Shown here: positions 1-64,000 of the stretch, one piece after another | Layout: each line of letters begins with the position of its first letter | Position numbering within the stretch: the first letter of the stretch is position 1 | Origin: Mycobacteriales bacterium | GTDB taxonomy: Bacteria; Actinomycetota; Actinomycetes; JAFAQI01; DASSKL01 | Assembly: GCA_035690485.1 (NCBI GenBank) | Contig: DASSKL010000043.1 | Span: 1-64,000 of the forward strand | Direction: 5' to 3' | DNA: 64,000 nucleotides | Program-made: the position numbers and the translations under genes | Notes under the pieces: model-generated | What the model saw: the letters and a program-made list of their open reading frames with translations, nothing else | The model's database searches: none | What the model was told of the DNA's origin: nothing

Positions 1-70
1 GGCGCCGGCAGGCGAGGTACGACGCCCGCAGGGCCGGATCGACGATGCCGGCCGCGTCCAGCGCGTTCAC
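1..70 (-). CDS. crtB: Phytoene synthase, N-terminal fragment (cut by window edge)
   Basis: Only about 23 codons are inside the window, read leftward from a GTG at 70. The visible peptide starts VNALDAAGIVDPALRASYLA, which resembles the N-terminus of actinobacterial phytoene synthases, where a short helix with Asp-Pro-x-Leu-Arg-x-Ser-Tyr precedes the prenyl-transfer core. It lies 28 bp downstream of the crtI stop in the same direction, and crtI-crtB pairs are common in actinobacteria. The enzyme would join two geranylgeranyl diphosphates into phytoene. The start is uncertain because I see no clear ribosome binding site. An ATG that overlaps the crtI stop is in a different frame and terminates after 11 codons, so it is not the start. 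The identity is an inference from a very short peptide plus context. Confidence 0.5.
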   Translation of the reverse strand, partial: MNALDAAGIVDPALRASYLACRR

Positions 71-98
71 GTGCGCGGCCGCGTCGAGCGAAAGATGC

Positions 99-1568
99 TC
101 ATCCGCCGACGATCCGCTCGGCGGCGAGCCGGCCGCTGACGAGCACCATCGGTACGCCGATGCCCGGCTGGGTCCCCGACCCGGCCAGCACCACGTTGTC
201 GAGCAGCAGGTTGCCCGGCCGGAACGGCCCGGTCTGGCGGAACGTGTGCGCTGCCCCGAACGGCGAGCCCGCCGCAAGCCCCTGCCGCTGCCAGTCGGCC
301 GGCGTCACCGCACGAGAAACCTCGACGGCGTCGGAAAAACCCACGTAGCCCAGCGCCCCGAGCCGGCCCACGACCTCCTCGCGGAACCGCGGCCCGATGA
401 CGTCCCAGTCGACCTGCCCGTCGAGGTGCGGTACTGGCACCAGCACGTAGTAGGCCTGCCTGCCCGCGGGCGCGAGTGACGGGTCGGTGCGGGTCGGGTT
501 GGTGACCAGCAGCGACGGGTCCGCCGGCAGCCGGCGCCGCCGGATGAGCTCGTCGAACGTCGAGCGCCAGGCGCGACCGAAGTGCACGTTGTGGTGCGCG
601 ATGCGGGAGTAGGCCGCGGACGAGCCGACGTGCAGCAGGAAGCAGGAGGGGGAGTGGCGCAGCCGCCGCGGCCGCTCGGCGGCCGCCGGCAACAGGTCGC
701 GCACCGCGGCCGGCCGGTCGCCCGCCAGCACCACGACGTCGGCCGGGAAGCGCCGCCCGTCGGTCGTGTGCACGGCGACCGCCCGCCCGCCGCGCACCTC
801 GACCTGCGTCACGGCACAGCCGAAGTGCAGGTCGGCCCCGTGCTTGGCCGCCGCACCGGCCAGCGCCTCGGGCACCGCGTGGATCCCGCCGGCGGGAAAC
901 CAGACGCCCTCGACGGTGTCCATGTAGGAGATGACCGCGTAGAGGGCGAGCGCCTCGAACGGCGACACCCCGGCGTACAGCGCCTGGAACGAGAACAGCC
1001 GCCGGGTCCGTGGATCGTGCAGGTACGACGCCACCTTCGGCGCCAGCCGCCGGAAGCCGCCCAGCGCCACCAGCCGCGCCAGGTCCGGCACCAGCAGGGA
1101 CAGCGGCGAGTCGAGATTGCGGTCGATGAACGTCCGCATCTCCACGTCGTACAGCCGGCGGGTGAAGTCGACGAACCGGCGGAAGCCGTTTGCCTCGCTC
1201 GGGCCGCAGAGCTGCGCGATCTCGGCGGCCGTCTCCTCGACCGATGCCCGGACGTCGAGCGTGCTGCCGTCGGGGTAGTGCGCCCGGTAGGCCGGGTCCA
1301 GCCGGCGCAGCTCCAGCCAGTCGTCGAGCCGCTCGCCGACGCAGCCGAGCGCGTCGGCGACGAGCCCCGGCATCGTCAACACGGTCGGTCCGGTGTCGAA
1401 CCGGTAGCCGTCGATCTCCAGCCGACCGGCCCGCCCGCCCGGCGCCTCGCCGCGCTCGAGGATCGTCACCTCGCGACCCGCGCCGAGCAGCCGGAGGGCC
1501 GCGGACAGCCCGCCGAGACCGGCGCCCACGACGACCACGCGGCCGGTCGGGCCGACGACCGTGCGCAC
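99..1568 (-). CDS. crtI: Phytoene desaturase family protein
   Basis: An FAD-dependent carotenoid desaturase of 489 residues, the usual CrtI length. The protein opens with a dinucleotide-binding loop (VVVVGAGLGGLSAALRL) followed by the ERGEAPGGRAGRL segment and the FDTGPTVLTMP signature of the phytoene desaturase family. The C-terminal flavin-binding part (NLLLDNVVLAGSGTQPGIGVPMVL) is intact. It would introduce double bonds into phytoene at the membrane. The GTG start at 1568 is preferred because a TAGGGT hexamer lies 7 nt upstream, which fits a leaderless transcript; the longer open frame to 1820 has no family homology and crosses the divergent control region. The neighbour downstream is crtB. 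Whether it makes lycopene or a less desaturated product cannot be read from sequence. Confidence 0.9.
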   Translation of the reverse strand: MRTVVGPTGRVVVVGAGLGGLSAALRLLGAGREVTILERGEAPGGRAGRLEIDGYRFDTGPTVLTMPGLVADALGCVGERLDDWLELRRLDPAYRAHYPDGSTLDVRASVEETAAEIAQLCGPSEANGFRRFVDFTRRLYDVEMRTFIDRNLDSPLSLLVPDLARLVALGGFRRLAPKVASYLHDPRTRRLFSFQALYAGVSPFEALALYAVISYMDTVEGVWFPAGGIHAVPEALAGAAAKHGADLHFGCAVTQVEVRGGRAVAVHTTDGRRFPADVVVLAGDRPAAVRDLLPAAAERPRRLRHSPSCFLLHVGSSAAYSRIAHHNVHFGRAWRSTFDELIRRRRLPADPSLLVTNPTRTDPSLAPAGRQAYYVLVPVPHLDGQVDWDVIGPRFREEVVGRLGALGYVGFSDAVEVSRAVTPADWQRQGLAAGSPFGAAHTFRQTGPFRPGNLLLDNVVLAGSGTQPGIGVPMVLVSGRLAAERIVGG

Positions 1569-1575
1569 GCCTGAA

Positions 1576-1581
1576 ACCCTA
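1576..1581 (-). promoter_or_regulatory. Leaderless -10 element of crtI
   Basis: On the minus strand TAGGGT lies 7 nt before the crtI GTG and there is no Shine-Dalgarno. This is the actinobacterial leaderless arrangement. No convincing -35 hexamer is visible 16 to 19 nt upstream, so an activator or alternative sigma factor is possible. Confidence 0.5.
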
Positions 1582-1675
1582 ATGACCGGGGCCGGCAGCC
1601 GGCCTCCGAGGCCCGCAGACCCGAAAAACCTCTCGCATGGCGATTGGTCCCTCCGACGCCGGGTACGGCCGCGTC

Positions 1676-1723
1676 TAGTGATGACACCCGAACGAAAGGC
1701 TTGGCATTCGGGTCGAATCACTA
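1676..1723. promoter_or_regulatory. 48-bp compound dyad in the crtI/hpnC divergent region
   Basis: The sequence reads TAGTGAT-N3-ACCCGAA-N14-TTCGGGT-N3-ATCACTA. Both arm pairs are perfect inverted repeats with identical spacing on each side of the centre (between 1699 and 1700). It is non-coding and overlaps the -35 box and spacer of the hpnC promoter, so an operator for a dimeric or tetrameric regulator is the simplest reading. The regulator is not identifiable in this window. Confidence 0.65.
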
Positions 1724-1730
1724 CTAGCGT
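1701..1730 (+). promoter_or_regulatory. Promoter of the hopanoid operon
   Basis: TTGGCA (1701-1706) and TAGCGT (1725-1730) are separated by 18 bp, a good match to an actinobacterial housekeeping promoter. Transcription would start near 1737, about 90 nt before the hpnC start. The dyad 1676-1723 covers the -35 box and spacer, and the palindrome 1732-1745 covers the predicted start site. Confidence 0.6.
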
Positions 1731-1731
1731 G

Positions 1732-1745
1732 CCCCGATATCGGGG
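1732..1745. promoter_or_regulatory. 14-bp perfect palindrome CCCCGATATCGGGG
   Basis: A perfect palindrome centred on GATATC, exactly where transcription of the hopanoid operon should begin. It is a plausible repressor site. No other copy was noticed in the window. Confidence 0.45.
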
Positions 1746-1824
1746 TTCCCCGCCGATGGCGTCACTAGAAGACGGCGCACAGCCGAGGGTCCGTCGGCGC
1801 CGCAGCGATCGGAGGTCCACGCAC

Positions 1825-2832
1825 GTGCAACCCCCCGCCGACCCCTACCGGTCCTCGGCCGGGCTCGCGACGGCCGCCTCGGGCAGCACGGCGTGCGTCG
1901 CCCACGACCCCGCGTGCACCCCGCCCGGTGCCGACGACCCGGCGGCCGACCAACCTCCCAGTAGACAGGCCGGAGTGGCCCACCCGGCGCCGTTCACTCC
2001 GGCCGAGATCCTGCAGCAGGCAGGTGCGGAGAACTTCCCGGTCGCACCGTGGTTCCTGCCCCGGACCTATCGCCGGCACCTGACCGCCGTCTACGGCTTC
2101 GCCCGCCTCGTCGACGACCTCGGCGACGAGGCCCGCGGCGACCGGGCCGCCTTGCTCGACGCGTTCGAGGCGGACCTGATCCGCGTCTGGGACGCCCAGC
2201 CGGAGACCCCGTTGCTGCGGGCGCTGCAGCCCACCGTCCGCGAGTGCGGCCTGTCCCGCGAGCCGTTCCTGCGCCTGGTCGAGGCAAACCGGCGCGACCT
2301 CACCGTGCACCGCTACGAGACCTACGACGACCTGCGCGGCTACTGCGCGCTGTCGGCCGACCCCGTGGGCCACATCGTGCTCGAGATCTTCGGTGTTTCC
2401 ACGCCGTCGCGCATCGCGCTGTCCGACCGCGTGTGCACCGCGTTGCAGATCGTCGAGCACTGCCAGGACGTCGGCGAGGACCGCCGCAACGGCCGCGTCT
2501 ACCTGCCGCAGGAGGACCTGCGCCGCTTCGGGGTGAGCGACGACGACCTGACCGCCGCCGTCGCCGGGCCGCGGCTGCGTGCCGCCCTGGCCTTCGAGGT
2601 CGACCGCGCCGGCGCGCTGCTCGACGAGGGGACCCCGCTGGTCGCGACGCTCACCGGCACCGCCCGGTTGGCCGTCGCCGGATTCGTCGCCGGCGGGCGC
2701 GCGGCGATCGCGGCCATCCGGCGGGCCGACCACGAGGTGCTGTCGGCCACCCGCAGCCCGCGCAAGCGGGTCGTGGCGACCGAGACCCTCGGCGTACTCC
2801 TCCGCCACCGGCCCGCGAGGAGCGGCGCATGA
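1825..2832 (+). CDS. hpnC: Squalene synthase subunit HpnC
   Basis: A trans-isoprenyl-transferase-fold protein of 335 residues. It carries the first aspartate-rich site (RLVDDLGDE) and the second (CQDVGEDRRNGRVYLP) typical of squalene/phytoene synthases. In the three-enzyme bacterial squalene route HpnC converts presqualene diphosphate to hydroxysqualene. The GTG start at 1825 is supported by GGAGG at 1811-1815, 9 nt upstream; the open frame continues further 5-prime but only through the promoter region. The first about 60 residues are low-complexity and not conserved in the family. The stop overlaps the hpnD start as ATGA, so the two are translationally coupled. Confidence 0.9.
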   Translation: MQPPADPYRSSAGLATAASGSTACVAHDPACTPPGADDPAADQPPSRQAGVAHPAPFTPAEILQQAGAENFPVAPWFLPRTYRRHLTAVYGFARLVDDLGDEARGDRAALLDAFEADLIRVWDAQPETPLLRALQPTVRECGLSREPFLRLVEANRRDLTVHRYETYDDLRGYCALSADPVGHIVLEIFGVSTPSRIALSDRVCTALQIVEHCQDVGEDRRNGRVYLPQEDLRRFGVSDDDLTAAVAGPRLRAALAFEVDRAGALLDEGTPLVATLTGTARLAVAGFVAGGRAAIAAIRRADHEVLSATRSPRKRVVATETLGVLLRHRPARSGA

Positions 2833-3707
2833 CCGCTATCGCACCGACCGTCGACCTCGCCGCCGCCTACCGGCACTGCGAGGAGGTCACCCGCCGCGAG
2901 GCGCGCAACTTCTCCTACGGCATCCGGTTGCTGCCGACCGACAAGCGGCAGGCGATGAGCGCGGTCTACGCGTTCGCCCGCCGCATCGACGACATCGGCG
3001 ACGGCGACCTGCCGGCCGACGAGAAGCTGCGCCTGCTCGCCGACGCCCGGGCCGCTCTCGCCACCGTCGGCGAGCGCACCGACGACCTCGTGCTCGTCGC
3101 GCTCGCCGACGCGGCGAAGCGCTTCCCGATCCCGCTCCCCGCCTTCGGCGAGCTGATCGAGGGCGTCGAGATGGACGTGCGCGGCGTGCGCTACGAGTCG
3201 TTCGACGATCTCGTGCACTACTGCCGCTGCGTCGCCGGCTCCATCGGCCGGCTGTGCCTGGCCATCTTCGGCGCCGACCGCTACGACGAGGCCGCGCCGC
3301 TCGCCGATGCGCTCGGCGTCGCGCTGCAGCAGACCAACATCCTGCGCGACATCCGCGAGGACCTCGGCAACGGCCGGATCTACCTGCCGCAGCAGGACCT
3401 GCGCCGGTTCGGCGTCGACCTGCAGCTCGCCGCCGACGGCACCGTCGAGGGACCTCGCGACCGGCTCGTCGACCTCATCGAGGACGCCGCGGCGCGGGCG
3501 GAGACCTGGTACGCCGACGGGCTGCGCCTCCTGCCGATGCTCGACCGGCGCAGCGCCGCGTGCTGCGCCGCGATGTCCGGCATCTACCGCCGGCTGCTGG
3601 CCCGTATCGAGGAGACCCCGGAGGTCGTGCTGCGCGAGCGCATGTCCCTGTCCGCGTGGGAGAAGATGACGGTCGCTGCGCGCAGCCTCGCCGGGGCACG
3701 CACGTGA
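2829..3707 (+). CDS. hpnD: Presqualene diphosphate synthase HpnD
   Basis: A 292-residue squalene/phytoene synthase family member. Both aspartate motifs are present: RRIDDIGD near residue 55 and NILRDIREDLGNGRIYLP near residue 175. In the HpnCDE pathway HpnD condenses two farnesyl diphosphates to presqualene diphosphate. The ATG at 2829 overlaps the hpnC stop and the gene ends in a GTGA overlap with hpnE, so it sits in a tightly coupled unit. HpnC and HpnD are paralogues; I assign HpnD from its second position in the canonical C-D-E order and its closer resemblance to typical phytoene/presqualene synthases. Confidence 0.9.
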   Translation: MTAIAPTVDLAAAYRHCEEVTRREARNFSYGIRLLPTDKRQAMSAVYAFARRIDDIGDGDLPADEKLRLLADARAALATVGERTDDLVLVALADAAKRFPIPLPAFGELIEGVEMDVRGVRYESFDDLVHYCRCVAGSIGRLCLAIFGADRYDEAAPLADALGVALQQTNILRDIREDLGNGRIYLPQQDLRRFGVDLQLAADGTVEGPRDRLVDLIEDAAARAETWYADGLRLLPMLDRRSAACCAAMSGIYRRLLARIEETPEVVLRERMSLSAWEKMTVAARSLAGART

Positions 3708-5092
3708 GCCCGCAGCTCGGCGCGCAGCCCCAGAGCCGCGTCGTCGTCGTCGGGGGAGGCCTCGCCGGCATCACCGCCGCGCTGGACCTCGCCGACGCCG
3801 GCCACGCGGTCACGCTGCTCGAAGGCCGCCCGCGGCTCGGGGGAGCGACCCACTCGTTCCGCCGCGCCGAGCTCGGCGGCATCGACGTCGACAACGGCCA
3901 GCACGTGTTCCTGCGCTGCTGCACCGACTACCGCGGGCTGCTGCAGCGGCTCGGCGTCGAGCACCTGACGACCCTGCAGCCGCGCCTCGACATCCCCGTC
4001 GTCGAACCGGCTCGCGGTCGCACCGGGCGGCTCACCCGCAGCAACCTGCCCGCACCGCTGCACCTCGCGCCGGCGCTGCTGCGCTACCGGATGCTCTCGC
4101 CGGCCCAGCGGGTCAGCGCCGCCCGCGCCGCGCTCGCGCTGGGCAAGGTCGACCCGACCGACCCGGCCGTCGACGCGCGGTCGTTCGGCGACTGGCTGAC
4201 CTCGCGCAGGCAGAGCCCGCAGGCGGTGGCCGCGCTCTGGGAGCTGGTCACCGTCGCGACCCTCAACGCGCGGGCCGACCGCGCGTCGCTGGCGCTCGCC
4301 GCGACGGTCTTCCAGATCGGCCTGCTGGAGTCGCCGGACAACGGCGACATCGGCTACGCCGCCGTACCCCTGCAACGGCTGCACGGCGACGCGGCCACCA
4401 GCGCGCTCGAGGCCGCAGGGGTCGACGTCTACCTGCGCCGCCGGGTCACCGGCATCGGCCTCGGTGGCGCCGGCTGGGTCGTCGGCACCGACGCGGGCCC
4501 GGTCGAGGCCGACGGTGTCGTGCTCGCGGTCCCCTCGGACAGCGTCGCCGACCTCGCGCCCGCCGGCGCGTTGCCCGACCCCGAGGCGCTGCGGCGGCTC
4601 GGCAGCTCGCCGATCGTCAACGTGCACGTCGTCTACGACCGCCCGGTCATGGACGCGCCGTTCGTGGCCGGTGTCGGTACGCCGGTGCAGTGGGCGTTCG
4701 ACCGCACCGCGGCGTCCGGGCTCGACCCGGCCACCGGGCAGTACGTCGCCGTGTCGGTGTCCGCCGCCGACGACTGGATCGGCCGGCCGGCCGCGCAGGT
4801 GCGCGAGGCGTTCGAGCCGGCCCTGCAGCAGATGTTCCCCCGAGCACGGGAGGCCCGTGTGTTGTCGTTCCTCGTCACCCGGGAGCGCGCCGCGACGTTC
4901 CGGCAGGCGCCGGGCAGCGCGGCGCTGCGCCCGGGTCCGGCCACCGCGCTGCCCGGCCTCTACCTGGCGGGCGCATGGACCGCGACCGGCTGGCCCGCGA
5001 CGATGGAGGGCGCGGTGCGCAGCGGTCACGCCGCCGCCCGCGCTCACCTCGCCGCGCAGCGGCGCCGCGAACCGGCCCGGGTCGCGTCATGA
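3704..5092 (+). CDS. hpnE: Hydroxysqualene dehydroxylase HpnE
   Basis: A 462-residue flavin-containing amine oxidase/desaturase-fold enzyme. The N-terminal Rossmann loop (VVVVGGGLAGITAALDLA) and the following LLEGRPRLGGATHSF segment bind FAD; the C-terminal GLYLAGAWTATGWPATMEGA is the second FAD contact, typical of HpnE. It reduces hydroxysqualene to squalene, completing the HpnCDE route. The GTG start at 3704 overlaps the hpnD stop (GTGA) and the stop overlaps the next ATG. Its conserved DNGQHVFLRCC motif separates it from the CrtI-type desaturases elsewhere in this window. Confidence 0.9.
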   Translation: MSPQLGAQPQSRVVVVGGGLAGITAALDLADAGHAVTLLEGRPRLGGATHSFRRAELGGIDVDNGQHVFLRCCTDYRGLLQRLGVEHLTTLQPRLDIPVVEPARGRTGRLTRSNLPAPLHLAPALLRYRMLSPAQRVSAARAALALGKVDPTDPAVDARSFGDWLTSRRQSPQAVAALWELVTVATLNARADRASLALAATVFQIGLLESPDNGDIGYAAVPLQRLHGDAATSALEAAGVDVYLRRRVTGIGLGGAGWVVGTDAGPVEADGVVLAVPSDSVADLAPAGALPDPEALRRLGSSPIVNVHVVYDRPVMDAPFVAGVGTPVQWAFDRTAASGLDPATGQYVAVSVSAADDWIGRPAAQVREAFEPALQQMFPRAREARVLSFLVTRERAATFRQAPGSAALRPGPATALPGLYLAGAWTATGWPATMEGAVRSGHAAARAHLAAQRRREPARVAS

Positions 5093-6147
5093 CCGCCGCG
5101 ACGATGTCCTCCGAAGGCCCAGGCCTACCCGCTCCGTCTCAGGTCCCGGCGTCGCTGGCCCGCGGCCGGGAGCTGACCACGCCGGCCCTGCGCGCGGCGG
5201 TCGACGGGCTGTCGCCGCAGATGCGGCTGGTCAGCGGCTACCACCTCGGCTGGCTCGCCGCCGACGGCAGTGCGATGCCGGGCTCGGGCGGCAAGGCGGT
5301 CCGCCCGGCCCTCGCCGTGCTCTCGGCCGAGGCCGCCGGTGCGCCCGGTGAGGTCGGCGTACCTGGTGGTGTCGCCGTCGAGCTGGTGCACAACTTCTCG
5401 CTGCTGCACGACGACCTGATGGACGGTGACACCGAGCGGCGGCACCGCGCGACGGCGTGGACGGCGTTCTCCCCGTCACTCGCGATCCTCGCCGGTGACG
5501 CGCTGCTCGCCCTCGCACAACAGGCGCTGCTCGAGGTCGGCAACGACCGAGGCCTCGCCGCTGCCCGGCGGCTCGGCATCGCCACCCAGGACCTCATCAC
5601 CGGCCAGGTCGACGACCTGGCCTTCGAGAGCCGCAGCCACGTCGGCGTCGACGAGGTGCTCGCGATGGCGGCCGGCAAGACCGGCGCCCTGCTCGCCTGC
5701 GCCGCGTCGATCGGCGCCGAGCTCGCCGGCGCCCCGGCCGCGCTGGTCGACGGGCTGGCGGCCTACGGCGCGCACCTCGGCCTCGCCTTCCAGCTGGTCG
5801 ACGACCTGCTCGGCATCTGGGGTGACCCGTCGGTGACCGGGAAGCCGGTGCTGTCCGACCTGCGCTCGCGCAAGAAGTCGGTGCCGGTCGTCGTCGCCGT
5901 CAACGCCGGCGGCAGCGCGGCCCAGGAGCTGGCCCGGATGCTCGGCGACGAGCGGCCGCACGACGAGGACGACCTCGTGCGCATGGCCGGCCTGGTCGAG
6001 GAGGCCGGCGGTCGCGCCTGGACCGTGACGGAGGCGCGGCGGCAGCTGGACGAGGCGCTGTCCCGGCTGCGGCTGCTCGACATGCCCGATCCCGTGCGCG
6101 ACGAGCTCGGCGCAGTCGCCCGATTCGTGACCACCCGGGAGTCCTGA
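5089..6147 (+). CDS. Polyprenyl diphosphate synthase (FPP/GGPP-type)
   Basis: A 352-residue trans-prenyl diphosphate synthase. The first aspartate-rich motif is DDLMD (in LLHDDLMDGDTERRHR), with the conserved GGKAVRP substrate-binding segment before it. The second motif is degenerate, QLVDDLLGIWGD, where the last Asp of DDxxD is Gly. It would make farnesyl diphosphate for HpnD, or geranylgeranyl diphosphate for carotenoids. It begins with an ATG overlapping the hpnE stop and is followed one base later by the cyclase start, so supply of the C15 precursor is genetically tied to squalene synthesis. Chain length cannot be assigned with confidence from sequence alone. Confidence 0.85.
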   Translation: MTAATMSSEGPGLPAPSQVPASLARGRELTTPALRAAVDGLSPQMRLVSGYHLGWLAADGSAMPGSGGKAVRPALAVLSAEAAGAPGEVGVPGGVAVELVHNFSLLHDDLMDGDTERRHRATAWTAFSPSLAILAGDALLALAQQALLEVGNDRGLAAARRLGIATQDLITGQVDDLAFESRSHVGVDEVLAMAAGKTGALLACAASIGAELAGAPAALVDGLAAYGAHLGLAFQLVDDLLGIWGDPSVTGKPVLSDLRSRKKSVPVVVAVNAGGSAAQELARMLGDERPHDEDDLVRMAGLVEEAGGRAWTVTEARRQLDEALSRLRLLDMPDPVRDELGAVARFVTTRES

Positions 6148-6148
6148 A

Positions 6149-8140
6149 TTGACCCTCGCTGCAGACCGCCCCGCACCGCAGCGCACCCGTGACGACCTGC
6201 GCGTCGAGGCCGACACCCTCGACGTCGCGCGGATGACGCTCGAGCGAGCCCGCGACCACCTGCTGTCGCTGCAGGACGCCGCCGGCTGGTGGAAGGGCGA
6301 GCTCGAGACCAACGTCACGATGGACGCCGAGGACATGCTGCTGCGCCACTTCCTCGGCATCCTCGAGCCGCAGCGCACCGAGGAGTCGGCGCGCTGGATC
6401 CGTTCGCAGCAGCGACCCGACGGCACCTGGGCGTCGTTCTACGGCGGGCCGGCCGAGCTCTCGACGACGATCGAGGCCTACGTGGCGCTGCGCCTCGCCG
6501 GCGACGGCCCGCAGGAGCCGCACATGCTGGCGGCCTCGTCGTGGGTCCGGGCCAACGGCGGTGTCGAACGCAGCCGGGTCTTCACCCGCATCTGGCTCGC
6601 GACCGTCGGCCGGTGGGACTGGGCCGACCTGCCGGTGCTCCCGCCGGAGATGATCTTCCTGCCGTCATGGTTCCCGCTCAATGTCTACGACTTCGCCTGC
6701 TGGGCGCGGCAGACGATCGTGCCGCTCACGATCGTCAACGCACTGCGCCCCCAGCGGCCGCTGCCGTTCGACATCGACGAGCTGCTCACCGGCGAGGAGC
6801 GGCCGGCGGCCACCGGGCCCTTCGGCACGCTCGACCGGCTGCTGCACGCCTACCACCGGCTGCCGGTGCACCCGTTCCGCCGGCTCGCGATGCGCCGCGC
6901 CACCGAGTGGATCCTCGCCCGGCAGGAAGCCGACGGCGGGTGGGGCGGCATCCAGCCGCCGTGGGTCTACTCCCTGCTCGCGCTGCACCTCATGGGCTAC
7001 TCGCTCGACCACCCGGCGATGCGGGCCGGGCTGGCCGGCCTCGACGGGTTCACGATCCGCGAGCAAACGCCCGAGGGCTGGGTAGTCCGGCTCGAGGCGT
7101 GCCAGTCCCCGGTGTGGGACACCGCGCTGGCGATCAACGCGCTGGCCGACGCCGGCGTCCCGGGAGACGACCCGGCGATGGTCCGGGCGGCGCGATGGAT
7201 CCTCGACGAGGAGATCACCGTCGCGGGCGACTGGGCGGTCAAGCGTCCGGATCTCGCACCGGGCGGGTGGGCGTTCGAGTTCGCCAACGACCTCTACCCC
7301 GACACCGACGACACCGCCGAGGTCGTCCTCGCGCTGCGCCAGGTCGACGCGCCCGACCTGCGTCCCGCCATCGACCGCGGGATCGGCTGGACCGTCGGCA
7401 TGCAGTCGCGCGACGGCGGCTGGGGCGCCTTCGACGCCGACAACACCCGCAAGGTCGCGACCCGGCTGCCGTTCTGCGACTTCGGTGAGGTCATCGACCC
7501 GCCGTCGGCCGACGTCACCGCGCACATCGTCGAGATGCTCGCGGCCGAAGGGCGCGCCGGCAGCCAGGCGGCACGCCGCGGCGTCGCGTGGTTGCTCGAC
7601 CACCAGGAGCCCGACGGCTCGTGGTTCGGCCGCTGGGGCGCCAACTACGTCTACGGCACCGGCGCAGTCGTGCCCGCGCTCGTCGCCGCGGGCCTGCCCG
7701 GCGACGCGCCGCAGATCCGCCGCGCCGTCGAGTGGCTGGTGCGGCACCAGAACGACGACGGCGGCTGGGGCGAGGACATGCGCTCCTACGTCGACCCCGA
7801 CTGGATCGGGCGCGGCGACTCGACCGCCTCGCAGACCGCGTGGGCGCTGCTGGCACTGCTCGCCGCGGGTGCGCACGACGACGAGGCGACCGATCGAGGC
7901 ATCCGCTGGCTTGCGGACCACCAGACCCGCGAGGGCACCTGGGACGAGCCGCAGTTCACCGGCACCGGGTTCCCCGGCGACTTCTACATCAACTACCACC
8001 TGTACCGGCTGGTCTTCCCCATCAACGCCCTCGGCCGGTTCGTGCGGCTCGGCGCGCGAACGAAGGAACAGAGCGTGCGGCTTGGCGCGCGAACGAAGGA
8101 ACAGAGCGTGCGGCTCGACGAGGAGAGGAAGGGCCGATGA
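6149..8140 (+). CDS. shc: Squalene-hopene cyclase
   Basis: A 663-residue squalene-hopene cyclase that protonates squalene and folds it into the pentacyclic hopene at the membrane. The catalytic DTDDTA motif is at residues 385-390, and several QW repeats (for example [34 protein letters not shown]) are visible. The TTG at 6149 is chosen because GGGAG ends 7 nt upstream at 6141; no closer ATG or GTG has such a site. After the last family-conserved segment ([17 protein letters not shown]) the protein carries an unusual tail in which an 11-residue unit, [11 protein letters not shown], occurs twice. The stop overlaps the next start as ATGATG. Confidence 0.93.
8042..8122 (+). repeat. 33-bp in-frame tandem repeat in the cyclase C-terminus
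   Basis: Two copies of a 33-bp unit (8042-8074 and 8075-8107, one visible mismatch) are followed by a partial third copy. The unit is a multiple of three and stays in frame, so it adds 11-residue blocks to the cyclase tail. Copy number could vary between strains. Confidence 0.85.
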
Positions 8141-9696
8141 TGCGCCCGTCCCGGCGATCGGTAGCCAAGCCGTCGCGGCTCCTGCGCCGCTCGGCGCCCG
8201 AGCCGTCGTCGCTGGTCGTCGCCACCGCGCTGTCGTTGGAGGCACGTGCCGTACGCCGCGGCCTCCAGGGCTCCCAGGTGCTCAAGAGCGGCATGGGCGT
8301 GCGCAAGGCCGCGAAGCTCGCCCGCACCCTCGGCGCCTCCCGCTTCGACGCGCTGGCCATCACCGGCCTGTGCGGCGGGCTGCGCGACGAGCTCGAGCCG
8401 GGCGACCTCGTCGTGGCGAGCGAGGTGCGCAGCGAGTCGGGGGAGGCGCTCGCCTGCCCGTCGGCCGACCTGCTGGCCGGTGCGCTGCGCCGGCGCGGGC
8501 TGCGGGTGCACGTCGGCCCGATCCTCACCGCCGACCATGTGGTCACCGGTGCGGAGCGAGTGCGGCTGGGCCGCGACGCGCTCGCGGTCGACATGGAGTC
8601 CTACGAGCTGGCCCTCGGTGCGGGCGGCCGGCCGGTCGCCGTCGTACGCGCGGTCGTCGACAACGGCGCGCACCCGCTGGTCAGCCGCGACACCGTGCGC
8701 ACCAGCCTGGCCGCGCTGCGCAGCCTGCGGGAGGTCGGCGCCGCACTGGTCGACTGGGCCGACGCCGCCGCCGAGCGCACCGTGCTGCTCGCCGGGCCGC
8801 GGTCGTTCTGCGCCGGGGTCGAGCGGGCCATCCAGATCGTGGAGCGCGCGCTGGAGCGCTACGGCGCACCGGTCTACGTGCGCAAGCAGATCGTGCACAA
8901 CGCGCACGTCGTCGCCGACCTCGAGAGCCGCGGCGCGGTGTTCGTCGACGAGCTCGAGGACGTGCCGGCCGGGGCGAACGTCGTGTTCAGCGCGCACGGC
9001 GTCGCACCGGCGGTGCGCGACACGGCCGACTCGCGCGGCCTGTCGGTCATCGACGCCACCTGCCCGCTGGTGACGAAGGTGCACAGCGAGGCCCGGCGGT
9101 TCGCCGCCCGGGGCGACACGGTCTTCCTCATCGGCCATGCCGGCCACGAGGAGGTCGAGGGCACCCTCGGCGAGGCGCCCGACCGGGTCGTGCTCGTCGA
9201 GGACGCCGCGGCCGCCGCGACGGTCGACGCACCGTCGACCGGCGGCATGTCCTACCTGATGCAGACCACGCTGGCCGTCGACGAGGCCAGCGAGGTCGCC
9301 GACGTCCTGCGCTCGCGGTTCCCGCAACTGCAGGCGCCGCGGTCCGACGACATCTGCTACGCGACGTCCAACCGGCAGCAGGCGGTGCGCGAGGTGGCCC
9401 GCGACGCCGACCTCGTCCTCGTCGTGGGTTCGGAGAACTCCTCCAACTCCCAGCGGTTGGCGGAGGTCGCGCGTCGCGAGGGGGTGCCGGCCTACCTCGT
9501 CGACGACACCAGCCACATCGATCCGGCCTGGCTGCACGGCGTACGCACCATCGGCGTGACCGCCGGCGCATCCGCACCACCGCACCTCGTCGACGCCGTC
9601 GTCGGGGCGCTGTCCGGGCTCGGCCCGGTGACCGTCACCGAACGTTCGGTCGCGGTCGAGACCGTGAAGTTCAACCTGCCCAAGGAGGTGAGCTGA
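8137..9696 (+). CDS. Bifunctional fusion: adenosylhopane nucleosidase (HpnG) and HMBPP reductase (IspH)
   Basis: A 519-residue protein with two complete domains. Residues about 25-208 form a phosphorylase-superfamily nucleosidase like HpnG, with GLCGG (78-82) and the AVDMES nucleoside-binding motif (150-155); HpnG removes adenine from adenosylhopane. Residues about 213-510 form IspH, with the three iron-sulfur cysteines C225 (GPRSFCAG), C309 (DATCP) and C407 ([11 protein letters not shown]), the H337-x-E339 pair (GHEEVEG) and the SSNS segment. IspH makes IPP and DMAPP in the MEP pathway. There is almost no linker. The ATG at 8137 overlaps the cyclase stop and follows a strong AGGAGAGGAAGG site. 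Reading is continuous across the junction, so it is not two adjacent genes. Confidence 0.9.
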
Positions 9697-9698
9697 GC

Positions 9699-10706
9699 GT
9701 GGGCATGCCTCTTCGGCAGAACCTGCGACTCGGGGGATATCTGCTCAAGCAAAAGGTGCTGCGGCGCGACAAGTTCCCGCTGCTCGTGGAGCTCGAGCCA
9801 CTGTTCGCCTGCAACCTGCACTGCGCCGGCTGCGGCAAGATCCAGCAGCCGCACGACGTGCTCAAGCAGCGGATGCCGGTCGAGCAGGCCGTCGGTGCCA
9901 TCGAGGAGTGCGGCGCGCCGATGGTCTCGATCGCCGGCGGTGAGCCGCTCATGCACCCGCAGATCGACGAGATCGTGCGGCAGCTGATCGCGCGCAAGAA
10001 GTTCGTGTTCCTCTGCACCAACGCGGTGCTGCTGCCCAAGCACCTGCACAAGTTCGAGCCGTCGCCGTACTTCGCCTGGATGGTGCACATCGACGGGCTG
10101 CGCGAGCGGCACGACGAGTCGGTCTGCAAGGACGGCGTCTTCGACCAGGCGGTCGAGGCCATCAAGATGGCGCAGGCGCGCGGCTTCCGCGTGATGACCA
10201 ACACGACGTTCTTCAACACCGACACGCCGCAGGACGTCATCGACGTGCTCGACTACCTCAACGACGAGCTCGGCGTCGACCACATGCAGATCTCGCCCGG
10301 CTACGCCTACGAGAAGGCGCCCGATCAGGAGCACTTCCTCGGCGTGCAGGAAACCCGCGAGCTGTTCCGCAAGGCGTTCGACAACGGCCGGCGCAAGAAG
10401 TGGCGGCTCAACCACTCGCCGCTGTTCCTCGACTTCCTCGAGGGCAAGGTCGACTACGACTGCACCGCCTGGGCGATCCCGTCCTACTCGCTGCTCGGCT
10501 GGCAGAAGCCGTGCTACCTGATGAACGACGGCTACGTGTCGTCGTACAAGGAGCTCATCGAGGACACCGACTGGGACGCCTACGGCCGCGGCAAGGACCC
10601 GCGCTGCGCCAACTGCATGGCGCACTGCGGCTACGAGCCGACCGCGGTGATGGCGACGATGAGCTCGCTGCGCGAGTCGATTCGGGCCATGATCGACGTG
10701 GCGTAG
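9699..10706 (+). CDS. hpnH: Adenosylhopane synthase, radical SAM protein HpnH
   Basis: A 335-residue radical SAM enzyme that joins a 5-deoxyadenosyl group to the hopene side chain, giving adenosylhopane. The cluster-binding motif CNLHCAGC (CxxxCxxC) is near residue 40, followed by the SIAGGEPL segment for SAM. The C-terminus has a further cysteine group (CANCMAHCGYEP), typical of the HpnH family. The GTG at 9699 is preferred because AAGGAGG ends 10 nt upstream; the ATG at 9705 is 16 nt away. It is the last gene of the hop operon here; its product is the substrate of the HpnG domain encoded just upstream. Confidence 0.93.
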   Translation: MGMPLRQNLRLGGYLLKQKVLRRDKFPLLVELEPLFACNLHCAGCGKIQQPHDVLKQRMPVEQAVGAIEECGAPMVSIAGGEPLMHPQIDEIVRQLIARKKFVFLCTNAVLLPKHLHKFEPSPYFAWMVHIDGLRERHDESVCKDGVFDQAVEAIKMAQARGFRVMTNTTFFNTDTPQDVIDVLDYLNDELGVDHMQISPGYAYEKAPDQEHFLGVQETRELFRKAFDNGRRKKWRLNHSPLFLDFLEGKVDYDCTAWAIPSYSLLGWQKPCYLMNDGYVSSYKELIEDTDWDAYGRGKDPRCANCMAHCGYEPTAVMATMSSLRESIRAMIDVA

Positions 10707-10760
10707 CTCGCCGCCGGGTCGCCCGACCTCTGCCGGTCACGGGCGAAGCGTGCCGGCCGG

Positions 10761-11504
10761 TCACGGGCCGAAGCGCCGCTCGAGCGACCGGTAGACGCCG
10801 GGCGCCCCACCGCGCAGCCGCGCCGGCAGGCCGAGCCAGCGCGGCACCACCTGGTGCGGCCGGCCGGTGCGGGCGGCCAGCACGATCGCGTCGGCGACGC
10901 GTCCGGCCGCGATCGGCCGGGGGAAGCTGCGGGTGTACGCCGCACCGCGACGGGCGAAGAACGGCGTGTCGATGACGCCCGGCGCCACCGTCGACACCGA
11001 GACGCCGTGACCGGACACCTCGGGCCGCAGCGAGTCGGCGAAGGTGTGCACGGCCGCCTTGGTGGCGGCGTAGACCGCTTCGTCCTTGACCCCCGTCAGG
11101 CCGGCGATCGAGGTGACGAAGACCAGCGCACCGCGGCGGCGGGTCAGCATGCCGGGCAGCAGCAGCCGGGTCAGGTGCAGCACCGCTCGCAGGTCGACGT
11201 CGAGCAGTGCGTCGACGCGGCCCGGGTCCATGTCGGCGAAGGCGCCGGCGTGCCCGATGCCGGCGTTGTTGACCAGCACGTCGATGTCGCCGGCCTGCTC
11301 GGCGACCCGCTGCGCACCGGCCGGATCGGCCAGGTCCGCGACGATGGCGCGCCCACCGGTGCGCTCACAGGCGCCCTGCAGTGCAGCCTCGTCGCGCCCG
11401 GTGACGACGACGTGCGCGCCGGCCGCCGTGAACCGCTCGGCGGTCATCCGGCCGATGCCGCTGGAGCCCCCGGTGACGAGGACGGTTGCGCCGGCCAGCT
11501 CCAC
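10761..11504 (-). CDS. Short-chain dehydrogenase/reductase
   Basis: A 247-residue classical SDR that would oxidise or reduce an unknown hydroxyl/carbonyl substrate with NAD(P)H. The cofactor loop TGGSSGIG, the NNAG motif (VLVNNAGIG) and the catalytic Ser plus YAATK are all present. The C-terminal segment resembles SDRs annotated for long-chain or membrane lipids, but this is weak. It converges on hpnH and diverges from metF. The GTG start at 11504 has TAGCGT 7 nt upstream on the minus strand and no ribosome binding site, so it is probably leaderless. Confidence 0.85.
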   Translation of the reverse strand: MELAGATVLVTGGSSGIGRMTAERFTAAGAHVVVTGRDEAALQGACERTGGRAIVADLADPAGAQRVAEQAGDIDVLVNNAGIGHAGAFADMDPGRVDALLDVDLRAVLHLTRLLLPGMLTRRRGALVFVTSIAGLTGVKDEAVYAATKAAVHTFADSLRPEVSGHGVSVSTVAPGVIDTPFFARRGAAYTRSFPRPIAAGRVADAIVLAARTGRPHQVVPRWLGLPARLRGGAPGVYRSLERRFGP

Positions 11505-11511
11505 GCGGCCG

Positions 11512-11517
11512 ACGCTA
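11512..11517 (-). promoter_or_regulatory. Leaderless -10 element of the SDR gene
   Basis: TAGCGT on the minus strand, 7 nt before the GTG at 11504, without a Shine-Dalgarno sequence. It is divergent from the metF promoter. Confidence 0.45.
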
Positions 11518-11647
11518 TCGGGTCAGCCCGGTGCGAGGCGGGCAGCAGCGGGGCAACGGACCACAGCAGGGGAGCGAGCGCGTGAGCGAGCGGCCCGGAG
11601 CCGCTTCGCCGGCGATCATGCAGAGATCGTTGACCGTCCGGGCGGGT

Positions 11648-11653
11648 TAGCCT
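11648..11653 (+). promoter_or_regulatory. Leaderless -10 element of metF
   Basis: TAGCCT lies 6 nt before the metF ATG at 11660 and no ribosome binding site is present, so transcription should start at or next to the A of ATG. A TTGACC at 11630-11635 is too close (12 bp) to be its -35. Confidence 0.5.
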
Positions 11654-11659
11654 GGTCCG

Positions 11660-12583
11660 ATGTCCAGCGTGCCGACGATCCGCGAGCTGCTCGCCGGCGG
11701 CACCCGCTCGTTCTCCTTCGAGTTCTTCCCGCCGAAGACGCCTGACGGCGAGCGGCAGCTGTGGCAGGCGATCCGCGAGGTCGAGGCGCTGCACCCGACC
11801 TTCGTCTCGGTGACCTACGGTGCCGGCGGGTCCACCCGCGACGGCACCGTGCGGATGACCGGACGCATCGCGACGGAAACGACGCTCACCCCGGTCGGGC
11901 ACCTGACCGCGGTCAACCACTCGGTCGCCGAGCTGCGCCGGGTCGTCGGCCAGTACGCCGACGCCGGCGTACGCAACGTCCTCGCCTTGCGCGGCGACCC
12001 GCCGGGGGATCCGCAGGCGGACTGGCAGGCGCACCCCGAGGGGGTCTCCTACGCGGCCGAGCTGGTCGAGCTGGTGCGCTCGATCGGCGACTTCTGCGTG
12101 GGGGTCGCGGCGTTCCCGGAGAAGCACCCGCGGGCGACCGACCTCGACACCGACGTGCGCCACTTCGTCGCCAAGTGCCGTGCCGGCGCCGACTTCGCCA
12201 TCACGCAGTTCTTCTTCGACGCGAGCGACTACCTGCGGCTGCGCGACCGGGTCGACGCGCTGGGCTGCAGCGTGCCGATCATCCCCGGCGTCATGCCGGT
12301 GACCAACATCCGTCAGGTCGCGCGGATGGCGCAGCTCTCGGGTGCGGCGCTGCCCGCTGCCGTGGTCGACCGCGTGCGTGCGGTCGAGGACGACCCGGCC
12401 GCCATGCGCGCGGTCGGCATCGACCTCGCGACGGAGCTCTGCGACGTGCTGCTCGCCGAAGGTGCGCCGGGGCTGCACTTCATCACCCTCAACCGGTCGA
12501 CCGCGACCCGGGAGATCTACCTGCGGCTGGGGCTCGGGCCGGGCCGCCCGGACGTCGCCGGCGTCTCCGCGCGCGCCGGTTGA
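11660..12583 (+). CDS. metF: Methylenetetrahydrofolate reductase
   Basis: A 307-residue MTHFR, the usual bacterial length, which reduces 5,10-methylene-THF to 5-methyl-THF for methionine synthesis. Diagnostic segments are [10 protein letters not shown] at the N-terminus, [12 protein letters not shown] (folate/FAD barrel strand), [10 protein letters not shown] and FAITQFFFD. The barrel is complete to LHFITLNRS. The ATG at 11660 is favoured by the -10 element 6 nt upstream. A phosphatidyltransferase starts 1 bp after the stop codon and is probably co-transcribed although functionally unrelated. Confidence 0.95.
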
Positions 12584-12584
12584 G

Positions 12585-13232
12585 GTGGACCTCGACGACT
12601 ACCTGGCGCGCTGGCAGGCGCTGCACGGCGGCTACGACCCGCGCGCAGCCCGGCTGACCGGCGCCTGGCTGCGGGTCGTCCACCGAGTCGCAACGCCACT
12701 GGCAGCCCGGCGGGTCTCGCCCGACGCCGTGACGTGGTCGTCCCTGGTGCCGGCTGCTGCGGCGGTCGCGACGGCGTACGCCGGAGGGCGCTGGCCGATC
12801 CTCGGCGCGTTCCTCGTCGTGGCCGGCGGCGTGCTCGACGGGGTCGACGGTGCGGTCGCGGCGATGACCGACCGGAGCACCCGGTTCGGTTTCGTGCTCG
12901 ACTCGCTGGCCGATCGGGTGGTCGACGGCCTGCTCCTGATGTCGCTGTGGCTGCTCGGTGCGCCCGGCGGCCTGGCGATAGGAGCGGGTGCCGCGCTGGT
13001 GCTGCTGGAGTACACCCGCGCCCGCGCCGGCTTCGCCGGCATGAGCGAGATCGGGATCGTGACGGTGGGGGAGCGGCCGACCCGGCTCGTCCTTGCGGCA
13101 ATGACATTCCTGGTGTGCGGCCTCGTGCCCGGTCACGAGGCGGTCGCTGCCGCGGGCGCGGGCGCAACCCTCGCCGCCTGCCTCGCCGGGCTGGCACAGC
13201 TGCTCCCCGTCGTACGCCGCACCCTGCGCTGA
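12585..13232 (+). CDS. CDP-alcohol phosphatidyltransferase family protein
   Basis: A 215-residue integral membrane enzyme with about five hydrophobic segments. It belongs to the family that swaps CMP of a CDP-alcohol for another alcohol in phospholipid synthesis. The signature is nearly complete: D-GV-D-G-AV-A-A then eight residues, G, three residues, D, three residues, D (in VLDGVDGAVAA through FVLDSLAD). The Arg that normally follows the Ala is Ala here; the four Asp are kept. Substrate is unknown. The GTG at 12585 lies immediately after the metF stop; the AGGTGGAC around it gives no clear separate ribosome binding site, so coupling with metF is likely. Confidence 0.8.
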   Translation: MDLDDYLARWQALHGGYDPRAARLTGAWLRVVHRVATPLAARRVSPDAVTWSSLVPAAAAVATAYAGGRWPILGAFLVVAGGVLDGVDGAVAAMTDRSTRFGFVLDSLADRVVDGLLLMSLWLLGAPGGLAIGAGAALVLLEYTRARAGFAGMSEIGIVTVGERPTRLVLAAMTFLVCGLVPGHEAVAAAGAGATLAACLAGLAQLLPVVRRTLR

Positions 13233-13244
13233 CGCCTCGCAGCC

Positions 13245-14738
13245 TCAGGCGGGGCCGATCAGGCCGGCCACGATCGCCGCGGACTGTGCGACGAGCGGCA
13301 GGCCGCCGCCCGGGTGCGCGGACCCGCCGACGAGGAAGAGCCCGGGCACCGGAGATCTGTTGGCCGGCCGCAGGAACGCCGCCCGGGCGCCGTTCGACGA
13401 CGTGCCGTAGATCGAGCCGCCGGGGGAGCAGGTGGCGCGCTCCAGGTCGGCGGGCGTGCGCCACTCGTAGCAGGCCAGCCGGTCGCGCACGTCCAGGCCG
13501 CGGTCGGCCATCAGCGCCAGCAGCCTGTCGGCGTAGCCGGCGGCCAGGCCGGGCGCGTCCCAGTCGACGCCGCGCGCGGGGTCGTGCCGCGGCGCGTTGA
13601 CGAGCACGAACCACGCCTGCGCGCCGGGCGGCGCGAGCGACGCGTCGTCGGGCGCGCTGACGTAGATGGTCGGGTCGTCGACGGGGCGCGGCTCCCGGCC
13701 GAAGATCGCGTCGAACTCCGCGTCGTAGTCGGCCGGGAACAGCACGGTGTGGTGTGCCGTGCCGGGGGTGCGGCCGCGGATGCCCAGCAGCAGCACGAAG
13801 CCCGACAGCGAGGGGGTTGCGCGCGACAGCCGGCGCAGCTGGTCGGTCCGCGGCAGCAGCTCGGCGTAGAGCCGGCGCGCATCCACGTCCGACACCACGA
13901 CATCGGCGGGGAGGTGCTCCCGGTCGCCGAGCCGCACGCCGTCGACCCGGCCGCCGGCGGTCGTGATGACGGTGACGGTGGCGCCGGTGCGGATGCGTAC
14001 GCCGCAGGACACCGCACGTTCGTGCAGGGCGTCGGTGATGCGGTGCAGGCCACCGCGGACGTACCACGCGCCGAAGCGCTGCTCGACGTAGGGCACGACC
14101 GCGAGCGCAGCCGGGGCGCGTCGCGGGTCGGAGCCGGTGTAGGTGGCGTAGCGATCGAGCAGCAGACGCAGCCGCGGGTCGCGCAGATGCCGCCGGCCGA
14201 CGTCGCGCAGCGACCGCCAGGGCGCGACGGTCAGCAGGTCGCCGGGTTGCCGGGCGGCCAGCCGCAGCAGCGTCGACGGGCCGTCGAGCGCCGACTCGAC
14301 GAACGGTCGGCGGGTGACGTCCCAGACTCTCTCCGCGTGGGCCAGGAGGTGCAGCCAGTCGTCGCCCGCGCCGGCGCCGAGCGCGGCGTCGATCGCGGCA
14401 CGGATCTGCGGCAGGTCACCGCCCGGCAGGTCGAGCAGCGTGCCGTCGGCGAACCGGTAGCGTGCCACCGGGTCCAGCGGCACCAGCTCGACGGCGTCGT
14501 CGAATGCGGGATCGCGCCGGTGCTTGCGGGTCTTCATGAACAGGTCCCGGAACGTCGCGGGCAACGTCAGCAGCGACGGTCCCGTGTCGAAGACGAACCC
14601 GTCACGTTCGTAGCGGCCGAGCTTGCCGCCGACCGTCTCCGCCTGCTCCACCAGCTCGACGTCGTGCCCGAGCGCCGCCAGCCGCGCGGCGGCGGCGAGC
14701 CCGCCGACTCCGGCGCCCACCACGACGACCCGGCTCAC
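13245..14738 (-). CDS. Phytoene desaturase-like carotenoid oxidoreductase (CrtI/CrtD type)
   Basis: A 497-residue CrtI-family flavoprotein: N-terminal VVVVGAGVGGLAAAARLA, the VEQAETVGGKLGRYE segment, FDTGPSLLTLP, and the C-terminal GLFLVGGSAHPGGGLPLVAQSA flavin contact. As the last gene of the leftward carotenoid operon, after CruF-like and CruG-like genes, it may act like CrtD (3,4-desaturation of a 1-hydroxy end group) rather than on phytoene, because a separate crtI exists at 99-1568. That assignment is inference. The GTG at 14738 overlaps the glycosyltransferase stop (GTGA). Confidence 0.85.
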   Translation of the reverse strand: MSRVVVVGAGVGGLAAAARLAALGHDVELVEQAETVGGKLGRYERDGFVFDTGPSLLTLPATFRDLFMKTRKHRRDPAFDDAVELVPLDPVARYRFADGTLLDLPGGDLPQIRAAIDAALGAGAGDDWLHLLAHAERVWDVTRRPFVESALDGPSTLLRLAARQPGDLLTVAPWRSLRDVGRRHLRDPRLRLLLDRYATYTGSDPRRAPAALAVVPYVEQRFGAWYVRGGLHRITDALHERAVSCGVRIRTGATVTVITTAGGRVDGVRLGDREHLPADVVVSDVDARRLYAELLPRTDQLRRLSRATPSLSGFVLLLGIRGRTPGTAHHTVLFPADYDAEFDAIFGREPRPVDDPTIYVSAPDDASLAPPGAQAWFVLVNAPRHDPARGVDWDAPGLAAGYADRLLALMADRGLDVRDRLACYEWRTPADLERATCSPGGSIYGTSSNGARAAFLRPANRSPVPGLFLVGGSAHPGGGLPLVAQSAAIVAGLIGPA

Positions 14739-15817
14739 GGCAGCGGCCGGCCCTTCCACTGCAGCCGCCCCGCGGCGTGCTGCTGCAGCGACCGTGCGGT
14801 GAGTGCCACCAGCGTGAGCACCGACAGTGGGTGGGCGAACGCGTCCGGCAGCACCTGCGACGCCGTGCACCGGCCGGTCACGACCCGGCCTGCGACAGCG
14901 GCCAGATAGCCGGCGAGCCCGATGCGCGACCCGCGCAGTGCGGCGGCAGGAGGTACGACGTAGAGCCCGAGCAGCAGTGCGCAGACACCGAGCGCACCGG
15001 CAGGTGAGCCGAACGCCGCCCACAGCGACTTGCCGTAGCCGTCGACGAGATCGGCGGCGCCGTCGTACATCCGGCAGGTCGCGACGTCGCTCCCGTCGGC
15101 GAAGCCGCCGCGGGCGCCGTGCCGTCTCAGCACGCGAGCAAGTGCGACGTCCTCGACCACCGCGTCACGCACGGCGGCATGCCCGCCCGCTTGCCGGTAG
15201 CCGGCTGCATCGACCACGAGAAACTGGCCGTTGGCCGCGCACAGCGAGGGGCGGGGCGACGACTCCGACAGCCGTAGCGGGAGGAACGTCAGCCACGACC
15301 ACTGCAGCAGCGGCTGCACGAGACGTTCCGCGACGGACCCTGCCTGCTGCTGCGGGTACGGCGAGACGAAGCCGAGGTTCGCCCGGCGCAGCAGTGCGAC
15401 CGCGCGGGCCACGGCGTCCGCCTGCAGCACGACGTCGGCGTCGACGAAGACGAGGACGCTGCCGGTCGCCGCGTCGGCGAGCTGCCGGCAGGCATGGGGC
15501 TTGCCGAGCCAACCGGGCGGCAGCGGTCGACCCGGTAGCGGCGCGCGACCGGCCAGCTGCTGCACCGCTGCCGCGGTTGCGTCGGTCGAGCAGTCGTCGA
15601 GCACCAGCAGCTCGACGTCGGCCAGATGCGCCTGCCGCAGCAGGGACTGCAGGCAGGGCTGCAGCCGGTGCGCCTCGTTGCGCAGGGGCAGCAGCAGTGA
15701 CACGCGTTCGTCGACGTCCGACGCCGGTGGCAGCCGGCGCAGCAGCAACGTGTTGACCGCGCTGTGCAGCGACAGGGCCGCAGCGGCTGCCGCAGCGGTG
15801 CGCAGCAGGACCCTCAT
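14735..15817 (-). CDS. Family 2 glycosyltransferase, CruG-like
   Basis: A 360-residue GT-A glycosyltransferase with an N-terminal hydrophobic segment and hydrophobic C-terminal helices. Nucleotide-sugar motifs are visible: LLVLDDCSTDAT, the DxD site in VFVDADVVL, and VVEDVALARVLRRHG near the acceptor site. Its position directly after a CruF-like gene matches CruF-CruG pairs, where CruG glycosylates a hydroxylated carotenoid end group. The sugar is unknown. ATG at 15817 overlaps the CruF-like stop, and its own stop overlaps the next GTG, so the three are translationally coupled. Confidence 0.85.
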   Translation of the reverse strand: MRVLLRTAAAAAAALSLHSAVNTLLLRRLPPASDVDERVSLLLPLRNEAHRLQPCLQSLLRQAHLADVELLVLDDCSTDATAAAVQQLAGRAPLPGRPLPPGWLGKPHACRQLADAATGSVLVFVDADVVLQADAVARAVALLRRANLGFVSPYPQQQAGSVAERLVQPLLQWSWLTFLPLRLSESSPRPSLCAANGQFLVVDAAGYRQAGGHAAVRDAVVEDVALARVLRRHGARGGFADGSDVATCRMYDGAADLVDGYGKSLWAAFGSPAGALGVCALLLGLYVVPPAAALRGSRIGLAGYLAAVAGRVVTGRCTASQVLPDAFAHPLSVLTLVALTARSLQQHAAGRLQWKGRPLP

Positions 15818-16551
15818 CGGCGCCGCAGCGAGAAGGCAAGCGGCAGCGCCACCGTGCCCATCGCCGCCCCGCCCCATGCGGCGACCGTGCGCCGCCGCAA
15901 CCACGCCAGGTTGAGCAGCACCGACGAGCCGTAGGTCCACAGGTAGAGCGCGTGCATCGGCCGGTCGTCGACGTCCGGGCGGTCGGGCAGGCGTGACAGC
16001 GCCGCCATCATGGCCAGCGCGACCACTGCCCAGCCGGCGAAGTTCGTCAGCGGGATCTCGGCTACTCCGGGCAGGACGACGCCGACGGCATCCCATCGCC
16101 AGTGCCCGGCAGTCACCATCTGCGGATCGAGGAACAGGTCCCAGGACGCCAGCGCGACCGCACCCAGCAGCAGCCGGGCGGTCCGGCCGGCGGCGATCCG
16201 CCGCGCGGCGAGCAGCGCCGGGTAGCCCATCATCGTCCAGGCCAGCGGGATGACCGCGGGGACGCCGAGCACCGCCGGACCGAGCGTCCCGCTGTAGGTG
16301 TAGCGCCCGAACGGCCGGCCGGTGCGGGTGCCGATCGCCTCGACCAGCAGCCCGCCCCCGGCGGTGACGAGCACCAGCAGCACGGCGTACGCCGCACCCC
16401 GCCAGGCGACGGCGTGGGTGATCACGGCGAGGAAGAACGCGACGACGGCGGCGATGGTGAGCACGTCGCGCAGCTCGCCGTCGACCAGCGGGTAGGGCAC
16501 TTCCAGCAGCACCGCCGCACCGGCGAGCGCCCATGGAAGCCGAGGATTCAC
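15814..16551 (-). CDS. Carotenoid biosynthesis protein, CruF-like hydratase
   Basis: A 245-residue membrane protein of about seven hydrophobic helices in the CruF family (carotenoid 1,2-hydratase type). Family landmarks are EAIGTRTGRPFGRYTYSG, the SWDLFLDPQMV stretch and IPLTNFAGW. Family members add water across the terminal psi-end double bond, producing the hydroxyl that a CruG-type enzyme glycosylates. The start is ambiguous: I use the GTG at 16551, which has AGG 9 nt upstream; a TTG at 16560 would add three residues. It lies 10 bp after the CrtO-like gene and overlaps the glycosyltransferase by 4 bp. Confidence 0.8.
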   Translation of the reverse strand: MNPRLPWALAGAAVLLEVPYPLVDGELRDVLTIAAVVAFFLAVITHAVAWRGAAYAVLLVLVTAGGGLLVEAIGTRTGRPFGRYTYSGTLGPAVLGVPAVIPLAWTMMGYPALLAARRIAAGRTARLLLGAVALASWDLFLDPQMVTAGHWRWDAVGVVLPGVAEIPLTNFAGWAVVALAMMAALSRLPDRPDVDDRPMHALYLWTYGSSVLLNLAWLRRRTVAAWGGAAMGTVALPLAFSLRRR

Positions 16552-16561
16552 GAACGTCAAC

Positions 16562-18112
16562 CTAGCGACGGTGACGGCGTCCGAGGTCGCGCAGCAGCAC
16601 GTGCGCCGCCGAGCGGCCGCTGGCGCCGAACACGCCGCCGCCGGGATGGGTCGACGCGCCGCACAGGTACAACCCCTCGCAGGGGCCGCGGTAACCCGAC
16701 CACTCGGGCAGCGGCCGCCAGGCGAACATCGCGTCGAGCGCCATCTCCACGTGCATGACGTTGCCGTGCAGCAGACCGAGCTCCCGCTCGAGATCGAGAG
16801 GGGTCTGCACGTGCATCTGCTCGACCCCGCCGGCGAACCCGGGGGCGGCCGCGTCGAGTGCGGCGACCAGCTTCTCGCCCTCGCGCCGGCCGATCGTGTC
16901 CCACTGCTCCCCGGTGGACAGGGCGTAGGGGTGCCACTGCCCCCAGATGGTCACGTTGTGCCGCCCGGCCGGCGCGATCGTGTCGTCGAAGGCGGAGAAC
17001 GTCATGGCCAGCACTGCCGGCTCGCTCGGCGGCAGGCCGGCGGAGAACTCGCCGTGGGCACGCCGCAGCTGCTGCCGCGAGCCGCACACGAGCTGCAGCG
17101 CGCGATAGCTGTCGTCGCTCGCCGCGGGGTAGCGGGGCAGGTCGCGGCAGGCCAGCCGCACGACCATCCCGATGCCGTTGCCCACGCGCACCTGCGGCGC
17201 CTTGTGCCGCAGCAGGTGCGGGTCGCCGAGCAGCGCCAGCGTCGTCAGCACGTGGCAGCCGGCGACGACCCGGCGTGCGGCGACGAGGTCGCCCGACTCG
17301 GTCTGCACGCCGGTCACCCTGCCGTCGTACTGCAGGATGCGCGCCGCGCCGTCGCCGAGCCGAAGCGCCCCGCCGTACGACGCGAAGCGCCGCGCCAGCG
17401 CCTCCGACAGCCGTCCGCTGCCGCCGACCGGGTGGCCGGGCGGGCAGCGGTGCAGCATCGTGCCCCACCCGACGAGGTCGGCGGTCGCGACCTCGTGCGT
17501 CGGCGGTCCGGACTGCGCACCCAACCAGGCCAGCGCGGTCTTGAGGCGCTCGTCGGTGAACCACGCGTCGAGCAGGGCGTCGGCCGGCTGGAGGAACTGC
17601 CGCGCCAGCTCCAGTCCGGGCAGGCCGGTGTCACGGCCGACGCCCCAGAGCCGGCGGCCGAGGTTGCGACCGGTCGGCGGCTCGGCGAAGGCGGCGAAGA
17701 TGCGCTCGTTGCGCGCACCCCAGTCGGCGACGAACCGCGCGTAGGCATCGGCGTCGCGCAGCCCGCACATCGCCTCGATCGACGCGCAGGTGCGGTCGAC
17801 GTCGGCCCAGAAGGTGAGCGCCTGCTGCTCGCCCGGCGGACCGAACGGCGCGAAACCCCACGGGTCGAGGTCCTGGTAGACCAGCCCGCAGTCGTCGAGC
17901 GCCAGGTCCTCGACGATGCCGGTCTGCCGGATCATGATGTGCGCGCTGGACCCCCGGTCCATCCGGTATCCGGCAAAGCGCTCGACGGTCGAGACCGCGC
18001 CGCCGACGACCGTGTCGCGTTCCACGACCTCGACGTCGAGCCCGGCGCGGGCGAGGTAGCAGGCGGCGACCAGTGCGTTGTGCCCGGCGCCCACGACGAC
18101 GACGTCGCGCAC
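16562..18112 (-). CDS. CrtO-like carotenoid oxidoreductase (FAD-dependent)
   Basis: A 516-residue flavoprotein of the CrtI superfamily, in the branch that includes CrtO-type carotenoid ketolases and PYROXD2. N-terminal VVVVGAGHNALVAACYLARAG with the Asn after the glycines and VVERDTVVGGAVSTVE are typical of that branch, as is the C-terminal GLYLCGASTHPGGGVFGASG. It may add a keto group or be another desaturase; the sequence alone does not decide. The GTG at 18112 shares one base with the GNAT stop codon (TAGTG), so the two are coupled. Confidence 0.8.
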   Translation of the reverse strand: MRDVVVVGAGHNALVAACYLARAGLDVEVVERDTVVGGAVSTVERFAGYRMDRGSSAHIMIRQTGIVEDLALDDCGLVYQDLDPWGFAPFGPPGEQQALTFWADVDRTCASIEAMCGLRDADAYARFVADWGARNERIFAAFAEPPTGRNLGRRLWGVGRDTGLPGLELARQFLQPADALLDAWFTDERLKTALAWLGAQSGPPTHEVATADLVGWGTMLHRCPPGHPVGGSGRLSEALARRFASYGGALRLGDGAARILQYDGRVTGVQTESGDLVAARRVVAGCHVLTTLALLGDPHLLRHKAPQVRVGNGIGMVVRLACRDLPRYPAASDDSYRALQLVCGSRQQLRRAHGEFSAGLPPSEPAVLAMTFSAFDDTIAPAGRHNVTIWGQWHPYALSTGEQWDTIGRREGEKLVAALDAAAPGFAGGVEQMHVQTPLDLERELGLLHGNVMHVEMALDAMFAWRPLPEWSGYRGPCEGLYLCGASTHPGGGVFGASGRSAAHVLLRDLGRRHRR

Positions 18113-18657
18113 TAGCCCGCCTGGGAGCGTGCCTCGACGGGCAGCGGCGCGCCCATGATGCAGAACTGCTCGACGCCGCCGGGGAAGCGGTAGTCGCAGA
18201 GCAGGTCGACGAACCCGAGCGACCGGTAGAGCCGCCGGGCCGGCGACTCGCGGTCGTGCGTCGACAGAAGTGCGGTCGGCTGGCGAGCCTGGTCGAGCAT
18301 CGTCGACAGCAGTTGCCGGCCGATGCCCTGCGCCTGGTACGCCGGCCGCACGTGCAGCTCGACGACCTCGAAGGAGTCGGCGACCCAGTCGGCGCCGTCG
18401 GCACCGAGCGCGACCGCGACCGCGTCGTGCCACCACTGCCCGCTGCGTCCAGGGTAGCCGTAGCCGAACCCGATCAGCCGGCCGTCGTCTTCGACGGCGA
18501 GGACCGCGATGACACCGCCGTATCTCAGGTGCTGCTGCAGCATCGCCTTGCGCTGGCTCGCCATCTGCGGGGGGCGTTGCATGGCCTCGGCGTAGACGGC
18601 GATCGCCTCGTCGGCGTAGGCCGCGAACCCTTCCGCGTCGAGTACCTCCAGCCTCAT
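18112..18657 (-). CDS. GNAT family N-acetyltransferase
   Basis: A 181-residue acetyltransferase fold. The acetyl-CoA loop is in VVELHVRPAYQAQGIGRQLLSTML (R/Q-x-x-G-x-G/A form: QAQGIG), with the C-terminal ARRLYRSLGF segment. The substrate is unknown. It is embedded by overlapping codons between the CrtA-like and CrtO-like genes, so it is translated with carotenoid enzymes. A role in modifying the carotenoid or its sugar is possible but speculative; the genes may simply share an operon. Confidence 0.8.
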   Translation of the reverse strand: MRLEVLDAEGFAAYADEAIAVYAEAMQRPPQMASQRKAMLQQHLRYGGVIAVLAVEDDGRLIGFGYGYPGRSGQWWHDAVAVALGADGADWVADSFEVVELHVRPAYQAQGIGRQLLSTMLDQARQPTALLSTHDRESPARRLYRSLGFVDLLCDYRFPGGVEQFCIMGAPLPVEARSQAG

Positions 18658-19340
18658 GCGCGAGTCTCTCCCCAGCCCGGCAGCCCCGCAACGTCGAGGA
18701 CGGCGAAACGGGCGAACAGCTCCTCGGCGTACCAGCCTTCGGCGCGGGTGCGGGCGACCACGTCGCGATGCGCGTCGCGGCGGTAGGCGAAGTCCTGCAG
18801 CGCGCCGACCTCCTCCCAGAGGCTGAACGTGCCCTGCAGGCCGACGGGTGCCTCGCCGATGCCCATCGCGTAGCGCAGCCCGGGTGCCGCACGTAGCTCG
18901 CCCGCCACCGCCGGCAGCGACCGCCAGAAGCGCGGGGCGGTACGCGGCCGAAGCCGCGCGCGCGTGATCGACGCGACCGGACCGGTGTGAACCGAATCCG
19001 CCACCGGCCGGCCGAACGGCAGGCCGCGCGACCACATTCCCTTGCTGGACAAGGGTTTCAGCGTTGCCGACCAGCCGCCGGTGGCGAGCGACGCCCAGCG
19101 ACGCGCGACCGTGGTGCCGTCGAATGCGGCGGCATCGCTCGCGCGCTCCCACGACAGCAGCAACGCCCAGCGGTCGGGGGTCGCGTCACGCAACCGCATC
19201 GTCGCGCCGTCACCGGTGCCCAGCACCTTGGCGAACTGCACTCCGGGCAGCCGCCGCAGCGCCGCCCGGTCACGGGTCACCCGCACCAACGCCCGCGGCA
19301 CCCGCGGCAGGGGAAGCTGCCAGACGTGCAACGTCACCAC
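18654..19340 (-). CDS. Spheroidene monooxygenase-like protein (CrtA family)
   Basis: A 228-residue member of the CrtA family, which in purple bacteria introduces a keto group at C-2 of spheroidene. Landmarks are GVQFAKVLGTGDG, the long conserved GPVASITRARLRPR block and YAMGIGEAPVGLQGTFSLWE, which closely follow the family pattern. In actinobacteria such proteins occur in carotenoid clusters with untested activity. The gene starts with tandem GTG codons (19340 and 19337). The stop overlaps the GNAT ATG. It lies 13 bp after the ArsC-like gene and is probably in its operon. Confidence 0.8.
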   Translation of the reverse strand: MVTLHVWQLPLPRVPRALVRVTRDRAALRRLPGVQFAKVLGTGDGATMRLRDATPDRWALLLSWERASDAAAFDGTTVARRWASLATGGWSATLKPLSSKGMWSRGLPFGRPVADSVHTGPVASITRARLRPRTAPRFWRSLPAVAGELRAAPGLRYAMGIGEAPVGLQGTFSLWEEVGALQDFAYRRDAHRDVVARTRAEGWYAEELFARFAVLDVAGLPGWGETRA

Positions 19341-19353
19341 GGCGGGCGCCGGC

Positions 19354-19710
19354 TCAGCGCTCGTGCTCGACCGCCCGGTCGAGAGCGTCGGGTGTGCGGC
19401 CGACGTAGGCCGTGCCGTCGGAGGCCAGCAGGATCGGCCGCTGGATCAGCTGCGGGTGCGTCGTGAGCACGTCGATCCAGTCGGCCCGGTCGTGCGGCCG
19501 GTCGGCGAGCCCGAGCTCCTTGGCCAGCGGCTCGCCGAGGCGGGTGATGTCCCAGGGCTGCAGGCTCAGCGCGTCGAGCGCCTGCTCGATCTCCGCGGCG
19601 GTCGGTGGGTCGTCGAGGTAGCGGCGCAGCGTGTAGGTCACGCCGGCCTCGTCGAGCGCCTCGGTGGCGATGCGGCACTTGGAGCACGACGGGTTGTACC
19701 AGACCTCCAT
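19354..19710 (-). CDS. ArsC/Spx family reductase-like protein
   Basis: A 118-residue thioredoxin-fold protein of the ArsC family. The redox site near the N-terminus reads NPSCSKCR, so two cysteines two residues apart are present, and the family motifs LRRYLDDPPT, IQRPILL and YVGRTPD follow. Glutaredoxin-dependent arsenate reductases keep only the first Cys as essential; here a CxxC-like pair could give thiol-disulfide activity. ATG at 19710 has GGAGG 4 nt upstream. It is the first gene of the leftward carotenoid operon, with no arsenic-resistance partner nearby, so arsenate reduction is only a family-based guess. Confidence 0.8.
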   Translation of the reverse strand: MEVWYNPSCSKCRIATEALDEAGVTYTLRRYLDDPPTAAEIEQALDALSLQPWDITRLGEPLAKELGLADRPHDRADWIDVLTTHPQLIQRPILLASDGTAYVGRTPDALDRAVEHER

Positions 19711-19798
19711 GGGACCTCCAATCGCGCCGGACGCTACCCCGCGTGCCGGGTGGTCGGTGCGGCGCGTCGGCGGTGCGTGTCGGGCGATCCGTGCCGCG

Positions 19799-20029
19799 TC
19801 AGCCCGTCGGTGACGCGGGGGGAGTGGTGGGGACCGTCGCGGGGCTGCTCGGTGCCGAGGAGACCGGAGGCAGCGGCGGGCCCGGTGTCGACAGGTTGGG
19901 GGTCTCGGCCGGCATGTCCTGGGCGCAGCCGGTCGCGACCGCGAGCGCGGCGAGCCCGGCAGCAGCGGCCAACCGCCCGGCACGACGGGCGAGCAGAGAG
20001 CGAGCGGAAACAGTCGTACGACGGAGCAT
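19799..20029 (-). CDS. Small predicted lipoprotein
   Basis: A 76-residue protein with an Arg-rich start, a hydrophobic stretch (LAAAAGLAALAVA) and a lipobox ending at ATGC near residue 35, followed by a Pro/Ser/Thr-rich tail with no recognisable domain. It should be processed by Lsp and anchored outside the membrane. The ATG at 20029 follows GGTAGGAG. It is divergent from the 2H phosphoesterase gene. I do not recognise the family; the disordered tail suggests a spacer or wall-associated peptide. Confidence 0.7.
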   Translation of the reverse strand: MLRRTTVSARSLLARRAGRLAAAAGLAALAVATGCAQDMPAETPNLSTPGPPLPPVSSAPSSPATVPTTPPASPTG

Positions 20030-20079
20030 GCGCGGCTCCTACCCTTCGACGATGCGCCTACCCGATCTAACCGGATCGT

Positions 20080-20085
20080 TAGGGT
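20080..20085 (+). promoter_or_regulatory. Leaderless -10 element of the 2H phosphoesterase gene
   Basis: TAGGGT lies 7 nt before the GTG at 20093. CTAAC and GTTAG (20067-20081) form a small inverted repeat around it, which could be a regulator site in this short divergent region. Confidence 0.45.
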
Positions 20086-20092
20086 GGTCCGG

Positions 20093-20626
20093 GTGTCGCG
20101 CCTTCTGCAGCAGTCCGGGCCCCGCACGGCACTCGTCGTCGAGGTGCCCGCTGCCGAGCCCGTCGTCGGCCGGTTTCGGGCGTCCTACGACCCGTCGGCC
20201 GGTCAGGGTGTGCCGGCGCACGTGACCGTGCTCTACCCGTGGCTGCCGACCGGGGCGCTCGACGACGCGACCCTGCGCGACCTCGCCGACGTGTTGGCCG
20301 CCGTGTCGTCGTTCGACGTGCGGTTCGCGTCGCTGCAGCGCTTTCCGCAGACGCTGTGGGTGGCGCCGGAGCCACCCGACCCGTTCATCACGCTGACGTG
20401 GGCGGTGTGTGCGCGCTGGCCGGAGTGCCCGCCCTACGGCGGGGAGTTCGACAGCGTCATCCCGCACCTGACGGTCGCCGACGACGTCGACGTCGACTCG
20501 CTGGCCCACGTGGTGACCGAGGTGGCGCCCGCGCTGCCGATCGCGACCCGCGTGGAGACGGTGACCCTGCTGGCCCTCGACGGCACCGGTCGTTGGAACC
20601 GCCACTCGACCTATCCCCTGGGGTAG
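20093..20626 (+). CDS. 2H phosphoesterase (2-5 RNA ligase family)
   Basis: A 177-residue protein with the two H-x-T/S motifs of the 2H superfamily: HVTVLYPW near residue 45 and HLTVAD near residue 120, separated by the usual spacing. Family members act on RNA ends or cyclic phosphates; the cellular substrate here is unknown. The GTG at 20093 is chosen over the GTG at 20084 because it lies 7 nt after TAGGGT, as in a leaderless transcript. It is followed by the SOS-controlled DUF6504 operon and could be independent of it. Confidence 0.8.
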   Translation: MSRLLQQSGPRTALVVEVPAAEPVVGRFRASYDPSAGQGVPAHVTVLYPWLPTGALDDATLRDLADVLAAVSSFDVRFASLQRFPQTLWVAPEPPDPFITLTWAVCARWPECPPYGGEFDSVIPHLTVADDVDVDSLAHVVTEVAPALPIATRVETVTLLALDGTGRWNRHSTYPLG

Positions 20627-20660
20627 GTCCCGCTCCGTCCCCAGGGGTGGCTCCACCCGG

Positions 20661-20689
20661 TTGACGGGGTGGGGCGGCGCGCCTACGGT
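20661..20689 (+). promoter_or_regulatory. Promoter of the SOS mutagenesis operon
   Basis: TTGACG (20661-20666) and TACGGT (20684-20689) are 17 bp apart, close to the housekeeping consensus. Transcription should start near 20696, inside the LexA box that follows. Confidence 0.75.
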
Positions 20690-20691
20690 GT

Positions 20692-20707
20692 TCGAACAGA
20701 TGTTCGA
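20692..20707. promoter_or_regulatory. LexA operator (SOS box)
   Basis: TCGAACAGATGTTCGA is a perfect match to the actinobacterial/mycobacterial SOS box TCGAAC-N4-GTTCGA. It begins 3 bp after the -10 hexamer, so bound LexA would block transcription of DUF6504, HEPN and dnaE2. Confidence 0.9.
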
Positions 20708-20723
20708 TTCCGGGGAGGCGGGC

Positions 20724-21062
20724 GTGAGCGTTGCGGTGGGGCGGCGTTACGGCGAGCCGGTCGACGTGCGGCGGCGCGACGACGAGCCGGCGGAGTTCCT
20801 GTGGCGTGGCCGGCTCTATCTCGTGCGCGCCGTCCTCGCCCGCTGGTGGGAGGCCGGCGGCTGGTGGCAGGCCGGACCGGCGGAGGCGGCTGTCGGGTCG
20901 GCCGGATCGGGTGGCGCGGCGGGGTTCGCCGGGCCCGACGACCGGGAGCGCGAGGTGTGGCGTGTGGAGGCCGGGGCGGGTTCGGCGGCCGGCACCGGGC
21001 TCTACGACCTGTCCTTCGACTGGGCGGCCGGCGGCTGGACGCTCGCCCGGGTCCTCGACTGA
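20724..21062 (+). CDS. DUF6504 family protein
   Basis: A 112-residue protein of an actinobacterial family recognisable by VRRRDDEPAEFLWRGRLYLVRAVLARWWEAGGWW and the C-terminal LYDLSFDWAAGGWTLARV-type ending. Its function is unknown, but family members sit beside error-prone DNA polymerase genes. The GTG at 20724 has GGGGAGG 5 nt upstream. It is the first gene after the LexA box, 18 bp before the HEPN gene. A 30-residue Gly/Ala-rich insertion separates the conserved halves. A role as an accessory factor of the SOS mutasome is inference from context. Confidence 0.8.
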   Translation: MSVAVGRRYGEPVDVRRRDDEPAEFLWRGRLYLVRAVLARWWEAGGWWQAGPAEAAVGSAGSGGAAGFAGPDDREREVWRVEAGAGSAAGTGLYDLSFDWAAGGWTLARVLD

Positions 21063-21080
21063 CTCCGTGGGAGGTGACCG

Positions 21081-21458
21081 ATGTCCTCGCTCTCGTTGCT
21101 CGAGCAGGCACGGCTCGGGCTCGCCGACGCCGTCGAGGCGACCGTGCCGATCGACCGCTACGCCGCCGCGCACCTGGCCGCGTTGCGCACGGCGGCGGCG
21201 GTGCTCGCCGCGCGGGCCCGGCCCGACGAGCAGCACGCCCGGCGCCGGCCGACGAGCGCCTGGGTGCTGCTCGCCACGGTGGCTCCCGAGCTGGGGGAGT
21301 GGGCGGCGTTCTTCGCCGCCGGGGCGACCAAGCGCGCCGCGGCCGAGGCGGGCATCCGGCACGCGGTGACCGCTCGCGAGGCCGACGACCTGCTCCGTGA
21401 CGCGACCCGGTTCCTCGCCGTCGTGGAGGATGCGCTCGGCCTGGTGCCCGCCGCGTGA
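21081..21458 (+). CDS. SAV_6107 family HEPN domain protein
   Basis: A 125-residue, mostly helical Ala/Leu-rich protein with the family pattern MSSLSLLEQARLGLADA, an RRRPTSAWVLLATVAPELGEWA core and a C-terminal DDLLRDATRFLAVVEDAL helix. HEPN domains are four-helix bundles, sometimes RNases; the R-x4-6-H motif of nuclease-active HEPN is not evident. GGGAGGTGACC precedes the ATG. It lies between DUF6504 and dnaE2 under one SOS promoter, the place where an ImuA-like factor is found in related cassettes. Its function is unproven. Confidence 0.8.
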   Translation: MSSLSLLEQARLGLADAVEATVPIDRYAAAHLAALRTAAAVLAARARPDEQHARRRPTSAWVLLATVAPELGEWAAFFAAGATKRAAAEAGIRHAVTAREADDLLRDATRFLAVVEDALGLVPAA

Positions 21459-21563
21459 ACGCGGCTCCCAGGCGGCGCCTTGCTGCGTTGTCGGTCGCTC
21501 ACGTGCCCTCCGGGCACGCTTCGCTCCCTTCCGCCTTGCGATGCATCCACCTGGAAGCCGCGT
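21459..21563. repeat. Intercistronic palindrome enclosing a REP-like element and the dnaE2 start
   Basis: Two 14-nt arms, 21459-21472 and 21550-21563, are inverted repeats with one mismatch. Between them is a REP-like core whose GTGCCC-TCC-GGGCAC hairpin matches copies at 26161-26250 and 53081-53167. The 3-prime arm includes the first two bases of the dnaE2 GTG and its weak GGAAG site, so folding in mRNA could hide the start. Confidence 0.6.
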
Positions 21564-24500
21564 GAGCGATCCGTTCGTGCACTTGCACGTGGCGTCGGGC
21601 TACTCCTTGCGGCACGGCGCTTCGCACCCGCACGTGCTGGTCGAGCGGGCCGCCGACCACGGCATGGACGCGCTCGCGCTGACCGATCGCGACGGTGCCT
21701 ACGGCGCAGTCAAGTTCGTCAAGGCATGCGCGGCCGCCGGCATCCGCCCGTTGCTCGGGGTCGATCTCGCGGTGGTCGCGCCCACCGGCCGGGAGGGTGG
21801 TCCGCGGCGACCGCGGCGCAGCCCGGCGCGAGGCGGGGCGTTCGTCGAGCCACCCGACCCGGCCGCACGCCACCGGGTCACGTTCCTCGCCCGGGACGCC
21901 CGTGGCTGGGCCGCGATCTGCCGGCTGATCAGCGCCACCCACCTGGCCGGTGAGCGGGGCCGGCCGGTGACGAGCCCCGAGCTCGTCGCGCGGGCGGTCG
22001 ACGAGTCCGGTGGAGCGGTGTTCGTGCTGCTCGGCCCGCAGTCCGGGCTCGGCCAGGCGCTCGCCCGCCGCCGGCCCGACCTCGCCCGCGCCGAGCTCGC
22101 CCGCTGGCGCGAGGTCGTCGAGCCGGCCGACGTGGTCGTCGAGGTGGTCAGCCACCGTGGGCCGGGCGAGTCCGAGCGGGCGGCCCGGCTGCTGGGGTTC
22201 GCCGCCGAAGCGGGCGCGCCGGCGGTGCTCACCAACGCCGTCCGCTACGCCGACCGCGCCGACGCGCCGACCGCCGACGTGCTCGACGCCGCCCGGCGGC
22301 TGGTCGCTCTCGACCCGCGGCACGTCGACCGGGCCAATGCCGACGGCTACCTCAAGTCCGGCAAGGAGATGGCGGAGGTCGCCGCCGACATCGCCCGGTT
22401 CGCGGGCCTCGACGAGACCGCGGGCCGGCGGTTGCTGGCCCGCACGCGGGCGGTCGCCGAGCGGTGCGCGCTCGACCCGCGGGCCGACCTCGGCATCGGG
22501 CGGGTCCACTTCCCGGAGCTCGACACTGCGACCGCCGACGCCGACGCGGTGCTGCGGGCCCGCTGCGAGGCAGGGTTCGCCCGGCGGGCCATGCCGGCCG
22601 ACGCGGCGGCCCGCCGCCGGCTCGACGACGAGCTCGGGGTCGTCCGTCAGCTCGGCTACCCGGCCTACTTCCTCACCGTCGCCGACGTCGTCGACATCGT
22701 CCGCGGCATGGGCGTGCGCTGCGCCGCCCGTGGCTCCGGTGCCGGCAGCCTGGTCAACTACCTGCTCGGCATCTCCGACGTCGACCCGATGCGCTACGAC
22801 CTGCTCATGGAGCGGTTCCTCTCCCCGCTGCGCGAGGCGCTGCCCGACATCGACCTCGACGTCGAGTCGGCCCGCCGCACCGAGGTCTACGAGGCGATCC
22901 TCGACCGCTACGGCGGCGACCGCTGCACCTGCGTGTCGATGATGGACACCTACCGGGTGCGCCACGCCATCCGCGACGTCGGCGCGGCGCTGGGCCTGCC
23001 GCCCGGCGAGATCGACGCGGTGGCCAAGGCGTTCCCGCACATCCGGGCCGGCCAGGTGCGCGCTGCGCTGCGCGACCTGCCGGAGCTGCGGGCCAGTGGC
23101 CTGGCCGGTCGCGACGGCGACGGCGGCCCGTTCGACCTGCTGTTCCGGCTGGTCGAGCGGCTCGACGGGCTGCCGCGCCACGTGGCGCTGCACCCGTGCG
23201 GTGTGCTGCTGTCCGACCGCACGCTGCTCGACCGCACTCCGGTCGAGGCCAGCTGGCTCGGCTTTCCGATGAGCCAGTTCGACAAGGACGACGTCGAGGA
23301 GCTGGGCCTGCTCAAGCTCGACGTCCTCGGCGTACGCATGCAGTCCTCGATCGCCTACGCCCTCGACGAGATCCGCCGGGTCGACGGCGTCGAGGTCGAC
23401 ATCGACGCGGTCCCGCGGGACGACTCCGAGACGTTCGCGCTGATCCAGTCGACCCGCACGCTCGGCTGCTTCCAGATCGAGTCGCCCGGTCAGCGCGAGC
23501 TCGTCGGCAAGTTCGCGCCCGAGACGTTCGGCGACATCATCATCGACATCTCGCTGTTCCGGCCGGGGCCGGTCAAGAGCGACATGGTCACGCCGTTCCT
23601 CGAGGCCCGGCAGGGCTGGCGCCCCGCGTCCTACCTGCACGACGACCTGCGGCCGTTCCTCGCCGAGACCGGCGGCGTCGTCGTCTTCCACGAGCAGGTG
23701 CTGCAGATCATCGCCACGCTGACCGGCTGCTCGCTCGCCGAGGCCGACGAGGTGCGCCGCGCGCTCGGCGACCCCGACGGCCAGCCGGAGGCGCAGGCGT
23801 GGTTCATCCCCACCGCGCTCGCGCACGGCTACGACGGCGCCACCGTGGAGCGGGCGTGGGAGGTGCTGCGGGCGTTCGCGTCGTTCGGTTTCTGCAAGGC
23901 GCACGCCGCGGCGTTCGCGGTGCCGACCTACCAGTCGGCGTGGCTGAAGGCGCACCATCCAGCGGCGTTCCTCGCCGGTGTCCTCACCCACGACCCCGGC
24001 ATGTATCCCAAGCGGCTGATCCTCGACGACGCCCGCCAGTTCGGCCTCACCGTGCTACCGCTCGACGTCAACCGCTCCGACTCCGGTTATCGCGTCGAGA
24101 AGCTCTCCGTCTACGACGAACCGCCGCCCGGCATCCTCGACCAACCACCGCGACCGGCCGCCGGCTACGGCATCCGGCTGGGGCTCGCCGACGTCCGCGG
24201 CATCACCGACGCCGAGGTCGCCCGCATCCTCGCCGGCCGGCCGTTCGCCACGCTGTCCGACTTCTGGCACCGGGCGGCGGTCTCCCGCCCGGTGGTCGAG
24301 CGGCTCGTCGTCGCCGGCGCATTCGACGCGATCTACGGGCTCGACTCGACGATCCCCCTACGCCGCCGCGGCCGCGTCACCCGCCGCGACCTGCTGCTCC
24401 AGGCGGCTGAGCTCGCGTCGCAGACGCCGGGCCGCCGCCGCAGCGGCTTCGCGACGAAGCCGCCGGCCGACCGGGGTAGCGATGACGTGCGGGAGCGGGC

Positions 24501-25275
24501 CAAGAGCCAGTCGCAGGCCGCCAAGCCGGTGGGGGCGGTCGACGTGCAGCTCGCGTTCGACCTCGAGGAGATCGGCTCGGCGCCCGCAGCCGGGCTGCCG
24601 GAGATGACCCTGCTCGACCGGGTGCAGGCCGAGCTCGACGTGCTCGGCCTCGACGCGACCGCCCACGTCCTCGCCGGCTACGAGCCGTTCCTCGCCGCGC
24701 TCGGTGTCACGCGAGCCCGCGACCTGCTCGGCTGCCGGAGCCAGGCCGAGGTGCTCGTTGCCGGGGTGAAGGTCGCGACGCAGACCCCGCCGGTGCGGTC
24801 CGGCCGCCGCGTGGTGTTCGTGACCCTCGACGACGCGACCGGCCCGGTCGACGCGACGTTCTTCGAGGACGCCCAGGCCGGGCACGCCGCGACGCTGTTC
24901 CACTCCTGGCTGCTCGTCATCCGCGGGCTCGTGCGACGCACCGGCCCGCGCGGGATCTCGCTCAACGCCCTCGCCTGCTGGGAGCTGACCGGGCTGCGGG
25001 CCGCGTGGGAGTCCGGGGGCATGGTCGCGGTCGACGAGCTGATGCGCCGGCCCGGTGTGCTCACCGAGGAGACCCGCGAGGCGGCGGTCCACGGAGCGGC
25101 CGGCAGCCGGTCGACCCGGCCCGTGATGACCGGCGTCCCCGTGCGCTCCTTTGCCAGCGGGTTCCAGCTCTCGCCCTACGCCGACATCCGCCCGGCCGGC
25201 CCCGGCATCGGCCGCGGCCGCGGCACCCCGCCGCGCAAGCTGTGGCACGCCAGCCCGGGAAGTTCCGGTCCATGA
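21562..25275 (+). CDS. dnaE2: Second DNA polymerase III alpha subunit, DnaE2-type error-prone polymerase
   Basis: A 1237-residue C-family polymerase. The N-terminal PHP domain (FVHLHVASGYSLRHG) has lost the usual His in its second motif, which reads TDRDGAYGA, so metal-dependent proofreading is doubtful. The polymerase core has GSGAGSLVNYLLG, the catalytic PDIDLDVESARR and FGFCKAHAAAFAVPTYQSAWLKAHHP, then HhH and OB-fold parts (VLVAGVKVATQTPPVRSGRRV). It is induced with DUF6504 and HEPN from a LexA-controlled promoter, fitting translesion synthesis. GTG at 21562 is preceded by a weak GGAAG. A basic, variable stretch near residue 950 interrupts the core. The replicative DnaE1 is at 61494. Confidence 0.88.
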   Translation: MSDPFVHLHVASGYSLRHGASHPHVLVERAADHGMDALALTDRDGAYGAVKFVKACAAAGIRPLLGVDLAVVAPTGREGGPRRPRRSPARGGAFVEPPDPAARHRVTFLARDARGWAAICRLISATHLAGERGRPVTSPELVARAVDESGGAVFVLLGPQSGLGQALARRRPDLARAELARWREVVEPADVVVEVVSHRGPGESERAARLLGFAAEAGAPAVLTNAVRYADRADAPTADVLDAARRLVALDPRHVDRANADGYLKSGKEMAEVAADIARFAGLDETAGRRLLARTRAVAERCALDPRADLGIGRVHFPELDTATADADAVLRARCEAGFARRAMPADAAARRRLDDELGVVRQLGYPAYFLTVADVVDIVRGMGVRCAARGSGAGSLVNYLLGISDVDPMRYDLLMERFLSPLREALPDIDLDVESARRTEVYEAILDRYGGDRCTCVSMMDTYRVRHAIRDVGAALGLPPGEIDAVAKAFPHIRAGQVRAALRDLPELRASGLAGRDGDGGPFDLLFRLVERLDGLPRHVALHPCGVLLSDRTLLDRTPVEASWLGFPMSQFDKDDVEELGLLKLDVLGVRMQSSIAYALDEIRRVDGVEVDIDAVPRDDSETFALIQSTRTLGCFQIESPGQRELVGKFAPETFGDIIIDISLFRPGPVKSDMVTPFLEARQGWRPASYLHDDLRPFLAETGGVVVFHEQVLQIIATLTGCSLAEADEVRRALGDPDGQPEAQAWFIPTALAHGYDGATVERAWEVLRAFASFGFCKAHAAAFAVPTYQSAWLKAHHPAAFLAGVLTHDPGMYPKRLILDDARQFGLTVLPLDVNRSDSGYRVEKLSVYDEPPPGILDQPPRPAAGYGIRLGLADVRGITDAEVARILAGRPFATLSDFWHRAAVSRPVVERLVVAGAFDAIYGLDSTIPLRRRGRVTRRDLLLQAAELASQTPGRRRSGFATKPPADRGSDDVRERAKSQSQAAKPVGAVDVQLAFDLEEIGSAPAAGLPEMTLLDRVQAELDVLGLDATAHVLAGYEPFLAALGVTRARDLLGCRSQAEVLVAGVKVATQTPPVRSGRRVVFVTLDDATGPVDATFFEDAQAGHAATLFHSWLLVIRGLVRRTGPRGISLNALACWELTGLRAAWESGGMVAVDELMRRPGVLTEETREAAVHGAAGSRSTRPVMTGVPVRSFASGFQLSPYADIRPAGPGIGRGRGTPPRKLWHASPGSSGP

Positions 25276-25374
25276 CCGGGCAACCCCGCGCCGCGCTTCG
25301 ACGCGTCACCCCACGGGGTGTCCTCCTGCGCCCGCGGCCTGTTGCGTTACGGCCGGGGATAGAGAGGCACGCCC

Positions 25375-25380
25375 TAGGCT
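25375..25380 (+). promoter_or_regulatory. Leaderless -10 element of the methyltransferase gene
   Basis: TAGGCT lies 7 nt before the ATG at 25388, without a ribosome binding site. No -35 match is evident. Confidence 0.45.
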
Positions 25381-25387
25381 GGGCCCT

Positions 25388-26152
25388 ATGCCGGACAGGG
25401 TGCGTTCCCGCGCCTTCCTGCGTACCGCCGTGGTTCGCGAGCTGCTGCGCACGGCGTTCGTCGAGCTCGGCCAACGCGCCGGCGGCGACGGCACCGGCCG
25501 CCTCGACGTCCTCGACGCGGGTGGCGGCACCGGCGGGTTCGCGGTGCCGTTGGCCGAGCTCGGCCACACGGTCACCGTTGTCGACCCGAGCCCCGACTCG
25601 CTCGCCGCGCTCGAGCGCCGGGCCGCCGAGTCCGGCGTCTCCCACCTCGTGCGCGGCCTGCAGGGCGACGCCGCAGGCATCCTCGACGTCGTACCCTCCG
25701 CCAACTACGACGCGGTGCTTTGCCACAGCGTCCTCGAGGTCGTCGACGACCCACTGCTCGCACTCACCACGCTGGCGGGGGCGCTGCGCCCGCACGGGGT
25801 CATCAGCATCCTCGCCGCCAACCGCGCCGCCGCCGTCCTCGCCCGCGCGGTCGCCGGCCGCATCGACGAGGCCGCCGCCCTGTACGCCGACCCCGCCGGC
25901 CGCGCCGGTCCCGGCGATCCGCTCGTCCGCCGGTTCACCCTCGACCAGCTGCTCTCGCTGGTCGCCACTGCGGGCCTGCACCCGGACCGGGTGCACGGCA
26001 TCCGGGTGTTCAGCGACCTCGTGCCCGGCGGGCTGCTCGACGACGACCCCGATGCCGCGGAACGGTTGGCGCGGCTGGAGGAGCAGGTCGCCGAGATCCC
26101 CGTCTACCGCGACGTGGCCACGCAGTTCCATGTCCTTGCCCACCCGCACTGA
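25388..26152 (+). CDS. Class I SAM-dependent methyltransferase
   Basis: A 254-residue methyltransferase with the SAM loop VLDAGGGTGGFAVPLAELG (motif I), VTVVDPSPDSLAAL (motif II acidic residue) and YDAVLCHSVLEVV (motif post-II). The C-terminal half resembles the CmoA/SmtA-like group of small-molecule or tRNA methyltransferases, but the substrate is not identifiable. The gene lies alone between dnaE2 and dinB with its own leaderless-type promoter. It ends 9 nt before the REP-like element at 26161. Confidence 0.8.
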   Translation: MPDRVRSRAFLRTAVVRELLRTAFVELGQRAGGDGTGRLDVLDAGGGTGGFAVPLAELGHTVTVVDPSPDSLAALERRAAESGVSHLVRGLQGDAAGILDVVPSANYDAVLCHSVLEVVDDPLLALTTLAGALRPHGVISILAANRAAAVLARAVAGRIDEAAALYADPAGRAGPGDPLVRRFTLDQLLSLVATAGLHPDRVHGIRVFSDLVPGGLLDDDPDAAERLARLEEQVAEIPVYRDVATQFHVLAHPH

Positions 26153-26160
26153 CCGGGCGT

Positions 26161-26250
26161 CCCTGACGCGTCGCCTCGCGGCGTTCTCGTCGCCTTGTGT
26201 GCCCTCCGGGCACACGGCGGCTCCTGCGGCCTTGCGAGGCTCGGTCAGGG
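26161..26250. repeat. REP-like palindromic element
   Basis: A 90-bp imperfect palindrome: outer arms CCCTGAC/GTCAGGG, inner CCTCGC/GCGAGG, and a central GTGTGCCC-TCC-GGGCACAC hairpin (26197-26215). The same sequence occurs at 53081-53167 and in altered form at 21475-21540. It lies between the methyltransferase and dinB and may act as a terminator or mRNA end. Confidence 0.75.
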
Positions 26251-26275
26251 CCGCCCGGTCGAGTCGGGCGAGTCG

Positions 26276-26315
26276 GCCGCGTCGCCTCGCGGCGTTCTCG
26301 TCGCCTTGTGTGCCC
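26276..26315. repeat. Half copy of the REP-like element
   Basis: The left half of the element at 26161-26250 is repeated almost exactly and breaks off inside the central hairpin arm, 12 nt before the dinB GTG. It therefore forms the whole upstream region of dinB. Confidence 0.7.
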
Positions 26316-26326
26316 GGTGCTCGACG

Positions 26327-27589
26327 GTGAGCCGCAACCAGCTTCGGCGTTCTGCGGCGCCAGCGGTCCAGGGTCGAGCCCTCGACGACACCGGGGCGCA
26401 CGTCCTGCACGTCGACATGGATGCGTTCTACGCCAGCGTCGAGATCCGCCGGCAGCCCGAGCTGCGTGGCCGCCCGGTCATCGTCGGCGGCCTCGGCTCG
26501 CGAGCGGTCGTGCTGTCGGCCACCTACGAGGCGCGGGCCAGCGGTGTGCACAGCGCGATGCCGATGAGCCGGGCCCGTCGCCTGTGCCCCCAGGCGACGG
26601 TGATCCCGCCCGACCACGCCGCCTACGCCGCGACGAGCGCCGGGGTCATGGAGATCTTCCGCTCGGTCACGCCGCTGGTGGAGCCGATCGCGCTGGACGA
26701 GGCGTTCCTCGACGTCGCCGGCGCCGTCCGGCGGCTCGGGTCCCCACTCCACATCGGCGAGCTGATCCGCGCCCGGGTCGCCGACGAGCAGGGCATCACC
26801 TGCTCGGTGGGGGTGGCGAGCACCAAGTTCGTCGCCAAGCTCGCCACCACCCAGGCAAAGCCCGACGGCCTGCTGGTCGTGCCGCCCGACGACGTCGTCT
26901 CGTTCCTGCACCCGCTGCCGGTCGCGGCCCTGTGGGGTGTGGGGGAGCGCACCGAAGAGGTCCTGGCCCGGCTCGGCCTGCGCACGATCGGCGACATCGC
27001 CCACACGCCGGTGGCGACGTTGCAGCGGGCCCTCGGCGCCGCGGTCGGCACGCACCTCGCCGCACTCGCGTGGGGCCGCGACGAACGCCGGGTCGTGCCG
27101 CACGAGCCCGACAAGAGCATCGGTGCGGAGGAGACCTTCCCGCGCGACGTTGACGATCCCGAGGTCGTGCTGCGGGAGCTGCTGCGGCTCGCCGAGCGCA
27201 CCGCCGCCCGGCTGCGCTCTGCCGGGCAGGTCTCCCGCACGGTCAGCATCAAGGTGAGGTTCGCCGACTTCTCGACCATCACCCGGTCGCGCACCGTCCC
27301 GATCCCCACCGACGTCGCGCGCGACATCTACGACACTGCCCGCGGCCTCTACCTCGCGCTCGGGCTCGAACGCGCCCGCATCCGGTTGGTCGGCGTACGC
27401 GCCGAGGGCCTCGCCGATGCCGACGCGACGCCCCGCCAGCTGCTGCTCGACGAGCGCCCCGCCGGTTGGCGCGAGGCCGAGCTCGCCGTCGACCGGGCCT
27501 CGCGCCGGTTCGGCGCCGGCGCGGTGCGACCCGCGACTCTCGTCGAGGCTCCCGAGGGTGAGCCTCCGTCGACCGGTTCCGGGTCGTGA
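26327..27589 (+). CDS. dinB: DNA polymerase IV
   Basis: A 420-residue Y-family polymerase for translesion synthesis. The catalytic site is complete: HVDMDAFYASVE with the steric-gate region, SATYEARASGV, and LDEAFLDV with the two acidic residues. The HhH and little-finger parts follow (VSIKVRFADFSTITRSRTV). No obvious C-terminal clamp-binding peptide is visible after the RRFGAGAVRP segment. The GTG at 26327 is the most upstream start before family homology but lacks a good ribosome binding site; the next in-frame starts would cut the N-terminal tail only. No LexA box is seen upstream, where a half REP element lies instead. Confidence 0.88.
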   Translation: MSRNQLRRSAAPAVQGRALDDTGAHVLHVDMDAFYASVEIRRQPELRGRPVIVGGLGSRAVVLSATYEARASGVHSAMPMSRARRLCPQATVIPPDHAAYAATSAGVMEIFRSVTPLVEPIALDEAFLDVAGAVRRLGSPLHIGELIRARVADEQGITCSVGVASTKFVAKLATTQAKPDGLLVVPPDDVVSFLHPLPVAALWGVGERTEEVLARLGLRTIGDIAHTPVATLQRALGAAVGTHLAALAWGRDERRVVPHEPDKSIGAEETFPRDVDDPEVVLRELLRLAERTAARLRSAGQVSRTVSIKVRFADFSTITRSRTVPIPTDVARDIYDTARGLYLALGLERARIRLVGVRAEGLADADATPRQLLLDERPAGWREAELAVDRASRRFGAGAVRPATLVEAPEGEPPSTGSGS

Positions 27590-27748
27590 CCGGCGACCGG
27601 CAAGAAGTCCCGGTCAGGAGGGGCCGTTGGACTTTGCCGCACGGCTTCCCGCGCGGCGGGGCAGACTCGTATCCTCAACTTGCGCAGTCACGGCCCCGAT
27701 GCACCCGCCGACGGACCGTTCCTGCGGATGCGTCCACGGGAGGCTCAC

Positions 27749-28126
27749 GTGCCGCTCTCTGATCATGAGCAGCGACTGCTCGAGCAGATCGAGCAGGCCT
27801 TCTATGCCGAGGACCCCAAGTTCGCCAACGCCTACCGCACCACCGATCTGCGCACGCTGCAACGCCGCCGGATGATCCGTGCCGGCGTCCTTCTCGCCAT
27901 CGCGGTCGGCGTGGCGGTCGCCGGTGCCGTCCTCGAGATCGTCCCGATGATGGCCGGGGGCGGGGCGGTCGCGCTCATCGCACTCGGACTCGCCGTCGGC
28001 ATCTGGCGGCGATACCGACCCGTGCGAGAGCCCAAGCCGGTTCCCACCGCGAGCTACCACCACGGCTCCTGGCGGCACCGGCTCGAGGAGCGCTGGGAAC
28101 GCCGCTGGGAGGACCGCGGCCGGTAG
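27749..28126 (+). CDS. DUF3040 domain membrane protein
   Basis: A 125-residue protein with the DUF3040 signature at its N-terminus (PLSDHEQRLLEQIEQAFYAEDPKFA), two adjacent transmembrane segments (about residues 45-85) and a basic, Trp/Arg-rich cytoplasmic tail. The family is nearly confined to actinobacteria and found close to dcw genes; function is unknown. The GTG at 27749 has GGGAGG 5 nt upstream. A TATCCT at 27670-27675 is a possible -10. It converges with the transglutaminase gene. Confidence 0.8.
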   Translation: MPLSDHEQRLLEQIEQAFYAEDPKFANAYRTTDLRTLQRRRMIRAGVLLAIAVGVAVAGAVLEIVPMMAGGGAVALIALGLAVGIWRRYRPVREPKPVPTASYHHGSWRHRLEERWERRWEDRGR

Positions 28127-28191
28127 CGGAACCTCCGGCAGCCACGGACGGTCCCGCCGCGAGCCCACGCCGGCGGCATCGCGCCGACGGG

Positions 28192-30540
28192 TTACTGCGG
28201 GCGGGTGCGCAGGCGGGCCCGGCCCCAACGCAGGACCGCGGGCCAGAACGCATCGAAGGCCTCGAACACCCGCTCCACCGCAGCGCCCACGGCCGAGCCG
28301 GCCCGCCGCAGCGTCGACACCGGAAGTACGACGGCCAGCACCCGCCGGCGCCGGCTGACGGCCGCCCGCAGGTCGTGCCGCACGGCCCGCACGTCGGTGG
28401 CCAACCCGTCCGCGTCGGCGTCCGGCCCGGCCGGCGCGTAACGGGCGCGTTCCTCGGCCCGCACCACGCGACTCAGCGCAGCGGCGCCGGCGGCTGACAG
28501 GTCGACCCGGTCGGCGAGCCGCCGCCCGGTGCCCCGCGGCGAGTCCGACGGCCACCACGGGAACCCGAGGTCCACGACGTCGTCACGTAGCTCGGCCCAG
28601 GCGGCGTGCGCCCGCCGGCGAGGATCGGCCGCGGCGAGCCAGCGGCGGCGGCGTACGGCCTCGCGCGTCGCGCCCGGGACGGCAAGGACGACGCCGAGCA
28701 GCGCGAGCAGGGCGAGCGCCCGCCACGGCAGCCCGCCGCCGCGCGTGGAAACGGCCGCGGGATCGGTCGGCAGGGTGATCGGCGGGGCGCTCGTGCTCGG
28801 CTGGGGACCGCTCGACGGGCCGGGGGTCGGGATGACGTCCTCTTGGTTGCCCTGGCCGCCGGCCGAGGCGGGCAGCGTGTACGCCGGCGTCGTGGCCTGC
28901 CCGTCGGACCGCGGCGTCGGCTCGAAGCGCAACCAGCCGGTCCGCGGGAAGTAGAGCTCCGGCCAGGCGTGCGCGTCGTCGGTCGTGACCGTGCGCGTGC
29001 CGTCGGGGTTGAGCTGGCCCGGAGTGAAGCCGACCGCAACCCGCGCCGGGATGCCCAGCGTGCGTGCCATCACGGCCATCGTCGCGGCGAACTGCTCGCA
29101 GAATCCGTGCCTGCGGTCGAGGAACTCCAGGATCGCGTCGTCACTGTTGCCCGGCGCGACCGTCGTGTCGTAGGTGAACTGCGGGCCGCGCAGCCAGTCC
29201 TGCAGTGCGACCGCCTTGTCGAAGGCCGTGTGCGCCCCGGCCGTCTGCTGCCGGGCGATCCGCGCGACCGCGGGCGACAACGACTTGGGCAGCTGCAGGT
29301 AGTCGCGCATGTTCGGCCCGGGCGGCGGCGCATCGCGCAGCGCGGTGACGTCGGGGATCAGCCGGTCGCTGACGACGGTGTAGTCCGCGCCCTGGGTGTC
29401 CTCGCGGGCCGAGAAGACCGTGCCGCTGCGCGGGTCGTAGCGCCAGTCGCCCGCGATCGAGACCGACGACGGCGGGGCCGGCAGGGGCAGCCAGTGCACC
29501 GCGAGCGCGACGACGTGGACGTGGGTGTCGACCGTGCGGCTCGGCGTGCCGGTGGTGTCGCTCGACACCGGGATCCCGTTGCTGACCCGCGCCTTCGGCC
29601 CCTCCTTCAGCTGCGACGACGACCACACCGTGCCGTCGAAGCGGTCGAGCGTCGTCATCCGCAGGTAGTCGGGCGTCGCGTCGTCGGTGCCGACCACCAG
29701 GAGCCGCTGCGTGCTGCTGCGGTTGAGCTCGTCGCGGATGCTCACCAACGGGTTGAACGTCGTGACGCTGCTCGAGCCCCCGTTGCCGAGCCCGTTGCCG
29801 TGGCCGAACCGCACGTGCGTCATCCCGGGCAGGACGAGCGGCACGATGACGGCGATGCCCAGCGCGGCCGCCCCGATCCGCCGGCCGGCCGCCGACAGCG
29901 GCGCGCCCTCGGCGGGGCCCAGCCCGGTCAGCGTTTCCGTGCCCCCGGGCCGTAGCGGCCGACCCCAGCGGCTCAGCCGGTCGCGGTGGTCGGCCAGCAG
30001 CAGTGTCAGCCAACCCGCGGCCCCGGCCAGGAACGGCAACGCGCCGACTCCGTGCGGGGCGAGGCCCGAGGCGACGGCGTACGCCGCGATGAACGGCAAC
30101 CCGGTGAGCGCCGGCACCCGCGCCGTCACCGCCGCCAGGTCCACCACGAACGCCAGCGCGGCCACGCACAGCACGGTCAGCAGGACCAGCCCGTCGTGGC
30201 TCGGCGCAGGTGCGGTGATCGTCGCGAACGTCGAGCCGGCATCCCGCAGCAGCACGTGCAGGTCGTGCAACGTGTCGCGGCTCGGGAGCACCCCCCACTG
30301 GGCGTGCTGCGGTGCGAACCAGACCGTCACGAAGTCGAGGACGAACACCGCGGCGAGCAGCGCCTCCCCGGGGGCCGGCAGCCGGAACTGGCGCGTCAGG
30401 GCGCCGGCGAGCGCGACCAGCAGGATGACGATCAGGGTCGGGGGGAACCAGCCGGCGTCGGAGAACAGCGGGGCCAGGCTCAGCGTCGCGAGCAGCGTCG
30501 CCAGCGCGGCGAGGGCCGTCATCTTCGGGCGGGCGTTCAC
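28192..30540 (-). CDS. Transglutaminase-like membrane protein (TgpA family)
   Basis: A 782-residue protein. Residues 1-240 contain several transmembrane helices (DUF3488-type), then an extracytoplasmic domain with the transglutaminase triad: HGFCEQFAATMAVMAR (Cys), DDAHAWPELYF (His) and the following Asp region. A Pro/Ser/Thr linker, another helix and a cytoplasmic Arg-rich domain (DUF4129-like) end the protein. GTG at 30540 overlaps the DUF58 stop. The MoxR-DUF58-transglutaminase set is a common operon next to dcw clusters. It probably acts on cell-envelope proteins or peptides; the substrate is unknown. Confidence 0.88.
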   Translation of the reverse strand: MNARPKMTALAALATLLATLSLAPLFSDAGWFPPTLIVILLVALAGALTRQFRLPAPGEALLAAVFVLDFVTVWFAPQHAQWGVLPSRDTLHDLHVLLRDAGSTFATITAPAPSHDGLVLLTVLCVAALAFVVDLAAVTARVPALTGLPFIAAYAVASGLAPHGVGALPFLAGAAGWLTLLLADHRDRLSRWGRPLRPGGTETLTGLGPAEGAPLSAAGRRIGAAALGIAVIVPLVLPGMTHVRFGHGNGLGNGGSSSVTTFNPLVSIRDELNRSSTQRLLVVGTDDATPDYLRMTTLDRFDGTVWSSSQLKEGPKARVSNGIPVSSDTTGTPSRTVDTHVHVVALAVHWLPLPAPPSSVSIAGDWRYDPRSGTVFSAREDTQGADYTVVSDRLIPDVTALRDAPPPGPNMRDYLQLPKSLSPAVARIARQQTAGAHTAFDKAVALQDWLRGPQFTYDTTVAPGNSDDAILEFLDRRHGFCEQFAATMAVMARTLGIPARVAVGFTPGQLNPDGTRTVTTDDAHAWPELYFPRTGWLRFEPTPRSDGQATTPAYTLPASAGGQGNQEDVIPTPGPSSGPQPSTSAPPITLPTDPAAVSTRGGGLPWRALALLALLGVVLAVPGATREAVRRRRWLAAADPRRRAHAAWAELRDDVVDLGFPWWPSDSPRGTGRRLADRVDLSAAGAAALSRVVRAEERARYAPAGPDADADGLATDVRAVRHDLRAAVSRRRRVLAVVLPVSTLRRAGSAVGAAVERVFEAFDAFWPAVLRWGRARLRTRPQ

Positions 30541-31804
30541 ACCCCCACCCCCGCCCGGCGCCCGCCGGCCGCCTGCGGCCAGATGCGCGCGAGATCGTCG
30601 CCGTGGCGCACGGCGAGCACCCGCCAGCCGGCGCGGCGCAGCACCGACACGTTCTCGTCGTAGGCCGCCTCGCCGCGGGTGCGCCCCGAGGGGCCGGCGG
30701 CCCAGCTGATCGTGTCGAGCAGTACGGCCACCCCGGTCAGCCGGCCGCTGCGCAACCGGGTGACGGCGTCGAGGTCGGCGGAGTCCATGGCGCCGAGGAC
30801 GGCGACCACGACGCCCTCGACCGAGGCGCGGCGCAGGGCCCGGACGGCCGGCTCAACCGTCGGGTTGCCCGATGGCTCGACGACCGCGAGCGCGTCGAGC
30901 AGGCCGGCTTCGCCGCGCCCCTCGAAGCCCACGCCACCCTCGACGTCGACGCCGCTGTCGGTGACCATCCGCAGCCGGTAGCCGCCCCGGGCGAGGTGCA
31001 CGGCGGCCGATGCCGCGGCCGAGATCGCCCACTCGAACGACGACCCCGGCCCGTCGCCCAGGTGCGCGTGGGCCCTGGTGTCGAGCAGCACCGCACCGCT
31101 GCGCAGCCACGGCTGCTCCTCGCGCCGCACCATCAGCTCACCGGTGCGGGCGGTCGACCGCCAGTGCACCCGGCGCAGGTCGTCGCCCTGCCGGTAGTCG
31201 CGCACCGCGACGTCGTCCTCGCCGTGCACGGCGACCGACCGCTCCCGCCCGTCGCCGCCGCCGGCCCGGTCGCCGCCGATGCGTACGACGGGCAGTGCGA
31301 CCACGGCCGGGGTCACCATCAGCGTGTCGTGCGCGCGGAACGACCGGCTCAGCTCGCACAGGCCGAACGGGTCGGTCAGGCGCACGGTCAGCGGGCCGAT
31401 CCGGAACCGGCCGCGGCTGTGCGACAGCACCGGGTAGGAGACCTCGCGAACCCCTTCCGGCTCCATCCGGTCGACGACGAAACGCGGCCGCTCGCCGAGC
31501 GCCCACGGCAGGGTGTCCTCGACGAGCAGCACGCCGGTGGGCAGCCGCGAGACGTTGTGCAGGCGGAGCCGCACCGTCGCGGGGATGCCGGCCGCGACCC
31601 GCGCCGGGTCGAGGCGGCGCTCGCAGGTCAGCCGGTAGCGGGTGCGGGCGACCGCGGCGACGGCGACCAGCGGTAGCGCCACCAGGAAGATCCCGATGCG
31701 CAGCAGGTCCTCCTCGCCGAGCACCGCGGCGCTCAGCGACGCCGCGATGCCCGCCGCCAGCAGGCACCGTCCCCGCAGGGTCAGCCCCGACAGCGCGGCA
31801 CCCA

Positions 31805-31805
<1 letters not shown>
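30537..31805 (-). CDS. DUF58 domain protein
   Basis: A 422-residue protein with two N-terminal hydrophobic segments (about 12-50), a beta-rich part and the DUF58 core at about 215-260 (AVRDYRQGDDLRRVHWRSTARTGELMVRREE), a vWA-like fold partner of MoxR ATPases. The ATG at 31805 shares one base with the MoxR stop (TGATG), and the stop overlaps the transglutaminase start. It probably forms part of a membrane-linked chaperone-like complex with MoxR; its client is unknown. Confidence 0.87.
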
Positions 31806-32815
<1,010 letters not shown>

Positions 32816-32950
32816 GTCGTCCTCCCACGGTCGCTGCTGGCGTCGGCCTTGCTACGTACGACGCACGCTGCCCGGTTCACCGTTCCGGGCGGGTGCCTCC
32901 TGGCCAGTGTGTCAGGCGGACGCGGCTTCGCGGTGGGCACCGCGAAATGG

Positions 32951-32978
32951 TTGACGGTGGAGTGATGTGGAGTAAAGT
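32951..32978 (+). promoter_or_regulatory. Promoter of the mraZ/dcw operon
   Basis: TTGACG (32951-32956) and TAAAGT (32973-32978) are 16 bp apart. The MraZ repeats overlap the spacer, -10 and start site. Transcription would begin about 70 nt before the mraZ GTG. Confidence 0.65.
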
Positions 32979-32996
32979 GGCGCACAGTGGTGGACG
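32957..32996 (+). promoter_or_regulatory. MraZ operator: four 10-bp direct repeats
   Basis: GTGGAGTGAT, GTGGAGTAAA, GTGGCGCACA and GTGGTGGACG follow each other with exact 10-bp spacing. Each begins with GTGG and is one helical turn from the next. MraZ in other bacteria binds GTGGG-type repeats with 5-bp spacers upstream of its own gene, so this is very probably the autoregulatory site. Confidence 0.8.
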
Positions 32997-33053
32997 ATGG
33001 TGTCGCAGGGCGCCGGCGTACGCCGCACCGTGGTCGGGGAGTGGAGGAAGCCG

Positions 33054-33485
33054 GTGTTCCTCGGCACCTACGCGCCCCGTCTCGACGACAAGGGCCGGCT
33101 GATCCTGCCGGCGAAGTTCCGGGACGAGCTGGCGGAGGGACTCGTGATCACGAAGGGGCAGGAGCGGTGCCTCTACGTCTTCGCGATGCCCGAGTTCACC
33201 CGGCTCACCGAGCAGCTGCGCACCGCGCCGCTCACCGCCAAGGCGGCCCGTGACTACAACCGCGTCTTCTTCTCCGGCGCGACCGACGAGGTGCCCGACA
33301 AGCAGGGACGGGTGACGATCCCCTCGCCGCTGCGCGACTACGCCGGGCTCGACCGCGAGCTCGCCGTCGTCGGCGCCAACACCCGCGTCGAGATCTGGGA
33401 CGCCGCCGCCTGGGCCCGCTACCTCGCGTCGCAGGAGGACGCGTTCTCCCAGCTCGAGGAGGAGGTGCTGCCCGGCGTCTTCTGA
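33054..33485 (+). CDS. mraZ: Transcriptional regulator MraZ
   Basis: A 143-residue protein with two AbrB-like SpoVT/MraZ repeats: [25 protein letters not shown] and [28 protein letters not shown]. MraZ forms a ring and binds direct repeats to control the dcw operon. The GTG at 33054 is chosen because GGAGG lies 6 nt upstream and the length then equals the family norm; the open frame upstream to 32997 overlaps the operator. It is the first gene of the rightward division cluster. Confidence 0.93.
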
Positions 33486-33640
33486 CCTTCTCGACCGACT
33501 GCTCCGCCCGCCCGACGTGGAGCCCGGCCTCCGCCCGCTTCGCTCCTGACGCACCTTCCCCGGCGCCAGGCGCGAAGCGGCCGGAGACCCGGCCGCACGT
33601 CCCGCGACCTCCTCCGTCCGCGCCGCGAGAAAGGCCTGCG

Positions 33641-34588
33641 ATGCCGCGCCACGTACCCGTGATGCTCGACCGGGTCGTCGCGTTGCTCGCCCCCGCACTC
33701 GAGGGCCGTCCGGCGGTGGTCGTCGACGCGACCCTCGGCCTCGGTGGCCACGCGGAGGCGCTGCTGTCCCGCCACCCCGCCCTGCGGCTGGTCGGTCTCG
33801 ACCGGGATCCGCAGGCCCTGCAGCTCAGCGGTGACCGGCTCTCGCCCTACGAGGAGCGCATCACCCTCGTGCACGCGGTCTACGACGAGCTGCCCGCGGT
33901 GCTGTCCCGCCTCGGCCTCGAGCGCGTCGACGGGGTGCTGTTCGACCTCGGCGTCTCCTCGCTGCAGCTCGACGAGGCGGAACGCGGTTTCGCCTATGCC
34001 GTCGAGGCTCCGCTCGACATGCGGATGGACCCGACTCGCGGGCGCACCGCCGCTGATGTCGTCAACGGCTACACCGTGGAGCGGTTGACCGCGGTGCTGC
34101 GCGACTACGGCGAGGAGCGGTTCGCCCGCCGCATCGCCGAGGCGATCGTCCGCGAGCGCGACCGGACGCCGCTGCACTCCTCGCAGCGCCTCGCCGAGCT
34201 CGTGCGCGAGGCCGTGCCCGCGGCCACCCGGCGCACCGGCGGCCATCCGGCCAAGCGGACGTTCCAGGCGCTGCGCGTCGAGGTCAACGACGAGCTGGGC
34301 GCGCTGGCCCGGGCGCTGCCCGCCGCCGTCGCCGCGCTGCGGGTCGGGGGCCGGATCGTGGTGCTGTCCTACCAGTCGCTGGAGGACCGGCTGGTCAAGC
34401 GGGTGCTCAGGGCGGGCTCGACGAGCACCGCCCCCGCGGACCTCCCGGTCGAGCCGGAGTGGGCCGCCCCGCAACTGCGGCTGCTCACCCGCGGGGCCGA
34501 GACGCCGTCCGACGCCGAGCTGGCCGATAACCCCCGTGCCGCCTCCGCCCGGTTGCGCGCCGCCGAGCGGATCCGGGAGGCGGCATGA
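33641..34588 (+). CDS. rsmH: 16S rRNA (cytosine(1402)-N4)-methyltransferase
   Basis: A 315-residue RsmH (MraW). [10 protein letters not shown] at the N-terminus, the SAM loop [32 protein letters not shown] and the C-terminal [14 protein letters not shown] are all family hallmarks. It methylates N4 of C1402 in the 16S rRNA decoding centre. It lies 155 bp after mraZ; the spacer holds short GCTTCGC/GCGAAGC inverted repeats but no obvious promoter. The stop overlaps the ftsL ATG. Confidence 0.95.
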
Positions 34589-35160
34589 GTGCGCGTACGG
34601 CGACCGCCCGGGCCCCACGCGCCACCCCTGCGCCGCAGCGCCGCCCGCACCGGCCGGCGCTGCGCCTGGTCGCACCGATCCCGCGGAGCGCCCGGCGGCT
34701 GCCGTTCGTCGGCGTCGTCGTCGGGCTGCTCGTCACCGGCCTGCTCGGCCTGCTGCTGCTGAACACCCTGGCCGCGCAGGACGCGTTCCGGTTGCATCAC
34801 CTGCAGGTGCAGTCCGCACACCTGTCCGACGAGCAGCAGGCGCTGGAGGTGGCGGTCGCCCACGAGCAGTCGCCCACGACGCTGGCCGCCCGTGCTCGCG
34901 CGCTCGGCATGCTGCCCGGCTCGGTCCCGGCTTTCCTGCGGTTGCCCGACGGTCGGCTGATCGGCGCCGTCAACGCCGTACCGCCGCCGCCGGCACCGAA
35001 GCCCGCGGCCGTCGGCAAGCCGGCGGTCACCAAACCGGCGGTCACCAAGCCGGCCGCCGCGGCCAAGCCGGGGACGGCCGCCGCCACGACCGCGAGCAAG
35101 CCTGCGACCCACCCGGCGCCCGCGCCGGTGGTACTGCACGCCGCCCCGACCCATCCGTAG
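34585..35160 (+). CDS. ftsL: FtsL-like cell division protein
   Basis: A 191-residue bitopic protein: basic cytoplasmic N-terminus (about 38 residues), one transmembrane helix ([20 protein letters not shown]) and a coiled-coil-like segment with [17 protein letters not shown]. The C-terminal third is Pro/Ala/Lys-rich ([17 protein letters not shown]). Position between rsmH and ftsI identifies it as FtsL, which with FtsQ/DivIC-like partners activates FtsW-FtsI. The ATG overlaps the rsmH stop. The last codons belong to a 35-bp tandem repeat that runs past the stop. Confidence 0.85.
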
Positions 35161-35240
35161 CCGCGCGGCGCTGGGCCGCTCCGACGCATCCGTAGCCGCG
35201 CGGCGTTGAGCCGCTCCGACGCATCCGTAGCCGCGCGGCC
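35146..35240 (+). repeat. 35-bp tandem repeat across the ftsL stop codon
   Basis: Two full copies (35146-35180, 35181-35215) and a partial third (from 35216) of a GC-rich 35-bp unit containing GCCGCGCGGC. The ftsL TAG at 35158-35160 is inside the first copy. Differences are a few bases per copy, so duplication is recent. Confidence 0.8.
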
Positions 35241-35270
35241 GTTCCCGCAGCTCTCACCCGCCGGCACTAC

Positions 35271-35320
35271 TGCCGCGGTGTGGGGGTGATTGGAGATCGT
35301 TTGACCCCCACACGGCGGCA
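35271..35320 (+). promoter_or_regulatory. 17-bp stem-loop upstream of ftsI
   Basis: Arms 35271-35287 and 35304-35320 pair over 17 bp with one mismatch around a 16-nt loop. The 3-prime arm ends just before GAAGAGG, the ftsI ribosome binding region. There is no T-tract, so it is not a classical terminator; it may be an mRNA processing or attenuation structure. Confidence 0.7.
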
Positions 35321-35332
35321 GAAGAGGCACCG

Positions 35333-37321
35333 GTGAGCCGACGGGCGCGGGAGACCTGGCGAGTGACGGCGCGGCACCCGGACATCGGGGCGCCGCGACG
35401 GCACCCTGGACCGGTGCCCCGTACGTCGCCTCCCGGCACCGGTTCCCGCGTGCCCGGCCCGCACGGTGCCGGGCCTCGAGCCGGCACTCACCGGCCGGCC
35501 TACCGTGCCCGGCCCGCGGGCGCCCCGCCGCGCCAGGCGGCGGGTGGCGGCCGGCGTACCCCGCCGCCCCGCCGCCCCGCGCCGCCGCGACCTGCGCCAC
35601 GCCGCCGGCTGAGGCTCGGGTCCTCCCAGCGCCGGCTCCGGCTGGCGATGGCGGCGGTCGCCGTGGGGCTGCTGGTGATCGCCGGCCGGCTGATCCAGCT
35701 GCAGGGGCTCGACGGCGGCACCTACGCGAAGATGGCCGAGAAGCAGCGGATGCGCACGGTCACCCTCACCGCGCCCCGGGGCACGATCACCGACCGCGAC
35801 GGCTACCCGCTCGCGATCACCGTCGACGCGCGCGACATTTACGCCGACCCGCGCGAGGTCGTCGACCCGGAGGCGGCGGCGGCCAAGCTCGCACCGATCC
35901 TCGGCATGAGCCAGGACGACCTGGTCCGCAAGCTCAGCACCAAGAACACTCCGTTCGTCTACCTGCAGCGCGGCGCCAGCCCGCGGGTCGGCACGAAGGT
36001 GATGGACCTCGGCCTGGCGGGTCTCGGCACGTTGCCGACCACGAAGCGGTCCTACCCCGACGGGGCGCTGGCCGCCAACGTGCTCGGGTTCGTTGGCACC
36101 GACGGCACCGGCCTCGGTGGGCTCGAGTACACCTTCGACAAGTCGCTGTCGGGCACCAACGGCAAGCGGACGTTCGAGACCGGCCGCGACGGGGAGCCGA
36201 TCCCCGACGGCCAGCACGTCGACCAGCCGCCGGTGCCGGGGGAGTCGCTGCGGCTGACCCTCGACCGCGACATCCAGTGGCAGGCGCAGCAGGCCATCGC
36301 CGCGCAGGTGCAGAAGACCGGCGCGATGTCCGGCACGGTCATCGTGATGCAGCCCAAGACCGGCCGGGTCCTCGCCCTCGCCACCGCGCCGACATTCGAC
36401 CCCAACCATCCGGGTGACTCGCCCCCGGAGGCGCTCGGCAACCCGGCGGTCAGCGACCCCTACGAGCCCGGCAGCGTCAACAAGGTCATCACGATGGCCG
36501 CGGCCATCGAGCGCGGCCTGGTCACCCCGACCACGCCGTTCGTCGTGCCCAACACCTACACGGTCGCCAACCACGTCTTCCACGACGCGGAGAACCACGG
36601 CACCGAGCACCTCACGACCGCCGGCATCCTCGCCCAGTCCAGCAACATCGGCACGATCCAGGTCGCCCAGCGGCTCGGTGAGACGGGCCTGTACGACGCC
36701 CTGCGCAACTTCGGCTTCGGTGCCAGGACCGGCATCGGGCTGCCCGGCGAGAGCGCGGGCATCCTGCCGCCGGTCAACAAGTGGTGGTCGACCACGCTGC
36801 CGACCGTGGCGTTCGGCCAGGGCATCTCCGTGACCGCTCTGCAGGTGGCCAGCGTCTACTCGACGATCGCCGACGGCGGCATCCGCATGGAGCCCACGAT
36901 CATCGACGGCACCACCGACCCCTCCGGCCACTTCACCGCCCGCCCACTGCCCAAACCGGTGCGGGTGGTCAGCCCGCAGACGGCGCAGGAGATCCGCGAC
37001 ATGCTCGAGGCGGTCACCTCCGACCAGGGCACCGCGCCGGCCGCGCGGATCGCCGGCTACCGCGTCGCGGGCAAGACCGGCACCGCCAACCGCGCCGACG
37101 GGCACGGCGGCTACTCCGGCTACACCGCCACATTCGTCGGCTTCGCGCCCGCCGACGATCCCCAGCTGGTCGTCGAGGTGGTGCTGCAGAAGCCGGTCAA
37201 AGGCCACTTCGGCGGCGAGGTCGCCGCGCCGGTTTTCCACGACGTCATGGCCTTCGCGCTGCAATCGCTGCGCATCCCGCCGACCGGCACCACGCCTCCC
37301 ACGGCCAAGTTGACGTGGTAG
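35333..37321 (+). CDS. ftsI: Peptidoglycan D,D-transpeptidase FtsI (PBP3)
   Basis: A 662-residue class B penicillin-binding protein for septal cross-linking. A long Pro/Arg-rich cytoplasmic tail (about 100 residues) precedes the transmembrane helix (LAMAAVAVGLLVIAGRLIQL). The dimerisation domain includes RGTITDRDGYPLA. The transpeptidase has the active-site SVNK (EPGSVNKVI), SSN (QSSNIGT) and KTGT (AGKTGTANR). GTG at 35333 has GAGG a few bases upstream and follows the stem-loop 35271-35320. The gene is separated from ftsL by 172 bp, the longest gap within the first half of the cluster. Confidence 0.95.
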   Translation: MSRRARETWRVTARHPDIGAPRRHPGPVPRTSPPGTGSRVPGPHGAGPRAGTHRPAYRARPAGAPPRQAAGGGRRTPPPRRPAPPRPAPRRRLRLGSSQRRLRLAMAAVAVGLLVIAGRLIQLQGLDGGTYAKMAEKQRMRTVTLTAPRGTITDRDGYPLAITVDARDIYADPREVVDPEAAAAKLAPILGMSQDDLVRKLSTKNTPFVYLQRGASPRVGTKVMDLGLAGLGTLPTTKRSYPDGALAANVLGFVGTDGTGLGGLEYTFDKSLSGTNGKRTFETGRDGEPIPDGQHVDQPPVPGESLRLTLDRDIQWQAQQAIAAQVQKTGAMSGTVIVMQPKTGRVLALATAPTFDPNHPGDSPPEALGNPAVSDPYEPGSVNKVITMAAAIERGLVTPTTPFVVPNTYTVANHVFHDAENHGTEHLTTAGILAQSSNIGTIQVAQRLGETGLYDALRNFGFGARTGIGLPGESAGILPPVNKWWSTTLPTVAFGQGISVTALQVASVYSTIADGGIRMEPTIIDGTTDPSGHFTARPLPKPVRVVSPQTAQEIRDMLEAVTSDQGTAPAARIAGYRVAGKTGTANRADGHGGYSGYTATFVGFAPADDPQLVVEVVLQKPVKGHFGGEVAAPVFHDVMAFALQSLRIPPTGTTPPTAKLTW

Positions 37322-37330
37322 CGAGAGCGC

Positions 37331-37336
37331 TAGCCT
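37331..37336 (+). promoter_or_regulatory. Leaderless-type -10 element before murE
   Basis: TAGCCT lies 8 nt before the murE GTG with no ribosome binding site between ftsI and murE. It suggests an internal promoter, so mur genes can be transcribed separately from ftsI. Confidence 0.45.
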
Positions 37337-37344
37337 GAGCCACC

Positions 37345-38897
37345 GTGCCAGCGCCCCCTCCGCCGTCGCCGCCGCGCCCGCAGCGGGTGCTCCGGCGGCC
37401 CCTCGCGCAGCTCGTCGGGCTGCTCGGCGAGCGGGTCGTCGCGGTTGATGACGGGCTCGACGACGTCGAGGTCACCGGCATCACGCACGACTCCCGCGCG
37501 GTCCGTCCCGGCGACCTCTACGCCGCGCTGCCGGGGTCGCACGCCCACGGCGCGCAGTTCGCGCCGGCGGCCGCCTCGGCCGGTGCCGTCGCCGCGCTGA
37601 CCGACCCCGCCGGCGCCGAGGATTGCCGGGCCGCGGGGCTCGCGGTGCTGGCGGTCGACCTGCCGCGCGCGGTGCTCGGGACTGCGGCCGCCTGGGTCTA
37701 CGGGGAGCCCGCGCGTGACCTGCTGCTCGTCGGCGTCACCGGCACCAACGGCAAGACGACCACTGCCTACCTGCTGGAGGCCGGGCTGCGCGCGGCCGGC
37801 CGGCGCACGGGTCTCATCGGCACGATCGAGACCCGCATCGGCGACGAGGTGCTGCCGAGCGCGCACACCACGCCCGAGGCCACGGACCTGCAGTCGCTGT
37901 TCGCGGTGATGCGTGAGCGCGGCGTCGACGCGGTCGCGATGGAGGTGTCGAGCATCGCCCTGGCGATGGGCCGCGTCGACGGGACGGTCTTCGACGTCGC
38001 CGGCTTCACGAACTTCTCCCAGGACCACCTCGACTTCCACGCCGACATGGCCGACTACTTCGCCGCGAAGGCGTCGCTGTTCACCAGCCACCGGGCGCGG
38101 CGAGGAGTGGTCAACGTCGACGACGCCCACGGCGCGCGGCTGGTCCGGGAGGCCGGCGTCCCGATCGTCACCGTCTCGCCCTCGGGCGACCCCGCCGCCG
38201 ACTGGCGGGCGAGCGCGGTCGAGCCGAGACCGACCGGGGCGACGGGCTTCCACCTGAGTGGCCCCGACGGAGTCGAGATCGAGGCGCTGGTGCGGCTGCC
38301 CGGGCGGTTCAACGTCGACAACGCGCTGCTCGCGATCGCCGCGCTGGCCACCGCCGGGCTCGACCCGGCCGCCGCGGCACGCGGCGTGGCGGAGTGCACG
38401 ACGGTGCCGGGCCGGATGGAACGCGTGCGCTCCGGTCAGGACTTCCTCGCCGTCGTCGACTACGCGCACACCCCCGACGCCGTCGCGAGCCTGCTCGCGG
38501 CTCTTCGCCCGGCGCCGCCGGCCCGGCTGATCGCGGTGCTCGGGTGCGGCGGGGACCGCGACCGGTCCAAGCGCTCGCTCATGGGCGAGGTCGCCGCCCG
38601 GGCCGCGGACCTGCTCGTCGTCACCGACGACAACCCGCGCTCCGAGGACCCCGCCGCGGTCCGCGCCGCCGTGCTCGCCGGGGCCCGTGGCGTGCCGCCG
38701 GACGTGCGCGGCGAGGTCGTGGAGGTCGCCGACCGGCGCGAGGCCATCGCCGTCGCGGTGCGAGCCGCGCGGGCCGGCGACACGGTCGTCGTGGCGGGCA
38801 AGGGACACGAGCAGGGCCAGGAGTACGCCGACCGCACGCTTCCCTTCGACGACCGCGCGGTGCTGCGTGACCTGCTCACGGGGGCGGGAGCCCCTTC

Positions 38898-38901
<4 letters not shown>
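37345..38901 (+). CDS. murE: UDP-MurNAc-tripeptide synthetase MurE (meso-DAP adding)
   Basis: A 518-residue Mur ligase. The ATP loop is [15 protein letters not shown]; the lysine to be carbamylated lies in ADYFAAKASLF; and DDNPRSEDP is the specificity signature for meso-diaminopimelate, as expected for DAP-type peptidoglycan. The usual EVSSHAL motif reads EVSSIAL here, so a conserved His is Ile. The N-terminal dozen residues are Pro-rich. The GTG start follows TAGCCT by 8 nt. The stop overlaps murF as GTGA. Confidence 0.95.
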
Positions 38902-40288
<1,387 letters not shown>

Positions 40289-40292
<4 letters not shown>

Positions 40293-41365
40293 GGAACGTC
40301 CTGCTGGCCAGCCTGACGTCGCTGGTCGTGTCGCTGCTGTTCACCCCGGTCGCCATCCGGATCTTCCGGGCCCGCGGCTACGGGCAGCTGATCCGCGACG
40401 ACGGGCCGACGAGCCACCACACCAAGCGGGGCACCCCGACCATGGGTGGCACGGTCATCATCCTGGCGACGCTGACCGGCTACTTCGTCGCGCACGCGGC
40501 GTTCTGGCGCGGCCCGACCGCCTCCGGGCTGCTCGTGCTGTTCCTCATGACCGGCCTCGGCATCGTCGGATTCGTCGACGACTTCATCAAGATCAGCAAG
40601 CAGCGCAGCCTCGGCCTCAACAGCAAGGCCAAGTTCCTCGGCCAGGCGATCGTCGCGGTGACCTTCGGCGTGCTCGCCCTGCAGTTCGCCGACCCGGAGG
40701 GGCTCGCGCCGGCCTCGGAACACCTGTCGTTCGTCCGCGACTACCACGCCATCACGTTCGGCGCGGCCGGGTTCGTCGTGTGGTCGTTCTTCATGGTCGC
40801 GGCAGCCTCCAACGGCGTGAACCTCACCGACGGCCTCGACGGCCTGGCCAGCGGAGCCGCGGTGATGGTCTTCGGCGCCTACGTGATCATCGCCTTCTGG
40901 CAGTTCGGCAACGAGTGCGCCCGGGTGGGCCAGCACGCCGGCAACTGCTACCTCGTGCGCGATCCACTCGACCTCGCGCTGGTTGCCGCGGCGGCCATGG
41001 GCGCCTGCTTCGGGTTCCTGTGGTGGAACGCCTCGCCGGCGCGCATCTTCATGGGCGACACCGGGTCGCTGGCCCTGGGCGGCACGCTCGCCGGGCTGGC
41101 CATGACCACCCGCACCGAGCTGCTGCTGGTCATCCTCGGCGGGCTGTTCGTCATCGAGACGCTGTCGGTGATGATCCAGGTCGCGGCGTTCAAGGGCGTG
41201 AAGCGTCGGGTGTTCAACATGGCCCCGATCCACCACCACTTCGAGCTCGCCGGGTGGAACGAGAACACCGTCATCGTGCGGTTCTGGATCATCGCCGGGT
41301 TGGCGGTGGCGTTCGGCCTGGGCGTCTTCTACGCGGAGTTCCTGTCGGCCGGCCCGCTGCGATGA
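40289..41365 (+). CDS. mraY: Phospho-N-acetylmuramoyl-pentapeptide transferase MraY
   Basis: A 358-residue polytopic membrane enzyme making lipid I from UDP-MurNAc-pentapeptide and undecaprenyl phosphate. Conserved sites: [20 protein letters not shown] (Asp pair), [24 protein letters not shown] and the HHHFE motif ([12 protein letters not shown]). About ten hydrophobic segments are visible. The GTG start overlaps murF and the stop overlaps the murD ATG. Confidence 0.96.
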
Positions 41366-42792
41366 CCGAGTCCTACGCCGGCCGCGCGATCTGCGTCGCC
41401 GGGATCGCCGTCTCCGGCGCGGCCGCGGCGCGGGCCCTGGCCGAGGGCAGCGCGCGGGTGACCGTCGTCGACGAGCGCGACGGCCCCCGCGAGCAGGAGG
41501 CGGCCGCGGCGCTCGAACGTCTCGGTGCGAGCGTGCGACTGGGCAAGGGGGCGACCGCTGACCTGCCCGACGGGGTCGAGCTCGTCGTTACCTCGCCCGG
41601 CTGGCGGCCGGACGCCCCGCTGCTGCGCGCCGCGCTCGACCGCGGGATCGAGGTCGTCGGCGAGCCGGAGCTGGCCTGGCGGCTGCGGCCGGAACCTCCG
41701 CGGACGCCCGACGCGCGCAGGACCGAGTGGCTGGGCGTCACCGGCACCAACGGCAAGACGACGACCGTCGGCATGCTCGCCTCGATCCTGCAGGCGGCGG
41801 GTTACCGGACCACCGCGGCCGGCAACGTGGGGGCGCCGCTCGTCGACGCGGTGCTCGCGGATCCGGCCTACGACGTCATCGCCGTCGAGATGTCGAGCTT
41901 CCAGCTGCACTGGTCGTCGCAGCTGTCGTTCGACTCCGCGGTCGTGCTCAACCTGGCACCCGACCACCTCGACTGGCACGGGTCGCTCGACGCCTACGCC
42001 GCGGCCAAGTCGCGGATCTACCGCGGCAGCCGCGAGCAGCTGTTCAACGCCGACGACCCGGCCACCGAGGCGCTGCTGCCGCCTCGCGGTGACGACCGCT
42101 GCGCGCACGGCTTCTCGATCACCAGGCGGGCCGACTTCTGCATCGAGGACGGCGTCCTCGTCGACCGCACGACCAGCGGCCATCAGCTCGCCGCCGTCGA
42201 CGACATCGCGCTGCCGGGGCCGCACAACCTCGCCAACGCACTCGCGGCCGCGGGGCTGGCCCGGCTGCTGTCGCTGCGGTCCGACTTCGAGGTGCCGCCG
42301 GCCGCGGTCCGCGAGGGGCTGCGGGTGTTCCGCCCCGGGGAGCACCGCAACCAGCTCGTCGCGACGGCCGGCGGGGTGGCGTACGTCGACGACTCGAAGG
42401 CGACCAACCCGCACGCAGCGGCCGCCAGCCTGTCGGCCTACGACCGCGTCGTCTGGATCGCCGGCGGCCTGCTCAAGGGCGCGGCGGTCGACGAGCTCGT
42501 CGCCGCCCACGCGCGCCGGCTGCGCGCCGTGGTGCTGATCGGCCGGGACAGGCCGCAGCTCGCCTCGGCACTGGCGCGACACGCGCCCGATGTGCCGGTC
42601 GTCGAGGTCGCCGCGACGGAGACTGGGGCCATGCGGACGGCGGTGCGGACGGCGGCGGGCCTGGCCACGCCGGGCGACACCGTGCTGATGGCGCCGGCCG
42701 CGGCGAGCATGGACATGTTCGTCGACTACGCCGACCGCGGCGCGCAGTTCGCGGCAGCCGCCCGTGAGGTTGCCGAGGACCGGGTGCCGTGA
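41362..42792 (+). CDS. murD: UDP-MurNAc-L-Ala-D-Glu ligase MurD
   Basis: A 476-residue Mur ligase adding D-Glu to UDP-MurNAc-L-Ala. The N-domain Rossmann segment ([17 protein letters not shown]) lacks the most common GxGxSG form but aligns; the ATP loop is [32 protein letters not shown] and [11 protein letters not shown] are MurD hallmarks. The ATG at 41362 overlaps the mraY stop; the GTGA overlap with ftsW couples it to the septal flippase-polymerase gene. Confidence 0.95.
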
Positions 42793-44024
42793 CGGCGGTC
42801 GCAGACACCCCCGCCGCCGCACGGCGGGCCCGCGCCCGGGAGGCCGGTGCGCGGGCGCAGGGCGGCTGGCTCGACCGGCCGCTGACCTCCTACTACCTCG
42901 TCGTCGGCAGCGCCTCGCTGCTCGTGGCGCTCGGCCTGATCATGGTCCTGTCGGCGTCGAGCGTGCAGTCCTACGCGTCGAGCGGCTCGTCGTTCTCGAT
43001 CGTCGCCAAGCAGGCGATGTGGGTCGCGATCGGGCTGCCGATCATGGTGTTCGCGGCGCGGATGCCGGTGCGCTTCTACCGCGCCCTCGGCTACCCCCTC
43101 ATGATCATCAGCATCGTCGGGCTGATGGCCGTGCTGGTGCCGCACATCGGGGTGACCGTCAACGGCGCGCGACGCTGGATCGACCTGCCGGCCGGCATCC
43201 AGATCCAGCCCAGCGAGCCGGCCAAGCTGGCGCTCGTCCTGTGGGGCGCGGACCTGCTGGCGCGCAAGGAGAAGCTGCTCGACGACTGGCGCCACCTGGT
43301 GATGCCCCTGGTGCCCGTCAGCCTGCTCCTCGGCGGGCTGCTCATGCTCGAGCCCGACATGGGCACGACGATCGTGCTGATGACCGTGATGCTCGCGCTG
43401 CTCTGGGTCGTCGGCGCCCCGGCGCGCATCTTCGGCTTCACGTTCGGCGGGCTGGGCGGCGCGCTCGGCGTGCTCGCGGTCGCCGAGCCCTACCGGCTGG
43501 CCCGTCTCACGTCGTTCACCAACCCGTTCGCCGACCCACTCGGCGCCGGCTACCAAGCGGTGCAGGGCATCTACGCCCTCGCCTCCGGCGGCTGGTGGGG
43601 GCTCGGCCTGGGCGCCAGCCGGGAGAAGTGGGCCTACCTGCCCAACCAGTACACCGACTACATCTTCGCGATCATCGGCGAGGAGCTAGGGCTCATCGGC
43701 GCGTTCGTCGTCCTCCTCCTGTTCGGCCTGCTCGGCTACGGCGGCCTGCGGATCGCCCGGCGGGCCACCGACCGGTTCAGCCAGCTCGCGGCGGCGGCCG
43801 TCACCGCGTGGCTGCTCAGCCAGGCGATCGTCAACATCGGCTACGTCGTGGGCGTGCTGCCCGTCACCGGCATCCCGCTGCCGATGGTGTCGTTCGGCGG
43901 CTCGGCGATGGTGCCCACGCTGTTCGCGATCGGCATGCTGGCGTCGTTCGCCCGCGCCGAGCCCGGTGCGGCCGAGGCGCTGGCCGCGCGGCCCGGGCTG
44001 CTGCGGCGCCGGTCTCGGCGGTAG
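42789..44024 (+). CDS. ftsW: Septal peptidoglycan glycosyltransferase FtsW
   Basis: A 411-residue SEDS protein with about ten transmembrane helices that polymerises lipid II at the septum together with FtsI. Hallmarks: NGARRWIDLPAGIQIQPSEP, LLMLEPDMGTTIVL with the catalytic Asp region, GGWWGLGLGASREKWAYLP and PVTGIPLPMVSFGGSAM. The GTG overlaps the murD stop. An Arg/Ala-rich cytoplasmic N-terminus of about 35 residues precedes the first helix. Confidence 0.95.
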   Translation: MTAVADTPAAARRARAREAGARAQGGWLDRPLTSYYLVVGSASLLVALGLIMVLSASSVQSYASSGSSFSIVAKQAMWVAIGLPIMVFAARMPVRFYRALGYPLMIISIVGLMAVLVPHIGVTVNGARRWIDLPAGIQIQPSEPAKLALVLWGADLLARKEKLLDDWRHLVMPLVPVSLLLGGLLMLEPDMGTTIVLMTVMLALLWVVGAPARIFGFTFGGLGGALGVLAVAEPYRLARLTSFTNPFADPLGAGYQAVQGIYALASGGWWGLGLGASREKWAYLPNQYTDYIFAIIGEELGLIGAFVVLLLFGLLGYGGLRIARRATDRFSQLAAAAVTAWLLSQAIVNIGYVVGVLPVTGIPLPMVSFGGSAMVPTLFAIGMLASFARAEPGAAEALAARPGLLRRRSRR

Positions 44025-44029
44025 CCGGC

Positions 44030-45145
44030 GTGCGCGTCCTGCTGGCCGGCGGTGGTAGCGCCGGGCACGTGTCGCCGTTGCTGGCGCTGGCCGACCGGCT
44101 GACCGCTGACGACCCGGCGACCCGGGTGCTGGCCCTGGGCACCGCCAGCGGACTCGAGGCCCGGCTGGTGCCGGGCCGGGGCTACGAGCTGCACGAGATC
44201 CCGCGGGTGCCGCTGCCGCGCCGGCCGTCGGTCGATGTGCTGCGGCTGCCCGGCCGGCTGCGCGCCGCCGTGCGCGCCGCTCGCGCCGCGATCGACCGCG
44301 TCGATGCCGACGTCGTCGTGGGGTTCGGCGGCTACGTCGCCGCTCCGGCCTACCTCGCCGCCCGGCGCGCCCGGGTCCCCATCGTCGTGCACGAGCAGAA
44401 CAGCCGCCCCGGCTTCGCCAACCGGCTCGGTGCGCGCCTCACCCGGTGGGTCGCGGTGACGTTCCCCGACACCCCGTTGCCGCACGCCGTGCGCACCGGG
44501 CTTCCGCTGCGCCCGGAGATCCTCGCCCTCGACCGGCAGGCCCTGCGCCCCAGCGCCGGCGCCTCGCTCGGACTCGACCCCGCTCGCCGGACTCTGGTCG
44601 TCATGGGTGGCTCCCTCGGGGCGCAGCACCTCAACGAGGTGCTGCCCGCCCTGGCGCCGTCCCTCGCGAGCCGCGGCGTCCAGGTGCTACACCTGTGCGG
44701 CACCGGCAAGACCGTGGCCGCCCCGCCCCCGGAGTCCGTGGCCACGCCCTACGTCGTACGGGAGTACCTCGACCGGATGGAGCTCGCCTACGCCGTGGCC
44801 GACGTCGTGGTCTGCCGCGCCGGCGCCAACACGGTGAGCGAGGTGACCGCGCTCGGCCTCCCAGCGATCTTCGTCCCGCTGCCGGTCGGCAACGGCGAGC
44901 AGCGGCTCAACGCCGAACCCGTCGTGCGCGGCGGCGGGGGGCTGCTCGTCGACGACGCGGCGCTCACCCCCGCGTCGCTCGAGGCGCAGCTGCTGCCGCT
45001 GCTGGACGACCCCGATCGGCTCGCGGCAATGGGGCGAGCCGCCGCCGGCTTCGGCCGGCGCGACGCCGACCGGCTGCTCGCCGACCTCGTTCGTCGCGCA
45101 GCGGCAACGGCCGCGCGCCGTGCCGAGGGGACGGCGACCCCGTGA
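44030..45145 (+). CDS. murG: UDP-GlcNAc:lipid I GlcNAc transferase MurG
   Basis: A 371-residue GT28 glycosyltransferase on the inner membrane face that converts lipid I to lipid II. N-terminal G-loop LLAGGGSAGHVSPLLALA, VVGFGGYVAAPAYLAA, VHEQNSRPGFAN, the second G-loop VMGGSLGAQHLNE and CRAGANTVSEVTALGLPAIFVPLP are complete. The GTG at 44030 lies 5 bp after the ftsW stop; the codon directly precedes the conserved RVLLAGGG. The stop overlaps murC (GTGA). Confidence 0.95.
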   Translation: MRVLLAGGGSAGHVSPLLALADRLTADDPATRVLALGTASGLEARLVPGRGYELHEIPRVPLPRRPSVDVLRLPGRLRAAVRAARAAIDRVDADVVVGFGGYVAAPAYLAARRARVPIVVHEQNSRPGFANRLGARLTRWVAVTFPDTPLPHAVRTGLPLRPEILALDRQALRPSAGASLGLDPARRTLVVMGGSLGAQHLNEVLPALAPSLASRGVQVLHLCGTGKTVAAPPPESVATPYVVREYLDRMELAYAVADVVVCRAGANTVSEVTALGLPAIFVPLPVGNGEQRLNAEPVVRGGGGLLVDDAALTPASLEAQLLPLLDDPDRLAAMGRAAAGFGRRDADRLLADLVRRAAATAARRAEGTATP

Positions 45146-46578
45146 CCGCCGCCGACGCCGCTCCGGTCGTGCCGGCGGCCGAGGAGCTCGGCCGCGTGCA
45201 CCTCATCGGCATCGGCGGTGCCGGCATGAGCGGCATCGCCCGCATCCTGCTCGGCCGCGGCCTGCCCGTGTCCGGCAGCGACGCGAAGGACTCCCGGGCG
45301 CTGACCGCGCTGCGCGCGCTGGGCGCGACCGTGCACGTCGGCCACGACGTCGCGCACCTCGGCGACGCCGACACCGTCGTCGTCTCCAGCGCGATCCGGG
45401 CCGGCAATCCCGAGCTCGTCGGCGCGCACGAGCGCGGTCTGCGGGTGCTGCCGCGCGCGGCGGCCCTGGCCGCCGTGATGGCGGGGCGGCAAGCGGTCGC
45501 CGTCGCCGGCACCCACGGCAAGACGACGACGACGTCGATGCTGACGGTGGTCCTGCAGCAGGCCGGCGCCGACCCGTCCTACGCGATCGGCGGTGACCTG
45601 AACGAACCCGGCTCCAACGCCCACCACGGCACCGGCGAGATCTTCGTCGCCGAGGCCGACGAGAGCGACGGGTCGTTCCTCATGCTCGCGCCGCACCTCG
45701 CGGTCGTCACCAACGTCGAGGCCGACCACCTCGACCACTACGGCGACCCCGACGCCTACGCCCGCGCCTTCAGCGACTTCGTCGGGCGCGTCGCGGCCGA
45801 CGGGGTCCTGGTCGCCTGCGCCGACGACCCCGGCGCCGCCCGGCTGGTCGACGTCGCGCGCGAGCGCGGGTTGCGGCCGGTGACCTACGGCATCGACGCC
45901 GACGCCGACGTCCGGCTGGTCGACGTGCAAGCGGTCGACGGCGGCTCCACGTTCGAGCTGGTCGCCTCGGGACGGCGCCTCGGCGCGGTCACCCTCGTCG
46001 TACCCGGGCGGCACTACGCCCTCGACGCCGGCGCCGCGATCACCGCGGCGCTCGAGCTGGGGGTGCCGTTCGAGCCCATCCGGCAGGGCCTCGGCGGGTT
46101 CCGCGGCGCCCGGCGCAGGTTCGAGCCGAAGGGCGAGCGCGACGGCGTGCGGGTCTACGACAGCTACGCGCACCACCCGACCGAGATCGCCGCGGACCTG
46201 CGGGCCGCCCGCGAGGTGGCCGGCGCCGGCCGCGTGGTCGTCGCCTTCCAGCCGCACCTCTACAGCCGCACCCAGGCCTTCGCCGCCGAGCTGGGGGAGG
46301 CGCTCGGCCTGGCCGACGAGGTCGTGGTCATGGACGTCTACGCCGCCCGCGAGGACCCAGTGCCCGGGGTGACCGGCGCGATCGTCGCCGCCGCCGTGCC
46401 GTTGCCCGCGGAGCGCGTCTGCTACGAGCCGTCCTGGTCGGCGGTCGCCGAGCGGCTGGCCGACCGGGCCGCGCCCGGCGACCTGCTGCTGACCCTGGGC
46501 GCGGGCGACGTGACGATGATCGGCCCGGAGGTTCTCGACGTGCTGGCCCGGCGGGCCGCCGACGGGGGGCGGCCCTGA
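45142..46578 (+). CDS. murC: UDP-N-acetylmuramate-L-alanine ligase MurC
   Basis: A 478-residue Mur ligase, first of the peptide-adding series. HLIGIGGAGMSGIARILL and GSDAKDSRAL form the N-domain; the ATP loop is VAGTHGKTTTTSML; EADESDGSF, NVEADHLDHYG and DSYAHHPTEI are MurC-specific. The GTG at 45142 overlaps the murG stop. It is followed 17 bp later by ftsQ. Confidence 0.96.
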   Translation: MTAADAAPVVPAAEELGRVHLIGIGGAGMSGIARILLGRGLPVSGSDAKDSRALTALRALGATVHVGHDVAHLGDADTVVVSSAIRAGNPELVGAHERGLRVLPRAAALAAVMAGRQAVAVAGTHGKTTTTSMLTVVLQQAGADPSYAIGGDLNEPGSNAHHGTGEIFVAEADESDGSFLMLAPHLAVVTNVEADHLDHYGDPDAYARAFSDFVGRVAADGVLVACADDPGAARLVDVARERGLRPVTYGIDADADVRLVDVQAVDGGSTFELVASGRRLGAVTLVVPGRHYALDAGAAITAALELGVPFEPIRQGLGGFRGARRRFEPKGERDGVRVYDSYAHHPTEIAADLRAAREVAGAGRVVVAFQPHLYSRTQAFAAELGEALGLADEVVVMDVYAAREDPVPGVTGAIVAAAVPLPAERVCYEPSWSAVAERLADRAAPGDLLLTLGAGDVTMIGPEVLDVLARRAADGGRP

Positions 46579-46595
46579 GCCCCGGCGCCCGTCCC

Positions 46596-47336
46596 GTGAT
46601 CGTCCCCGCCGCCCGGCGCTTCAGCACACGCGCCGATCACCGCCGCCGTCGCCGTCTCGTGCTCGGCGCCACCGTCGTCACCGTCGCCGCGCTCGGTGCC
46701 TGGGTCCTGCTCTGGTCGGGGCTGCTCGCGGTGCGCCACATCACCGTCGACGGGGTCTCGCGGCTCACCGCGCGGGAGGTCAGGGCTGTCGCGGACGTCC
46801 ACCGCGACGAGCCGATGATCACGGTGGACACCCGGGCGGTCGAACGGCGCATCGCGCGCCTCGGACCCGTGGCATCCGTGCAGGTGCTGCGGTCCTGGCC
46901 GTCCACGCTGCGCATCGAGGTGACCGAGCGGCAGCCGGTCGCGGTGCTGGTGCCCCCCGGCGGTGGTCCCGACCGGCTGGTCGATCGCACCGGCACGGCC
47001 TTCGCCACCGTCACGCCCCGCCCGCTGCTGCTCACCCCGGTGCGCACCGCCGCGCCGGTGCCGGGGGAGGGAGCTGCCGCGGTCCGGGCGGCCGTGCGGG
47101 TCCTGGCGACCCTGCCCGACGGCGTACGCCGTGACGTCGTGGCCGTCAACGCGCCCTCGCCCGCCGGCATCACCCTGCAGCTGGCCGGCGGGGTGCAGGT
47201 GGTCTGGGGGGACGACAGCCACGGTGCCCGCAAGGCGGCGGTGCTGGCCGCCCTGCTCGCCGCGCCGGTGCCGCCCGGGGGACACCGGCCGACGGTCTAC
47301 GACGTCAGCACGCCGGGCGTCGCGGTCACCCGCTGA
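46596..47336 (+). CDS. ftsQ: Cell division protein FtsQ
   Basis: A 246-residue bitopic protein: basic N-terminus, one transmembrane helix (about 22-42, LVLGATVVTVAALGAWVLLW), a POTRA domain (VRHITVDGVSRLTAREVRAVADV) and a beta domain with LRSWPSTLRIEVTERQPVAV, the FtsQ signature. It helps assemble the divisome with FtsL and a DivIC-like partner. The GTG at 46596 is the only reasonable start. FtsA is absent after it, as in other actinobacteria. Confidence 0.92.
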   Translation: MIVPAARRFSTRADHRRRRRLVLGATVVTVAALGAWVLLWSGLLAVRHITVDGVSRLTAREVRAVADVHRDEPMITVDTRAVERRIARLGPVASVQVLRSWPSTLRIEVTERQPVAVLVPPGGGPDRLVDRTGTAFATVTPRPLLLTPVRTAAPVPGEGAAAVRAAVRVLATLPDGVRRDVVAVNAPSPAGITLQLAGGVQVVWGDDSHGARKAAVLAALLAAPVPPGGHRPTVYDVSTPGVAVTR

Positions 47337-47634
47337 CGTGACCCGACCGAGCGCATTTTCGCGACACGCACGCGAGAATCGGCGCACCGGCTTGACCCGT
47401 CCTCGGTGCGCGCCTACTGTCCGCTGCAGCCTTCAGCTTGACATAACTATAAGCGTCTAGTTGAGGGTGAGGGTTGCGAGCGGCGGCGCACCACCGCCGT
47501 CCGCACCCACCCGCTGGGCCGGTGGCTGCTTCCCCGAGTCGCCGGCGCCTGCGGCAGACTTCCCCACACCGTCCACTCCGGTGACGCGCGCGCCCGGGCG
47601 TTACCGGCCTACCAGCCAGGGAAGGCCCGCGCAC
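47337..47634 (+). promoter_or_regulatory. ftsZ promoter and leader region
   Basis: A 298-bp gap without a gene. TTGACC (47392-47397) and TACTGT (47415-47420) with 17 bp between them form a good promoter, giving a leader of about 205 nt. A second, AT-rich stretch, TTGACATAACTATAAGCG (47438-47455), followed by GTTGAGGGTGAGGGTTG, stands out from the GC-rich surroundings and may be a second promoter or a regulator site. The rest up to the ribosome binding site GGGAAGG shows nothing distinct. Confidence 0.65.
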
Positions 47635-48834
47635 GTGGCAGCTCCGCAGAACTACCTCGCGGTCATCAAGGTCGTCGGCATCGGGGGAGGTGGCGTCAAC
47701 GCCGTCAACCGGATGATCGAAGCCGGTCTCAAGGGCGTCGAGTTCATCGCCGTCAACACCGATGCCCAGGCGCTGCTGATGAGCGACGCCGACGTGAAGC
47801 TCGACATCGGTCGCGAGCTGACCCGGGGTCTGGGCGCGGGCGCGGACCCGGCGATCGGCCGCAAGGCCTCCGAGGACCACCGCGAGGAGATCGAGGAGGT
47901 GCTCAAGGGCGCCGACATGGTCTTCGTGACCGCCGGCGAGGGCGGCGGCACGGGCACCGGCGGCGCGCCGGTCGTCGCCAACATGGCCAAGTCGCTCGGC
48001 GCGCTCACCATCGGCGTCGTCACCCGGCCCTTCTCGTTCGAGGGCCGCCGGCGCGCCGGGCAGGCCGACACCGGCATCGAGGAGCTGCGCGACGAGGTCG
48101 ACACCCTCATCGTCATCCCCAACGACCGGCTGCTGTCGATCAGCGACCGCCAGGTCAGCGTGCTCGACGCCTTCCGCAGCGCCGACCAGGTGCTGCTCTC
48201 CGGCGTCCAGGGCATCACCGACCTCATCACGACGCCCGGCCTCATCAACCTCGACTTCGCCGACGTGAAGTCCGTGCTGACCAACGCCGGCTCGGCACTG
48301 ATGGGCATCGGTTCGGCGCGCGGAGAGGACCGCGCGGTCGTCGCCGCCGAGATGGCGATCGCCAGCCCGCTGCTCGAGGCCAGCATCGAGGGCGCCCACG
48401 GCGTCCTCATGAACGTCTCCGGCGGCTCCGACCTCGGCCTCTTCGAGATCAACGAGGCGGCGCAGCTGGTCGCCGACTCGGCCCACCCCGACGCCAACAT
48501 CATCTTCGGCGCGGTCATCGACGACGCCCTCGGCGACGAGGTGCGCGTGACGGTGATCGCCGCCGGCTTCGACGGCGGCATGCCGAAGGCCCGCCGCGAG
48601 ACGTCGTCACGCCGGCCGCAGGTCACCGACGAGCAGCGGCGCACGGTCGATCTCGCCGCCGCCGAGCGCGGAGGCCAGGAGCCGGCTGCCGCGCCGGCCG
48701 CTGCTCCCGCGGCTCCCGAGCCGGCCGTGGCGGAGGAGCCGGCGCGTCGGCCCGCCCCCGCCCCCGAGCGGCCGCGTCGCACGATCGTCTTCGACGACAA
48801 CGACGACCTCGACGTCCCCGACTTCCTGAAGTAG
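47635..48834 (+). CDS. ftsZ: Cell division GTPase FtsZ
   Basis: A 399-residue tubulin-like GTPase that forms the Z ring. It has [16 protein letters not shown], the tubulin signature [18 protein letters not shown] and the T7-loop region [11 protein letters not shown]. An Ala/Pro-rich linker leads to the conserved C-terminal peptide [10 protein letters not shown] that binds SepF and other partners. The GTG at 47635 fits the known actinobacterial N-terminus ([15 protein letters not shown]) and has GGGAAGG about 10 nt upstream. It has its own promoter region (see 47337-47634). Confidence 0.97.
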
Positions 48835-48845
48835 GACCCTGGGGC

Positions 48846-49574
48846 GTGTTCGCCCACCGGGAGATCCGCGACGGTGTCGGCGCGGCGGTCACCGACCGGC
48901 ACGGCGGCACCAGCACCCCGCCGTACGACGGGTTCAACCTCGCCGACCACGTCGGCGACGACCCGGCCGCGGTCGCCGCGAACCGGCGGCTCCTCGCCGT
49001 CGCTCTCGACGCCCGGCCGCTCCCCGTCGTCACGATGCAGCAGGTGCACGGGGCCGACGTCGACGTCGTCGACCGCGTCCCGGCCACACCACCGGTCGCC
49101 GACGCGCTGGTCACCCGACATCGCGGGCTCGCCCTCGCCGTGCTCGTGGCCGACTGCACGCCGGTCCTGCTCTGGGACCGCAACGCCGGCGTGGTCGCCG
49201 CCGTGCACGCCGGTCGCAAGGGCCTGGCCGCCGGCGTCCTGCCGGCCGCCGTCGCCGCCATGACCGATCTGGGGGCACGGCCCGAACGCATCGACGCGCT
49301 GCTCGGCCCCGGCATCTGCGCCGCCCACTACGAGGTCCCGGCGCAGATGCGCGACGAGGTCGAGACGGCCGCCCCCGGTTCCGCAGCCACGACGCCCGAC
49401 GGCCGGTCCGCCCTCGACATCCGGGCCGGCCTGGCCGGCCAGCTCGCGCAGTGCGGCCTGCGCGCGTGGGCGGTCAGCCCCGCGTGCACGGCCGAGTCGC
49501 CGCGGCTCTACTCGCACCGCCGCGACGGGCCGCGCACCGGCCGGTTCGCCGGCGTCGTGTGGTTGCAGCCGTGA
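48846..49574 (+). CDS. pgeF: Peptidoglycan editing factor PgeF (YfiH/laccase-domain)
   Basis: A 242-residue Cu-oxidase_4 family protein. Metal-binding residues are visible in MQQVHGADV, LVADCTPVLLW and AAVHAGRKGLAAGV. In other bacteria PgeF hydrolyses or prevents UDP-MurNAc-L-Ser errors in peptidoglycan. The GTG at 48846 lies 11 bp after the ftsZ stop and the gene overlaps the next one as GTGA, the normal dcw-adjacent order. Confidence 0.9.
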   Translation: MFAHREIRDGVGAAVTDRHGGTSTPPYDGFNLADHVGDDPAAVAANRRLLAVALDARPLPVVTMQQVHGADVDVVDRVPATPPVADALVTRHRGLALAVLVADCTPVLLWDRNAGVVAAVHAGRKGLAAGVLPAAVAAMTDLGARPERIDALLGPGICAAHYEVPAQMRDEVETAAPGSAATTPDGRSALDIRAGLAGQLAQCGLRAWAVSPACTAESPRLYSHRRDGPRTGRFAGVVWLQP

Positions 49575-50263
49575 CCAGGCGCGAGGCCATCGCCGCCAAC
49601 CTCGCCCGCGTCCGGCAGCGGGTCGCCGAGGCCTGTGCGGCCGCGGGTCGCGACCCCGCAGAGGTGACGATCGTCGCGGTCACCAAGACGTTCCCGGCCG
49701 CGGACGTCCGGCTGCTCGCCGACCTCGGCGTGCTCGACGTCGGCGAGAACCGCGACCAGGAGGCCGCGCCGAAGGCACACGAGCTCGCCGACCTCCCGCT
49801 GCGTTGGCACTTCGTCGGGCAGCTGCAGACCAACAAGTGCCGATCGGTCGCGGGCTACGCCCACCTCGTGCACTCCGTCGACCGACCGCGCCTGGTCGCG
49901 TCACTGTCCGCCGCCGTGTCGGCGGGACACCGGCTCGGCTGCCTCGTGCAGGTCGCGCTCGACGACGACCCGGATCGGGGCGGCGCCCGCGCGGCTGACG
50001 TTCCGTCGCTCGCCGACGCGGTGGCCGCGGCGCCGGGTCTCGAGCTGCGGGGCGTCATGGCGGTGGCCCCGCTCGGCGCCGACCCGCGCCGGGCGTTCGC
50101 GCGGCTGGCCGAGGTGGCCTCCGGCGTACGCCGGCAGCACCCGGGCGCCGCGATCGTCTCCGCCGGCATGAGCGGCGACCTGGAAGCGGCGATCGCCGCC
50201 GGCGCGACACACGTACGTGTCGGTACGGCGTTGCTCGGGGATCGGGGGCGTCAGGTCCGGTAG
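49571..50263 (+). CDS. Pyridoxal phosphate homeostasis protein (YggS/PLPBP family)
   Basis: A 230-residue PLP-binding barrel of the alanine-racemase N-domain family. The PLP lysine is in [41 protein letters not shown] and [25 protein letters not shown] are family hallmarks. It buffers PLP and amino-acid pools rather than acting as an enzyme. GTG at 49571 overlaps the pgeF stop. The usual SMGMS is SAGMS here. Confidence 0.93.
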
Positions 50264-50266
50264 TGT
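50261..50266 (+). promoter_or_regulatory. Possible -10 element for sepF
   Basis: TAGTGT overlaps the stop codon of the preceding gene and lies about 42 nt before the sepF ATG. No strong -35 is seen. It would allow sepF-yggT to be transcribed apart from the upstream genes. Confidence 0.35.
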
Positions 50267-50307
50267 CAGCGCGCAGAAATCCACGACCTGGCGGAGGACG
50301 GACGACG

Positions 50308-50841
50308 ATGGCCGGCGCGATGCGCAAGATGGCGGTCTACCTCGGTCTCGTCGAGGACGAGGAGCACGCCGGGCAGGACTACGACTACGGCTACGAGGGC
50401 TACGACAGCGGCTACGGCGAGGCCTACGAGGAGCGGGAGGCACCTGTGCTGAGGCACCCGGCGGCCGACCAGACCCGGGTCAGCGCGCGGCCGGAGGCCC
50501 CGTCGGGCGCGGTGCGTTACAGCCCGCCGCAGGCCCGGGGGCCGGCCGCTGAGCCGGCCGACATCTACCGCATCACGACCCTGCACCCCCGCACCTACAA
50601 CGAGGCGCGGACGATCGGCGAGCACTTCCGCGAAGGCACCCCGGTGATCATGAATCTCACCGAGATGGACGACACCGACGCCAAGCGGTTGGTCGACTTC
50701 GCGGCGGGGCTGATCTTCGGGTTGCGCGGCAGCATCGAGCGGGTGACCAACAAGGTCTTCCTGCTGACGCCCGCCAACGTCGAGATCACCGCCGAGGACA
50801 AGTCCCGCATCGCCGAAGGTGGCTTCTTCAACCAGAGCTAG
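50308..50841 (+). CDS. sepF: Cell division protein SepF
   Basis: A 177-residue protein with the membrane-binding N-terminal helix ([16 protein letters not shown]), an acidic/Tyr-rich linker ([17 protein letters not shown]) and the SepF core ([44 protein letters not shown]). SepF bridges FtsZ to the membrane and replaces FtsA in actinobacteria. The ATG at 50308 has GGAGG 10 nt upstream. Confidence 0.95.
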
Positions 50842-50860
50842 TGCTGGGGGGAGCCACGAG

Positions 50861-51136
50861 ATGATCGTCTACACGGCCGTGCGAGCGGCCCTCGGCCTGT
50901 TCCTCGTGTTCCTGCTCTTCCGGCTGGTCATGGAGTGGGTCTTCGTCTTCGCCCGCGACTACCGGCCGCGGGGGTTCATGGCGATGGCGCTCGAGGTCGC
51001 CTACACGGTCACCGACCCGCCCTACCGGCTGCTGCGCCGGGCGATCCCGCCGCTGCGGCTCGGGTCGTTCGGCATCGACATCGCCTTCACCGTGCTGCTG
51101 CTGATCGTGATCATCCTGCTGTCGGTGATCCCATGA
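50861..51136 (+). CDS. YggT family membrane protein
   Basis: A 91-residue protein with two transmembrane helices (about 5-25 and 70-90) separated by a basic loop containing FARDYRPRGFMAMALEVAYTVTDPPYRLLRRAIPPLR, the YggT signature. It always sits between sepF and divIVA in actinobacteria; function is unproven, possibly osmotic tolerance or envelope assembly. ATG at 50861 follows GGGGGGAG; a GTG at 50841 is possible but has no site. Confidence 0.9.
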   Translation: MIVYTAVRAALGLFLVFLLFRLVMEWVFVFARDYRPRGFMAMALEVAYTVTDPPYRLLRRAIPPLRLGSFGIDIAFTVLLLIVIILLSVIP

Positions 51137-51194
51137 CCCGCGCCGCGCGCCCGATCCCGTCGTCTCCCCACCCTTCCGAGAACGAGGTGCTCCT

Positions 51195-52043
51195 ATGCCG
51201 CTGACGCCCGAGGACGTGCAGAACAAGCGGTTCACGGTCACCCGCTTCCGGCCCGGTTACGACGAGGAAGAGGTCGACGCCTTCCTCGACGAGATCGTCA
51301 GCGAGCTGCAGCGGCTGACCGCGCTGAGCGCCGGGTCCGCCCCCGCAGCCCCGCCGGCACCGGCTCCCGCCGCCCCGGCGCCCCAGCCGGCCGCCCCGCC
51401 GGCACCGGCACCCGCCCGGCCCGAGGAGGGTCAGGAGGCCGCGCTGCGCACCTTGCTGCTCGCGCAGAAGACCGCCGACGAAGCGGTCGCCCAGGCGCGG
51501 TCCGAGGCCGAGCAGATCGTGTCCGAGGCGAAGCAACGCGCCGGCGACCTCGAGCGGCAGGCCCAGGAGCAGCACGCCGCGCGGGTGTCCGCGCTGTCGC
51601 GCGAGCGCCAGCAGCTCGAGGCCCAGGTCGAGGGCCTGCGCGGGTTCGAGCAGGAGTTCCGTACCCGGCTGCGCAGCTACCTCGAAAGCCAGCTCCGCGA
51701 CCTGCAGGCCGCACCTCCGCTCGCTCCACCCGCCCCCCCGGGGGCGGCCCCTCGGCCGGGCGGCCCGACCGCGGGTGGTCCGGCTTCGGGCGGCCCGGCC
51801 GGCTCCGGCCAGCCGGCCGGGGGCGCGGGCACGCCCGGCCTGGCCCCGCCCGGCGGGGGAGGGCCGAACGTCCCGCAAGGACCGCCTCCGCCCGGTCCCG
51901 GACCGGTGCCGGCCCGCGGCACCCGACCGGGCGTGCCGACGCTCGAGGAGGACCTCGCTCCCGGTGCCGACGTCGCCGACGGCCCGCCTCGCGAGGCCTC
52001 GTCCGACGTCGACGACCGCGGTCGCTACGGTCGGGAGGGCTGA
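51195..52043 (+). CDS. divIVA: DivIVA/Wag31 polar growth protein
   Basis: A 282-residue DivIVA. The N-terminal membrane-binding domain is canonical (MPLTPEDVQNKRFTVTRFRPGYDEEEVDAFLDEI), then a Pro/Ala linker of about 35 residues, a long coiled coil (about 75-170, TADEAVAQARSEAEQIVSEA through LESQLRDLQ) and a Pro/Gly-rich tail of about 100 residues. It marks the cell pole and recruits wall synthesis. The ATG has CGAGGTG upstream. The disordered tail is longer than in many relatives. Confidence 0.93.
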   Translation: MPLTPEDVQNKRFTVTRFRPGYDEEEVDAFLDEIVSELQRLTALSAGSAPAAPPAPAPAAPAPQPAAPPAPAPARPEEGQEAALRTLLLAQKTADEAVAQARSEAEQIVSEAKQRAGDLERQAQEQHAARVSALSRERQQLEAQVEGLRGFEQEFRTRLRSYLESQLRDLQAAPPLAPPAPPGAAPRPGGPTAGGPASGGPAGSGQPAGGAGTPGLAPPGGGGPNVPQGPPPPGPGPVPARGTRPGVPTLEEDLAPGADVADGPPREASSDVDDRGRYGREG

Positions 52044-52189
52044 GCCCCCGCAAGGCCGGCGCGACGGTCGTCACCGACCCGTCTCCTGCCGTTTGGTGTC
52101 GGGGGCCGGCGGCTGGCCGATTACTATTCCGGCGCGTGTACGCCGGTGCACGCCCGACAGCGACTTTTCACCGATAGGCAGGAGTTGAC

Positions 52190-53074
52190 GTGATCGTCAT
52201 CAGCGGGGCCCTGGTCATTGTTGCCCTCGGGCTCCTCATCGCTGGGCTCGTGGTGTCCAGCGGGCTGGTGCTGGTCTACGCGTCGATCGGTGTCAGCGTG
52301 CTGTCGGCGGTGTTCCTGTTCCTCGGCGTACGCCAGCGTCGTGGCGACGACGACGGCGCGCGGGTCGCAGCGACACCGGGTCTGGCCGCGGCCGGCGCCG
52401 CCCCTGCGGTCGCCGCGGCTCCCGCCGCTCCCGCCGCGGCTCCGGCCTCGTCGGACGAGGGCGTGCGGACGGTCCCGCCGCGCCAGCCGGCCGCGCCGGT
52501 GCCCGTCGGCGCCGACCCGGTGGCAGCCGAGCCGGCACCGGTCAGCGCGTCGCAACCCGGTGAAGCCGCCGCCGGTGAGGTGTTCGTCGTGCCGGGGCGT
52601 CCGCGCTACCACGCGGCCGGCTGCCGCTACCTGAGCGGGCGCGAGACCGAGACCCGGTCGGTCGCGGAGGCCCAGGCCGAAGGCTTCGCCGCCTGCGGGG
52701 TCTGCCGCCCCGACGAGGCATCCTCGGTCGCGTCGCCGGCCGCCGAGCCCGCCGCGCCGGCTCCCGTTCCTGCTGCTCCGCGCCGCCGGGCGCCGCAGAC
52801 CCGCACCGCGCAGGTCGACAGCGCCGAGGCGGTGGCCGCACGTCAGGCGACCCCCGACGACGACGAGCCGCAGACCGCGCCCGCGCGCGCGGTCGACGCA
52901 GCGGCGCCGGCGCCCGCCCGCAGTCGCGGCGAGACGGTCGTCGTGATCCCCGAGCGCGGGCGCTACCACCGGCCGGAGTGCCGCTACGTGCGTGGCGTCG
53001 AGGGTGCCCGTGAGATGACCAAGACGGGCGCCCGCCGCCAGGGGTACTCCGCCTGCGGAGTCTGCAAGCCCTAG
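52190..53074 (+). CDS. Membrane protein with two Cys/His metal-binding-like modules
   Basis: A 294-residue protein I cannot name. Two hydrophobic N-terminal helices (about 2-22 and 24-44) are followed by Ala/Pro-rich linkers and two copies of a short module: RYHAAGCRYL...FAACGVCRP (about 137-180) and RYHRPECRYV...YSACGVCKP (about 262-294). Each copy has His-x3-Cys and, about 25 residues on, Cys-x2-Cys, a likely metal site similar to the Ada-type zinc motif found at the ends of some nucleases. The GTG at 52190 follows AGGAG. TACTAT at 52122-52127 may be its -10. The gene follows divIVA with a 146-bp gap; a role in envelope or nucleic-acid binding is unproven. Confidence 0.75.
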   Translation: MIVISGALVIVALGLLIAGLVVSSGLVLVYASIGVSVLSAVFLFLGVRQRRGDDDGARVAATPGLAAAGAAPAVAAAPAAPAAAPASSDEGVRTVPPRQPAAPVPVGADPVAAEPAPVSASQPGEAAAGEVFVVPGRPRYHAAGCRYLSGRETETRSVAEAQAEGFAACGVCRPDEASSVASPAAEPAAPAPVPAAPRRRAPQTRTAQVDSAEAVAARQATPDDDEPQTAPARAVDAAAPAPARSRGETVVVIPERGRYHRPECRYVRGVEGAREMTKTGARRQGYSACGVCKP

Positions 53075-53080
53075 CCGACT

Positions 53081-53167
53081 CCTGACCTTCGCCTGGCTGC
53101 GTTCTCGTCGCCTTGCGTGCCCTCCGGGCACGCGGCGGCTCCTGCGGCCTTGCCATGCTCGGTCAGG
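53081..53167. repeat. REP-like palindromic element
   Basis: Third good copy of the element seen at 26161-26250: outer arms CCTGAC/GTCAGG and a central GCGTGCCC-TCC-GGGCACGC hairpin (53115-53133). A partial second right half follows (about 53180-53215). It lies between two convergent genes and could serve as a bidirectional terminator. Confidence 0.7.
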
Positions 53168-53231
53168 ACCCGGTCGGGCCGACTCCTGCGGCCTTGGCGG
53201 GCTCGGCGAAGGCCGCCCCAGGGGAACGGCG

Positions 53232-53699
53232 TCAGCCGCGGTGGCGGCTGTGGAACGGGTCGCGCCGGGGAGCCTCGGCCAGCTGGACGCGGTCACCCTC
53301 GACGGTCAGGCCGGTCAGGCCGAGCACGCGGCCGAGGATCGACGCGGTCGTCTCGCCGCGGGCGACGCCGTCCTGCGTGACCATGGCGCGGTAGATCATC
53401 GTCCAGTGCTTGACCGGGGTGTCGTAGGTCCAGTCGACGGAGCCGAGGTGGACCGCCGACCCCTTCAACCCGCCGGGGCCGTCGAACGGCGCGCTCCAGA
53501 CCTGCACGCCCGCGGGGCCCGCGGCGAAGCAGCCGCCGCGGCCGACGTCCTCGCGGTCCGCGGCCTCCAGCAGCGCCCGGGCCTGCCGCTCGGGCAGCAC
53601 CAGGGCCGGGCGCACCGCGCTGGTCAGCGCGGGCACCGCCACCGCGTGGGGCACGAGACGCACGGGCGTCGTCGGCTCCCGAAGCAGCGTCAGGGACAT
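53232..53699 (-). CDS. Protein of unknown function
   Basis: A 155-residue soluble protein I do not recognise. It starts SLTLLREPTTPVRLVPHAVAVP, has no signal peptide or transmembrane helix, and contains Trp-rich beta-like stretches (VQVWSAPFDGPGGLKGSAVHLGSVDWTYDTPVKHWTMIYRA), ending in a basic, His-rich tail. The segment GLTGLTVEGDRVQLAEAPR suggests a small beta domain. The ATG at 53699 has GGAGG 6 nt upstream. It runs leftward downstream of ileS after 154 bp and converges on the REP-like element. Confidence 0.6.
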   Translation of the reverse strand: MSLTLLREPTTPVRLVPHAVAVPALTSAVRPALVLPERQARALLEAADREDVGRGGCFAAGPAGVQVWSAPFDGPGGLKGSAVHLGSVDWTYDTPVKHWTMIYRAMVTQDGVARGETTASILGRVLGLTGLTVEGDRVQLAEAPRRDPFHSRHRG

Positions 53700-53853
53700 G
53701 TGCACCTCCACACTCGCCCGGCTGCCTGGGCCGCACAGCCTCGTGAATCTTGGATGCGGTATCGGCTCGGCCGTACGCCAGCCTTGCTGGGCCGAACGGG
53801 TGCTTCCTCCACTGCGCCCTCCGGCCTGACCCAGAAGGGCCATGCCGGACATG

Positions 53854-56800
53854 TCAGCCGACGGCGCGCAACCAGAACGTGAGACCGAGGTCCGGCTCGG
53901 CGTGCGGGCTGACCGGCGCCTCCGGCTCGGCCTCGACGCGCGAGGCCGCGAGCACCTCGTCGGCCAGCGTCGCGCCGCCCTCGCGCAGGGCGCGGGCCGT
54001 CTCCTCGTCGGTGGCCGTCCACCACAGCTCGATGCGGTCGGAGACGTCGAGCCCGGCGTTCTTGCGGGCCTCCTGCACCCGGCGCACGACCTCGCGCAGC
54101 AGCCCGGCGCGGCGCAACTCGGGCGTGAGCTCGAGGTCGAGAGCCACGGTCTCCCCGGCTGCGGTCGCGACCGACCAGCCGGCCCGCGGCGTCTCGGTGA
54201 CGACGACGTCGTCGGCACCGAGCTCGACCGTCGACCCGTCGACCTCGACGGTGGCACTGCCCGTCTCGCGCAGCGCGGCCGCAAGCACCGCGGGGTCGGC
54301 CGCCCCGACCGCCGCGGCGACCGCCGGCGTGCGGTTGCCGAACCGCTTGCCCAGCGCGCGAAAGTTCGGCTTCACCGTGGAGTCGACGAGCCCCTCGGCC
54401 TGCGCGAGCGGGGCGACCGACACCACGTTGAGCTCGTCGGCGACCTCGGCGCGCAGCTCCTCCGGCACGGCGGCCCACCCTGCGGCGCCGACGAGTGCCC
54501 GCCCGAGGGGCTGACGGGTGCGTACCCCGGACTCGGCGCGAGCCGCCCGGCCCAGCTCGACCAACCGGCGCACCAGCGCCATCTGCGCCGAGAGCTCCTC
54601 GTCGATCAGCGCTGCCTCCGGCTCCGGCCAGGGGGCGAGGTGCACGGAGTCGGGGGCGCCGTCGGCGGCGAGCACGTCCCACAGGTAGTCGGTGAGGAAC
54701 GGCGTGAACGGCGCCATCAGCCTGGTGAGCACGTCGAGGCACTCGTGCAACGTCGCGAAGGCGGCCGCGCCCTCCGGCGTACGCGGGCCCGCCCAGAACC
54801 GGCGGCGGGAGCGGCGGACGTACCAGTTGGACAGGTCGTCGACGAAGACCGCCAACCGCCGGCCGGCGCGGGCGGAGTCGAAGTGCTCGAGCGCCTCGCC
54901 GACCTCGGCGGCGGTCGCGTGCAGCTCGGAGAGCACCCAGCGGTCGATGAGCGGTCGCTGCCCGGGCGGCGGTGCGTCGACCGCGTCGGCCGGCGTCCAG
55001 GGACGGGCGTCGGGCACCCCGGGCTCGTGACCCGCGGCGTCGGCGTAGAGCACGAGGAACGACGCGGTGTTCCAGTAGGTCAGCAGGACCTTGCGGACGA
55101 CCTCTTCCAACGCGGTGTGACCGACCCGCCGGGCGCTCCACGGGCTGCCCGCGGCGAGCATGTACCAGCGCAGGGCGTCGGCGCCGTGCCGCTCGAACAG
55201 CTCGAACGGGTCGAGCACGTTGCCGAGGTGCTTGCTCATCTTGCGGCCGTCGGCGTCGAGGATGTGCCCGAGGCAGAGCACGGTCTCGTACGACGACCGG
55301 TCGAAGACCAGCGTGCCGACGGCCATCAGCGTGTAGAACCAGCCGCGGGTCTGGTCGATCGCCTCGCAGATGAACTGCGCCGGGTAGTTGCGCCGCAGCA
55401 CGTCCGCGGACCCGGGCAGATGCGGGTAGCCGAGCTGCGCGAACGGCATCGACCCGGAGTCGTACCAGCCGTCGATGACCTCGGGCACCCGCCGGGACTC
55501 GGCCCCGCACTCACCGCAGGGCAGCGTCACGTCGTCGACGTAGGGCCGGTGCGGATCGAGGCCGGACAGGTCGCGGCCGGCCAGCTCGCCCAGCTCCGCG
55601 CGGGAGCCGACCGCGGTCAGGTGGCCCTCGGGGCAGCGCCAGATCGGCAGCGGCGTGCCCCAGTAGCGGCTGCGCGACAGCGCCCAGTCGATGTTGTTGT
55701 GCAGCCAGTCGCCGTAGCGGCCGTGCTTGATCGTCGCCGGGTGCCAGTCGGTGCGTTCGTTCTCCTCGAGCAGCCGGTCCTTGATCGCGGTGGTGCGGAT
55801 GTACCAGGACGGCAGCGCGTAGTAGAGCAGCGGCGTGTCGCAGCGCCAGCAGTGCGGGTAGGAGTGCTCGTAGGACTCGACCCGTAGCAGCAGGCCGCGG
55901 TCGCGCAGGTCCTCGACGATGCCCGGGTCGGCGGCCTTGAAGAACCGGCCGCCGACCAGCGGGAGACCCTCCTCGAAGTGCCCGTCGGGCCGCACCGGGT
56001 TGACCACCGGCAGGTCGTAGCTGCGGGCGACCGCGAGGTCCTCGGCGCCGAAGGCCGGCGCCTGGTGGACCAGCCCGGTGCCGTCGTCGACGGTGACGTA
56101 GGACGCGAGACCCACGAAGTGCGCGCCGGGGATGTCGAGGAAGTCGAACGGCGGGCGGTATGTCCACCGCTCCATCGACGACCCCGGGAAGCGCTCGACG
56201 GCCTCCCAGCCCTCGCCGAGCGCCGTCGCGACGAGCGGCTCGGCGACGATCAGCCGCTCCGCGCCGTCGGTCGCGACGACGTAGGTGACGTCGGGGTGCA
56301 CCGCGACCGCGGTGTTGGAGATCAGCGTCCAGGGCGTCGTCGTCCAGACGAGGAGCGCGGCCTGCCCGGCGTAGGGCCCCGACGTCAGCGGGAAACGCAC
56401 GTAGACCGACGGGTCCTTGACGTCGTAGTAGCCCTGCGACACCTCGTGGTCGGACAGGCCGGTGCCGCAGCGGGGGCAGTACGGCGTGACGCGATGGTCT
56501 TGGACGAGCAGCCCCGCGTCGAAGACCTGCTTGAGCGACCACCAGACCGACTCGATGTAGTCGGGGCTCATCGTCCAGTAGGCGTCGTCGAAGTCGACCC
56601 AGTAGCCCATGCGCTCGGTCATCCGGGCGAACTCGTCGACGTGGCGTTGCACGGACTCTCGGCACCGGGCGTTGAACTCCGCCACGCCGTAGGCCTCGAT
56701 GTCGCCCTTGCCGCTGAAGCCGAGCTCCTTCTCCACTTCGAGCTCGACCGGCAGGCCGTGGCAGTCCCAGCCCGCGCGGCGCGGCACGTGGCGTCCCCGC

Positions 56801-57039
56801 ATCGTCTGGAAGCGGGGGAAGAGGTCCTTGAACGCGCGGGCCTCGACGTGGTGGGTGCCGGGCTTACCGTTGGCCGTCGGTGGCCCCTCGTAGAACGTCC
56901 ACAACGGGCCGTCGGCGGTCTGCTCCAGCGACCGCTCGAAGACCTTCCGCTCGCGCCAGCGGGCGAGCACCTCGTGCTCGATGGCGGGCAGGTCGACCTG
57001 CTGCGGAAGGGGCCGCATCGGCCGGTGCGGCTGGGTCAC
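53854..57039 (-). CDS. ileS: Isoleucyl-tRNA synthetase
   Basis: A 1061-residue class Ia synthetase. The signature near the N-terminus is EGPPTANGKPGTHHVEARAFKDL and the second is DGRKMSKHLGNV; the editing domain contains LVWTTTPWTLISN; a zinc-type CPRCGTGLSDHEV and the anticodon-binding region (SNWYVRRSRRRFW) follow. The HxxH form and length match the eukaryote-like type 2 IleS, the type associated with mupirocin tolerance in other bacteria; tolerance here is inference. GTG at 57039 has GGAGG upstream. No T-box consensus is visible in the 200-bp upstream region. Confidence 0.95.
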   Translation of the reverse strand: MTQPHRPMRPLPQQVDLPAIEHEVLARWRERKVFERSLEQTADGPLWTFYEGPPTANGKPGTHHVEARAFKDLFPRFQTMRGRHVPRRAGWDCHGLPVELEVEKELGFSGKGDIEAYGVAEFNARCRESVQRHVDEFARMTERMGYWVDFDDAYWTMSPDYIESVWWSLKQVFDAGLLVQDHRVTPYCPRCGTGLSDHEVSQGYYDVKDPSVYVRFPLTSGPYAGQAALLVWTTTPWTLISNTAVAVHPDVTYVVATDGAERLIVAEPLVATALGEGWEAVERFPGSSMERWTYRPPFDFLDIPGAHFVGLASYVTVDDGTGLVHQAPAFGAEDLAVARSYDLPVVNPVRPDGHFEEGLPLVGGRFFKAADPGIVEDLRDRGLLLRVESYEHSYPHCWRCDTPLLYYALPSWYIRTTAIKDRLLEENERTDWHPATIKHGRYGDWLHNNIDWALSRSRYWGTPLPIWRCPEGHLTAVGSRAELGELAGRDLSGLDPHRPYVDDVTLPCGECGAESRRVPEVIDGWYDSGSMPFAQLGYPHLPGSADVLRRNYPAQFICEAIDQTRGWFYTLMAVGTLVFDRSSYETVLCLGHILDADGRKMSKHLGNVLDPFELFERHGADALRWYMLAAGSPWSARRVGHTALEEVVRKVLLTYWNTASFLVLYADAAGHEPGVPDARPWTPADAVDAPPPGQRPLIDRWVLSELHATAAEVGEALEHFDSARAGRRLAVFVDDLSNWYVRRSRRRFWAGPRTPEGAAAFATLHECLDVLTRLMAPFTPFLTDYLWDVLAADGAPDSVHLAPWPEPEAALIDEELSAQMALVRRLVELGRAARAESGVRTRQPLGRALVGAAGWAAVPEELRAEVADELNVVSVAPLAQAEGLVDSTVKPNFRALGKRFGNRTPAVAAAVGAADPAVLAAALRETGSATVEVDGSTVELGADDVVVTETPRAGWSVATAAGETVALDLELTPELRRAGLLREVVRRVQEARKNAGLDVSDRIELWWTATDEETARALREGGATLADEVLAASRVEAEPEAPVSPHAEPDLGLTFWLRAVG

Positions 57040-57136
57040 GAGGGTCCTCCGTCGGCGGTTTCCGGGCGTCCTTCACGCTAGTGCGTCCGGCAACCGTGAT
57101 CGACGCGCCGTGCACGCGGAGCGGCGTACGTCGTCG

Positions 57137-57165
57137 TTGTGGGTTCCGGATGGCACACTTATCCT
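57137..57165 (+). promoter_or_regulatory. Promoter of the dksA-like gene
   Basis: TTGTGG (57137-57142) and TATCCT (57160-57165) are 17 bp apart in the divergent region between ileS and the dksA-like gene. Confidence 0.5.
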
Positions 57166-57239
57166 TTCCGGACTCAAGATCACGAGGCGCGAGCACGGGC
57201 GCCGCCGATGCGGAGCGCCTGCAGGAGGGCGAAGGGGCC

Positions 57240-58445
57240 ATGGCCGGGGAAAGCGGGATCGGCGGCAAGATCCGGCGGTTGGTACGCCGCCGCAAGGACG
57301 ACGCGCCCGCGGCGCCACGCAAGGCGACGCCCGAACTCGGCGCGCCCGCCCGCCCGGCCGCGGTCAAGGCCGCTGCGCCGGCCGCGTCGTCGTCAGGCAC
57401 CGCGAAGGTTGCGACGAAGGCTCCGGCGAAGTCCGCGGCCAAGACGCCCGCCGCGGCCGGGAAGAGCGCCGCCAAGGCGGTCAAGGCGCCGGCCGGCAAG
57501 GCTGCGAACAAGGCTGCGAAGAAGGCGCCGGCCACGAGCGCGGCGGCGAAGGCGGCCACGTCAGCCAAGACCGCGAAGGCGGCGGGCAAGGCTCCCGCCA
57601 AGGCGGCAAAGGCGGCAAAGGCGGCGAAGTCGTCCGGCGTGAGTCCGGCCAAGGCACCCGCGAAGGCCGCGAAGACCAGCAAGAGTCCGGCCAAGACACC
57701 GGCGAAGGCGGCGACCAAGGGCGCGCCCGCCAGGGCGGGCAAGGCTCCGGGCGGCGCGTCCTCCGTCGCCAAGGCACCCGCGAAGGCCGCGAAGTCGACC
57801 ACGGCGACCGGCGCCAAGGCTGCAGCCGCGAAGAAGGCAGCGGCGACGAAGAAGGCGGCGCCCGCCGAGGCTGCGGTCCGCGAGACGGCCCGGAAGACCG
57901 CGGCGAAGGCCGCGCCGGCCAAGGCCGCCGCCGCCCAGACGTCGGCGGCGATGGTGCCGGCGCCCGACGGGCGGCAGGAGGCGGGCCGCGTCCCCACCCC
58001 CTCCAAGGCCTCGGTCTCGACCGCGCCCAAGCCACCCGCGAAGGCCACCGGCGGCCGAGCGGCCGTCCTGCCCGGCGAGTCTCCCTGGACCAAGGGCGAG
58101 CTCGCCGAGATCCGCGGTGAGCTGGAGACCCAGGCCGTCGACCTCCGCGGCGAGATCACCGACGCCGAGTCGGCGTGGGCGGCGCTGCAGCGCGACAGCG
58201 GCGAGGGTGCCGGCGACGACCAGGCCGACGCGGGCACCAAGACCTTCGAGCGGGAGCACGAGCTGTCGATCGCCGCCAACAGCCGCGACCTGCTGTCGCA
58301 GGTCGAGCGGGCGCTGCAGCGCATCGACGACAGCACCTACGGCGTCTGCGAGAGCTGCGGCAAGCCGATCGGCAAGGGACGCCTGCAGGCGTTCCCGCGT
58401 GCAACCCTGTGCATGGAATGCAAGCAACGCGAGGAACGCCGCTGA
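57240..58445 (+). CDS. TraR/DksA zinc-finger protein with histone H1-like N-terminal domain
   Basis: A 401-residue protein in two parts. Residues about 1-270 are low-complexity and very basic, built of repeats such as AKAPAKAAK and KKAAATKKAAP, like histone H1 or the tail of mycobacterial HupB. The C-terminal about 110 residues are a DksA/TraR domain: ELAEIRGELETQAVDLRGE, REHELSIAANSRDLL, RIDDSTYGVCESCG and [12 protein letters not shown], with the C4 zinc finger (CxxC-17-CxxC). DksA binds RNA polymerase; the tail would bind DNA. The ATG at 57240 follows AGGAGG. The position before lspA and rluD is usual in actinobacteria. Confidence 0.88.
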   Translation: MAGESGIGGKIRRLVRRRKDDAPAAPRKATPELGAPARPAAVKAAAPAASSSGTAKVATKAPAKSAAKTPAAAGKSAAKAVKAPAGKAANKAAKKAPATSAAAKAATSAKTAKAAGKAPAKAAKAAKAAKSSGVSPAKAPAKAAKTSKSPAKTPAKAATKGAPARAGKAPGGASSVAKAPAKAAKSTTATGAKAAAAKKAAATKKAAPAEAAVRETARKTAAKAAPAKAAAAQTSAAMVPAPDGRQEAGRVPTPSKASVSTAPKPPAKATGGRAAVLPGESPWTKGELAEIRGELETQAVDLRGEITDAESAWAALQRDSGEGAGDDQADAGTKTFEREHELSIAANSRDLLSQVERALQRIDDSTYGVCESCGKPIGKGRLQAFPRATLCMECKQREERR

Positions 58446-59014
58446 CGGCGGCCACCGACCAGCACGCCGCCGACCGGCCCACCACCGGGTCGGCGGCGCC
58501 CCGTCGCATCGTCGGGCTCGTCGTGACCGCCGTGGTCGCGCTGGCCGCCGACCAGGTCAGCAAGGTCCTCGTCGTCGCCCACCTCGAGCACCACGCGCCG
58601 GTCACCCTGGTGCCCGGCGTGCTCGACCTCGACGTCGTCCGCAACGGCGGCGCGGCGTTCAGCATCGGCACCGGCGCCACCTGGCTGTTCACCGCGATCG
58701 CCGCCGGTGTCGTCATCGCGATCGTGCGCACCGCGTCCCGGCTGCGCAGCCGGGCTTGGGCTTTCACCCTCGGGCTGCTGCTCGGCGGCGCGCTCGGCAA
58801 CCTGGTGGACCGTTTCGTGCGCAGCCCCGGCCCGCTGCGCGGGCACGTCGTCGACTGGATCCACCTGCACCACTGGCCGGTGTTCAACGTCGCCGACTCG
58901 TGCATCGTGGTCGGCGGCGTCGTCGCCGTCCTGCTGTCCCTGCTGCTCGTCAACCTCGACGGCACCCGAGGCACCTCCGACGAGGCCGGTGGCCACCGGC
59001 GGGGCGGGCGGTGA
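58418..59014 (+). CDS. lspA: Signal peptidase II
   Basis: A 198-residue membrane aspartyl protease that cleaves lipoprotein signal peptides. Four hydrophobic segments and the conserved [37 protein letters not shown] and [12 protein letters not shown] are present; the two catalytic Asp are in the last two blocks. The start is uncertain. The ATG at 58418 overlaps the dksA-like gene by 28 bp; a CTG at 58442 overlaps its stop (CTGA) and has GAGGA 6 nt upstream, the better ribosome site. The later in-frame GTG would cut the first helix. Its likely clients include the lipoprotein at 19799. Confidence 0.9.
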
Positions 59015-59066
59015 GTCGGCCCACGCAGGTGTTGACCGATGCTCACAACTCCGCGGCAACCCCCAC

Positions 59067-60011
59067 ATGAGCGGCTCACCCGCGCCCGACAGGCGCACCC
59101 TGCCGGTGCCCGACGGCCTCGAAGGGCTGCGCCTCGACGCCGCCGTGGCCCGGATGTTCGGGTTGTCCCGCACCGCCGCCGCCGACGTCATCGAGAGCGG
59201 CGGCGCGCTCGTCGACGGCAGCCGGGCCGGCAAGTCCGACCGGGTCCACGCCGGCGCCTGGCTCGAGGTCGAGCTGCCCGCCGCCCCCGGCGCGCCCACC
59301 GCTGTCCCTCAGGTCGTCGAGGGGCTGCGGGTCGTGCACGAGGACGACGACATCGTCGTCGTCGACAAGCCGGTCGGAGTCGCGGCGCACCCGAGCCCCG
59401 GCTGGACCGGGCCCACCGTCGTCGGCGGCCTGCTCGGCGCGGGCTACCGGGTGGCGACCTCCGGGGCGGCCGAACGCCAGGGCATCGTGCACCGGCTCGA
59501 CGTCGGCACCAGCGGCCTCATGGTGGTCGCCAAGAGCGAGGCGGCCTACAGCGCGCTCAAGCGGGAGTTCCGCGAGCGCACCGTCGACAAGCGCTACGCC
59601 GCGCTCGTGCAGGGGCACCCCGACCCTCTGCGCGGCACGATCGACGCCCCGATCGACCGCCATCCCGGTCACGACTACCGGTTCGCGGTCGTCGCCGGCG
59701 GCAAACCGAGCGTGACCCACTACGACACGGTCGAGGCGTTCCGGGCGGCCTCGCTGCTCGACGTACGCCTCGAGACCGGCCGCACCCACCAGATCCGCGT
59801 GCACATGGCCGCGGTCCGCCACCCCTGCGTCGGCGACCTGGCGTACGGCGCCGATCCCACTCTCGCGGCCCGGCTCGGGCTGGCCAGGCAGTGGCTGCAC
59901 GCCGCGCGGCTCGGCTTCGCGCACCCCGGCCACGGCGAGTGGGTGGAGTTCGAGAGCCCGTTCCCCGCCGACCTGCAGCACGCGCTGGACGTCGTGGCGG
60001 GGGAGTCGTGA
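59067..60011 (+). CDS. RluA-family pseudouridine synthase (RluD-like)
   Basis: A 314-residue enzyme with an N-terminal S4 domain ([32 protein letters not shown]) and the RluA catalytic domain: [16 protein letters not shown] holds the catalytic Asp, and [15 protein letters not shown] and [10 protein letters not shown] follow. It converts specific uridines, probably in 23S rRNA, to pseudouridine. ATG at 59067; no clear ribosome binding site but a 52-bp gap after lspA. The stop overlaps the next GTG. Confidence 0.92.
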
Positions 60012-60898
60012 CCGGCCGCCGCACCGGGCGGGGCCTCGCCGACCTCGACGACTCGCTGGTCCCGGAGGCCGCGCGACGGCTGCAGGCCGCGGTCGCCGCC
60101 GCCCGGGCCGAGGCGCGGCACTGGCTGCCGGAGACCGAGGCCCTGCGCGCCGACCCGGTCACGGCGGTCCGCAACCACCCGCAGGCGCTGATCGCCGCGG
60201 TGCTCGCGCTGGTCGTCGTGGTGTCGTTGGGCGCGATCGCCACCCACCGGCCCGAGAGCCCGGCACCGGCCGCTGCCACCCAGAGCGTGGTCGACCTCGG
60301 CCCGACGGCCGGCCAGCCGGTGTCGGCCTACCAGCACGCCGCCGCCGCCCGCCTCGCCCGCTACGCGCGCGCTCACCCCGCCACGCCGACCTACGCGGTC
60401 GTCGACTTCCACGGCTACCTCACCCCGGGCCAGGTGGCCGCGATCGCCGGGCCGCGCCGCGTCGTCCGCGCCTACGTGCACGTGACGGCGTCCGGGCTGC
60501 GCACCCCGGTCCACGTCCTCGACGTGGGCTCGGTCGCCGAGCTGCCGCAGGCAATCGTCCGCAGCGGGCAGGTGGCGGCCGCTGAGGCGAAGGGCTACCG
60601 CCAGCTGCTCGACGTGATCGGGCAACCGACCAGCGCGCGCGACAAGGCCGTGCAGGCGGTCTACGCCGAGCGGGTCGCGGCCACCGAGGCGGAGGCCAAG
60701 GGGCTGGTCGCGGCCTGCCGCTGCGTCTACGCCGTCGTCGTGCAGGGCACCGGCGAGACCCTGCGCCGGCTCGCGGCCGCGCCGCAGGTGCGCGTGCTCG
60801 ACCCGGCGCCCGCGGGTTCGGCGTTCGCCGACCTGGCGATCATCGCGGTGCTGCCCGAGGTGACCGCCGAGATCCCGGCCGACCAGGGGTTCCGATGA
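60008..60898 (+). CDS. Membrane-anchored protein of unknown function
   Basis: A 296-residue protein with a basic cytoplasmic N-terminus (about 58 residues), one transmembrane helix ([18 protein letters not shown]) and an outer domain of about 200 residues with [30 protein letters not shown] and [20 protein letters not shown] do not recognise a family. The two adjacent-type cysteines (ACRC) may form a disulfide. The GTG overlaps the pseudouridine synthase stop and the stop overlaps the GNAT ATG, so it is translated between them. Confidence 0.7.
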
Positions 60899-61332
60899 CC
60901 GCCGTCGAGATCGCCCGCGTGACCGAGGAGGCCGACGTGCAGGCGGCCTACGCCGTGCGCCACACGGTCTTCGTGGAGGAGCAGGGGGTGCCGCTCGTCC
61001 TCGAGCGCGACGGCCTCGACGACCGCACCGAGCACTTCCTCGGGCGGCTCGACGGGCGCCCGGTGGCCGCGGCCCGGCTCATGCGGGGACCTGCGCCCGG
61101 CGTCGGGGTCGCCCAGCGCGTGGCGGTGCTGCCCGAGCTACGGGGGACCGGTGTGGGCGCGGCGCTGATGTCGGTGCTCGAGGCACGGGCCCGCGAGCGC
61201 GGGATGACCGAGGTCGAGCTGCACGCGCAGGTGCCGGTGCGCGGCTTCTACGAGCGGCTCGGCTACGCGGCGTACGGCGACGAGTACGACGAGGCCGGGA
61301 TCCCGCATGTCTCCATGCGCAAGGAGCTGTGA
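60895..61332 (+). CDS. GNAT family N-acetyltransferase (ElaA/YjcF-like)
   Basis: A 145-residue acetyltransferase. [23 protein letters not shown] is typical of the ElaA/YjcF group; the acetyl-CoA loop is in [19 protein letters not shown], and [26 protein letters not shown] closes the fold. The substrate is unknown. ATG overlaps the preceding stop. It is the last gene before dnaE1. Confidence 0.85.
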
Positions 61333-61493
61333 GCGCGGCGTGCCGAGGCGACGCGCCGTGCCGTCATGCCGTTGCGCCGATTCTGTCCGCCCGCCGTGTT
61401 ACAACCTCGGAAGCACCGCTGGCCGTCTTCCCCCGCGCCGCTCGCCCGTTGGGTGGTGTCACCGCGTTCGCGTCGCCGAAGGAGGCCGTCCTG

Positions 61494-64000
61494 ATGTCGG
61501 GCACGGAGTTCGTGCACCTGCACGTGCACACCGAGTACTCCATGCTCGACGGCGCCGCCCGGCTCAAGGACCTCTTCGCCGAGGCCGCCCGCATGGGCAT
61601 GCCGGCCCTCGCGATGACCGACCACGGCAACGTCTTCGGCGCCTACGACTTCTACAAGCAGGCCACCGCGGCGGGGGTCAAACCGATCATCGGCATGGAG
61701 GGCTACCTCGCGCCGGGCAGCCGCTTCGACCGGCGGCGGGTCGCGGTCGGCGGGGCGACCTCCGACGACAACCCCGGCGAGATGTACACCCACATGACCC
61801 TGCTGGCCGAGAACCAGCAGGGGCTGCACAACCTCTTCCGGCTGTCGAGCCTGGCCAGCCTCGAGGGCTACTACTACAAGCCCCGCATGGACCGCGAGCT
61901 GCTCGCCGCGCACGGCGGCGGCATCATCGCGACGACCGGCTGCCCGTCCGGCGAGGTCAACAGGCTGCTGCAGCGCGGCGCCTACGACCAGGCCCGGGCC
62001 GCGGCCGCCGACTACCGCGACATCTTCGGCCGCGGCAACTTCTTCTGCGAGCTGATGGACCACGGCATCGACATCGAGCGCCGCCACCGCGACGACCTGA
62101 TCCGCCTCGCCAAGGACCTCGAGCTGCCGTTCGTCGCCACCAACGACCTGCACTACACCTACCCGCAGGACTCCGAGGCCCACGAGGTCCTGCTCTGCGT
62201 GCAGACCGGCAAGACGCTCGCCGACCCGACGCGCTTCCGGTTCGACGCCCGCGACTTCTACCTGAAGAGCGCCGACGAGATGCGCACGCTGTGGCGTGAC
62301 TTCCCCGAGGCCTGCGACAACACCTTGCTCATCGCCGAGCGGGTCGACGTGCACTTCGACGAGGGCGCCGACCTCATGCCGCAGTTCCCGGTGCCGTCGG
62401 GGGAGACCGAGGACTCGTGGCTGCGCCAGGAGGTCGCCCGCGGGCTGGCGCGGCGCTACCCCGGCGGGGTCCCCGACGACCGGCGCGCCCAGGCCGACTA
62501 CGAGCTCGACGTCATCGTGCAGATGGGCTTCCCCGGCTACTTCCTCGTCGTCGCCGACCTGGTCCGCTACGCCCACGACAACGGCATCCGGGTCGGGCCG
62601 GGCCGCGGCAGCGCAGCCGGGTCGCTGGTCGCCTACGCGCTCGGCATCACCGAGCTCGACCCGATCGAGCACAAGCTGCTGTTCGAGCGGTTCCTCAACC
62701 CCGAGCGCGTCTCCATGCCCGACATCGACATGGACTTCGACGAGCGCCGGCGCGCCGACATGATCCGCTACGCGACGGAGAAGTACGGCGAGGAGCGGGT
62801 CGCGCAGATCATCACCTACGGCACGATCAAGGCCAAGCAGGCGATCAAGGACTCCGCCCGGGTGCTCGGCTACCCCTACGCCGTCGGCGAGCGGCTGACC
62901 AAGGTGATGCCGCCGCCGGTGATGGGCAAGGACCTGCCGCTCGCGGCCATCTTCGACTCCGCGCACCCGCGCTACAACGAGGCGGGCGAGTTCCGCTCCC
63001 TCTACGAGAGCGACCCCGACGCCAAGCGCGTCGTCGACACCGCTCGCGGGCTCGAGGGGCTCAAGCGGCAGTGGGGCGTGCACGCCGCCGGCGTCATCCT
63101 CTCCCGCGAGCCGCTGATCGACGTCATCCCGATCCAGCGCCGCGAGCAGGACGGCGCGATCATCACGCAGTTCGACATGGGCGCCTGCGAGTCGCTCGGC
63201 CTGCTCAAGATGGACTTCCTCGGCCTGCGCAACCTCACCGTGCTCGACGACTGCCTGGCCAACGTCAAGGCCAACCGCGGCATCGAGCTGCGCCTCGAGG
63301 ATCTCGCCCTCGACGACCGCCCCACCTACGAGCTGCTCTCGCGGGGCGACACGCTCGGCGTCTTCCAGTTCGACGGCGGGCCGATGCGCGCGCTGCTGCG
63401 CTCGATGAACCCCGACTCGTTCGACGACATCTCCGCCGTGGGCGCGCTCTACCGGCCTGGCCCGATGGCGGCCAACGCGCACAACGACTACGCCGACCGC
63501 AAGACCGGACGCAAGCCTGTCGTGCCCATCCACCGCGAGCTGGCCGAGCCGCTCGCCGAGATCCTGGGGGAGACCTACGGCCTGATCGTCTACCAGGAGC
63601 AGGTCATGGCGATCGTGCAGAAGGTCGCCGGTTACTCGCTGGGGGCCGCCGACCTGCTGCGCAAGGCGATGGGCAAGAAGAAGAAGGAGATCCTCGACAA
63701 GGAGTACGTCCCGTTCCGCGACGGCATGCGCGCCAACGGCTACAGCGACGACGCCATCAAGACGCTCTGGGACATCCTCGTCCCGTTCTCCGACTACGCC
63801 TTCAACAAGGCCCACTCCGCGGCCTACGGCCTGGTGTCCTACTGGACCGCCTACCTCAAGGCCAACTTCCCGGCCGAGTACATGGCGGCCCTGCTCACCA
63901 GCATCAAGGACGACAAGGACAAGTCCGCGCTCTACCTCAACGAGTGCCGACGCATGGGCATCAAGGTGCTGCCGCCCGACGTCAACGACTCCGACTCCGA
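61494..64000 (+). CDS. dnaE: Replicative DNA polymerase III alpha subunit, N-terminal 835 residues
   Basis: The replicative DnaE1, cut at the window end. The PHP domain is intact ([28 protein letters not shown]), unlike that of the DnaE2 at 21562, so it should retain proofreading. The polymerase core has [20 protein letters not shown], catalytic [41 protein letters not shown] and [20 protein letters not shown]. The ATG at 61494 has AAGGAGG about 8 nt upstream. The 161-bp gap before it contains no promoter I can support. Confidence 0.95.

Follow-up and report, generated by a model that had tools for sequence, protein, structure and literature searches.

Both small genes of the three-gene operon whose promoter begins at position 20,661 of the window (the whole 64-kb stretch of DNA analysed here) are, with the polymerase gene behind them, very probably under LexA control, a reading strongly supported by conservation of the SOS box across relatives. 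The pairing of a DnaE2B polymerase with a lone ImuB-C domain, represented here by DUF6504, is already known; the second gene encodes HEPN_SAV_6107, a probable damage-response gene, undescribed as such, which we assign to the SOS response with good confidence.

Direct reading of the sequence places TTGACG at 20661-20666 and TACGGT at 20684-20689, separated by a 17-bp spacer; the dinucleotide GT then leads into an exact LexA-type box that ends 16 bp upstream of the GTG start of DUF6504:

20661..20689, plus strand: sigma-70-type promoter TTGACG-N17-TACGGT, read from the sequence, an arrangement that recurs in DUF6504-led relatives
20692..20707, unstranded: exact LexA (SOS) box TCGAACAGATGTTCGA directly 3' of the -10, from the sequence, the genome scan and relatives

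The promoter and exact box thus lie at the bases given in the initial annotation; TACGGT agrees with a -10 only at TA...T. Given the promoter geometry, transcription would be expected to start inside the box, the usual layout for LexA repression. The PafBC-type motif is TTGTCRGTG-N8-TANNNT, and a scan with the motif in this form found no match within three mismatches at the window promoter.

The box at 20692-20707 is the single exact match in the 64-kb window; at up to two mismatches the window holds 8 matches against 2.1 expected, and therefore only the exact match is informative there. The 3.13-Mb assembly contains 5 exact boxes, where a first-order Markov model predicts 0.15, and 22 boxes at up to one mismatch against 6 for a reversed control pattern. 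Exact boxes lie at lexA, two DUF222 genes, one HNH-like gene and the DUF6504 operon, and a one-mismatch box, GCGAACATCTGTTCGA, lies about 143 bp upstream of the region matching recA; together, these sites appear to outline a small, coherent SOS regulon.

The lexA region carries three boxes, one exact and two with one mismatch, between lexA and a divergent LysM-domain gene (L010, 2037-2711, on contig C19 of the same genome); SOS division inhibitors adjoin lexA in other actinobacteria, and this layout resembles theirs. The further exact boxes are at L011 2499, L012 1097 and L013 2485 (contigs C30, C52 and C80 of this genome). Two are directly 5' of DUF222 genes, one of these with an HNH match, and the gene that carries the remaining box at its 5' end matches HNH only weakly; SOS-boxed 13E12 repeat genes exist in mycobacteria, and the boxed DUF222/HNH genes recall them.

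Among about 80 loci with DUF6504, HEPN or both, drawn from numerous families across the class and phylum, 61 are led by DUF6504; of these, 56 have an upstream box with no more than one mismatch, which is exact in 48. Over all scanned loci 71 of 79 were boxed at this threshold, against a background elsewhere in the same DNA of 0.006 per region of equal length. A TTGAC...TAnnnT promoter adjoins the box in 39 of 56 DUF6504-led relatives, compared with 0 of 56 in one random shuffle. The inner four bases of the box and its distance from the gene differ among relatives, which argues that its conservation is not merely a matter of close kinship. Support for SOS membership comes from conservation of this footprint, and is not the direct evidence that had been claimed.

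Downstream of the box, the three genes run in one direction, as the initial annotation had it:

20724..21062, plus strand: DUF6504, probable stand-alone ImuB-C domain, 112 aa (PF20114, E 2.7e-16)
21081..21458, plus strand: HEPN_SAV_6107 protein, 125 aa (PF18726, E 9.1e-37)
21461..21544, unstranded: REP-like 84-bp palindromic intergenic repeat (core GTGCCCTCCGGGCAC; 9 genome copies)
21562..25275, plus strand: probable DnaE2B-type error-prone polymerase, 1237 aa, GTG start (profile matches, tree)
24547..24564, plus strand: clamp-binding-like motif QLAFDL within the polymerase (position kept in relatives)
25234..25269, plus strand: C-terminal RKLWHASPGSSG motif of the polymerase (37/47 window-type polymerases versus 0/27 DnaE2A)
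25388..26152, plus strand: class I methyltransferase gene, frequent at this locus in relatives (locus comparison)
26369..27589, plus strand: DinB (Pol IV), start codon approximate (profile match)

The GTG at 20724, preceded by GGGGAGG, is most likely the DUF6504 start; a longer reading frame from a TTG codon was discarded, as it would cross the promoter. The short gaps reported between the genes apply to DUF6504 and HEPN (18 nt) and not to HEPN and dnaE2, which are 103 nt apart with most of the interval occupied by the palindromic repeat. This repeat, whose further window copies lie at 26168-26240 and 53090-53158, is missing from the operons of relatives, where HEPN and dnaE2 mostly lie -7 to +20 nt apart and nearly touch; in the window it may limit or weaken read-through from the promoter into dnaE2. 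Locus comparison gave no evidence that the methyltransferase belongs to the mutasome.

We consider it highly probable that DUF6504 is an ImuB-C domain. Above its curated cut-off, PF20114 hits residues 429-504 of an ImuB encoded on a Sinorhizobium plasmid, and its hits to two further alphaproteobacterial ImuBs score below that cut-off. Profile comparison matched actinobacterial DUF6504 to the ImuB-C profile (E 2.7e-10) and ImuB-C to the C-termini of actinobacterial ImuB (E 1.4e-6); the direct match of DUF6504 to the actinobacterial ImuB profile is weak (E 0.049), and the identity leans on the proteobacterial link. The predicted structure is all-beta, no PDB relative of the model was found in a fold search that gave only weak viral matches, and PDB sequence searches with DUF6504 and HEPN returned nothing useful; ImuB-C has itself been described as all-beta without PDB relatives (PMC12926913). 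Given the PF20114 match at the ImuB C-terminus and the profile matches, we reject the reading of DUF6504 as an orphan of unknown role. The earlier statement to that effect is wrong, and the partnership of ImuB-C with this DnaE2 type is already published, though under another name than DUF6504 (PMC12926913); the name DUF6504 itself was not found in open-licence full-text literature.

Against the NCBIfam model for error-prone polymerases (cut-off 939), the window protein reaches 668 bits and mycobacterial and order-mate DnaE2s about 1440-1600 bits. In a quick tree, full SH-aLRT support separates the main window-type clade from the one that holds DnaE2A together with the proteobacterial DnaE2s, and several DUF6504-associated polymerases of other classes fall outside this main clade. 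Most window-type DnaE2s carry a QLxLxL-like motif (QLALDL and variants) at one position, a motif mostly missing from DnaE2A, and 37 of 47 have the C-terminus LWHxSPGS, while 26 of the 27 of the other type end in SRDF or a variant. The subthreshold score, separate clade, C-terminus RKLWHASPGSSG and motif rule out an ordinary ImuC/DnaE2A and point to a DnaE2B polymerase distinct from mycobacterial DnaE2A, a label assigned by matching features rather than by placement in the published DnaE2B tree. Five loci of genus g3 (L344-L348) have window-type DnaE2s with LWHxSPGS ends and no QLxLxL match, an adjoining Y-family gene and no DUF6504; there the Y-family partner may have taken over the clamp motif.

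Genomic context separates the two polymerase types. An ImuB-like gene adjoins dnaE2 in nearly all fetched DnaE2A loci outside f4; these genes have an ImuB-C-like end, several with QLPLW-like clamp motifs before it. DnaE2A occurs in 7 of 120 genomes with DUF6504 versus 126 of 177 without (raw genome counts, shared ancestry included), and the two are almost mutually exclusive. The window genome, in an assembly that is 97% complete, has DinB as its only Y-family gene, with an intact active site and a RecA-NT-like tail; we found no second Y-family gene in it, hence no ImuB, and one RecA-family match. The same contig also carries the gene for the replicative polymerase DnaE1, some 36 kb downstream of DnaE2B, at 61500-64000 of the window and on to position 65006 of contig C43. 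One locus of another genome (L149, genome G418) has an exact box followed by a shortened, weakly scoring DUF6504 and HEPN, with no DnaE2B at the locus and DnaE2A elsewhere in the genome, and looks like a mutasome replacement caught mid-course.

Actinobacterial systems that pair DnaE2B with a lone ImuB-C were described in 2026, as DnaE2B-[ImuB-C] and DnaE2B-[ImuB-C]-PolY-RecA systems in Arthrobacter alpinus and Tessaracoccus lapidicaptus (PMC12926913). Like the former, the window has a DnaE2 of a non-canonical clade, a lone ImuB-C and no ImuB found; like the latter, it has an active PolY (DinB) with a RecA-NT-like tail nearby, and by gene content the operon and tailed DinB would fit the DnaE2B-[ImuB-C]-PolY-RecA arrangement. 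HEPN, present in the window operon, is absent from the main text of that paper, and a LexA footprint such as we found is not given for those systems in the accessible part of it (PMC12926913). The ImuA'-ImuB-DnaE2 (DnaE2A) mutasome of Mycobacterium shares with the window a LexA box, a DnaE2-type polymerase and an ImuB-C domain; however, its DnaE2 is of the other clade and ends in SRDF[HR], whereas the window polymerase ends in RKLWHASPGSSG, and its ImuB-C is fused to an inactive Y-family scaffold bearing the clamp motif, whereas that of the window stands alone. A system whose operon includes lexA and an inactive PolY (ImuY) also has an SOS-controlled stand-alone ImuB-C with DnaE2, but unlike the window operon it has no HEPN gene.

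The HEPN_SAV_6107 model is all-alpha (pLDDT 93) and its closest solved folds include the HEPN proteins 1wol, 2hsb and 3o10, with probabilities of 0.99-1.00 though E-values above 0.1; the protein is predicted to have the HEPN helical fold. Its SOS link is stronger than the initial annotation claimed, because HEPN keeps the box where no DUF6504 precedes it; by the same token, the role in mutagenesis proposed there is only one candidate. Among 56 HEPN loci without DUF6504 in front, pooled from two scans, 34 have an exact box and 43 a box with at most one mismatch (43 of 49 when seven genus g3 loci, taken as Streptomyces, are removed); DUF6504 lies at another place in some of these genomes (f79), and DnaE2B may follow HEPN in some (f90). 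At this locus in the window genome's order-mates (f68), neither DUF6504 nor DnaE2B was found, and the box is followed by HEPN and DinB, often with the methyltransferase between them. Named HEPN loci, mostly from Streptomyces, served as a negative control for the box scan and gave one exact box among 80, from a Nanopelagicales genome. Almost all Streptomyces HEPN genes are without a good box, and SOS control therefore does not extend to every HEPN gene, in agreement with the lack of a HEPN entry in the accessible part of the S. venezuelae LexA table (PMC9380542).

HEPN presence is independent of DnaE2A in the genome (raw genome counts, shared ancestry included), and boxed HEPN is often found in genomes that use DnaE2A. 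This independence and its own box elsewhere rule out a strictly DnaE2-linked HEPN; its role could therefore belong to another part of the damage response. A search of open-licence full text turned up no publication linking HEPN_SAV_6107 to the SOS response; older LexA regulon lists may carry the gene under a locus tag. One lead is Corynebacterium glutamicum cg2381, a ciprofloxacin-induced member of the LexA regulon (PMC5055667); the genome has a PF18726 match and cg2381 is close to mraZ (cg2378), as HEPN is at locus L165, making it a candidate homologue on those two grounds.

Two sets of observations pull on the role of HEPN. That the gene is nearly fused to dnaE2B among relatives speaks for an accessory role; the box it keeps in other settings, and its occurrence regardless of DnaE2 type, speak instead for a broader part in the SOS response. 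We tentatively propose that HEPN is a small helical protein, induced by SOS, that would serve the damage response in an accessory or regulatory capacity with either DnaE2 type. Somewhat less likely, HEPN could be an SOS effector apart from mutagenesis, such as an RNA-cleaving or cell-cycle brake, that merely shares the DnaE2B operon. RX4-6H is the catalytic motif of HEPN RNase toxins, and in helix 2, 165 of 176 relatives conserve an R-x4-H string; together with the boxed HEPN loci that lack a preceding DUF6504 or lie in DnaE2A genomes, this speaks for an effector, against which stands the near-fusion of HEPN to dnaE2 in most relatives having both. A 2013 survey also scored the SAV_6107 family, described as actinobacterial, as lacking the HEPN RNase motif (PMC3710099). 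That HEPN is a passenger, an old neighbour under an SOS promoter with no damage-response role, is improbable: it does sit in an old chromosomal neighbourhood (near DUF3040 in the window genome, near mraZ-mraW in L165) and is kept without a good box in some lineages, but in many others the box still precedes it after DUF6504 and DnaE2B have gone. Induction chiefly through PafBC, a RecA-independent pathway presented in the accessible part of PMC8151990 as a second global damage pathway of mycobacteria, is very improbable and was rejected, with a LexA box that is exact and conserved and no PafBC-type motif at the promoter.

We therefore favour a LexA-repressed SOS operon of ImuB-C, HEPN and DnaE2B, and consider the following scheme, with its contacts, likely. 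LexA bound at the box just downstream would block the promoter; on DNA damage, RecA filaments would provoke LexA self-cleavage and lift repression, and the co-transcribed operon would yield the stand-alone ImuB-C, the HEPN protein and the polymerase. By analogy with the modelled docking of the ImuB C-terminal barrel on DnaE2A, ImuB-C would dock DnaE2B. From its motif and position we infer that DnaE2B contacts the sliding clamp through its own QLAFDL, because no ImuB scaffold that could provide a clamp motif was found in the genome, and the downstream DinB may bring in RecA via its RecA-NT-like tail.

DnaE2 mutasomes drive damage-induced mutation, and the link from DUF6504 to ImuB-C would place many 'unknown' actinobacterial proteins in mutasome biology. 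HEPN with its own SOS box across many actinobacterial families, those with the other mutasome included, poses a well-defined question about the SOS response. It is possible, though we think it rather unlikely, that HEPN_SAV_6107 is a core SOS effector of Actinomycetes that has so far gone unrecognised and works in damaged cells whatever the mutasome type, for instance on RNA, on RecA or on cell division; if so, the two mutasome types would come and go around HEPN.
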